Assembly (NCBI GenBank): GCA_903925075.1
Contig: CAIYDQ010000016.1
Location: 1 to 39,151 of the forward strand
DNA length: 39,151 nucleotides
Source: an uncultured Geobacter sp.
GTDB lineage: Bacteria > Desulfobacterota > Desulfuromonadia > Geobacterales > Geobacteraceae
Direction of reading: 5' to 3'
Below are positions 1-39,151 of this stretch, one piece after another. A program made the position numbers and the translations under genes. The notes under the pieces are model-generated. The model saw nothing but the letters and a program-made list of their open reading frames with translations, was not told the origin of the DNA and did no database searches. The number at the start of each line of letters is the position of its first letter. The first letter of the stretch is position 1.

Positions 1-296
1 CTCCTCAAAAATGGCAGCGATGCCACGCTATCCTAGAGGAAAACCTGTTGGCTGTCTACCGAAACTTTGCGACAAAAAAAATCCGAGGCTGCGCTGAAGG
101 GCCACCACACCTCATCTTGTTGTTTTGCGCGTCAGTGCTGGCGGGAAGGGCGGGACGGGCGGGAAGGCGGCTTGCAGCATACCGGTTGCAGATTGTCGCG
201 AATACCAGTATATTTCAGCTCAACTTCGGCACTTGCAAGATGCCGCCGAATGTACTGGAATCGAAAAATAGCTCACCGGGCCCGGATCGAACTTAA
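1..296. other. Gene-free left edge
   Basis: No open frame here looks like a protein family, and no RNA gene was recognised. The only structure seen is a G-run cluster at 143-163 and a tight GC palindrome near 277-286, just past the hicB stop. The latter is followed on the minus strand by a short T-run and could help end hicAB transcription, but it is too compact to call a terminator. Confidence 0.5.
143..163 (+). other. Potential G-quadruplex motif
   Basis: Five GGG runs lie within 21 bases on the plus strand, separated by loops of one or two bases. This fits the usual G-quadruplex pattern. It lies downstream of hicB. No function can be assigned from sequence alone. Confidence 0.4.
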
Positions 297-632
297 TCAG
301 TGTTCGGCGGGGTTCGTCAGCGCGCCAATACCTTCCGTAATCCATGCATTAAGGCTTTTACCTGCCTGACGGGCAGAAATGTACGCTTTGCGGTGCAGGT
401 CAGGCGAAATTCGTAGCATTAACCTGCCCGTAAATGGCTTTTCAGGAGAGTGCCCGAGCTTAGCGCAAAAATCAAGATAGTCTTCCACCGAATCTTTGAA
501 CGCCTCCCTGATCTCCTCGACGGTCGTACCTTGGAAGGTAATTACATCGCGGGTGTTGATTACTTCTCCATGGAATATGCCAACCTCATCGTCAAACTCC
601 ACTTTGCCCAAATATCCTTTGTATTCCATCAT
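297..632 (-). CDS. hicB: HicB-family antitoxin
   Basis: This 111-residue protein is the likely antitoxin of a type II HicAB module, which binds and blocks the HicA mRNA interferase and represses its own operon. The N-terminal part (about residues 3-60, beginning YKGYLGKVEFDDEVGIFHGE) is the degenerate RNase H-like HicB fold. The C-terminal part (about 66-105, RLMLRISPDLHRKAYISA) looks like a ribbon-helix-helix DNA-binding segment. The start overlaps the hicA stop by four bases, so the two are translationally coupled in the usual toxin-first order. Length is normal for HicB with a C-terminal DNA-binding domain. The family call is firm; activity is inferred. Confidence 0.9.
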   Translation of the reverse strand: MMEYKGYLGKVEFDDEVGIFHGEVINTRDVITFQGTTVEEIREAFKDSVEDYLDFCAKLGHSPEKPFTGRLMLRISPDLHRKAYISARQAGKSLNAWITEGIGALTNPAEH

Positions 633-883
633 GGCTTTACTCCTCCTGCCTCCAAAAATCTCCGTACCGATATCACCGCGCCTTTGTCGGTTTCTTTTTG
701 AGGGTGCGGTCGGTGGAATGTTGCCTTGACGCCATTTAGTAGAAACCGAACACGAAACCCGCTCCCTTCATACCGCTCTGCGCCCAGAACCGCAAGGAGC
801 GCTTCGATATCGCTCCAGTTGATGCCCGATTGGGGCGGCGAGGAAAAAATGGCTTTAAGTGTTTTTCGGTGCTTGTTGTTCAT
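629..883 (-). CDS. hicA: HicA-family toxin (mRNA interferase)
   Basis: This 84-residue protein has the compact double-stranded-RNA-binding-like fold expected of HicA, a ribosome-independent mRNA-cleaving toxin. Key signs are the opening MNNKHRKTL, the segment ALLAVLGAERYEGSGFRVRF, and the FHRPHP stretch with His57 and His60, one of which is the likely catalytic histidine of this HicA branch. The C-terminus SVRRFLEAGGVKP is also typical. The module looks intact. No Shine-Dalgarno precedes the ATG at 883, but the start matches the family N-terminus, so translation may be leaderless (see the promoter entry). hicB follows with a four-base overlap. Confidence 0.88.
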   Translation of the reverse strand: MNNKHRKTLKAIFSSPPQSGINWSDIEALLAVLGAERYEGSGFRVRFLLNGVKATFHRPHPQKETDKGAVISVRRFLEAGGVKP

Positions 884-889
884 AATTAT

Positions 890-918
890 GAGATATCAAA
901 TTGTGACACTATTGTCAA
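890..918 (-). promoter_or_regulatory. hicA: Candidate hicAB promoter with operator-like dyad
   Basis: On the minus strand, TTGACA (918-913) is followed after 17 bases by TATCTC (895-890). Transcription starting about seven bases later would fall on the hicA ATG at 883, which would explain the missing ribosome-binding site. An inverted repeat, TGACA-ATAG-TGTCA, overlaps the -35 region and is a plausible HicB operator. The -10 match is weak, so this is a prediction. Confidence 0.35.
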
Positions 919-1134
919 AGCTTTCACTGCTTTTGCAGCGAGGGTTCAGGTAAAACGGCACCTGAGCCGGTTTTGGCAATGGATCACGAAAAGGGACAAG
1001 GGGCAGGTCGTGCGAGGAGCGAGGGGGGCTGAGAGCACTGGTAATTAAGCTAAGCTCGGCTCGTGTTCATACCCGTATTTTTAAGGTGGCTTTGATCCGA
1101 ACTTAACGGCGAGCGGAATCTCCTGCGCGGCCAG

Positions 1135-1977
1135 TCACTGGAACTTGTTGCACACCACCCGAAAGCCGAGGTCCTTGCGGCGGTAGCTGGGGTTGAAGCC
1201 GCCGCGGGCCGCGGTCCTGGCGAACTCCCGGCCGTAGTCGAAGCTCCCCCCGCGATTGACCTTGCAGACGCCGTCGGCGGGTCCGCGGGGGTTGTAACCG
1301 GGGCCGACGCTATAATAGTTGGCGTCGTACCAGTCGCTCACCCACTCCCATACGTTGCCGCTCATGTCGTAGATGCCCAGGCCGTTGGGCCGCTTTGTCC
1401 CTACTCGATGGGTCCGCTTGCCGCTGTTGTCGGCATGCCAGGCCACCGCGTCCGCATCGTTGCCGCCGCAGTATTTCTCGTCCTTGCCGCCGCTCTTGCA
1501 GGCGTACTCCCATTCCGCCTCGGTGGGGAGCCGGTACTGTTTGCCCTCCCTATGGCTCAGGCGCTTGAGGAACTCCTGGACTTCTTCCCAGCTGACGTTT
1601 TCCACCGGGAAGTTCAGGCTGCTCTCGCGCAGTTTGCCGTCATCGAAATAAGAAGGGTTGTTCTGCATGATGGCTGACCACTGGGCCTGGGTAACTTCGT
1701 ATTGTCCCATCCAAAAGGCGCCGACGGTTACCAGGTGGGCCGGAGTTTCGTCGTCTCTCCCTTCTTGCTGGCACTTTTGGTAGGCATCAGGGTCCTCTTG
1801 ACGGCAAAGCTTTCCCATCGCCAGGCCGCCGGCCGGCACCTTGACGAATTTCATGCCCAGGGTGTTGAATTTGACCTCGATGCGGCCGTCGGGCTTTGGC
1901 TTTCGTTCGGCGGCCCCGGCGGCCGCCGCCATGAATACCATGACAAGCAGGAGAGGTATAACTGCTGATCTTTTCAT
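1135..1977 (-). CDS. Secreted SUMF1/FGE-sulfatase-fold protein lacking catalytic cysteines
   Basis: This 280-residue protein starts at the ATG at 1977, where a signal peptide begins (MKRSAVIPLLLVMVFMAA); the open frame extends 20 codons upstream through a repeat fragment. From about residue 38 the mature part is a formylglycine-generating-enzyme-like (SUMF1, C-type-lectin-like) domain, with the family motifs FWMGQYEVTQAQW, RLPTEAEWEYAC, MSGNVWEWVSDW, NRGGSF and LGFRVV. In true sulfatase-activating enzymes the RGGSF motif is followed by two catalytic cysteines; here those positions are Tyr248 and Ala253. It is therefore unlikely to make formylglycine and is better described as a periplasmic or surface protein with this fold. 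No partner gene is adjacent. Confidence 0.85.
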   Translation of the reverse strand: MKRSAVIPLLLVMVFMAAAAGAAERKPKPDGRIEVKFNTLGMKFVKVPAGGLAMGKLCRQEDPDAYQKCQQEGRDDETPAHLVTVGAFWMGQYEVTQAQWSAIMQNNPSYFDDGKLRESSLNFPVENVSWEEVQEFLKRLSHREGKQYRLPTEAEWEYACKSGGKDEKYCGGNDADAVAWHADNSGKRTHRVGTKRPNGLGIYDMSGNVWEWVSDWYDANYYSVGPGYNPRGPADGVCKVNRGGSFDYGREFARTAARGGFNPSYRRKDLGFRVVCNKFQ

Positions 1978-2004
1978 GTGAGAGTGGCCTTGATCAAGTG
2001 ATGC

Positions 2005-2020
2005 GTAGGTTGCGTTGAAC
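2005..2020 (+). repeat. Single arm of the GTAGGTCGCGTTGA repeat family
   Basis: GTAGGTTGCGTTGAAC matches one arm of the 90-bp palindromes at 4286, 28429 and 30136 with one change. No second arm is nearby, so it is a truncated or solo copy just upstream of the SUMF1 gene. Confidence 0.6.
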
Positions 2021-2046
2021 CTAAAAACGGCGGTCATTTACAACTC

Positions 2047-2820
2047 TTAATCGCGCGCCAAAATGGAGCCTTCGATGCTGTTCGACGGGACGCTTTCCGC
2101 CGTCTCGCCATTCAACGCCACCACGCTGGTCACCGTGTAATCGTAGGGAACCCCGATGAGCGGCAGCTTGTCCTCGTAGGTGGTGGCGGTCACCGGCGCG
2201 GCGTTCAGCGGGGCGAGCGGCGCTGCCCCCCCTTTTTTTGCGCGGTAGATGTTGTAGCCGACCAGGGTCCCCTCCGCGGGGGGCGGGGCGACGAACGCCA
2301 GCACCACTCCGGTCGTCGAAGGGAGCGCTTCCACCACCGGAGGAGCGGGCGGGGCGATGAACCTGTGGCGCGCCTTGTTGGAGTCCCTGCTCTGGGCTCC
2401 CTCAACGCTGAAGGAGCGCAGCTTGTACTGGTAGCTCTCACCTTTTTTCAGCTCCGAATCGTCGTAAATGAAGAGATTGCCGAGGTGCCGCACTGCTTGC
2501 AGGTAGTCCAGATCGATGCGGGCCAGCTGGCGGTAGGCGCTCGGGCACTCGTCGCAGTCTTCCGCCGGAGGGAGCAGCGGACGCCTGAACAACAGGAAGC
2601 CCGCCAGGTCCCTGAGCGTCGCGCCCCCCTCCTGTTTGCCGGGCGCGGACCAGCTCACCTGGAAGCGCGCCCCTTTCTGGGCGACCGCCAGGTTGGCGAC
2701 CGGCGCAGGCACCAGCGCCTCGGGAGGAACCAGCGGCCCCTTCTTGCCGCAGCCGGCAAGGACCAGAGCGAGCGCGGCGAGCGCCAGCAGGGCGCTTATC
2801 GGACGGGACAGGGAGGCCAC
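2047..2820 (-). CDS. Lipoprotein with LptM-like N-terminus and two FN3-like domains
   Basis: The start chosen is the GTG at 2820, preceded by GGAAGG inside the end of argH and starting two bases after the argH stop; this gives 257 residues. A lipoprotein signal ends in the lipobox LVLAGC with Cys24. The residues just after it, CGKKGPLVPPE, match the CGxKGPL hallmark of the LptM (YifL) family of small outer-membrane lipoproteins. Unlike LptM, which is very short, this protein continues with two fibronectin type III-like domains (about residues 38-135 and 145-245, the latter with VGYNIYRA and YDYTVTSV). It is probably anchored in the outer membrane facing the periplasm. Co-transcription with argH is clear; a functional link to arginine synthesis is not. 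Confidence 0.82.
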   Translation of the reverse strand: MASLSRPISALLALAALALVLAGCGKKGPLVPPEALVPAPVANLAVAQKGARFQVSWSAPGKQEGGATLRDLAGFLLFRRPLLPPAEDCDECPSAYRQLARIDLDYLQAVRHLGNLFIYDDSELKKGESYQYKLRSFSVEGAQSRDSNKARHRFIAPPAPPVVEALPSTTGVVLAFVAPPPAEGTLVGYNIYRAKKGGAAPLAPLNAAPVTATTYEDKLPLIGVPYDYTVTSVVALNGETAESVPSNSIEGSILARD

Positions 2821-2822
2821 GG

Positions 2823-4199
2823 CTACCTTCCTTCCCTGGCTCGGGCGATCTCGGCCTGCACCCGCTCCAGGGCGGTGCCGCCGGTCGCCAGGCGCGCGTT
2901 CACCGAGGCGTCGATGGTGATGGCCGCGAAGATGTCGTCCTCGAAGCGATAGGAGAAAAGCTGCCACTCGGTGAGGGTGAGCTCGTCGAGCTCCATCTCG
3001 TTCTCGATGCAGTAGCGCACCGCCTTGCCCACGGCCTCGTGCGCGTCGCGGAAGGGGGCGCCCTTTCTGACCAGGTAGTCGGCGACGTCGGTGGCGGTCG
3101 AGAAGCCGGCGCCGGCCGCCTTCAGCATGCGGGCCGGGTCCACCCGCATCTCGCGCACCATGTCGGCGAACACCTTGAGGCACCCCTTCACGGTGTCGAT
3201 GGTGTCGAAAAGCGGTTCCTTGTCCTCCTGCATGTCCTTGTTGTAGGCCAGCGGCAGCGACTTCATCACCGTCAGAAGCGACATCAGGTTGCCGTAGACG
3301 CGCCCGGTCTTGCCGCGCACAAGCTCCGGGACGTCCGGGTTCTTCTTCTGCGGCATGATGGAGGAGCCGGTGCAAAAGGAGTCGGAGAGCTCCACGAACT
3401 TGAATTCGCTGGTGGACCAGAGAATCAGCTCCTCGGAGAAGCGCGACAGATGCATCATCAGGATGGAGCAGGCGGCGCAGAACTCCAGCGCGAAGTCGCG
3501 GTCCGAGACCGAGTCGAGCGAGTTGCGGGTCACCTCGGAGAAGCCGAGCAGCTCGGCCACGTACTCGCGGTCGATGGGGAAGGTGGTGCCGGCCAGGGCG
3601 CCCGCGCCCAGCGGCATCACGTTCACCCGCTTCAGGCAGTCCCGCATGCGCCCCTGGTCCCGCTTGAGCATCTCCAGGTAGGCGAGCATGTGGTGCGAGA
3701 AGAGGATCGGCTGGGCGGTCTGCAGGTGGGTGAAACCGGGCATGACCACGGAGAGGTTCTCCTCCGCCTGGAAGAGGAGCGAGTCGATCAGGCGCTCGAT
3801 GTAGCCGTCGATCTCCTCCAGCTCGTCCCTCAAGTAGAGGCGGATGTCGAGCGCCACCTGATCGTTTCGGGAGCGGCCGGTATGCAGCCTCTTGCCGGCG
3901 TCGCCGATCCGCTCCGAGAGCCTGGCCTCGATGTTCATGTGGATGTCTTCCAGCGACACCGAGAAATCGAAATTTCCCGCCTCGATGCTGGCCAGGATCT
4001 CCTTAAGGCCGGCGACGATCGCCTCCACGTCCTCTTGCGGTATGATCCCCTGCCTGCCGAGCATGGTGGCGTGGGCGATGGAGCCGCGGATGTCCTGGTG
4101 ATAGAGGCGCTTGTCGAAGTTGATCGAGGCCGTGAACTCCTCGACGAATTTGTCGGTGGGCTGGGTGAAGCGTCCGCCCCATAGTTTGTCTTTGGACAT
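2823..4199 (-). CDS. argH: Argininosuccinate lyase
   Basis: ArgH splits argininosuccinate into arginine and fumarate, the last step of arginine synthesis in the cytoplasm. The 458-residue protein has the normal length and carries the fumarase/aspartase superfamily signature [11 protein letters not shown], the HTGRSRNDQ substrate loop, and the opening LWGGRF. The ATG at 4199 was chosen because AGGAG lies eight bases upstream; the open frame extends 15 codons further without support. It is the last arginine gene of this run, and the lipoprotein follows two bases after its stop. A palindromic repeat sits in the 198-base spacer upstream, so its link to the upstream genes by one transcript is uncertain. 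Confidence 0.97.
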
Positions 4200-4285
4200 G
4201 GTTCGTTCTCCTGCGGTAAAAGAATTTTGCACTGCTTTAAACAAGACGAAGATACGACAGAGGCAACCATCCAGCAGCCATTTCG

Positions 4286-4375
4286 GTAGGTCGCGTTGAG
4301 GTACGAAACGCGACGTCGCAACGGTGCGGCGGTGGCAATGTTGCTTTCACGGTGAAGCCGTTCAACGCGACCTAC
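4286..4375. repeat. Palindromic repeat, GTAGGTCGCGTTGA family, copy A
   Basis: A perfect 14-base inverted repeat (GTAGGTCGCGTTGA at 4286-4299 and its complement at 4362-4375) encloses an inner inverted repeat (GAAACGCGACGTCGCA paired with a TTGC..TTTCACG segment). Nearly the whole 90 bases can fold into one stem. Related copies are at 18194, 28429 and 30136, with a solo arm at 2005. No coding capacity. It resembles REP- or MITE-type intergenic elements. Confidence 0.85.
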
Positions 4376-4397
4376 GGATGTGCGAAGTGCAGGACGC

Positions 4398-5513
4398 TTA
4401 TTTCACCCAGCCGGACTCTTGGCTCCAGCGCAAGACGGAATGCACCTTGAGCGGCACGCGGGAACTGCGCGGGTCGAGCTCGTGGTGCAGAGGGAGGTTG
4501 AAGTAGAAGAGCCTGGTGCCGGCGCCGAACCTGAGCCGGCAGATCGGCGCGCCGTCGAAGTCGTCGCTGCAGAACTCAGGCTCCCGGTACTGCTGCATCT
4601 TATGCCTGCCGCTGATCGCCACGAAGGAGACGCCGTAGCAGGGTTGGCAACTGATCCCTTCCACTTCGCTTTCGTTGGAACAGTTGCCGAACACGGTGAC
4701 CGTGTCGCGCACTCCCGGGGCGTCGGCCAGGTATTCGCCGTAAAAGCCGCTCAAGACGTCGCGGTAGGAGCTGTGCTCCGGCTTGGGGTTGCACTGGATC
4801 ACGAAGATGGCGTCCAGCGTCTGTCGCATGGTGAAAAAAAGCTGGTCCGCGTGCTCGATGATCTGCTTGATGTTGGACGAGTAGAGGTCCCGGTACAGGT
4901 AATCGAGGCAGATGAGGGTCATGAAGTTGAAGCAGGCGGGCTCTCCCCGGAAGAGGTAGAAGTGGCGCCCGCGGTACAGATCGTGGTCCTTGTCCAGGAA
5001 CTCCTCGCCGCGGAAGGGATGGGTCTTCGCCTCCAGAAAGACGCGCAGCTTGCCGCCCGCCTCTTTCACCGCGATGCAGCACCAGTTGACCGGCATGGTG
5101 AGGATGTCGCCCGAGTCCACGTCCTGCTCCAAGAGCGCCAGCGCCTCGGCGTTGTCCGCATGGAAGCGGATCAGCATCTTGCGGTACTCCGCCAGCGGCA
5201 GTTGCTCCAGCCCGAACATGGTGACCGTATTGCACCGGAAGTCCTTGTCGATGACGGCGAGCATGTCGTCGAAGCGCTCCAGCGGGATGGAGCTTTCCGG
5301 GAACATCAGGAAGTGCATCCGCTTCATGTTCCCCTCGCCGGCCGCCGCCAGGTCGAGGACCCCCTTCACCAGGAGCCACTGTTCGTCGGGGTTGCTGAGG
5401 GTGAACAGGTGCCCGCGGCGCTGCAGGCGGTTGGGAATCTGGGCGATGAGGCAGTGCAGGTGATGACCCAGGGGAAACTCGAGCTGCACGTGTTTCTCGA
5501 TGATCTTTACCAT
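4398..5513 (-). CDS. Divergent nitrilase-fold (carbon-nitrogen hydrolase-like) protein
   Basis: This 371-residue cytoplasmic protein has no obvious close named family, but it shows a plausible Glu-Lys-Cys nitrilase triad: Glu73 in LMFPESSIP, Lys163 in FLEAKTHPF, and Cys202 in LICLDYLYRD. Their order and spacing (90 and 39 residues) are close to those of nitrilase superfamily amidases, and each sits in a hydrophobic strand context like the family consensus. Parts of the N-terminus (1-60) and C-terminus (about 300-371, with several cysteines) are unrecognised. It lies between the Nudix gene and argH, separated from both by palindromic repeats. GGAG lies close to the ATG at 5513. The substrate is unknown; an amide of arginine or nitrogen metabolism is only a guess. 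Related domains also occur fused to some defence reverse transcriptases, but no reverse transcriptase is here. Confidence 0.6.
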   Translation of the reverse strand: MVKIIEKHVQLEFPLGHHLHCLIAQIPNRLQRRGHLFTLSNPDEQWLLVKGVLDLAAAGEGNMKRMHFLMFPESSIPLERFDDMLAVIDKDFRCNTVTMFGLEQLPLAEYRKMLIRFHADNAEALALLEQDVDSGDILTMPVNWCCIAVKEAGGKLRVFLEAKTHPFRGEEFLDKDHDLYRGRHFYLFRGEPACFNFMTLICLDYLYRDLYSSNIKQIIEHADQLFFTMRQTLDAIFVIQCNPKPEHSSYRDVLSGFYGEYLADAPGVRDTVTVFGNCSNESEVEGISCQPCYGVSFVAISGRHKMQQYREPEFCSDDFDGAPICRLRFGAGTRLFYFNLPLHHELDPRSSRVPLKVHSVLRWSQESGWVK

Positions 5514-5549
5514 AGGCTCCGAAAACCATTTGCCGAGAAAGCGAAAGTC

Positions 5550-5705
5550 AAAGGCTTGAACAGGGATAAAACGAATGAAAGGGATAACCGGTCAAAATCC
5601 AAAAAAGTTTAAAGACTAAAAAGATTTTTTGGTTTACCCCAAAAGCCTTGTTTTTGCTCTCGGCAGTTATCCCCTGTATCGGTCGTATCCCTGTTAAAAG
5701 GTTTG
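5550..5705. repeat. Palindromic element, AACAGGGATA arm family, copy A
   Basis: The left arm begins AACAGGGATAAAACGAATGA at 5559, and the right arm ends with its imperfect complement at 5695; the two pair over about 31 bases. The apex holds TTTTGG-TTTACC-CCAAAA, itself a small hairpin. Copy B, with the same arms and the same centre, is at 8781-8945. The right arm runs into the end of the Nudix gene and supplies its TAA stop. Confidence 0.8.
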
Positions 5706-6137
5706 AGTCTTTGATTCCGGGAAGACTTTCGACAGTATGAAGCGGGCGCCGGCCGGCATCTTGTAATTGACCAGCTCGTCGCGTCCCACCCAGAGCGCCT
5801 CCGAGACTTCATCCCTGTTGTGCGCGACATCGCAGAAAATCGGGGTGCACAGGTAGTAGATGATGATGAAGTGGTAGTTGTCCTCGCCGGGGGTGACGTG
5901 CTCGAAGACGTCGATCAACCGCCCCACCTCGACCTCCAGCCCCACTTCCTCCCGCACCTCGCGCATCAGCGCCTGCACGATCGGCTCGCCCAGATCGATC
6001 TTGCCGCCGGGCATCACCCACTCCCCCTTAAAGGGCGGGATGTTGCGCTTGGTGAGCAGCACCTGGTCGTCGGCGTTGACGATGACGGCGACCACCGAAG
6101 TGACGATGTGACCTTTCTTGAAACCGTTTTGCTTCAT
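5694..6137 (-). CDS. Nudix hydrolase
   Basis: Nudix enzymes hydrolyse nucleoside diphosphates linked to another moiety. The 147-residue protein has a complete 23-residue Nudix box at 45-67 (G-x5-E-x7-REVREEVGL) that binds the metal and holds the catalytic glutamates, within one alpha/beta/alpha domain (VTSVVAVIVNADDQVLLTKR at the start). The exact substrate cannot be read from sequence; ADP-ribose or an oxidised nucleotide are the usual options. It lies directly downstream of argG. The ATG at 6137 has no adjacent Shine-Dalgarno, but a strong one lies beyond a perfect hairpin (see the regulatory entry). The last codons and the TAA stop lie in a repeat arm, so the C-terminal tail may have been altered by insertion. 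Confidence 0.92.
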   Translation of the reverse strand: MKQNGFKKGHIVTSVVAVIVNADDQVLLTKRNIPPFKGEWVMPGGKIDLGEPIVQALMREVREEVGLEVEVGRLIDVFEHVTPGEDNYHFIIIYYLCTPIFCDVAHNRDEVSEALWVGRDELVNYKMPAGARFILSKVFPESKTQTF

Positions 6138-6145
6138 ATAAAGCG

Positions 6146-6190
6146 GATAGGGGCACGATACGACCGCCTCGTGCCCCTATCACCTCCTTA
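6146..6190 (-). promoter_or_regulatory. Split ribosome-binding site: SD plus hairpin before the Nudix start
   Basis: On the minus strand, TAAGGAGGT (6190-6182), a near-perfect complement of the 16S rRNA tail, is followed at once by a perfect 13-base inverted repeat (GATAGGGGCACGA, 6181-6169, and 6158-6146) with a 10-base loop. CGCTTTAT and the Nudix ATG (6137) come next. If the hairpin folds, the effective distance from AGGAGG to the ATG is about nine bases, which is optimal; unfolded it is about 45. This geometry matches known split ribosome-binding sites. The hairpin could also be a small inserted repeat or transcript stabiliser. Confidence 0.55.
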
Positions 6191-6208
6191 ACAGGCCGCC
6201 GGGGCGGC

Positions 6209-7429
6209 CTACTTGTTCTTGTTGGCCTGCATGAGCGAGCGGATCCTGAGCCGGAGCGAGTTCAGCTTGATGAAGCCCTCGGCGTCCTGCTGGTTGTAGA
6301 CCTGGTCCTTCTCGAAGGTGGCGAAGTCCAGGTTGAAGAGCGAATCGCTCTCGGACTTCCTGCCGACGGTGCGGCAGTGCCCTTTGTAGAGCTTGATCCT
6401 GGCAACGCCGTTCACCGATTTCTGGGAATCGTCGATGGCGGTCTGCAGCATCTCGCGCTCGGGCGAGAACCAGTAGCCGTTGTAGATCATCTCGGCGTAG
6501 CGCGGGATCAGCGAATCCCTCAGGTGCATGACCTCGCGGTCCATGGTGATTTGCTCGACCGCCATGTGCGCTTCCCTGAGGATGGTGCCGCCCGGCGTCT
6601 CGTAGACGCCGCGGGACTTCATGCCGACCGAGCGGTTCTCCAAGAGGTCGACTCGGCCGATGCCGTGCTCGCCCCCCAGCGCGTTCAGGTGGCCGAGGAG
6701 TTGGGCCGGCGACATGCGCTCGCCGTCCACCGCGACCGCGTTCCCCTTCTCGAACTCGATCTCCACGTACTGCGGCTTGTTGGGCGCCTTCTCCGGCGAC
6801 TTGGTCAAGACGAACATGCTCTCGGGCGGCTCCAGCCAGGTGTCCTCCAGGATGCCCCCTTCGAAGGAGATGTGCAGCAGGTTGCGGTCGCTCGACCAGG
6901 GGCGCTTCTTGGTGATCGGGATCGGGATGTCGTTTTTCTTGGCGTAGCTGATCAGCGCCTGGCGGCTGTTCAGTTTCCACTCCCTCCAGGGGGCGATCAC
7001 CGTGATCGACGGGTTGAAGTGGTAGTAGGCCAGTTCGAAGCGGACCTGGTCGTTCCCCTTGCCGGTGGCGCCGTGGGAGACCGCGTCGCATCCTTCGAGC
7101 TTGGCGATCTCCATCTGGCGCTTGGCGATCAGCGGGCGGGCGATCGAGGTGCCGAGCAGGTACTGCCCTTCGTAGATCGCGTTGGCGCGGAACATCGGGA
7201 ACACGAAGTCGCTGACGAACTCCTCGCGCAGGTCGTCGATGTAGACCTTGTCGGCGCCCGTGGCGAAAGCCTTTTCCCGGACCGGGTCCAGTTCGTCCCC
7301 CTGTCCCAGGTCGGCGGAGAAAGTCACCACCTCGCAGCCGTACTCGTTTTTGAGCCATTTAAGGATAATGGAGGTGTCCAGTCCGCCGGAATAGGCGAGG
7401 ACGATCTTTTTAACTTCTTTCTTGGCCAT
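6209..7429 (-). CDS. argG: Argininosuccinate synthase
   Basis: ArgG joins citrulline and aspartate using ATP to give argininosuccinate. The 406-residue protein has normal length and the N-type ATP pyrophosphatase P-loop AYSGGLDTS at about residues 12-20, followed by the conserved [10 protein letters not shown] and later the [14 protein letters not shown] citrulline/aspartate-binding region. The ATG at 7429 has AAGGAG seven bases upstream. It lies between the orphan MNT gene and the Nudix gene, in the same direction as the other arginine genes. Its stop codon lies within a short GC-rich inverted repeat (6193-6210) that has no following T-run. No sign of damage. Confidence 0.98.
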
Positions 7430-7484
7430 TGGTTCTCCTTACGCTTTTTTATGGACTAATTCTTCCAGGACAGTCAGACTGCCC

Positions 7485-7781
7485 TCAGACATATTGGACT
7501 TCTTGCAGTATCACTTTGCCTATATAAGGCTTCAATGCCTTTTTGGAGACAAGATCGACCTTTATTCCCCCGAACAGCTTTTCAAGGTGGTACTCAAGAG
7601 ACATAAACCGGATAAGTCCAATAGGCCGGCTAAACTCGACCAGCACATCGACGTCGCTGTCGTCGCGCGCTTCGCCGCGGACAACTGACCCGAAGATCCC
7701 GATCTCGGATACGCCGAATTCCTCGGCTAATTCCGACTTGTGGCCGCGAATTATCTCTTTAATCTCGTTGAGAGGTTTCAT
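7485..7781 (-). CDS. MNT-type minimal nucleotidyltransferase, orphan
   Basis: This 98-residue protein is a minimal nucleotidyltransferase of the MNT/MntA type, with the catalytic GS-x10-DxD motif (GSVVRGEARDDSDVDVLVEF) at about residues 30-49 and a later acidic strand (KVDLVS) supplying the third aspartate. In HEPN/MNT toxin-antitoxin pairs such enzymes neutralise a HEPN RNase by adding AMP. No HEPN gene is adjacent on either strand: the neighbours are argF (25 bases upstream) and argG (55 bases downstream). It is therefore a solo antitoxin-like gene or a remnant. The ATG at 7781 has GGGGAG seven bases upstream; a TTG two codons earlier is less likely. Confidence 0.85.
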   Translation of the reverse strand: MKPLNEIKEIIRGHKSELAEEFGVSEIGIFGSVVRGEARDDSDVDVLVEFSRPIGLIRFMSLEYHLEKLFGGIKVDLVSKKALKPYIGKVILQEVQYV

Positions 7782-7806
7782 CTCCAAACTCCCCGTCGGA
7801 GCCTTC

Positions 7807-8718
7807 TTATTTCATCAGCGTCGCCATGATCGCCTTTTGCACGTGGAGCCGGTTCTCGGCTTCGTCCCACACCGCCGAGTGCGGTCCCTCGATGACCTGG
7901 TCGCTGATCTCTTCGCCTCTATGGGCGGGGAGACAGTGCAGCACCATGGCGTTGCCTTGCGCGAGGTCGAGCAGCTCTTCGTTCAGTTGAAAGCCGACGA
8001 AGGCCTTCTCCCTGACTTTTTGTTCCTCTTCCTGTCCCATGCTGGCCCAGACGTCGGTGTTGAGCACGTCGGCGTCCTGCGCCGCCTCCTTGGGGTCGTG
8101 GGTGACGACGATCCGCGAGCCGCCCTGGGCGCGCGCCCATTCGAGCACCGCGGCGTTCGGGTCGTACCCCTCGGGGCAGGCGAGCGTCAAGTCGAAGCCG
8201 AAAATGGCCGCCGCCTCGATCCAGCTGTTGGCCATGTTGTTGCCGTCGCCGATCCAGGCGAACTTGAGCCCCTGGTAGCCCCCCTTGGCCTCGATCACGG
8301 TGAAGATGTCCGCCATGATCTGGCAGGGGTGGTGCAGGTCGGTCAAGCCGTTGATGATCGGCACCGAGGCGTATTTGGCGAATTCCTCGACCGTTTGTTG
8401 GGCGAAGGTGCGGATCATGACGCCGTCGCAGTAGCGGGCGATCACCCGGGCGCTGTCCTTGATCGGTTCGCCGCGTCCCATCTGCGAGTCCTTGCCGTTG
8501 ATGAACAGCGGGTGGCCTCCCAACTGGTACATCCCCACTTCGAAGGAGATCCTGGTGCGAGTAGAGGACTTTTCGAAGATCATCGCCAGCGTTTTCCCTT
8601 TGAGCAGGTGATGCTCGACGCCGGTCTTCTGCTTTTTCTTCAATTCCTTGGTCAGCGCGAAGATGGCGTCCAGCTCCGCTTTGGCGAACTGGCTCAGGGC
8701 GAGGAAGTCTTTTTTCAT
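7807..8718 (-). CDS. argF: Ornithine carbamoyltransferase
   Basis: ArgF makes citrulline from ornithine and carbamoyl phosphate. The 303-residue protein has all family motifs: the carbamoyl-phosphate loop SSTRTR (about 50-55), HHPCQ (about 130) and the ornithine-site HCLPAHRG (about 268). The length is typical. The ATG at 8718 gives the family N-terminus (MKKDFLALSQF); an in-frame TTG 14 codons upstream is not favoured. The Shine-Dalgarno is weak. A palindromic element fills the spacer from argD. Confidence 0.97.
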   Translation of the reverse strand: MKKDFLALSQFAKAELDAIFALTKELKKKQKTGVEHHLLKGKTLAMIFEKSSTRTRISFEVGMYQLGGHPLFINGKDSQMGRGEPIKDSARVIARYCDGVMIRTFAQQTVEEFAKYASVPIINGLTDLHHPCQIMADIFTVIEAKGGYQGLKFAWIGDGNNMANSWIEAAAIFGFDLTLACPEGYDPNAAVLEWARAQGGSRIVVTHDPKEAAQDADVLNTDVWASMGQEEEQKVREKAFVGFQLNEELLDLAQGNAMVLHCLPAHRGEEISDQVIEGPHSAVWDEAENRLHVQKAIMATLMK

Positions 8719-8780
8719 AAACAGGGATCTCACTTTACTTTTTGAGGTGAACGCGGGCAAAACAAGTCTAAAACAAAGTC

Positions 8781-8945
8781 AAAAGCTTTAACAGGGATAA
8801 AACGAATGAAGGGGATACAACTACAAAAAGATAAACCTGTAAAAGCCTAAAGACTTAAAAGATTTTTGGTTTACCCCAAAAGCTTAGATTCTAGTCTTTA
8901 GTCTTGGCCGTTATCCCTTGTATCCGTTTTATCCCTGTTAAAAGA
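8781..8945. repeat. Palindromic element, AACAGGGATA arm family, copy B
   Basis: The left arm (TTAACAGGGATAAAACGAAT from 8789) and the right arm (ending CCCTGTTAA near 8942) pair over about 33 bases with few mismatches. The centre again has GATTTTTGGTTTACCCCAAA, identical in core to copy A at 5550. It also contains AAAGCTTAGATTCTA, which recurs in the differently armed element at 37321. It fills almost the entire argD-argF spacer. Confidence 0.85.
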
Positions 8946-8952
8946 TTCTGTT

Positions 8953-10143
8953 TTACAGCTCTTCGAGAATCCCAGTGAAGATTTTCAGCATCTCGTCGGC
9001 TTCTTTTTTGCCGACGATCAGCGGCGGCACGAAGCGGAGCACCTTTTCCTGAGCGCAGTTCAAAAGCAGCCCGCGCTCGAGCGCTTTCTTGACGATGTCG
9101 GCGCCGGCTATGTTCAGTTCCACGCCGATCATCAGACCGATGCCGCGCACCTCCTTGATCGCCGGGAACTTCTGTTGCAGGGCCTCGAATTCTCCCACCA
9201 GGTACTCGCCCATCTCGCAGGTCCGGTTCAGTATCCCTTCTTCCATGATGGCGCGCACGGTGGCGATGCCGGCCGCGCAGACCAGCGGATTGCCGCCGAA
9301 GGTCGAGCCGTGGGTGCCGGGTGTGAAGGCGCCGGCCAATTCGTCGGTGGCGAGCATGGCGCCGATGGGCGCGCCGCCGGCCAGGGCCTTGGCGAGGGTC
9401 ATGATATCCGGGGTGATGCCGAAGTGCTCATGGGCGAACATCTTGCCGGTCCGCCCCATGCCGACCTGCACCTCGTCGAAGATCAGGATCAGGTTGTGCT
9501 CGTTGCAGATCTCGCGCACCGCCTGCAGATAGCCGGCGTCGGGCACCACGACCCCCCCCTCTCCCTGGATCGGTTCCAGCATCACCGCGCAGGTGCAGGG
9601 GGAGACGGCCGCGGCCAGGCTGGCCGCGTCGTTGAAGGGGACGTGGCGGAAGCCGTGCAAGAGCGGGTCGAAAAATTTCTGCACCTTCTCCTGTCCGGTG
9701 GCCGACACCGTCGCCATGGTCCGCCCGTGAAAGGAGGCGAGCGCGGTGATGATCTCGAAGCGGTCGGTGCCGTATTTCTCCCGGCTGTACTTGCGGGCCA
9801 GTTTGATGGCCGCCTCGTTCGCCTCGGCGCCCGAGTTGCAGAAGAAGGCCTTATCGGCAAAAGAGAGGCCGCACAAAAGCTCGGCGAGTTCGATCTGCTG
9901 CGGGATCTGATAATAGTTCGAACAATGGATCAGCTCCCCCGCCTGTTTGGCGAGCGCCGCCGTGACGGCGGGGTGGCAGTGTCCGAGGTTGTTGACCGCG
10001 ACCCCCGCCAGGAAGTCCAGGTACTTCTTGCCGTCCGCGTCCCAAAGGTAGCATCCCTCGCCCCTGACTGGCACCAGCGGAAACCGGCCGTAAGTCCGCA
10101 TGATGTACTTATCCGACTTTTCAATCCACGCCGATGATTTCAT
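8953..10143 (-). CDS. argD: Acetylornithine aminotransferase
   Basis: ArgD is a PLP-dependent class III aminotransferase that converts N-acetylglutamate semialdehyde to N-acetylornithine, and often also acts in lysine synthesis. The 396-residue protein has the PLP-binding pattern NSGAEANEAAIKLAR, the aspartate motif LIFDEVQVGMGRTG, and the Schiff-base lysine in TLAKALAGGAPIG. The ATG at 10143 is preferred because AGGAG lies eight bases upstream; a GTG two codons earlier is too close. It follows argB after a palindromic spacer. Confidence 0.96.
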   Translation of the reverse strand: MKSSAWIEKSDKYIMRTYGRFPLVPVRGEGCYLWDADGKKYLDFLAGVAVNNLGHCHPAVTAALAKQAGELIHCSNYYQIPQQIELAELLCGLSFADKAFFCNSGAEANEAAIKLARKYSREKYGTDRFEIITALASFHGRTMATVSATGQEKVQKFFDPLLHGFRHVPFNDAASLAAAVSPCTCAVMLEPIQGEGGVVVPDAGYLQAVREICNEHNLILIFDEVQVGMGRTGKMFAHEHFGITPDIMTLAKALAGGAPIGAMLATDELAGAFTPGTHGSTFGGNPLVCAAGIATVRAIMEEGILNRTCEMGEYLVGEFEALQQKFPAIKEVRGIGLMIGVELNIAGADIVKKALERGLLLNCAQEKVLRFVPPLIVGKKEADEMLKIFTGILEEL

Positions 10144-10167
10144 AGCCACAACTCCTATAACCCTAAC

Positions 10168-10285
10168 CCGTTCTACGTACTACGTTCTACGTTGAAAGGC
10201 TTAGAACCCGTTCCACATTCCTGTTTGAGGCTAAGATGGATGGGGCCGGTGAAGGTGTCAACGTAGAACGTAGAACGTGGAACCG
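10168..10285. repeat. Palindromic element, GTTCTAC-unit arm family, copy A
   Basis: The left arm is a run of short units (CGTTCTACGTACTACGTTCT, then ACGTTGAA) and the right arm is its complement (GTCAACGTAGAACGTAGAAC). The middle is not conserved and includes AAAGGCTTAGAACC. It lies in the argB-argD spacer. Copy B at 18151 carries another repeat inside it. Confidence 0.8.
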
Positions 10286-10298
10286 CCTCTAACCGCCT

Positions 10299-11174
10299 CT
10301 ACCCTATCTCCGTCCCGATGCCGACGTTGGTGAAGATCTCCAAAAGGATCGCGTGCTCTATCCTGCCGTCGACGATGTGGGCCTTCTTCACCCCGGCCGC
10401 CAGCGCATCCGTGCAGCAGGTCACCTTGGGGATCATGCCGCCGGTGACGGTGCCGTTGTCTATCAGGGTCTCGACGTCGGACAGGGGGATGCTGGAAAGG
10501 AGCTCGCCCCCCTTGCTCTTCACCCCGGCGACGTCGGTCAAAAGTATCAGCTTCTCGGCATGCAGCGCCGCCGCCACCTTGCCCGCCACCAAATCGGCGT
10601 TCACGTTGTAGCTCTCGCCGTTGCGCCCCACTCCCACCGGCGCGATCACCGGGATGAAGCCCCCTTTTTCCAGGGCGATCAAAAGGGCCGGGTTGACCTC
10701 GACCACGTCTCCCACGAAGCCTATGTCCACCATTTCGGTGCCGCCGTCCGGCCGCCGCACCTGCTGCAACATCTTCTCGCACAACAGCAGACTGCCGTCC
10801 TTGCCCGATACCCCGGCGGCTCGCCCGCCGTGCTGGTTGATATAGCCCACCACCTCGCGGTTCACCTGCCCGGTCAGCACCATCTCCACCACGCCCATGG
10901 TCTCGGCGTCCGTGACCCGCATCCCCTTCACGAACTCGGAGGTGATGCCGTAGCGTTTCAGGGTCTCGTTGATCTGCGGCCCGCCGCCGTGCACCACGAT
11001 GGTGTTGATGCCGATGTATTTGAGTAGGATGACGTCGAGCGCAAAGGATTTCCTGAGCTTTTCGTCGGCCATGGCGTGGCCGCCGTACTTGATGACGATG
11101 GTCTTTCCCGAAAAGCGCTTGATGTAGGGGAGCGCCTCCATGAGGGTGCTCGCCTTCTCGATGAGTTTCTGCAT
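10299..11174 (-). CDS. argB: Acetylglutamate kinase
   Basis: ArgB phosphorylates N-acetylglutamate, the usual feedback-controlled step of arginine synthesis. The 291-residue protein belongs to the amino acid kinase family: KYGGHAM and VHGGGPQI bind phosphate groups near the N-terminus, and [13 protein letters not shown] and GGMIPKV follow. The N-terminal extension before KYGG (about 27 residues, [20 protein letters not shown]) is the helix that links dimers into arginine-sensitive hexamers, so feedback inhibition is likely. The start at 11174 has AGAGG upstream and a good promoter; a longer open frame upstream is only read-through. It is the first arginine gene transcribed here. Confidence 0.97.
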
Positions 11175-11214
11175 GCCCGCCTCTTTATCATTAGATCCCG
11201 AATGGAAAGTGGCT

Positions 11215-11242
11215 AATATAGCAGATAGGGATAAATAATCAA
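11215..11242 (-). promoter_or_regulatory. argB: Predicted argB promoter
   Basis: On the minus strand, TTGATT (11242-11237) and TATATT (11220-11215) are 16 bases apart, in an AT-rich stretch between argB and the kinase gene upstream. Transcription would start about 35 bases before the argB ATG. This is the strongest sigma-70-like site found ahead of the arginine genes. Confidence 0.55.
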
Positions 11243-11272
11243 CTTTAAAGAGGGGTTGCGGGCGGAAGGAGT

Positions 11273-12412
11273 TCAGGCGCTGTGGCTTTCCCTGTTGGGG
11301 ATGGTGATGACGACGCGGGTGCCTTTCCCCGGCTCGCTCTCGATGCCGATGCTGCCGCCGTGCATCCTGACGAACTCGCGCGCGTAGAAGAGGCCGAGGC
11401 CGAAGCCGCGCACCTGGCCGCTGCGCTCGGCGTCCACCTGGTAGAACTTTTCGAAGACCTTGGGCAACTCGTCCGGCGCAATGCCGATCCCATCGTCCTG
11501 AACGGTTATCTGGCAGTTTTCGCCGAGGTTTCTGAGCGTGACGCAGATCCGCCCGCTTTTCTTGGAAAACTTGATGGCGTTGTCGATTACCTGCTGCAAG
11601 GCGAAACCGAATCTCTCCCGGTCGAGAAGCTGCTCGGGAACCGTCTCGAACTCGCATTGCTGGGTGAGCCCCGGTTTCTCGGCCCACTCCTTGGAACCCA
11701 TGACCGAGCGCGCCAGCATGCTGCCAAGGTCGCAGGGTTCGAGGCGAGTGCCGCCGTTGTGGTCCATGACCGAAGAAAAGGTCAAAAGGTCCGTTACCAG
11801 TCTGCCGAGATAGACCGACTCCTGGCAGACGAGCCCCAGGTTCTCCTTGGCGACGGGATCGCCGGGATCGTAGACGCCCGCGGCGAGATTCTGCAGGAAC
11901 AGCGAGATGGAGGTGATGGGAGTGCGGAACTTGTGGGAGACCAGCGACAGGAAGTTGGTCTTGAAGCGATCCAGGCTCTTCAGGTTGGCGATTTCCTCTT
12001 TCAGCGCCTTCTTGACCAGCGCCTTGTGTATCATGCTTTTCAGCTGCAGCAGGTTGGGCGGTTTGATGATGAAGTCGTCCGCGTCCGCCTGCAGCGCCTT
12101 CAGGATCAGCTCCTTGTCGGCGTAGCCGGTCATCATGATCACCACCACGGTCGGTTCGATCTCCTTGAGCTTCTTCAGGAGTTCGAGTCCGTTCAGCTTG
12201 GGCATCACCACGTCGGTGAGGATCACGTCGACGCCGCCGCCCTGGAAGATGTGCAAGGCCTCTTCGCCGTTGGCCGCCTCGACCACCCGGTAATCGGTCA
12301 GCACCTTCTTGCACAGTTCGCGGATCAGCGGTTCGTTGTCGACGATCAGGACGGTTTGACGATCCTGTTCCTGCAAAAGCGATTGCTCCGACTTTCGGCC
12401 GAGTTCGATCAT
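11273..12412 (-). CDS. Hybrid receiver-histidine kinase
   Basis: This 379-residue cytoplasmic protein has an N-terminal response-regulator receiver (about 20-135; phosphoacceptor Asp67 in VILTDVVMP, Lys117 in FIIKPP) followed by a HisKA domain with His160 and a HATPase domain (N-box [12 protein letters not shown]1 DDGIGI, G2 GFGLGL). There is no membrane segment. The H-box reads SHKFRTPI, with lysine where the usual acidic residue (HE) follows the histidine; that acidic residue normally helps phosphotransfer, so kinase output may be altered. It stands alone between alaS and argB with no adjacent output regulator. Start at 12412 with AGGAG five bases upstream. Confidence 0.9.
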
Positions 12413-12469
12413 GGCGCTCCTGGCGCTGCGGGGGATGGAGGAAGATTAAGCCAAACAGCTTCAAGGCTT

Positions 12470-12607
12470 AAAGGCTTCAACCACAGAGGTACACAGAGTC
12501 ACACAGAGGAAACCTGAAAACGGGGAAAATCAAAGTCTTTAAAACTTGAGATTGTTTTTTGGTTTTCCTCTGTGAACCTCTGAGTACCTCTGTGGTTGAA
12601 AGCTTTT
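12470..12607. repeat. Palindromic element, ACCACAGAGG arm family, copy A
   Basis: The left arm (AAAGGCTTCAACCACAGAGG, then TACACAGAGTCACACAGAGG) and the right arm (ending ACCTCTGTGGTTGAAAGCTT) pair over about 45 bases. The arms are built from units of roughly ten bases around CACAGAGG. The apex has GATTGTTTTTTGGTTTTCC, similar to the apex of the AACAGGGATA elements. A second copy is at 37321. Confidence 0.85.
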
Positions 12608-12636
12608 GTTTTTGACGTTGTTCTCAAAGATTTAAA

Positions 12637-12679
12637 GGTTTTCCTCTGTGCCCTCAGGGAACCTCAATGTCCTCCGCGG
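12637..12679. repeat. Degenerate solo arm related to the ACCACAGAGG family
   Basis: Read on the minus strand it begins CCGCGGAGGACATTGAGG and ends CACAGAGGAAAACC, following the same AACC/CCGCGGAG...CACAGAGGAAA layout as the adjacent palindrome but diverged. No partner arm is seen. It fills most of the remaining spacer to the alaS stop. Confidence 0.5.
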
Positions 12680-12695
12680 TCAGGCTCTTTGGGTT

Positions 12696-15326
<2,631 letters not shown>

Positions 15327-15369
15327 GTACGAACCTCAAAAGTGGAATAAAAAGCCGGATAAGCTGAAT

Positions 15370-15849
15370 TCAGTCGATCAAACCCTCGTCGCTCCCCAGC
15401 CGCTTCAGTTGCGCGAAGATGGCGGCGAGCGGGAAACCTTTTCTCTGCAGGTAGCTCACTACCCTGCGCCGTTCCTTCTCCGTCGCCTGCGCCGGATCGA
15501 AGCCGGCGAAGCGGCGGGCGATGGCGCGGGCCAAGAGCTCCTCCTCGCCGAACTCGTCCGCCAGTTCGGCCAGCGCCAGGGCCGCGATCTCCGGGGCGAC
15601 CCCTCGCCGGGCCAGTTCCAGCTTCAGCATGGCGCCGTAGCTCCTGCCGTTTCGCAAGGCGGAAGCGGCGAAGAGGCGGGCGAAGCGGGCGTCGTCCAGA
15701 TAGCCCAGCTCCTCGAGCCTGACCACGCTCTGCTCGATTTCCTGCTCCTGGTACCCCTTCTCCTTGAGCTTTCTGCGCAGCTCCGCTCGGGAATGGTCGC
15801 GCAGCGCCAGCACCCTCAGGCTGCAGTCGAAGGCCGAGCCGCGCTGCAC
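15370..15849 (-). CDS. recX: Regulatory protein RecX
   Basis: RecX binds RecA filaments and limits their growth. The 159-residue, helix-rich protein has the RecX repeats RDHSRAELRRKLKEKGYQ, LEELGYLDDARFARLFA and RNGRSYGAMLKLELARRGV, which are three-helix units. The GTG at 15849 directly follows the pilT stop, with AGAGG six bases upstream. Here pilT lies between recA and recX; in many bacteria recX follows recA directly. The shared operon suggests joint SOS or basal control with recA. Confidence 0.9.
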   Translation of the reverse strand: MQRGSAFDCSLRVLALRDHSRAELRRKLKEKGYQEQEIEQSVVRLEELGYLDDARFARLFAASALRNGRSYGAMLKLELARRGVAPEIAALALAELADEFGEEELLARAIARRFAGFDPAQATEKERRRVVSYLQRKGFPLAAIFAQLKRLGSDEGLID

Positions 15850-17001
15850 CTAGTACCTCTCGATTTCCGGTTCGTCCTGGGCCGGGGAGGGGTCGTCGGA
15901 GGTGAATTCGTCCCAGTTCGCGTCCGAGGTGGAGGAGATGCCGGAGACCTTGAGGGCGAAATCGTCGGGGTTGGTCGACTGGGTGAGCGCCTCTTCGTAG
16001 CTGATCAGCTTCTTGGTCAAAAGCTGCATGAGCGACTGGTCGAAGGTCTGCATGCCGTAGGTCGTGAACCCTTGGGCGATCACGTCGGTGATCTGCTTGG
16101 TCTTCATGTCGTCGTCGATGCAGTCCTTGACGCGCGCCGTGCCGATCATCACCTCCACGGCGGGGACGCGCCCCTTGCTGTCGCAACGCGGCACCAGCCG
16201 TTGCGAGACCACCCCCTTGAGCACCGAGGAGAGCTGCATCCTCACCTGCCGCTGGTGGAAGGGAGGGAACACCGAGATCACCCGGTTGATGGTCTCGGCG
16301 GCGTCCAGGGTGTGCAGGGTGGAGAGCACCAGATGCCCGGTCTCGGCCGCGGTCAGCGCGGTTTCGATGGTCTCGTGGTCGCGCATCTCGCCCACCAGGA
16401 TCACGTCCGGGTCCTGGCGCAGCGCAGAGGTGAGCGCCCTGGCGAAGGTGAGGGTGTCGAAGCCGACCTCCCGCTGGCTGATCAAGCTCTTCTTGTCCTT
16501 GTGCAGGTACTCGACCGGGTCCTCGATGGTGATGATGTTGCAGGTCCGGTTCTCGTTGATGTAGTCGATCATCGAGGCCAGGGTGGTGGACTTGCCGCTC
16601 CCCGTGGTGCCGGTGACCAGGATCAGCCCGCGCTGCTCCATGGCGAGCTTTTTCAGCACCAGCGGCAGGTTCAGCGACTCCATGGTGGGGATGGCGATCG
16701 GTATGGCGCGCAGCACCATGCAGACGGTGCCGCGCTGGGAGAAGGCGTTCACCCGGAAACGCCCCAGCCCGGGCACGCCGTAGGAGAGGTCGACCTCGAA
16801 GGTTTCCTCGAAGATCTTCCTCTGGCGCTCGTTCATGATGGAGAGCGCCATGCCGCGCACCGCGTCGGCCGACAGCCGCTCCGCGTTGGGGATGGCGCGC
16901 AGCTGGCCGTCGATCCTGACGATCGGCGGCACGCCGGCTTTCAGGTGGATGTCGGAGCCCTTGGCCTTTACGCCTATGGCGAGGATTTCGTTCAGTTCCA
17001 T
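15850..17001 (-). CDS. pilT: Type IV pilus retraction ATPase PilT
   Basis: PilT is the hexameric ATPase that powers pilus retraction and twitching at the cytoplasmic face of the inner membrane. The 383-residue protein has Walker [10 protein letters not shown] (about 129-137), an Asp box, Walker [10 protein letters not shown], and the AIRNLIRE-like C-terminal region is replaced by a weaker form. A roughly 35-residue acidic tail rich in Ser, Asp and Glu follows the core. Such genomes usually have several pilT paralogues; this copy is tied to recA rather than to pilin genes. Start at 17001, only four bases after the recA stop; no strong Shine-Dalgarno, so coupling to recA translation is likely. 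Confidence 0.93.
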
Positions 17002-17005
17002 GGGG

Positions 17006-18034
<1,029 letters not shown>

Positions 18035-18079
18035 CGCTTTTTCTCTCCTGTTGCCTCATGGAAGGTCGGGTTTTTCTTC

Positions 18080-18127
18080 GGTTTGTCGAACCCATCACCA
18101 ATAGCACAACCTGCCGCGCCTTATCAA
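18080..18127 (-). promoter_or_regulatory. recA: Candidate recA promoter and operator-like dyad
   Basis: On the minus strand, TTGATA (18127-18122) and TATTGG (18103-18098) are 18 bases apart. GGTT-CGACA-AACC (18092-18080) lies right at the expected transcription start. Its position suits a repressor site such as LexA, but it does not match the longer GGTT-N2-C-N4-G-N3-ACC motif described for Geobacter LexA, so the assignment is tentative. Confidence 0.3.
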
Positions 18128-18150
18128 GCAAAAGCAAAAAACGGTCACCA

Positions 18151-18292
18151 ACGTTCTACGTTCTACGCTGAAGCCTAGACCGACACGGACCCGGTAGTTG
18201 CGGTGCTGGCACCGTGGATGACGTTGCGTTTCACGATACCCCCGTTCAACGCAACCTACGCATATAAAGTTTTTAACGTAGAACGTTGAACG
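18151..18292. repeat. Palindromic element, GTTCTAC-unit arm family, copy B, with a nested repeat
   Basis: The outer arms ACGTTCTACGTTCTACGCTG (18151) and TTAACGTAGAACGTTGAACG (18273) are the same family as at 10168. Between them sits a shortened copy of the GTAGGTCGCGTTGA palindrome (18194-18259), so one repeat has apparently inserted into another. Confidence 0.75.
18194..18259. repeat. Palindromic repeat, GTAGGTCGCGTTGA family, shortened copy D
   Basis: The right half (ACGTTGCGTTTCACGAT, then GTTCAACGCAACCTAC) matches the family, while the left arm is reduced to GTAG and the inner part is partly lost. It is about 66 bases instead of 90 and lies inside the GTTCTAC-family palindrome. Confidence 0.65.
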
Positions 18293-18302
18293 TCCTCTGC
18301 CG

Positions 18303-20303
18303 TTAAAACAAAGCGGCCTGGCTCGCCTCCTGCTCCAGGGGGAGCAGCAGGAAGAAGGAGCTTCCCTCCCGGCATTCGACCCAGACCATGCCGCCGTGGG
18401 CCTCCACCATCCCCTTCACGATGGCCAGCCCGAGACCGGCCCCCTTCCCCTGATACTTGCTGCTGCCGCTGGAGTGGTGCCTGATCTCGCCGACCTCGTA
18501 GAAGAGTTGGAAGATCCCCTGCTGCTCCTCGGCGGGAATGCCGATGCCGTGGTCGCGCACCTCCACCTGCAAGAAACAGCGGTCGCCGCAACTGCCGAGG
18601 AAGTCGGCGTTGAACCGCTCCAGCGTCTCCCTGCGTTCCCAGAGCGCGTCCTTGTCCACCACCTTGCCGGTTACCTCGATCTCGTCCCCCTCCGGACTGA
18701 ACTTGATGGCGTTGAGCAGCAGTTCGCCGAAGAGCCGCTCCAGATAGCTGCGGTCGCCGTCGAAGAAGGGGAGCGATTCCAAGTCGGTCAGCGTCAGCTT
18801 CTGTTTGCGCTTGTCGAGCTGCGGCTGGAGTTGTACGGTCAACGCCTCCAGAAACCGTTTCAGCTGGATGGCCGAGGTGTCCAGGTTTCCCCCCTGCGCC
18901 TCCAACTTGATCAGTTTCAGGAGGTCGGCCACCAGTTCCTTGAGCCTCAGGCCGCCGTCGCGGACCATCGCCAGCACCTCGCCCCCCTCCCGCGCGCTCC
19001 ACCCCTGCTGCAGCAGGTACTCGGACCCGGAGATGATGCTGGTGAGCGGGGTGTTGAATTCGTGGGAGACCATGCCTAGAAACTGGTTCTTCATCCGGTC
19101 CAGCCGGGAAAGATCGAGGTGCGCCTGCTCGACCAGGGCGAGGTTTCGCTTGAGTTTGTCTTCGGAGAGGGAAAGGTTGTGGCTGCTCTTTTCCAGCAGG
19201 CGGTGGGAGCGGAGCAGCTCCGCCGTTTTCCAGGTCAGTTCGGCGAAGAGCCGGCTTTTTTCGATCACGCTTCCCAACTGTTGGCCGACGACGGCGAGAA
19301 AGCGCAATTCTTCGGGGGTGTAGACGCGCGGAGAGGGGTGCATGAGGAACAGGACGCCGACCAGATGGCTGCGGGCGGCAAGGGGGACCGAAGTCAGGGA
19401 GCGCCATCCTTCAGCCGCGGCGCTCATCAGCAGGCATTCGCCCGCCTCTCCCCCCTGCACGCGGACCTCCCGGAACTGCTCAGGAGCGCGCGCGATGAAG
19501 GAGCAGAGCAGCTTTCCCAGGTGCGCGGAGACCTTGCGGGAGACGGAGGTTTCCGGCGGGGCGCCGCCGATGCCGAGCAACTGCATGCTGCCGCCGCCGG
19601 CCTGGAACAGTTCCATGATCTCGACCAGGGTCGCCTCGCTCACCCCCTCGGTTTCCGGGCCGCGGTTCATGCCGGTGAGAATGTCGTTCAGGATGGAGAG
19701 TTCGCGGTTTCTCTGCCAGATCTCCCTTTCGATGCGCTTTTTCTCGGTGATGTCGCGCAGGATGCAGTGCACCAACTGCTGGTCGCCCAGGTCGATGAGC
19801 GTGGCGTTGATCTCGCCCAGGAAGAGAGAGCCGTTTTTTTTGCGGATCTGCAGCCCGTCGATCTCGGCGCTTGCCGAGTTTTTGAGCCGGTCCAGGAAGG
19901 CGTAGAATTTTTCGTATTCCGCCGGATGCAGCAGGTCCCGTCCCAGCAGGCAGGAGAACTCCTGCTGGTCGAAGCCCAGCAGTTCCACCCCCATGCGGTT
20001 TACCTCTTCGACCCGGCCGCTTTGCGCGTCGAAGACGAAGATCGCGTTCCCCGCCCCCTCCATCAGGCTCTGGTAGCGCCGGGCCGATTTCGCCACCTTC
20101 TGCCGCATCCCCGAAAGTTCCAGGCGAAGCTCGGCCAGCATGGCGCTCTCGCGTCGGCGCAAGAGCGCGGCCAGGGCGACGGCTCCGGCCGTCCCGGCCG
20201 CGAACCCGGCAAGGAGCGCCCCGTCGGAGAGGCGCGCGAGCCGCCCGGCCCAAAAGAGCAGGGTTTCGCAGAGAACCAGCAGTAAGAGCGGCGCCAGGTA
20301 CAA
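18303..20303 (-). CDS. Membrane sensor histidine kinase with PAS and GAF domains
   Basis: This 666-residue kinase has two closely spaced membrane helices at the N-terminus (about 2-20 and 27-48) with almost no periplasmic loop. They are followed by a coiled linker, a PAS domain (about 72-190, YQSLMEGAGNAIFVFD to RDITEKKR), a GAF domain (about 210-360), a HisKA domain (SHEFNTPLTS) and a HATPase domain (NAIKFSPEGDE, DHGIGIP, GAGLGLAIV). The ligand is likely internal. The TTG at 20303 was chosen because GGAGAGG lies about six bases upstream and the membrane helix begins there; an in-frame TTG 22 codons earlier has no ribosome-binding site. No adjacent regulator gene, so it is an orphan kinase. 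Confidence 0.9.
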   Translation of the reverse strand: MYLAPLLLLVLCETLLFWAGRLARLSDGALLAGFAAGTAGAVALAALLRRRESAMLAELRLELSGMRQKVAKSARRYQSLMEGAGNAIFVFDAQSGRVEEVNRMGVELLGFDQQEFSCLLGRDLLHPAEYEKFYAFLDRLKNSASAEIDGLQIRKKNGSLFLGEINATLIDLGDQQLVHCILRDITEKKRIEREIWQRNRELSILNDILTGMNRGPETEGVSEATLVEIMELFQAGGGSMQLLGIGGAPPETSVSRKVSAHLGKLLCSFIARAPEQFREVRVQGGEAGECLLMSAAAEGWRSLTSVPLAARSHLVGVLFLMHPSPRVYTPEELRFLAVVGQQLGSVIEKSRLFAELTWKTAELLRSHRLLEKSSHNLSLSEDKLKRNLALVEQAHLDLSRLDRMKNQFLGMVSHEFNTPLTSIISGSEYLLQQGWSAREGGEVLAMVRDGGLRLKELVADLLKLIKLEAQGGNLDTSAIQLKRFLEALTVQLQPQLDKRKQKLTLTDLESLPFFDGDRSYLERLFGELLLNAIKFSPEGDEIEVTGKVVDKDALWERRETLERFNADFLGSCGDRCFLQVEVRDHGIGIPAEEQQGIFQLFYEVGEIRHHSSGSSKYQGKGAGLGLAIVKGMVEAHGGMVWVECREGSSFFLLLPLEQEASQAALF

Positions 20304-20374
20304 GGTTTTCCTCTCCGGAAAAAAACAAGGAAGAAACGGAAAGCTACTACGCGCGAACGAAAACCACAACCATC

Positions 20375-20490
20375 AGCCACGGAGAAAATCTGAGGAAGTC
20401 TGAGAAACCGGTCTTTTGGTTTTAGTCTTACCCCTGGTTTCCAGTCTTTGACTGGCCGTTCTTGGATCTGCTCAGATTGTCTCCGTGGCC
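20375..20490. repeat. Palindromic element, CCACGGAG arm family
   Basis: The left arm AGCCACGGAGAAAATCTGAG (20375) pairs with the right arm ending CAGATTGTCTCCGTGG (20488). The centre has CTTTTGGTTTTAGTCTTACC, like the centres of the AACAGGGATA and ACCACAGAGG elements. It occupies the spacer between cinA and the kinase gene, almost touching the cinA stop. Confidence 0.75.
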
Positions 20491-20497
20491 AACGGTT

Positions 20498-21733
20498 CTA
20501 ATCTTTCGCGCCGAGGGTGAGCAGATGTTTGCGCAGCCAGTCGAGGGCGGTGAAGCAGGTGATCGACCTGACGGCGGCGCGGTCCCCGAGGAAGTGGTAG
20601 CCGTTTACCCGGCAGCCGTCGGCGTCGGCCAGGGCCACGAAGACGGTGCCGACCGGCTTCTCCGGCGTGCCGCCGTCGGGGCCGGCGATGCCGGTGACGG
20701 ACAGGGCCAGATCGCTCCCCGCCGCGCGCCGTGCCCCGCTGGCCATGGCGCTGGCCACCTCGGCGCTGACCGCGCCCCTGGAGGCGATCAACTCGGCCGG
20801 CACCTGCAGCATCCTGGTCTTGGCCTCGTTGCTGTAGGTGACGTTTCCCTCCAGAAAATAGCCGGAACTGCCGGGCTCGGCAGTGATGCGCGCCGCTATC
20901 ATGCCGCCGGTGCAGGACTCGGCCAGGGCCAGGGTCAGCCCGCTCCCCTTCAGCAGAGCGGCCAGCGCGCGGTCCATGGTTTGCTCCCCCTCGGCGAAGA
21001 CGAATTCCGCGAGCCTTTCCCGGACCGCGGCCGCCGCCGCTTGCAGCGACTGCTCGTGCCGCGCCAGGCTGCGCAGGATCAGGTGGATCTCCGGGAACTT
21101 GACGCAGTAAGCGAGCTCGACCGGGGACCCTTCGGGGAGGCATCCCTCAAGCGTGGCGGCGACGGCCGCCTCGGAGACGCCGAACAGCTTCAGCACCACG
21201 CGCAGGCGCGCCTCCCGTCCCGGCGCGGCCAGCGCGGGGAGCACCGTCTCCTCCAGCATCCGCTCCATCTCGGAGGGGACGCCGGGGAGAAAGAACAGCC
21301 GGGCCGAGCCGAGCTTCAGTATGAAGCCGCAGGCGGTGCCGACCGGATTGGGAATCAGCTCGCTCCCCGCCGGGACCAGCGCCTGCCTCCGGTTGGCGGG
21401 ATGCAGCCCGCCGGGAAGGCGCTCGGCGAAGCTTGCCAGGTGCGCCAGGGCCTCTTGGGAGAGTTCCAGTTCCCGTCCCGCGGCCTGCGCGGCGGCCGCC
21501 GCGGTCAGATCGTCGGGCGTTGGGCCGAGCCCGCCGGTGACGATGACGGCGTCGCTGTCGATGGAGAGCTCCTCCAGCGCCAGCACGATCGCGTCCTCGC
21601 GGTCCCCCACCGTCAGGTGCCGCCGCACCCGCGCTCCCAGGTCGTAGAGTTTGCCGGCGATGTGGGAGGCGTTGGTGTCGACCACCTCGCCGCAGATCAG
21701 TTCGTCCCCTATGGAGAGCGTCGATATCTTCAT
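20498..21733 (-). CDS. cinA: CinA-like protein (NMN amidohydrolase, two-domain)
   Basis: The 411-residue protein has the standard two-domain form: an N-terminal MoCF/COG1058 domain (1-170; IGDELICGEVVDTN, VTGGLGPTPDD, FFLPGVPSEM) and a C-terminal PncC domain (about 255-411; LALAESCTGGMIAARIT, SVTGIAGPDGGTPEKPVGTVF). The C-terminal domain deamidates nicotinamide mononucleotide to nicotinic acid mononucleotide in NAD recycling; the N-terminal domain of some members is an ADP-ribose pyrophosphatase. The start overlaps the pgpA stop by ATGA, making it the last gene of a six-gene operon that also contains larB, whose substrate is nicotinic acid adenine dinucleotide. Confidence 0.93.
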   Translation of the reverse strand: MKISTLSIGDELICGEVVDTNASHIAGKLYDLGARVRRHLTVGDREDAIVLALEELSIDSDAVIVTGGLGPTPDDLTAAAAAQAAGRELELSQEALAHLASFAERLPGGLHPANRRQALVPAGSELIPNPVGTACGFILKLGSARLFFLPGVPSEMERMLEETVLPALAAPGREARLRVVLKLFGVSEAAVAATLEGCLPEGSPVELAYCVKFPEIHLILRSLARHEQSLQAAAAAVRERLAEFVFAEGEQTMDRALAALLKGSGLTLALAESCTGGMIAARITAEPGSSGYFLEGNVTYSNEAKTRMLQVPAELIASRGAVSAEVASAMASGARRAAGSDLALSVTGIAGPDGGTPEKPVGTVFVALADADGCRVNGYHFLGDRAAVRSITCFTALDWLRKHLLTLGAKD

Positions 21734-22179
21734 AAAAACCTCGTCAGCAGATGACCGGCGGCGCAGGCGTAGACGCCGGCGGCGACGTCGTCCAGCACCA
21801 CCCCGTAGCCGTTTTTCAAGGAGCGGTCGAACCAGCGCGCCGGTTGCGGTTTGGTGATGTCGAAGAGCCGGAACAGCAGGAATCCCGCGCAGACGCTCTG
21901 CCAGCTGACCGGCAGCGCGGTCATGGTCACCAGGTAGCCCGCCACCTCGTCGATGACGATCTTCCCCGAGTCGTGCTCCTGGAAGATCTCTTCGGCGAGC
22001 CCGGAAACCCAGCAGGCGAACAGGGTGAAGGCGAGGGTGGACAAAAGGTAGAGCGGCAGCGGCAAGCGGGCCAGCACCAGGTAGAAAGGGATGGCGGCCA
22101 GGGTGCCGACGGTTCCCGACGCGATCGGGGAAAAGCCGCTGCCGCCCCAGGTGGCGGTCAGGATCACGAAGCGCCTCAT
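21730..22179 (-). CDS. pgpA: Phosphatidylglycerophosphatase A
   Basis: PgpA dephosphorylates phosphatidylglycerol phosphate in the inner membrane. The 149-residue protein has the family signatures FSPIASGTVGTLAAIPFY at the N-terminus, the acidic motif KIVIDEVAGYLV, and RWFDRSLKNGYGVVLDDV near the C-terminus, with three or four hydrophobic helices. It overlaps larC upstream and cinA downstream, each by ATGA, so the four genes are translationally coupled. Confidence 0.93.
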   Translation of the reverse strand: MRRFVILTATWGGSGFSPIASGTVGTLAAIPFYLVLARLPLPLYLLSTLAFTLFACWVSGLAEEIFQEHDSGKIVIDEVAGYLVTMTALPVSWQSVCAGFLLFRLFDITKPQPARWFDRSLKNGYGVVLDDVAAGVYACAAGHLLTRFL

Positions 22180-23333
22180 CCCTGGCAGCTCTCCCGCTCC
22201 ACGGTGCGGTAGACCTCGATCAGCGGCAGCCCGCGCTCCAGGGCGATCAGCCTGCAGGATTCGTATTCGGGAGTGACCCGACCTCCCGCCAGCACCTTCA
22301 CCCGCACCGGCCCGAGCGAGCTCTGCCGCTCTTGCGCCGAGCGGGCGAGGGTGATGCGGCTAACCGGATAGTAGCGCAGGCCAATGGCGGTGGACTCGCT
22401 CAGCACGATGGCGCAGAGCCTGTCCAGGTCCTGCGGTCGGGCGATCACGGTCAGGCGCGTCCCCGGGCGATTTTTTTTCATCTGCAGCGCGCCGAAGGCG
22501 ACGTCCAGCGCCCCCGCCTCCAGGAGCCTTTCCATCAGAAAACCGTAGATCTCCGGGTTCATGTCGTCCAGGTGGGTCTCGATCACCAGCACCTCTTCCT
22601 GCGGCGCGCTCCGGGCGGCCTTGCCCAGCACCAGGCGCAGCAGGTTCGGCAGCTCGGGGAAATCCTTCTCGCCGGCGCCGTAGCCGATGCGCTCCGGCGT
22701 CATGGCGGGGGGAGGGCCGAAACCCTCGGCCAGCGCCGCGACTATTGCCGCGCCGGTGGGGGTCACCCGCTCCCCCTCGCCGATGTCGCCGGCCAGCGGA
22801 ATGCCCTGCAAGAGGTAAGCGGTGGCCGGCGCCGGCACCGGCAGCCGGCCGTGGGCGGTATGCACGAAGCCGCGGCCGAAGGGGAGCGCGGAGGCGTAGA
22901 CCCGGTCGATCCCCAGGTAGTCGAGCCCGATGGCGGTGCCGACGATGTCAACGATGGAATCGATGGCGCCCACCTCGTGGAAGTGCACCCGTTCCAGCGC
23001 CACGCCGTGCACGCTGGCTTCGGCCTCCGCCAGCCGCCTGAAGATCCGCTGGGCCAGCTCTTTGACCCGCGGCTTGAGGGGCGCCGCCTCGATCATCTTG
23101 GCGATGCCGGCGTAGTGGCGGTGGGGCTGGTCTTCCTGCGAGAGCGTCACCGTGAAGGAGGTCCCGGCGATGCCGTGCCGGTCCGTCCGCGCGCTTTCCA
23201 GGCAATAGCCGGCCAGCGGCAGCGCCGCCAGCGCCTCGCGCAAGGTCTCGATCGGCAGGCCGAGCTCCAAGAGGGCCGCCACCGTCATGTCGCCGGCGAT
23301 GCCCGCGAAGCAGTCGAAATAAATGATCTTCAT
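22176..23333 (-). CDS. larC: LarC, nickel insertion protein for the nickel-pincer cofactor
   Basis: LarC is the CTP-dependent cyclometallase that inserts nickel into the pyridinium-dithiocarboxylate mononucleotide cofactor. The 385-residue protein has the DUF111 hallmarks: MKIIYFDCFAGIAGDMTVAA at the start, HFHEVGAIDSIVDIVG, VPAPATAYLL, and the C-terminal TTHLDDMNPE-type motif ETHLDDMNPEIYGFLMERL. In Lactobacillus the gene is split and read by frameshift; here it is one continuous frame. The start at 23333 overlaps larB by ATGA; the longer open frame upstream is a shadow of larB. Neither larA nor larE is in the window. Confidence 0.93.
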   Translation of the reverse strand: MKIIYFDCFAGIAGDMTVAALLELGLPIETLREALAALPLAGYCLESARTDRHGIAGTSFTVTLSQEDQPHRHYAGIAKMIEAAPLKPRVKELAQRIFRRLAEAEASVHGVALERVHFHEVGAIDSIVDIVGTAIGLDYLGIDRVYASALPFGRGFVHTAHGRLPVPAPATAYLLQGIPLAGDIGEGERVTPTGAAIVAALAEGFGPPPAMTPERIGYGAGEKDFPELPNLLRLVLGKAARSAPQEEVLVIETHLDDMNPEIYGFLMERLLEAGALDVAFGALQMKKNRPGTRLTVIARPQDLDRLCAIVLSESTAIGLRYYPVSRITLARSAQERQSSLGPVRVKVLAGGRVTPEYESCRLIALERGLPLIEVYRTVERESCQG

Positions 23334-24085
23334 GCCTGCACCCTGTTCATCAGGCTGGCCGCGTAGGCCGCCCCGAAGCCGTTGTCGATGTTCACCACCG
23401 TGACCCCAGCGGCGCAGGAGTTGAGCATCCCCAAAAGCGCCGCCACGCCGCCGAAGGCCGCCCCGTAACCGACCGAGGTGGGGACGGCGATCACCGGCTT
23501 GTCCACCAGTCCGCCCACCACTGAGGGGAGCGCCCCCTCCATCCCCGCCACCACGATGATCACCGCCGCTTGCGCCAAAAGCTCGCGCCGGGCCAGCAGC
23601 CGGTGCAGCCCGGCGACGCCGACGTCGTAGAGGCTCTCCACCTCGTTGCCCATCAGGCGCGCCGTCAACACCGCTTCGGCGGCGACCGCGATGTCCGAGG
23701 TGCCGGCGCAGATCACCAGGATCTTCCCTTTGCCGCGGATCTTCACCGCATGCTGCTCGATGGTCAGGGCGCGGGCGTCGGCGTGGTAGACGGCTTCGGG
23801 AAAGAGCCGCCGAAGCTTCGCCCCCTTGGCGCCGTTCACCCGGGTGGCGAGCACGTTCCCCCCCTTGGCCAGGAGCGCCGCGACGATGGTCTGCAGCTGG
23901 GCGACGCTCTTCCCCTGGCCGAAGATCACCTCGGGGAAGCCCTGGCGCAGCGCGCGGTGGTGGTCGAGGTTCGCGCACCCCAGGTCCTCGAACGGCAGGT
24001 GCTTGAGTTTTTCCAGCGCCTGCGCCACGTCGACGCTCCCCTGGCTCACCCCCTGGAGGATTTTTTCGATGCCGCTTGTGTGCAT
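23330..24085 (-). CDS. larB: LarB, pyridinium-3,5-biscarboxylic acid mononucleotide synthase
   Basis: LarB carboxylates and hydrolyses nicotinic acid adenine dinucleotide, the first step of nickel-pincer cofactor synthesis. The 251-residue protein has an N-terminal helical segment and, from about residue 115, a PurE (AIR carboxylase)-like domain with ICAGTSDIAVAAEA, YDVGVAGLHR, VVAGMEGALPS and PTSVGYGAAFGG. Length is normal. It starts ten bases after the acyl carrier protein gene and its stop overlaps larC. Confidence 0.93.
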   Translation of the reverse strand: MHTSGIEKILQGVSQGSVDVAQALEKLKHLPFEDLGCANLDHHRALRQGFPEVIFGQGKSVAQLQTIVAALLAKGGNVLATRVNGAKGAKLRRLFPEAVYHADARALTIEQHAVKIRGKGKILVICAGTSDIAVAAEAVLTARLMGNEVESLYDVGVAGLHRLLARRELLAQAAVIIVVAGMEGALPSVVGGLVDKPVIAVPTSVGYGAAFGGVAALLGMLNSCAAGVTVVNIDNGFGAAYAASLMNRVQA

Positions 24086-24095
24086 GGCCGGTCCG

Positions 24096-24344
24096 TTACT
24101 TCGCTTGGGATGGGGAAAGTTTGGCGTCGATGTCGGCGATCAGGTTGCCGACATTGCGCTGTTTGAGCAGTTCCTTTTGGCTGAACCGGATGGCGAATTT
24201 CCCTTCGATGGCGGTGATCAGGTTGACGTGGGAGAGCGAATCCCAGCCGTCGACGTCGTTGGCGGTGGTCTGCGGGCCGATCTGCAGGGTTTCGTCGTCG
24301 AACACCATGCGGAATACTTGGGTGAGGGTTTCCAGGGTGGTCAT
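24096..24344 (-). CDS. Free-standing acyl carrier protein
   Basis: This 82-residue four-helix carrier has the phosphopantetheine attachment motif GWDSLSHVNL with Ser36 as the modified residue. It is not the fatty acid synthase AcpP type: the sequence around DSL and the absence of fab genes point to a dedicated carrier. It starts two bases after the upstream ligase stop, with GGAG inside the ligase end as its ribosome-binding site, so the two are surely made together. The ligase may load an acyl or aminoacyl group onto this carrier; the group is unknown. Confidence 0.9.
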   Translation of the reverse strand: MTTLETLTQVFRMVFDDETLQIGPQTTANDVDGWDSLSHVNLITAIEGKFAIRFSQKELLKQRNVGNLIADIDAKLSPSQAK

Positions 24345-24346
24345 GC

Positions 24347-25954
24347 TTAGATCTCCAGTGTTGAGGTGTCGCCGGCGTCGAGGCCGAGGTAGCGGGCCTT
24401 CAGCACCCGGCGCATGATTTTGCCGCTCTTGTTCTTGGGGATGCCGTCGCAAAAGACGATCTCTTGGGGAGTCGCGATGCTGGAGGCGCGATTGGAGACG
24501 TGCAGCCGGATCTTGAGCTCCAGCTCCCTGCTCGGTTGGAAACGCTGATGGAGCTGGACGTAGGCCACCACCTTTTCGAAGAGCAGGTCGTCCGGGGCGC
24601 CGATCACGCCGGATTCGGCCACCTCCTCCACCTCCAAAAGGGCGCTTTCCACCTCAAAGGGGCTGATCAAGTGGCCGGCCGTGTTGATGACGTCGTCGCT
24701 TCTCCCCATGAACCAGAAGTAGCCGTCGGCGTCCCGGCGAGCCGTGTCGCCGGTATAGTACCAGCCGTTCTTGAACTTGCTCCCATAGACCGATTGGTTG
24801 TTGAGATAGGTGACGAACATGGAGGGCCAGCCGGTTTTCAGGCAGAGATTGCCCTGCTCGCCGTCGGGCTGCACGCTGCCGTCGTCGGCCAGCACCGCCG
24901 GCTCGATGCCGTCGCAGGGCTTGCCCATGGAGCCGGGGCGGATTTCCAGTCCGGGGCGATTGCTGATCATGATGGCGCCGGTCTCGGTCTGGAACCAGGT
25001 GTCGTAAATGTCGTGCCGCAACAAGCGGCGCGACCAGGCGATCACCTCGGGGTTGAGCGGCTCGCCGACGCTGAAGATGGTGCGCAGGCGGGGAAGCTTG
25101 GCGGATGCGAAGATGCTTTCCTCCTCGCGCATCAACATGCGCAGCGCGGTGGGCGCCGAGTACCAGACGTTCACCTCTTCGCGCTCCAGCAGATCCATCC
25201 AGGTCTGGGCCTCGTAGCCGCCGCCGTACTGCAGCTGGGTGACCCCCAGCGCCCAAGGGCCGATGATGCCGTAGGAGGTGCCGGTGACCCAGCCCTGATC
25301 GGCCGTGCACCAGTAGACGTCGTCCTCCTTGAGGCCGAGCACCGTTTGGCTGGTGGCGATCTGGCTGGCCAGGCTGCCGTGGCGATGCAGCACCCCCTTG
25401 GGCTTCCCCGTGGAGCCGGAGGTGTAATGCAGCACCGAAGGCGCGTCGGCGCCGGTAGGCTGCACGCCGTAATCGCTCGCCGCCTCGGCCATGACGCGCG
25501 CGTAGCCGATCACCCCGTTGGCCGGATCGTCGTCCCCGTCCACCAGGATCACGTATTTCAGGGCCGGCAGCCGTTCCCGGATGCGCGCCACCTTTTTGTA
25601 GAGGCTCTTGCGGGTGACCAGGCAGACCGCCCCGGAATCGCCCAGCCGGTCCAAGAGCGCCTCTTCTCCGAAGTTGGCGAAGAGCGTGCCGCAGACGGCC
25701 CGGGTCTTCAGGGTGCCGAGAAAGGCGAAGAACTGTTCCGGCATCTTGGGCAGGAAGGTGAAGACGATGTCGCCCTCGCCGATGGCGAGGCTCGCCAGGG
25801 CGTTGGCGAAGCGGTTACTCTGCGTTTCCAGGTCGCCGAAGCTGTAGTCGCAGCGATTTCCCTGGGCATCGATCCAGCGCATGGCCGTCTTTGCCGATAA
25901 GCCGCGGCGGCACTGCTCGCTGGTGCAGGCTGAAGCTATATTGTGGTTGCTCAT
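24347..25954 (-). CDS. AMP-forming acyl/acetyl-CoA synthetase-like ligase
   Basis: This 535-residue adenylate-forming enzyme activates a carboxylic acid as acyl-AMP. Visible core motifs are A3 YTSGSTGKPKG (177-187), A5 WFQTETG, A7 GWYYTGDTARRD, A8 GRSDDVINTAGHLISPFEVE-type hinge and A10 PKNKSGK with catalytic Lys512. The A8 sequence and overall likeness are to acetyl/propionyl-CoA synthetases, but the N-terminal cap typical of Acs is short. It heads the operon with an acyl carrier protein, larB, larC, pgpA and cinA, so the acceptor may be the carrier rather than CoA. The ATG at 25954 has GAGGTGG upstream. Confidence 0.9.
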   Translation of the reverse strand: MSNHNIASACTSEQCRRGLSAKTAMRWIDAQGNRCDYSFGDLETQSNRFANALASLAIGEGDIVFTFLPKMPEQFFAFLGTLKTRAVCGTLFANFGEEALLDRLGDSGAVCLVTRKSLYKKVARIRERLPALKYVILVDGDDDPANGVIGYARVMAEAASDYGVQPTGADAPSVLHYTSGSTGKPKGVLHRHGSLASQIATSQTVLGLKEDDVYWCTADQGWVTGTSYGIIGPWALGVTQLQYGGGYEAQTWMDLLEREEVNVWYSAPTALRMLMREEESIFASAKLPRLRTIFSVGEPLNPEVIAWSRRLLRHDIYDTWFQTETGAIMISNRPGLEIRPGSMGKPCDGIEPAVLADDGSVQPDGEQGNLCLKTGWPSMFVTYLNNQSVYGSKFKNGWYYTGDTARRDADGYFWFMGRSDDVINTAGHLISPFEVESALLEVEEVAESGVIGAPDDLLFEKVVAYVQLHQRFQPSRELELKIRLHVSNRASSIATPQEIVFCDGIPKNKSGKIMRRVLKARYLGLDAGDTSTLEI

Positions 25955-26007
25955 AGTTCCACCTCGCAGTCGGTCAAGTGTGAAGTGAATCTGAAAATTG
26001 ACTCATA

Positions 26008-26037
26008 TTTATACCATGCCCGAAGGATGGCAGGCAA
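26008..26037 (-). promoter_or_regulatory. Predicted promoter of the ligase-ACP-larBC-pgpA-cinA operon
   Basis: On the minus strand, TTGCCT (26037-26032) and TATAAA (26013-26008) are 18 bases apart. The leader to the ligase ATG is about 47 bases. It is the only good sigma-70-like site ahead of the six genes. Confidence 0.45.
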
Positions 26038-26082
26038 CCCAAATGTTGGCGGAGGGCCGGTGGTCGAGAGCGGGCGGCGGCA

Positions 26083-26110
26083 GGGTGGGGCGGGGCGGGG
26101 GGACGGGGGG
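26083..26110 (+). other. Potential G-quadruplex motif
   Basis: Runs of 3, 4, 4, 6 and 6 guanines are separated by one or two bases on the plus strand, a strong intrastrand quadruplex pattern. It lies just upstream of the ligase operon promoter, on its template-strand side for minus-strand transcription. Confidence 0.5.
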
Positions 26111-26157
26111 CACAGGCGCTAACATAAGCTTTTGCCGAGACTCCCCATCCCGCAAGA

Positions 26158-26327
26158 GGCACTGCCGTTAAGTTAAGGATTGGGTGAGTCCAAAAGCCAC
26201 CTCTCCCTTGATGGGAGAGGGTTGGGGAGAGGGTGAAAAGCTCGCCAAAGCTCTCCCTCCCCCCGACCCCCTCCCATAAAGGGAGGGGGAGAACTACTAA
26301 GGCCGAGCTTAACTTGACGGCAGTGCC
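26158..26327. repeat. 170-bp palindromic element with GGCACTGCCGTTAAGTTAAG ends
   Basis: The outer inverted repeat (GGCACTGCCGTTAAGTTAAG at 26158 and its complement at 26308-26327, one mismatch) encloses a second, diverged inverted repeat of CTCCCTT-ATGGGAGAGGGTTG type (about 26200-26240 and 26250-26295). The inner part resembles a G/C-rich CCCTCTCCC..GGGAGAGGG repeat. No coding capacity. Confidence 0.8.
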
Positions 26328-26350
26328 ACCAAGGGGGGGAACTGCTGGTC

Positions 26351-27091
26351 TCAGTCGCGCGGCGCCTTCTTGAAATAGGAGAGAAACTCCTCCCGGGAAA
26401 GCCAACTCTTCCTGACCAGATGATCGACGCTGCTGTTGACGGCGGCGCGCTCCCCCTCTTTCATGCCGTCCCTCAAGAGCACGAAGAAAGGGATGTTGCG
26501 GGTCTGCGGGTAGAGCCGGAAACGCTCCAGAAGTTCGAAGGCGGGGACGTCGCTGAGCATCAGCGAGCAAAATATCATGTAGGGATGGATCAGGGTGCCT
26601 ATCGCCACGGCCTCTTTGCCGGTGTAGGCGTTGACCACCTCGAACCCCAGCGAGCCGATGGTGTGGGCGACCTGCTCCTCTCCCTTGTTGGAGACCAGCA
26701 TGGCCTGCAGGTCGTAATCCTCGGACTCGTCGGCCAGACCCAGCTGCTTGAGTCTTTTGAGCAGATACCCCTCGTCGATGGGGAGCGTGAAAAATCCGGC
26801 CGCCGGGAACACCTCGCCCACGCGCCCCGCCTCGCTCAGGTAAAGAGGCAGAATAGGGATGTCGCGCGTGGCCGGGTTCCCCTTCAAGGAGAGCAGTATC
26901 CCCCAGCCGTCGTCCGACCAGGGCGACAGGTCGAGCAGGACCGCCAGCGGCGTGCAGGTGGCAAGCTCGGCGAGCTTGGCCGTGCGCGCCCGGTATCCCC
27001 CCTCGGACAAGTAACTGCAAACCACGGCGCCTCTGTCGATTCTCTCTCCCAGCCCCAAGACCCAGAGTTCCCGCTCATCGCATTCGATCAT
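26351..27091 (-). CDS. Tandem pseudo-receiver protein
   Basis: This 246-residue protein reads as two CheY-like folds in tandem (about 5-115 and 125-240) and nothing else. The first has LAVLLDLSPWSDDGWGILLSL, placing an aspartate where the phosphoacceptor would be, but it lacks the acidic pair on strand 1 and the conserved lysine (FFTLPID). In the second the phosphoacceptor position is Ser (MIFCSLMLSD). It probably works by protein contact rather than phosphorylation, or binds another partner. The ATG at 27091 has GGGAG six bases upstream; a longer open frame is unsupported. It is divergent from the DUF362 gene with a 144-base spacer between. Confidence 0.7.
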   Translation of the reverse strand: MIECDERELWVLGLGERIDRGAVVCSYLSEGGYRARTAKLAELATCTPLAVLLDLSPWSDDGWGILLSLKGNPATRDIPILPLYLSEAGRVGEVFPAAGFFTLPIDEGYLLKRLKQLGLADESEDYDLQAMLVSNKGEEQVAHTIGSLGFEVVNAYTGKEAVAIGTLIHPYMIFCSLMLSDVPAFELLERFRLYPQTRNIPFFVLLRDGMKEGERAAVNSSVDHLVRKSWLSREEFLSYFKKAPRD

Positions 27092-27235
27092 CTTCGCTCC
27101 CTTTTGCCGAGAATTTTTAATAAATAACATATTTAACGCTGAGAGCAAGAAAAAGTTGGCCGCGGTTGAAATGGCGGCCGATATATGGTACCACTCGCAG
27201 ATCGTTATGCGCTCGATCAAAGGGAGAAACTATCG

Positions 27236-28342
27236 ATGTCCAGCAAGGTGTATTTCGCGGATATGAGGAGCGGATCGCAGGAGAACCTGTTCGACAAGAT
27301 CGGCCGGTTGCTGCGGGAGGCGGGGCTCGCTTCCTGCCTGTCGGCCGGGGAACTGGTGGCGGTCAAGGTGCACTTCGGGGAGAAGGGGAACCACACCTTC
27401 GTGCGCCCGGTTTTCGTGCGCAGGGTGGTGGACGAGATCAAGAAGTGCGGCGGCAATCCCTTTCTCACCGACTCCTCGACCCTCTACGTCGGGGCGCGCA
27501 AGGAGGCGGCCTCCGCGCTTTGCTGCGCCATAGAGAACGGCTTCGCCTATGCGGTGGTGGGTGCGCCGCTGATCATGTGCGACGGGCTCAAGGGGCACAC
27601 CGCCCGCGACGTCCGGGTGGACGGCGAGATCCTGCAGACGGTGAACATCGGAGCCGAGATCCTGGAGGCGGACGCACTGGTGGCGGTCTCCCATTTCAAG
27701 TGCCACGATCTGACCGGTTTCGGCGGCGCCCTGAAAAACCTGGGGATGGGGTGCGCGAGCCGCACCGGCAAGATGCAGCAGCACTCGACCCTGGCGCCGA
27801 AGGTGGCGCAGCAGTTGTGCACCGGGTGCGCGCTCTGCCTGAAATCGTGCGCGCACCTGGCGATATCGGTCCTGGAGGGTAAGGCGCAGGTCGATCCCGC
27901 CGCCTGCGTCGGCTGCGGCCGCTGCGTCACCGCCTGCCTGCAGAAGGCGATCAACGTGCAGTGGAACGAGAGCGCCTCGCTCATCATGCGCAAGATGTCG
28001 GAATACGCCAAGGGTGCGGTCCATGGCAAGGCAGGGAAGACGCTTTTCGTGAATTTCATCACCCAGGTCTCGCCCTCCTGCGATTGTTACGGGCACGCCG
28101 ACGCGCCCATCGTGAACGACATCGGCATCTGCGCCGCCACCGACGCGGTGGCGCTGGATCAGGCCTGCGCGGACCTGGTCAACAACGCCCGGGGGAACCT
28201 GGACACGGCGCTGGCCAGCGGCTTCGAGCCCGGTGGGGACAAGTTTCGCGGCGTGCATCCGGAGATAGATTGGGAGGTGCAGCTGGAACATGCGGAGAAA
28301 ATAGGGCTGGGGACGAGGAGTTATGAGTTGGTGAAGATATAG
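27236..28342 (+). CDS. DUF362 protein with two [4Fe-4S] ferredoxin clusters
   Basis: This 368-residue protein is the only plus-strand gene. The first 180 residues are a DUF362 domain (KVHFGEKGNHTFVRP, PFLTDSSTLYVGAR, SHFKCHDLTGFGGALKNLGMG). Two CxxCxxCxxxC motifs follow (Cys195-198-201-205 and Cys224-227-230-234), then a C-terminal part with conserved cysteines (SPSCDCYGHADAPIVNDIGI). No signal peptide or membrane segment, so it is cytoplasmic. Such proteins are presumed electron-transfer or metal-handling iron-sulphur proteins; the reaction is unknown. The ATG at 27236 has AGGGAG about ten bases upstream. Confidence 0.9.
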   Translation: MSSKVYFADMRSGSQENLFDKIGRLLREAGLASCLSAGELVAVKVHFGEKGNHTFVRPVFVRRVVDEIKKCGGNPFLTDSSTLYVGARKEAASALCCAIENGFAYAVVGAPLIMCDGLKGHTARDVRVDGEILQTVNIGAEILEADALVAVSHFKCHDLTGFGGALKNLGMGCASRTGKMQQHSTLAPKVAQQLCTGCALCLKSCAHLAISVLEGKAQVDPAACVGCGRCVTACLQKAINVQWNESASLIMRKMSEYAKGAVHGKAGKTLFVNFITQVSPSCDCYGHADAPIVNDIGICAATDAVALDQACADLVNNARGNLDTALASGFEPGGDKFRGVHPEIDWEVQLEHAEKIGLGTRSYELVKI

Positions 28343-28657
28343 GGGGGAAAACAGGATCAAAACGGGCACACGGATCGACGTGCAGGACTTCACGGATCGG
28401 CAGAAGGGTAACTATTCAGCACCCATTTGTAGGTCGCGTTGAGGTACGAAACGCGACGTCGCAACGGTGCCACGGTCGCAACGTCGCGTTTCACGATGAA
28501 GCCGTTCAACACGACCTACAGATGGGCGAAGTTGGTAGCTGAAGCAACAGCTGAAAGGCTTCAGCAAGATGAGTGCCTGATTTCCTTCGCGTTCTTCGCG
28601 TCTCCGCGGTTCAAATGCACTATATACGTTTATCCGCAGTTTTCGTTTTTTTGAAAG
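28343..28657. other. Gene-free spacer between convergent genes, rich in repeat pieces
   Basis: No gene is seen. From left to right it holds a solo arm-like stretch (ACACGGATCGACGTG and CTTCACGGATCGG, 28368-28400), the complete 91-base GTAGGTCGCGTTGA palindrome (28429-28519), AAAGGCTTCAGC, and a second solo arm at about 28581-28616 (TTCGCGTCTCCGCGGTTCAA). No intrinsic terminator with a T-run was found for either convergent gene. Confidence 0.6.
28429..28519. repeat. Palindromic repeat, GTAGGTCGCGTTGA family, copy B
   Basis: Arms at 28429-28442 and 28506-28519 pair with one mismatch. Pairing extends outward through CCCATTT and AGATGGG to about 105 bases. The inner repeat GAAACGCGACGTCGC / GCAACGTCGCGTTTC is nearly perfect, making this the best-preserved copy. 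Confidence 0.85.
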
Positions 28658-30028
28658 TTACTTCAAAAAGCCGAACTTCTTCATCCGGTAGCGGAAGGCG
28701 TCGATCCCCAGGTTGAGCTTCTTGGCCGCCTTGGACTGGTTCCAGTCGGTGATCTCCAGCGACTGCTTGATCAACTCCCGCTCCACCTCCTCGATGTCGA
28801 TCCCTTCCGGCGGCAGCTTAAAGGTCGATACCGGCACCATGACCTGCGAGGCCTTGGCCACGATCTCCAGCGGCAGGTTCTCCAAGAGCAGGTTTTCGTC
28901 GTTGCCAAGGATGATGGCGCGCTCGATCACGTTCTTCAATTCGCGGATGTTGCCGGGCCAGTTGTACTCGACCAGCAGCTTCTCCGCCATGCTGGAGATC
29001 CCCTTGGTCGGCTTGTTGAACTCCCGGGTGAAGATCTCGATGAAGTGGTGGGCCAGCACCAGGATGTCTTCCTTCCTTTCCCGCAAGGCCGGCAGGTAGA
29101 TCGGTATCACCTGCAACCGGTAGTACAGGTCGTTTCTGAAGACCTTCTCCTCGATCGCCTTCAACAGGTCCTTGTTGGTGGCGGAGATGATCCTCACGTC
29201 CACCATGATCTCCTTGGCACCGCCGATCCTGCGGAAGTTGCGGTCCTCCAGGAAGCGCAAGAGCTTCGCCTGCATGCCGACTTCCATGTCCCCGATCTCG
29301 TCCAGGAAGACCGTGCCGCCGTCGGCCAGCTCGAAGAGCCCTTTCTTCGAGGTTTTTGCGTCGGTGAAGGCGCCCTTCTCGTGGCCGAACAGCTCGCTTT
29401 CCAAAAGCGTGGAAGGGACCGCCGCGCAGTTGATGGCGACGAACGGCTTCTCGGCGCGGGCCGACTCGTAGTGTATCCACTTGGCGACCAGCTCCTTGCC
29501 GGTCCCCGACTCCCCCTGCACCAGCACGGTGGAGGCGTCGCTCTTCGCCACCTTGGCCATCATCTCCAGCACGTTCTTCATGTGCCTGGAGTTGCCCAGG
29601 ATGCTCGGGGGGCCGGCCTTCTTGCGCTCGCTTCTCAGCTGCACCACTTCCCGGCGCAGGTCCGAGGTCTCCAAAGCCTTCCTGATGACGATGGCCATCT
29701 CGTCCAGGTTGAAGGGTTTGTTGATGTAGTCGTAGGCGCCGTGGCGCATGGTGTTGACGGCGGTCTCCAGTCCCCCCTGCGCGGTCACCATGATCACCAG
29801 GATTTCCTCGTCCATCTCCTTTAGCCGCAGCAAGACCTCAAGTCCGTCGATTCCCGGCAGGTGATAGTCGAGCAGCACCAACTCGGGCTGCTCCTCGCGG
29901 GCGATGCGCAGGGCGTCCTCGCCGGTCCCGGCGGTGAAAACCTCGTATCCCTGCTTCTTCAGATTTTGCTCCAGGGACCAACGGATCAGGTGCTCGTCGT
30001 CGACCACCAGAATCTTTGTCTTGCGCAT
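28658..30028 (-). CDS. Sigma-54-dependent response regulator (NtrC family)
   Basis: The 456-residue regulator has a receiver (1-120, Asp54 in LVLLDYHLP, KP at 104-105), an AAA+ domain (about 143-370; Walker A GESGTGKE 172-179, Walker B FLDEIGD) and a Fis-type helix-turn-helix at the C-terminus (WNQSKAAKKLNLGIDAFRYR). The sigma-54-contacting loop reads GAFTDA instead of the canonical GAFTGA. The ATG at 30028 has AAGGAGC six bases upstream. It lies 208 bases after the haem-motif kinase gene, which is its likely partner; a palindromic repeat separates them. Confidence 0.94.
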   Translation of the reverse strand: MRKTKILVVDDEHLIRWSLEQNLKKQGYEVFTAGTGEDALRIAREEQPELVLLDYHLPGIDGLEVLLRLKEMDEEILVIMVTAQGGLETAVNTMRHGAYDYINKPFNLDEMAIVIRKALETSDLRREVVQLRSERKKAGPPSILGNSRHMKNVLEMMAKVAKSDASTVLVQGESGTGKELVAKWIHYESARAEKPFVAINCAAVPSTLLESELFGHEKGAFTDAKTSKKGLFELADGGTVFLDEIGDMEVGMQAKLLRFLEDRNFRRIGGAKEIMVDVRIISATNKDLLKAIEEKVFRNDLYYRLQVIPIYLPALRERKEDILVLAHHFIEIFTREFNKPTKGISSMAEKLLVEYNWPGNIRELKNVIERAIILGNDENLLLENLPLEIVAKASQVMVPVSTFKLPPEGIDIEEVERELIKQSLEITDWNQSKAAKKLNLGIDAFRYRMKKFGFLK

Positions 30029-30135
30029 GGTTGCTCCTTGAAAAGGTCCAGCAAGAAAATCCATCTCCACGTAAGGGAGTAGTCGTTCGTTGTCTCGTTG
30101 CCAGGCTCCGGCGTCCGGCGCCGCCAAATCGCAGC

Positions 30136-30226
30136 GCAGGCCGCGTTGAACGGGTGTTTCCTGAAACGCGACGTTGCGCCGGTGGCGCCATGGCGATGTC
30201 GCGTTTCGTGCCTCAACGCGACCTAC
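30136..30226. repeat. Palindromic repeat, GTAGGTCGCGTTGA family, copy C (reverse orientation)
   Basis: The right arm (CCTCAACGCGACCTAC, ending 30226) is perfect; the left arm (GCAGGCCGCGTTGA from 30136) has two changes. Inner repeat ACGCGACGTTGC / GATGTCGCGTTTCG is kept. It lies between the paired kinase and regulator genes. Confidence 0.8.
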
Positions 30227-30236
30227 CGTCTGGCGT

Positions 30237-31697
30237 CTACGCGGAACCGCTTGCCGCCTGTGCAGGAGTACGATGGGCCGGCAGCTCCACGGTGAAGGTG
30301 GTGCCGACGCCGATCTCGCTGGCCACGTACAGCCGCCCCCCCTGCTGCTCGATCAGCCGATGGCTGATGGCCAGGCCGAGCCCGGTCCCCTGCGCCTTGG
30401 TGGTGAAGAACGGGGTGAAGATCTTGTCCAGGATCTGCAGCGGTATCCCCTGGCCGGTGTCGATCACCCGGACCTGCACCATTTCCACGCCGTCCGCGTC
30501 GATCAGGGCGCTTTGCACGGTCAAGGTGCCGCCCCCATGCATGGCCTGGACCGCGTTCAGGAAAAGGTTCAGAAAGACCTGCTGTATCTGCTTGGGATCG
30601 ACGTAGACGGGGGGAAGATCGGAGGCAAGCTCCAGCCGTTTTTCGATGTTCTTGCCGCCGCTGTGCTGGGAGGCAAACACCAGGATCTTCCTGAGCGCGC
30701 TGTTGATGTCGGTAAAGGCGGGCTCCGCCACGGTGGGCTTGCCGAAGAAGAGCAGGTCGTTCACCGTCTTGTCCAGCCGCGAGACCTGCTCCAGCACCTC
30801 GTTCATGATCACGGCCCGTCCGTCCTCGGGGGCGAAATCTTCCTTGATGACCGTGATGGCCGCAGCGATGCCGGTGAGCGGGTTCTTGATCTCGTGGGCG
30901 ATGCCGGCCGCCATCTCGCCCACCGAAGCCAAGCGGTCGGCCCGCTCCATCTGCTGAAAGTGAAAGGTCTCCAGCTCCCTTTTGGCCGAGTCCAGCCGCT
31001 CGACCATGGAGTCGAAGCTGACGATCAGGCGCGCGATCTCGTCCTTGCCCCGGGCGGTCATGCGCACCGAGAGGTCGCCCGCCTCGACCTTGGCCATGTT
31101 TTTCGCCACCTCGCGGAGCGGGTTCTTGACGAATTTGACCATGACCAGCGAGATGGCGAGCGAGAGAAAGCCTATGATGGCGACGGTGGAGACCACGAAC
31201 AGCTTGGTCAGATCGACGATGCGCTTTCTGGTTTCCACCAGCGAGTAGTTGACGTTCAAAACGCCGATGATGCGGGTCTTGCTGCCGTGGCAGATGTTGC
31301 AGCCGCGGTCGTTGTAGATCGGCTTCACCATGCCGAGCACCTCGCCGTACCCCGGCAGGTCGAAGACCCCCTCCGTCTTGTTGTTCAGGAAGAGCTTGAA
31401 GTCGCGCTCGTCCACCAGGCGCCCCACCTCGCCCGGCTGGGCCGACTTGAGGATCACGCCGTGGGGATGGAAAATACGCACCCCCACGAGCTTCTCGTTT
31501 TGGCCGACCATCTCCAGGATCACCTGCACGTCGGCGGCGTTGCCGATGCGCATGGAGTTGTAGACGCTGCGTTCGATGGTGTTGAGGAGGAGTTCGCTGG
31601 ACTCGCGGGCCGAGTTGATGAGCTGCATCTGTTCCCGCTTCAGCGTCAAAAAGGCGAAGGTGCCGATGCCGAAGACGAGCAGGCAGATGGAGATCAC
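30237..31697 (-). CDS. Sensor histidine kinase with periplasmic CXXCH haem motif
   Basis: From the GTG at 31697 the protein has 486 residues: a first membrane helix at the very N-terminus, a periplasmic sensing domain (about 22-165), a second helix (about 166-190), a HAMP segment, a HisKA box (GIAHEIKNPLTG) and a HATPase domain (FLNAVQAM, DTGQGIP, GTGLGLAIS). The periplasmic domain contains CNICH (Cys133, Cys136, His137), a c-type haem attachment motif, pointing to redox or gas sensing. A CTG at 31730 with GGAGG four bases upstream would add a basic leader (IFKSLTTR) that suits a membrane start and may be the true one. The sigma-54 regulator downstream is the likely partner. Confidence 0.9.
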   Translation of the reverse strand: MISICLLVFGIGTFAFLTLKREQMQLINSARESSELLLNTIERSVYNSMRIGNAADVQVILEMVGQNEKLVGVRIFHPHGVILKSAQPGEVGRLVDERDFKLFLNNKTEGVFDLPGYGEVLGMVKPIYNDRGCNICHGSKTRIIGVLNVNYSLVETRKRIVDLTKLFVVSTVAIIGFLSLAISLVMVKFVKNPLREVAKNMAKVEAGDLSVRMTARGKDEIARLIVSFDSMVERLDSAKRELETFHFQQMERADRLASVGEMAAGIAHEIKNPLTGIAAAITVIKEDFAPEDGRAVIMNEVLEQVSRLDKTVNDLLFFGKPTVAEPAFTDINSALRKILVFASQHSGGKNIEKRLELASDLPPVYVDPKQIQQVFLNLFLNAVQAMHGGGTLTVQSALIDADGVEMVQVRVIDTGQGIPLQILDKIFTPFFTTKAQGTGLGLAISHRLIEQQGGRLYVASEIGVGTTFTVELPAHRTPAQAASGSA

Positions 31698-31754
31698 GAT
31701 GACCCGCGTTGTCAGGCTCTTGAAAATCAGGGTGCCTCCGGGAAAACCAGTTCT

Positions 31755-32369
31755 TCAACGCAAGCGGGAGGTGCTTATGCCCTTGAATCCGCCTGCGTCG
31801 CCGGGCTTCGGCCAATGGTTGCAGACGAACTGCCATTCGCTGTACTTCTTCTTCTCCACGAAGTCGGCCGGGTCGAGATCCAGGGGGAAGTTGGCCTGCC
31901 TGATCGGCTCCGCCTCGCTCTTGCTCTTCACGCCGATGATCCTCTGGTTGGCGTCCCGGATCAGGTCCCACTCCCCTTTTTCGGTCATGGGATCGAGGTA
32001 GAGCTTCCTCAAGAAGCGGGTCTTGCCGAGGCTGCTCGGGTCGAGCAGCAGGTCTTTCAGCTCGTTCAGCCTGGGGCTGTTGGGCTGGATGACGAAGTTC
32101 AAGGCGGCGGCGTTTTGGCCGGGGACCGGTGCGGCGGCCGATCCGGGCGTGCCGGGCGTGCCGGGCGCTACGGAGGAGAGCTTGTACCAGCGCCGCATGG
32201 CGTCCCTGATCTGCGTGCCGCGAAAGAGCAGCTCCACCTCACGCTCCCTTTGCATTCTCGTCTGCCAGTAGCGGCCCGCCTGGGCCAGCATGATCCCCAT
32301 GATCGCCACCAGGACCATGGCGGCGACGTAGGTGAAGCCGCTACTGGATCGGAGAATCCTTGGGGTCAT
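31755..32369 (-). CDS. Type II secretion/type IV pilin-like pseudopilin
   Basis: This 204-residue protein starts with a short basic leader and a prepilin peptidase site after Gly11 (SSSG/FTYVAAMVLVAIMG), followed by one long hydrophobic helix, as in type II secretion pseudopilins. The residue at +5, usually Glu, is Ala16. After the helix come charged coiled sequence, a Gly-Thr-Pro-rich stretch (about 70-80), and a C-terminal region with the LYLDPMTEKGEWDLI motif seen in GspG-like subunits. The start overlaps the transketolase stop by ATGA, and the sensor kinase follows 58 bases later. No other secretion gene is nearby. Confidence 0.85.
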   Translation of the reverse strand: MTPRILRSSSGFTYVAAMVLVAIMGIMLAQAGRYWQTRMQREREVELLFRGTQIRDAMRRWYKLSSVAPGTPGTPGSAAAPVPGQNAAALNFVIQPNSPRLNELKDLLLDPSSLGKTRFLRKLYLDPMTEKGEWDLIRDANQRIIGVKSKSEAEPIRQANFPLDLDPADFVEKKKYSEWQFVCNHWPKPGDAGGFKGISTSRLR

Positions 32370-33298
32370 TTCTTCCTCGACACGATCTCCCTGCCCTCTT
32401 CCACCAGCGTCTCGGCGTTCAGCCCGAAATACTTAAGCAGTTCCTCGGATTTGCCCGAGGTGCCGAAGCGGTCGTGGATGCCGACCCTTTTCATCAGGGT
32501 CGGGCATTCCTCGCCGAGCAGTTCGGCGACCGCGCCCCCCAGGCCGCCGATCACCGAATGCTCCTCGGCGGTGACGATGGCGCCGGTCTCCCGGGCCGCC
32601 TGCAGCAGCAGTTCCTTGTCCAGCGGCTTGATGGTGCCGATATGCACGACGCGAGCGGAGATCCCCTCGGCCTTCAGTTTTTCGGCGGCGATCAGCGCCT
32701 GGGCGGTCATGAGCCCGGTGGTGACGAAGGTGAGGTCGGTCCCCGGCGCCAGCTCGCACCCTTTGCCGATTTCGAAGACGTGCCCGGCGGGAAAGACGTT
32801 GGCCACCTTGTTGCGGCCGAGCCTGACGTAGACGGGTCCCTTGTAGGCCGCCGCGGCGCGGATCGCGCCCTTGGTTTCCTCGCCGTCCGCCGGCACGATC
32901 ACCGTCATGTTGGGGATGGCGCGCATGATGGCCACGTCCTCGACCGACTGGTGGCTGCCGCCGTCCTCGCCGACCGTCACGCCGCCGTGGGTGGCGACGA
33001 TCTTTACGTTGGCCTTGGGGTAGGCGACCGACTGGCGGATCTGCTCCCAGGCCCGTCCCGCCGCGAAGATGGCGAAGGTGGAGAGGAAGGGGATCTTGCC
33101 GACCGAGGCCAGCCCCGCGGCGGTTCCCACCATGTTGGCCTCCGCGATCCCCATGTTGAAGAAGCGGGTCGGAAATTTCTTGGCGAAGACGCCGGTCTTG
33201 GTGGAGCCGGAGAGATCCGCGTCCAGCGCCACGATTTGATCGTTCTCGGCGCCAAGCTCTGCCAGCGCCTCCCCGTAAGCGTCCCTTGTTGCTATCAT
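32366..33298 (-). CDS. Transketolase, C-terminal subunit
   Basis: This 310-residue protein carries the pyrimidine-binding and C-terminal domains of a split transketolase. It has the catalytic glutamate region (FFNMGIAEANMVGTAAGLAS), THGGVTVGEDGGSHQSVEDVA, and the transketolase C domain (FVTTGLMTAQALIAAEKL). Together with the N-terminal half it moves two-carbon units in the pentose phosphate pathway with thiamine diphosphate. The gene starts 21 bases after the N-terminal subunit, with AGGA upstream. Confidence 0.95.
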   Translation of the reverse strand: MIATRDAYGEALAELGAENDQIVALDADLSGSTKTGVFAKKFPTRFFNMGIAEANMVGTAAGLASVGKIPFLSTFAIFAAGRAWEQIRQSVAYPKANVKIVATHGGVTVGEDGGSHQSVEDVAIMRAIPNMTVIVPADGEETKGAIRAAAAYKGPVYVRLGRNKVANVFPAGHVFEIGKGCELAPGTDLTFVTTGLMTAQALIAAEKLKAEGISARVVHIGTIKPLDKELLLQAARETGAIVTAEEHSVIGGLGGAVAELLGEECPTLMKRVGIHDRFGTSGKSEELLKYFGLNAETLVEEGREIVSRKK

Positions 33299-33319
33299 AT
33301 GGCTTTTTCCTTTATTTGA

Positions 33320-34144
33320 TTAGTCGAAGCATCCCAGGCATTTAAGCGCTTCGGGGAGTTCCTGGTCGTTGGGCGTCACGCCGTGGTAGGCGGCCTTGTT
33401 CTCGAAGAAGGAGACCCCTTTTCCCTTGACGGTGGCGGCGACGATGGCGCTGGGCGCACCCTTGTGCGCCTCGGCCTCGTCCAGCGCCCGCACGATCTGG
33501 GCCATGTCGTGGCCGTCGATCTCGATCACGTTCCAGCCGAAGGAGCGGAATTTGTCGGCGATGGAGGCCACGTTCATCACCTTGGCGACCTCGCCGTCGA
33601 TCTGCAGCCGGTTGGCGTCGATCAGCGCGCAAAGGTTGTCGCTTTTGTAATGGGCCGCGGCCATGGCCGCTTCCCAGATCTGTCCCTCTTGCAGCTCGCC
33701 GTCGCCCAGCACCGCGTAGACGCGGTTGGGCTTGCCGTCCAGCTTCAGGCCGAGCGCCATGCCGTTGGCCATGGAAAGCCCCTGGCCCAGCGAGCCGGTG
33801 CAGACGTCCACTCCCGGAGTGACCTTGCTGTCCGGGTGTCCTTGCAGATGGCTCCCCAGGCGGCGCAGCATCATCAGGTCCTCGCTCGGGAAGTAGCCGC
33901 ACTCGGCCAGCGCCACGTAGAGCGCCGGCGCCGCGTGCCCCTTGCTGAGCACGAAGCGGTCGCGGCCGTCCCAGGCCGGCTCCTGCGGGTTGTGGCGCAT
34001 CTTGTGGAAATACAGCGCGCTCACCATGTCGATGGCGGAGAGCGAGCCCCCGGTGTGTCCAGACTGTGATTTGTGCAGCGTCTTCACGATGGCTACGCGC
34101 AGCCGTCGCGCCTTCTCTTCCAGCTCTGCAATCTTTTCTTTCAC
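33320..34144 (-). CDS. Transketolase, N-terminal subunit
   Basis: This 274-residue protein is the thiamine diphosphate-binding half of a split transketolase, with SGHTGGSLSAIDMVSALYFH near residue 28, SKGHAAPALY, GSLGQGLSMANGMA, and the GDG..N cofactor motif (LGDGELQEGQIWEA to NRLQIDGEV). The start is the GTG at 34144 with AAGGA eight bases upstream. It follows the small conserved gene by 18 bases. Confidence 0.95.
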   Translation of the reverse strand: MKEKIAELEEKARRLRVAIVKTLHKSQSGHTGGSLSAIDMVSALYFHKMRHNPQEPAWDGRDRFVLSKGHAAPALYVALAECGYFPSEDLMMLRRLGSHLQGHPDSKVTPGVDVCTGSLGQGLSMANGMALGLKLDGKPNRVYAVLGDGELQEGQIWEAAMAAAHYKSDNLCALIDANRLQIDGEVAKVMNVASIADKFRSFGWNVIEIDGHDMAQIVRALDEAEAHKGAPSAIVAATVKGKGVSFFENKAAYHGVTPNDQELPEALKCLGCFD

Positions 34145-34162
34145 GAAATTTCCTTTCAGGAT

Positions 34163-34648
34163 TTATTTTTCCTCGCCTGTGATCAGGTAATCGAGAATCA
34201 CCTCATCCAGGCTCCGCTTAACTGGCTTGTTCGTCGAAAGGCGCTGCTCCGCCGAAAGGTGATGCTCCGCCTCCGCGGGTTTCTCCGCAAAGGCGGAAAT
34301 GTCGGTCGGAGCGGCAGTGCCGGCCGAAGTAGGATTCTCCGCCGAAGCGGGCTTGTCCGCGAAGGAGGACGACGGGGGGGGCGTTGACGGGAAGAGGCGT
34401 GCGTCGAACTCGCCCCCCTTCAGGCGACGCATCATCCCCTGGTGCTGCTCCTTCATGATGGATTCCACGACCAACTCCAGCTCGTCGGTTTTGATGATGT
34501 CCGCATAGCTGGTCTTGGCTGAGCCGATGATGGTGCCGCCCCGATAGAGCAGGGTGACGATATGGGGGTTGGCGCGGCCGCTGTCCTCGGTCTGCACGTG
34601 GAACAGCTCCCCCTTGTATCTGATGTTGTGATTGAAGCCAGCCACCAT
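34163..34648 (-). CDS. Conserved protein of unknown function with low-complexity linker
   Basis: This 161-residue protein has a well-structured N-terminal part (about 1-75, FNHNIRYKGELFHVQTEDSG, IVTLLYRGGTIIGSAKTSYADI), a low-complexity linker (about 88-140) with repeated S/F-A-E/D-K/N-P units, and a short C-terminal helix (KRSLDEVILDYLITGEEK). I do not recognise a named family, though the N-terminal sequence looks strongly conserved. There is no signal peptide. It is the first gene of a run with both transketolase halves, the pseudopilin and the haem-motif kinase. The ATG at 34648 has AGAGGA eight bases upstream, and the gene has its own promoter. Confidence 0.75.
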   Translation of the reverse strand: MVAGFNHNIRYKGELFHVQTEDSGRANPHIVTLLYRGGTIIGSAKTSYADIIKTDELELVVESIMKEQHQGMMRRLKGGEFDARLFPSTPPPSSSFADKPASAENPTSAGTAAPTDISAFAEKPAEAEHHLSAEQRLSTNKPVKRSLDEVILDYLITGEEK

Positions 34649-34661
34649 CGCCCGGGTCCTC

Positions 34662-34716
34662 TACGCCAAATGGCGTATCCGTCCGGCAAATTAGCACAGC
34701 GGACGCGGCGTTGCAA
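34662..34716 (-). promoter_or_regulatory. Promoter and 5' dyad ahead of the small conserved gene
   Basis: On the minus strand, TTGCAA (34716-34711) and TAATTT (34693-34688) are 17 bases apart, the latter with an extended TG. A perfect dyad TACGCCA-AA-TGGCGTA (34677-34662) begins a few bases after the predicted start and ends just before the Shine-Dalgarno, suiting an operator or a leader hairpin. Confidence 0.45.
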
Positions 34717-34760
34717 GCGATATCGGCTAAGCGCGGCGGACCTTCCGTGCGCGTAAAGCT

Positions 34761-37169
34761 TTATTTCCCGAGCAGTTTCTTGATACGGGCCACCGCCTCC
34801 ATGGCGTCCTTGGCGTAGAGGTCGGCGCCGATCTCGTCGGCGTAGGCCTGGGTCACCACGGCGCCCCCGACCATGGTGAAACTCTTCACCCCCTCCTCCC
34901 TCAACAGGCGCAGCACCTTGTCCATCTGCGCCATGGTGGTGGTCATCAGCGCCGAGAGCCCGACGGCGTCGACCTGATGGAAGCGCGCCTGCTCCAGGAT
35001 GCGCTGGGCCGGGACGTTCTTGCCCAGGTCGATCACCTCGAAGCCGTGGTTCTCAAGGAGCGTCACCAGGATGTTCTTGCCGATGTCGTGGATGTCCCCC
35101 TCCACCGTCGCCATCAGGATCTTGCCCAGGCTTTCCAGCCCGCCGCCGGAGAGCTCCTGCTTGAGACGGGCGAAGGCCGCCTTCATGGTTTCCGAGGAGA
35201 GCATCACCTGGGGGAGGAAGAAGGAGCCGCTCTCGAAGCGTCGGCCGACCTCCTCAAGCCCCTTCAAGAGCGCCTCCGAACTGATCTCCATAGGCGTCAG
35301 CCCCTCGGCCAGCGCCTCCTCCACCAGCCCTGCCACCGCTTCCAGCTCGCCGGCGATCACCGCCTTGGCCAGTCGCCCCCTGATCCCTTCCGGCTGAGGC
35401 GCGGCCGGGGTCGTCGGCTCGGCCTGCGCTCCCTTGTAGGCGGCGATGTAGGACGCGGCGTTGGGGTCCTGGCCCAAGAGCACCATGGCGGAGCGCCAGG
35501 CGGCCATCATCGGGGCTTCCTTGGGGTTGATGATGGCGGCGTTCAGCCCGGACAGCATCGCCATCGAGAAGAAGGTCGAGGAGATCAGCGGTCGGCAGGG
35601 GAGGCCGAAGGAGATGTTGCTGACCCCCAGCACCGTGTTCAGGGAGAGTTCGGCGCGCACCTGTCGGATCGCTTCCAGGGCCACCAGGGCGCCCTTGGGC
35701 TCGGCGCTCACCGTGAGCGTCAGGCAATCGACCACCAGGTCCTGCCTCTTCAGCCCCGCCGCCTCGGCGCGCGCGGCGATCTTGGCCGCGACCGCGCAGC
35801 GGCCGGCGGCGTCGGCGGGGATGCCGTCGTCGTCCAGCGTCAGGCAGACCAGCGCTGCCCCGTACTTCTTGGCCAGCGGCAGCACCGCGGCCAGGCTCTT
35901 TTCCTCGCCGTTAACCGAGTTGATCAGCACCTTGCCGTCGGCGGCCTTGAGCCCCGCCTCCAGCGCCGACGGCGAGGAGGAGTCGAGCACCAGCGGCGTC
36001 TGCACGGCGCCGGTGATGCAGAACACGGCCCGCTCCATGGCGGCCGGCTCGTCGATGCCGGGCGCGCCGACGTTCACGTCCAAAAGGGTCGCGCCCAGCT
36101 CGCTTTGCTCCAGCGCCTCGCGGCGGATGTAGCTGACCTTTCCCTCCCTCAGCTCCTGCGAGTACAGCTTCTTGCCTGTCGGGTTGATGCGCTCGCCGAT
36201 CACCGCCACGGCAGCGGTGCCGCCGATGGCGGCGAACGAGCCGCGGCTGGAGAGCCAGGTGGCGCCGCACGGCTCCCGCTGCTCGAAGGGTCGCTGGCGC
36301 TCGGCCAGCGCGTCCTTCATGGCGGCGATGTGGCCGGGCGTGGTGCCGCAGCAGCCGCCGATCACCCGCACGCCCAGCTCGATCAGCCGGTCGTGGTAGG
36401 CGGTCATCTCCTTGGGCGTCCCCGGGAAGAGGGTGACCCCGTCCTTCAGGATCGGCAGGCCTGCGTTCGCCTGGCAGATGAGCGGCAGCGTGGTCACCCG
36501 GCGCATGGCCAGCAGGATCTCGTAGATGCCGTCCACGCCCAGGCCGCAGTTGGAGCCGATCATGCTGGCGCCCACCGCCTCCAGGGTGATGGCCGCCGCT
36601 TCCGGCGGGGAGCCGAGCACGCTTCTTCCCTTCTCCTCGAAGGTGAGCATGGCGATCACCGGTATCTCGGCGGAGATTTCGCGGATGGCGATCACCGCCG
36701 CCCTGATCTCCTTGATATCCAGGAAGGTTTCCAGCGTGATCAGGTCGCAGCCGGCGTCGATCAGCGCTCTTGCCTGCTCGCCGAAGATGGCCGTCGCCTC
36801 GTCGAAGGTCAGGTCGCCGACCGGTTCCAGGAAGCGGCCGGTGGGGCCGATGGAGCCCGCCACGTAAGCGCGCTCGCCGGCGACCTCGCGGGCCAGTCGG
36901 ACCGCCGTCTCGTTGATCAGCGCGACCCGGTCGCCCAGGCCGTAGTGGTCGAGTTTTGCCGAGCTGCCGCCGAAGGTGTTGGTGACGATGATGTCGGCGC
37001 CCGCCTCAAGGTAGGCCGCGTGCACCCCGGCCACCACTTCCGGCGCCGTCAGGTTCATCTCTTCGGGCGACTGGCCGGCCTGCAGGCCGCGCTCCTGCAG
37101 CATGGTCCCCATGGCGCCGTCCAGCACCAATACCCGCTCCTTGACAGCCTGCAAAAAAGGAATCTTCAT
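34761..37169 (-). CDS. metH: Cobalamin-dependent methionine synthase, short form
   Basis: MetH transfers a methyl group from methyltetrahydrofolate to homocysteine through cobalamin. The 802-residue protein has the homocysteine domain (zinc cysteines in SNCGLG and GGCCGTTPG), the pterin-binding domain (from about 325, VIGERINPTGKK), the cobalamin cap, and the cobalamin domain with GDIHDIGKNI, where His694 is the lower ligand. The C-terminal activation domain of the E. coli enzyme (about 1227 residues) is absent, so reductive reactivation must use another protein. The ATG at 37169 has AGGGG five bases upstream. Only repeats, and no recognisable riboswitch, lie upstream. Confidence 0.95.
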   Translation of the reverse strand: MKIPFLQAVKERVLVLDGAMGTMLQERGLQAGQSPEEMNLTAPEVVAGVHAAYLEAGADIIVTNTFGGSSAKLDHYGLGDRVALINETAVRLAREVAGERAYVAGSIGPTGRFLEPVGDLTFDEATAIFGEQARALIDAGCDLITLETFLDIKEIRAAVIAIREISAEIPVIAMLTFEEKGRSVLGSPPEAAAITLEAVGASMIGSNCGLGVDGIYEILLAMRRVTTLPLICQANAGLPILKDGVTLFPGTPKEMTAYHDRLIELGVRVIGGCCGTTPGHIAAMKDALAERQRPFEQREPCGATWLSSRGSFAAIGGTAAVAVIGERINPTGKKLYSQELREGKVSYIRREALEQSELGATLLDVNVGAPGIDEPAAMERAVFCITGAVQTPLVLDSSSPSALEAGLKAADGKVLINSVNGEEKSLAAVLPLAKKYGAALVCLTLDDDGIPADAAGRCAVAAKIAARAEAAGLKRQDLVVDCLTLTVSAEPKGALVALEAIRQVRAELSLNTVLGVSNISFGLPCRPLISSTFFSMAMLSGLNAAIINPKEAPMMAAWRSAMVLLGQDPNAASYIAAYKGAQAEPTTPAAPQPEGIRGRLAKAVIAGELEAVAGLVEEALAEGLTPMEISSEALLKGLEEVGRRFESGSFFLPQVMLSSETMKAAFARLKQELSGGGLESLGKILMATVEGDIHDIGKNILVTLLENHGFEVIDLGKNVPAQRILEQARFHQVDAVGLSALMTTTMAQMDKVLRLLREEGVKSFTMVGGAVVTQAYADEIGADLYAKDAMEAVARIKKLLGK

Positions 37170-37516
37170 GTTCACCCCTATGGAAATTATGGAACTATTA
37201 AATAAATAGCAGTAGTTGAAACTAAAGAGAAAGGATTAGCCGCAGAAGGAGCAGAGAGGAAAGCCGAAAAGCTTCAACAACGGAGGTGCACGGCACAGAA
37301 GGGAAACATCGAAAAGATTCAACCACAGAGGTACACAGAGTCACACAGAGGAGATCTAAAAAACAGAATCATCAGGTTTAAAGCTTAGATTCTATCCGCT
37401 GAGTCCAGTCGTTGTTTAGCCTTATATATCCGCTTAGCTTGGTTGTTGATTTCCCCGCGTTGGTTTCCTCTGAGTACCTCTGTGTACCTCTGTGGTGAGC
37501 GCCTTGCTTGTCCGGT
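37170..37516. other. Gene-free spacer filled with repeat arms
   Basis: No gene is present in these 347 bases. A short AT-rich stretch next to metH may hold its promoter, but no convincing -35/-10 pair was found. The rest, 37237-37499, consists of stacked repeat arms described separately. Confidence 0.6.
37237..37499. repeat. Stacked repeat arms and ACCACAGAGG palindrome, copy B
   Basis: Three related left arms stand in a row: AGCCGCAGAAGGAGCAGAGA (37240), TCAACAACGGAGGTGCACGG (37274) and TTCAACCACAGAGGTACACA (37319). The third pairs with the right arm ending GTGTACCTCTGTGGTG at 37498, forming a full palindrome like that at 12470. Its centre has AAAGCTTAGATTCTA, shared with the AACAGGGATA element at 8781. 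The first two arms have no partner. Confidence 0.75.
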
Positions 37517-38104
37517 CTATTTCGCCTCAGGTGCCGTCGGCGTTTTCTTTTCCATGCTGAAATCGGCGGCAAGCGGGCCGGTCAGGTCGAGATGTCCCTT
37601 GAGGCTTTGCACCGCCGCGCCGTCCACCAAAAACTGCACCGCCTTTACCTGGGGGAAATTGGTGGTTACCGTGTCCACGATCGAGTAGACCGCGGCCATC
37701 TCGGCCGCGCTTCCGGCCGGCACGCCCTCCACCAGCTCGTGCCCGAAATCGATCTGCGCCACCTCGCCCTTGACCCGCACCCCGAGGACCCTGGCGTTGG
37801 CCGGCAGCGTGGGCGCAAGGTCGCCGACGGGACCGCCGATCAACTCGTCCACCACGCTTTCGACCCCCTCCTCCACCCCTTCGGCGATCTCGACCTCGCG
37901 CCCCTCGCGCACCAGGCTCTGGCCGTCGGGCGTGGCGAAGAAGAGCGTGCTCACGAAGGTTCCCACCGGCTGAGCCGCGGGAGGCGGCTCGACCTTGCGC
38001 GCCGCCGTCTCGTATTTCTTGAAAATCAACGCCCCGAGGACGACCGCGAACAGCAAGAAGGCGATCAGCAGTATCCCCTTGGCGCCGCTAGTGCGCTTCT
38101 TCAT
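37517..38104 (-). CDS. Membrane-anchored GerMN-domain protein
   Basis: This 195-residue protein has an N-terminal membrane helix (about 10-28, GILLIAFLLFAVVLGALIF), a short Ala/Pro linker, and one GerMN domain (about 50-175: FFATPDGQSLVREGREVEI, VDELIGGPVGDLAPTLP, VAQIDFGHELVEG, AVQFLVDGAAVQSLKGHLDL). The domain is probably periplasmic. GerMN domains occur in sporulation and envelope proteins; this organism type does not form spores, so an envelope role is likelier. The start overlaps the end of murI by 17 bases, suggesting a cell-wall link. Confidence 0.88.
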   Translation of the reverse strand: MKKRTSGAKGILLIAFLLFAVVLGALIFKKYETAARKVEPPPAAQPVGTFVSTLFFATPDGQSLVREGREVEIAEGVEEGVESVVDELIGGPVGDLAPTLPANARVLGVRVKGEVAQIDFGHELVEGVPAGSAAEMAAVYSIVDTVTTNFPQVKAVQFLVDGAAVQSLKGHLDLTGPLAADFSMEKKTPTAPEAK

Positions 38105-38927
38105 CGCTCCCCCCCTCCGGCAACTCCTGCTCCAGGTCCACCTGATAGACGTCCCCGAGCCTGCCCCCCAGGAAGCGGTTGCCTACCCTGATGAAGCCCG
38201 CCGGCACGTCGGTGACGTAGTAGTGATGATTTCCCTTTTCGCCCGCCGGGCGCAGCAGTTCTTGCTCGGCGAGGATGCGCGCCACAGTGAGCGCGGTCTG
38301 CTCGGCGGAATCGACCAGGGTGACCCCCGGTCCCATCACCTCGGCGATGACCTCCTTCAGGATCGGATAGTGCGTGCAGCCGAGCACCAGGGTATCCACC
38401 CCCTGCTCCCGCAACTCGCCCAGATAGATGCGCGCGGTGAGCCTCGCCACCTCGTTGTCCACCCACCCCTCCTCGGCCAGCGGGACGAAGAGCGGACAGG
38501 GGCGGGTGACCACCTCGATATCCGGGTTGATCCTCTTGATCGCCTTGGTGTAGGCGCTGGAGCCGATGGTCGCCGCGGTGCCGATCACCCCGACCTTGCC
38601 GCTCACCGTGACCTCGGCCGCGGCGCGCGCCCCCGGCTCGATCACGCCCACGATCGGGATGGGGAATTCCTGCTGCAAGGCGGCGAGCGCTACCGCCGAG
38701 GCGGTGTTGCAGGCGACCACCAACAGTTTGATGTCCCGGCCCATCAGGTAGCGCGCGATCTGGCGCGAGTAGCGGATCACCGTTTCCGGCGACTTGGTCC
38801 CGTAGGGGACCCGGGCCGTGTCGCCCAGATAGATGGTATCCTCCTGGGGGAGCGCCCGCACCACCTCTTTGAGCACGGTGAGCCCCCCTACGCCGGAGTC
38901 GAATATGCCAATAGCTTTCCAAGCCAC
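38088..38927 (-). CDS. murI: Glutamate racemase
   Basis: MurI makes D-glutamate for peptidoglycan. The 279-residue protein has the two catalytic cysteines in VVACNTASA (about 74) and VLGCTHYPIL (about 186), with the start IGIFDSGVGGLTVLKE and PYGTKSPETV. It is cofactor-independent. The start is the GTG at 38927 with GGAG seven bases upstream; a strong promoter lies upstream. The last codons overlap the GerMN gene. Confidence 0.96.
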   Translation of the reverse strand: MAWKAIGIFDSGVGGLTVLKEVVRALPQEDTIYLGDTARVPYGTKSPETVIRYSRQIARYLMGRDIKLLVVACNTASAVALAALQQEFPIPIVGVIEPGARAAAEVTVSGKVGVIGTAATIGSSAYTKAIKRINPDIEVVTRPCPLFVPLAEEGWVDNEVARLTARIYLGELREQGVDTLVLGCTHYPILKEVIAEVMGPGVTLVDSAEQTALTVARILAEQELLRPAGEKGNHHYYVTDVPAGFIRVGNRFLGGRLGDVYQVDLEQELPEGGSDEEAH

Positions 38928-38992
38928 GAAGTTTCTCCAGATCGATGCTTTTGTGTGCGGCGAGTTCCGACGCGCGCTGGCCGAAAGTGTTT

Positions 38993-39022
38993 ATGTTATT
39001 TGATAGCAAGGCGGAATGTCAA
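38993..39022 (-). promoter_or_regulatory. murI: Predicted murI promoter
   Basis: On the minus strand, a consensus TTGACA (39022-39017) and TAACAT (38998-38993) are 18 bases apart, giving a leader of about 60 bases. Nothing else is recognised between here and the end of the window. Confidence 0.5.
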
Positions 39023-39151
39023 GACTTGAAGTGGTATCGCATCGCTGACGCATGATAGCGCTAGCCAAGGTCCGCACGCTCCAGCCTATGGGTTGTTGCG
39101 CTCTAGGTTGATGACAGTTTCGCCAACACCCGAGACTTAACGCTTCATGAA

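What the first reader, a model, noticed from the sequence alone, without database searches (positions are those of the whole stretch)
8781..8945. Palindromic intergenic elements with different arms share one central segment
Five spacer elements (5550-5705, 8781-8945, 12470-12607, 20375-20490, 37319-37499) are nearly complete palindromes. Their arms fall into three sets (AACAGGGATA, ACCACAGAGG, CCACGGAG), yet the centres look alike: a GATTTTTTGGTTT-type apex in four of them, AAAGCTTAGATTCTA in both 8781 and 37319, and AAAGGCTT or AAAAGCTT next to the arms. This suggests one element superfamily whose arms change by exchange or diverge in concert, while the core stays. Such modular arm swapping would be unusual for ordinary MITEs and could reflect a mobile, RNA or nucleoid role. 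I believe similar arm strings recur in other environmental genomes, but cannot verify it here.
Basis: partly seen in the sequence, partly recalled or inferred. Interest (0 to 1): 0.75.

Follow-up and report, generated by a model that had tools for sequence, protein, structure and literature searches.

The report
Nuclease-linked palindromes with tandem-word arms
The five palindromes look like gene-less copies of small mobile elements whose full-length relatives carry a single nuclease gene, and the repeated DNA word in the arms changes together with the nuclease, which hints at a little-studied kind of selfish DNA found in many bacterial phyla.

Summary
In detail: five palindromes, three arm sets, partly shared centres and outer boxes. 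Each arm is two to three head-to-tail copies of a 9-10 bp word. All three arm sets recur genome-wide (46, 52 and 82 hits; reversed controls 0).

All three GxxExxY (PDDEXK_3) nuclease genes of this genome lie between inverted arms, and gene-bearing versions of each of the window's three arm sets exist in the genus. Inverted arms flank the gene in 57 of 77 named loci from many phyla (shifted controls 2 of 392) and 28 of 30 loci of relatives and the own genome (0 of 60).

The word follows the nuclease: it is clustered on the protein tree (final base 8 changes, shuffled 34.8), and at one orthologous spacer in 12 Geomonas genomes word and protein clade switch together. Centre and outer boxes instead seem to follow the host genus.

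Best reading: MITE-like, gene-less copies of palindromic elements moved by a word-specific, Cas4-like nuclease. Movement and cleavage are inferred; no target-site duplication was found. Four-helix-bundle (S23-type) genes have parallel, heptamer-word palindromes.

The parts
5548..5706 (.). E1: gene-less palindrome, arm word AACAGGGAT (A class); arms 5548-5588 and 5666-5706, centre with GATTTTTTGGTTTACCCC
8781..8945 (.). E2: the focal element, A class. Outer box AAAAGCTTT 8781-8789; arms 8787-8817 and 8912-8942; centre 8818-8911; RNA fold -59 kcal/mol, z -7.35. It lies between two co-directional genes, argF-like (7807-8760 -) and argD-like (8953-10149 -)
8879..8893 (.). AAAGCTTAGATTCTA, identical to 37380-37394 in E5 although the arms differ
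12454..12622 (.). E3: B class palindrome (ACCACAGAGG-type words, about three per arm, 12480-12510 and 12567-12596) with outer AAAGGCTT; between the 3' end of an alanyl-tRNA synthetase gene (12696-15326 -) and the start of a kinase/response-regulator gene (11273-12412 -); RNA fold z -11.7
20368..20497 (.). E4: C class palindrome (GCCACGGAGAAAATCTGAG); just past the 3' end of the cinA-like gene 20498-21733 -
37322..37496 (.). E5: B class palindrome, arms 37322-37352 and 37466-37496
10170..10283 (.). sixth palindrome, heptamer word ACGTAGA in both arms; has the 7-base period of four-helix-bundle-type elements

Best explanation
The palindromes are gene-less (MITE-like) copies of small palindromic mobile elements. 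The full form is about 0.5-0.6 kb: [outer AAARGCTTT box][arm of two to three tandem 9-10 bp words][part of the centre][one GxxExxY PD-(D/E)XK, Cas4/RecB-like nuclease gene][rest of the centre][inverted arm]. Each nuclease lineage has its own word, so the three arm sets in the window are copies belonging to three nuclease lineages. Proposed mechanism: the nuclease binds its word, repeated about once per helical turn in both arms, cuts the arms (probably when the palindrome is extruded or single-stranded at a replication fork), and host repair copies the element into AT-rich intergenic spacers; gene-less copies are moved in trans. Shown: the anatomy; the recurrence of the arms; the gene's place between the arms across phyla; the linkage of word and protein clade; shared subterminal sequence of gene-bearing and gene-less copies (class A); differing content of orthologous spacers. 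Inferred: binding, cleavage, movement and its route.
For: Arms flank all 3 GxxExxY genes of the genome; 28 of 30 tested loci (27 in relatives, 3 own) vs 0 of 60 controls; 57 of 77 named loci vs 2 of 392 controls. Gene-bearing forms of the window's arm sets: A in own C283 and in G001, G002, G003, G005 and G012; B in G006 (score 29, just under threshold), G015, G017; C in G005, G018. Gene-less A copies match the subterminal regions of the C283 gene-bearing element: z>3 in 15 of 17 for the left side, but 5 of 17 for the right. In the own genome 60 gene-less A/B/C palindromes were kept against 1 gene-bearing. No congener has an A, B or C arm pair of the window's kind at the orthologous spacers of E1-E4 (71 spacers; one loose single match each in G008 and G014; E5 not examined). 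Word follows protein: Mantel rho 0.30, 0 of 1000 permutations (79 loci); word labels 32 changes vs 59.7 shuffled; final base 8 vs 34.8, 0 of 200; a 26-row group, one side of a branch with support 99, is G-ending in 25 of 25 classified rows vs 2 of 62 outside. One spacer: 5 genomes with a clade II protein and CGCAAAG arms, 7 with a clade I protein and AACAGGGAT-type arms. Catalytic residues D69, E79 and Q93/Y97 invariant in 35 sequences, K81 at least 90%; AlphaFold pLDDT 87.7; nearest folds SSO0001 (4ic1; Cas4 family by recall), lambda exonuclease.
Against: No new insertion with clean boundaries and no target-site duplication. Word-protein linkage may come from being inherited together rather than from recognition. 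The own genome holds no gene-bearing B or C copy. 20 of 77 named loci show no arms at score 30. The tree has few columns and many open forks. The same GCAAAG word occurs with two separate protein subclades.
Confidence: 0.55

Rival explanations
1. The GxxExxY gene is a passenger or helper: the palindromes are moved by other host machinery (recombination between hairpins, a polymerase or a reverse transcriptase), and the gene sits in the loop as a tolerated or self-serving insert.
For: No duplication typical of a transposase. An unrelated protein, the four-helix bundle TIGR02436, sits in palindromes of the same plan with heptamer words (19 of 26 tested loci vs 0 of 52 controls; period 7 or 14 in 34 of 36 arms). 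A length difference bounded by arms is visible between two congeners.
Against: A passenger would not be expected to share its word down to deep clades. Word periods differ sharply between the two protein families.
Confidence: 0.2
2. The elements act as RNA: transcribed hairpins that are processed or that stabilise or terminate messages, comparable to 23S rRNA intervening sequences.
For: Stable folds (z -7.35 and -11.7 for E2 and E3); E2 lies between co-directional argF- and argD-like genes. The Coxiella 23S rRNA IVS carries an S23p ORF, terminal inverted repeats and tandem heptamers (passages of PMC4990558).
Against: The stability follows from the palindrome alone. The window's arm pairs are missing from congeners' orthologous spacers. 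No covariation test of the stem was made; the own-genome arms show no cis matching.
Confidence: 0.12
3. Each arm is a binding site for a global regulator or nucleoid protein such as IHF/HU, as proposed for paired tandem-repeat sites in Geobacter metallireducens.
For: Aklujkar 2009 describes sites of 3-5 tandem 7-9 base repeats, mostly in pairs on opposite strands (supplementary legends, passages).
Against: Word tracks a linked nuclease lineage, not a conserved host protein; many words coexist in one genome; gene-bearing forms occur in many phyla.
Confidence: 0.06
4. Arm exchange between elements sharing one host scaffold: recombination moves arms between scaffolds.
For: Outer and central words are shared across arm classes in Geomonas and largely absent from distant elements and from the two foreign elements with A arms. 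A 15-mer is shared by E2 and E5. Nested elements occur.
Against: Whole cassettes, not arms, differ at the hot-spot spacer; centres keep class-specific signal.
Confidence: 0.07

Closest known systems
Multicopy 'predicted global regulator binding sites' classes 1-3 of Geobacter metallireducens and multicopy sequences of G. bemidjiensis (PMC2700814, PMC2996986)
   Same: Tandem short repeats, mostly in pairs on opposite strands, several families, largely intergenic, often several in one spacer; class 2 TCTCCGTS[Y] x3 resembles the CACGGAGA word.
   Different: In the passages and legends seen they were read as IHF/HU-type sites; no link to a nuclease gene, to mobility or to protein-word co-variation was made there. 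The sequence files were not readable here.
23S rRNA intervening sequences with S23 (four-helix-bundle) ORF
   Same: Inverted ends forming a long stem, one ORF of about 120 codons inside, tandem heptamers, called selfish (passages); TIGR02436 loci in relatives show heptamer arms.
   Different: Located in rRNA genes and excised from RNA by RNase III; different protein; 7-base instead of 9-10-base words.
REPIN/RAYT systems (from memory)
   Same: Many gene-less palindromic units served in trans by a single-copy protein.
   Different: The protein is a Y1 (HUH) transposase. The single Y1_Tnp gene found here has none of the six arm words tested in its 2.3-kb surroundings.
Classical MITEs such as Chunjie of Geobacter uraniireducens (PMC10969869, passages)
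   Same: Short, inverted ends, many copies, between genes.
   Different: Chunjie has terminal repeats plus direct repeats; here no direct repeats beyond chance and the linked protein is a PD-(D/E)XK nuclease, not a DDE transposase.

Membership tests
MITE (non-autonomous DNA transposon) | terminal inverted repeats and many short gene-less copies | tested here: met
MITE (non-autonomous DNA transposon) | target-site duplication | tested here: not met
   61 copies: direct repeats next to the arms equal mismatched pairs (3.25 vs 3.33 in 12 bp; 22 of 200 permutations as high in 45 bp); the true ends may lie outside the window used
MITE (non-autonomous DNA transposon) | related full-length element encoding the mobility enzyme | tested here: inconclusive
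   full-length elements exist and encode a nuclease, whose role in mobility is untested
REPIN/RAYT | cognate Y1 transposase flanked by the same repeats | tested here: not met
GxxExxY / PDDEXK_3 nuclease family (the linked gene) | profile match above cut-off and conserved active site | tested here: met
   TIGR04256 131.8 and 151.7 bits for the two proteins scanned (cut-off 35); PF13366 3 of 3 genes over cut-off; D, E-x-K, QxxxY
23S rRNA IVS | insertion in 23S rRNA and excision by RNase III | tested here: not met
   the window copies lie in spacers next to protein genes; excision not testable here
IHF/HU regulator sites | bound by IHF/HU | not testable with these tools
   needs binding data

The most novel reading that the evidence does not exclude
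A categorically new transposition system: a roughly 130-residue Cas4-like nuclease recognises an evolvable 9-10 bp word, repeated two to three times per arm, and is the only element-encoded protein needed to spread palindromes across bacteria and archaea. Word and nuclease co-evolve like a lock and key, while the host lineage sets the scaffold. S23-type four-helix-bundle proteins run an independent, heptamer-word version of the same scheme.
Probability: 0.35. Interest if true: 0.92.

Novelty: new variant of a known kind. Interest (0 to 1): 0.72.

Why it matters
GxxExxY proteins are widespread (50 of 58 genomes of the genus, family and order searched, the own one included; many phyla), yet the searches listed here found no function for them. 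If they are word-specific nucleases, many unexplained intergenic repeats become readable as element families with an assigned enzyme, and the word-protein pairs are a natural data set on how DNA specificity evolves. It also turns an old puzzle, the multicopy paired repeats of Geobacteraceae and the origin of S23-carrying intervening sequences, into a test-tube question.

Tried and rejected
RAYT/Y1 transposase as driver: one copy, none of the six tested arm words within its 2.3-kb locus. Four-helix-bundle genes in the own genome: 4 weak PF05635 hits below cut-off; the inverted-seed scan shows no word arms at them. Target-site duplications: none from 61 own copies, from 17-kb synteny of 18 congeners (51 indel events; those with a palindrome score of 36 or more were of a CCCTCTCC type), or from a 180-kb comparison of two species, 95.7% identical over the 130.6 kb aligned (19 events, none clean; 6 of them over 1.5 kb were not looked into). 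Arm homogenisation in cis: rejected (cis below trans in A and B; 782 of 2000 permutations as high in C). Sequence search for a solved GxxExxY relative: best E 0.1. Print searches: GxxExxY 2 papers (one passage of one read, the other not read), PDDEXK_3 with inverted repeat 0, Geobacter/MITE/palindromic terms 0, Geobacter multicopy 6 papers (passages of four of them and one section of legends read), (1,460 papers, first 15 listed, none on this by title and abstract start), TIGR04256 0, IVS/four-helix terms 8 (passages of one read), literal words 2 irrelevant papers, S23 terms (first 10 of 4,563 listed, none on this by title and abstract start). Supplementary files could not be read.

Limits of the counts: the 80 named loci are the best 80 of 191 matches to one query; 3 of the 80 were too near contig ends. 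In one search, 30 of 32 GxxExxY loci and 26 of 30 TIGR02436 loci were testable, and the fetched loci were the best-scoring matches. In one search, 79 of 106 loci entered passed the arm score and stop filters; L134, testable, was left out of the entered list by oversight. One search counts arms of 24 bases or more from loci at score 30 or more. In some searches, 5 of 65 elements were dropped (two chance or chained pairs L087 and L018, one other-word L096, the gene-bearing L075, the 43-bp L207). One search used 24 loci at score 24 or more. Word labels cover 78 of 95 rows; the final base of 9 further rows was set by eye, and L219's frame was corrected. The motif patterns were chosen after seeing the own copies, so only the outside groups are independent, and the foreign A-type group has two loci.

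Full report
What is there. All five elements exist at the stated places as near-complete palindromes (sequences). A palindrome scan of the window finds four of them above every shuffle and adds two more, at 10170-10283 and 26158-26327; element 5548-5706 falls under that scan's threshold but has 41-base arms at 73% complementarity. Read closely, an arm is not a unique sequence but two to three head-to-tail copies of a 9-10 base word: AACAGGGAT AAAACGGAT ACAGGGGAT (A), ACCACAGAGG TACACAGAGT CACACAGAGG (B), GCCACGGAG AAAATCTGAG (C). The arms recur through the 6.55-Mb genome: 46, 52 and 82 matches with up to three mismatches, none for the reversed control patterns. From the loci fetched I collected 65 arm pairs and kept 60 gene-less ones: 17 A, 18 B, 25 C, of 88 to 302 bp.

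The gene inside. All three GxxExxY/PDDEXK_3 genes of the genome lie between inverted arms: one with A arms (C283), one with a GGCCACAAAAAGGCAC word (C261), one with a different 30-base repeat (C29). This holds far beyond the genome. In 77 testable named loci from many phyla, including Methanosarcinales, the two 350-base flanks of the gene match each other in inverted orientation in 57 (score at least 30), against 2 of 392 shifted positions in the same loci; at score 40 it is 33 against 1, and that one lies 2.2 kb from the gene in L120. In relatives and the own genome it is 28 of 30 against 0 of 60. The best period inside these arms is 8-11 bases in 149 of 154 arms. G002 is very likely Geomonas anaerohicana: its contig C22 has the same length, 692,381 bases, as that species' record. 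The window's genus is therefore taken to be Geomonas.

Three arm sets, three nuclease lineages. Gene-bearing versions exist in the genus for each arm set of the window: A in the own C283 copy and in G001, G002, G003, G005, G012; B in G006, G015, G017; C in G005 and G018. Gene-less A copies resemble the C283 element without its gene: its left subterminal stretch matches 15 of 17 gene-less A centres at z>3, the right one 5 of 17. About half of the B and C centres reach z>2 (B 9 and 8 of 18, C 14 and 12 of 25). Gene and gene-less forms therefore share more than arms, most clearly in class A.

The word goes with the protein. Across 79 loci, protein identity and arm similarity correlate (rho 0.30, 0 of 1000 permutations); arms match (score 36 or more) in 61% of pairs at 70% identity or more and in at most 2% below 45%. 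On a tree of 95 proteins the word label needs 32 changes (shuffled mean 59.7, minimum 53 of 300) and the last base of the word 8 (shuffled 34.8, 0 of 200 as low). A group of 26 rows, one side of a branch with support 99, has G-ending words in all 25 classified rows; the rest in 2 of 62 classified. Against a strict one-to-one rule, GCAAAG occurs with two separate subclades. One orthologous spacer is a natural experiment. Five Geomonas genomes (G007, G010, G013, G015, G017) carry a clade II gene with CGCAAAG arms and seven (G001, G002, G003, G005, G011, G012, G014) a clade I gene with AACAGGGAT-type arms; in the pairs compared, identity is 77-96% within and 35-43% between clades. G006 and G009 have a gene-less CGGAT palindrome plus a leftover CGCAAAG arm, G008 one GGGAT arm, G016 one left and several right GGGAT arms without the gene, G004 nothing recognisable; the own genome has two versions of the locus, one bare and one with a B-type palindrome; G018 was not seen there. 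Arms and gene change as one cassette.

The scaffold seems to go with the host. The finding's shared centre is real. AAARNCTT words are enriched inside A, C and, less, B copies and just outside the A and B arms; GGTTTAACC-type words inside A and C copies; both are rare 150-400 bases away. Beside the Geomonas gene-bearing elements they are enriched 5.5-fold and 17-fold (26 and 5 occurrences), in the same order or family 3.0-fold and absent, in distant GxxExxY elements 1.0-fold and 5-fold (25 and 3 occurrences); the two A-type elements outside Geomonas have none. The patterns were chosen after seeing the own copies. Centres also keep class-specific sharing. So the parts seem to have two inheritances: arms with the nuclease, scaffold with the host genus.

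The protein. Thirty-five aligned family members keep G27, E30, Y33, D69, E79, Q93 and Y97 invariant and K81 in at least 90%: the PD-(D/E)XK site plus the QxxxY motif of RecB/Cas4-type nucleases (motif names recalled). The model is confident (pLDDT 87.7, pTM 0.80) and closest to SSO0001 (4ic1; Cas4 family by recall; E 1.6e-4) and lambda exonuclease. No solved structure is a clear sequence relative.

A second, parallel system. Four-helix-bundle (TIGR02436, S23-type) genes in relatives are also flanked by inverted arms (19 of 26 against 0 of 52 controls), but their words are heptamers: period 7 or 14 in 34 of 36 arms. Word and protein are linked here too (rho 0.39, 0 of 1000; 24 loci). The Coxiella 23S rRNA intervening sequence, with an S23 ORF, terminal inverted repeats and two to three tandem heptamers, fits this plan (passages of PMC4990558). 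The window's sixth palindrome (10170-10283) has a heptamer word.

Function and limits. The simplest working model is a mobile palindrome whose nuclease recognises its word, with gene-less copies moved in trans. I could not show movement. Orthologous spacers differ in content between species: none of 71 congener spacers at E1-E4 holds the window's arm pair (one loose single match each in G008 and G014), and several hold other word-armed palindromes instead. But no clean new insertion was found and no target-site duplication, which speaks against an ordinary DDE transposon. Linkage by common descent rather than recognition is not excluded, and the four-helix-bundle parallel leaves room for a shared host mechanism with the gene as passenger.

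Prior art. Paired tandem-repeat sites on opposite strands were described in Geobacter metallireducens in 2009 as predicted global regulator binding sites, and multicopy sequences in 12% of intergenic regions of G. bemidjiensis in 2010 (passages and legends only). In the searches listed under Tried and rejected I found no paper that links such repeats to GxxExxY genes.

Noticed in passing
window 10170-10283: A sixth palindrome with a heptamer arm word (ACGTAGA), the period seen around four-helix-bundle (TIGR02436) genes in relatives.
   Followed up: partly
window 26158-26327: A palindrome of the CCCTCTCC type, like class 4 (CCYTC) repeats of G. metallireducens; this type accounts for the palindromic indels between congeners in the 17-kb region.
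   Followed up: no
L210 583-823, L215 508-810, L216 555-780: C-class palindromes holding a second palindrome with another word (CACGGAGGCAC or GCCACAAAAAGGCAC type) nested inside.
   Followed up: no
L325 (G016): One left and several right arms of the GGGAT word in a row, without gene, at the spacer that holds a full nuclease element in congeners.
   Followed up: no
L327-L335 vs L336-L344: A stretch of about 1.4 kb present in G015 is absent from G006 between CACAGAGG arms, as if arms recombined.
   Followed up: no
L074: The C29 GxxExxY gene sits among inverted copies of a 30-base repeat (TCTAGAGAGCGAAGCGAACGGGCGGTAGA) instead of short words.
   Followed up: no
L322 and L323 (G000 C231, C197): The own genome has two versions of the hot-spot locus; with 6.55 Mb against 4.5-5.4 Mb in congeners and 2.68% contamination the assembly may hold a duplication or a second strain.
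   Followed up: no
window 5550-5705, orthologous spacer in G001-G018 (L248-L265): Congeners hold palindromes with other words at this spacer (TTGACAAT, CGCAAAG, GATTAAG), so it is a hot spot for different element families.
   Followed up: partly
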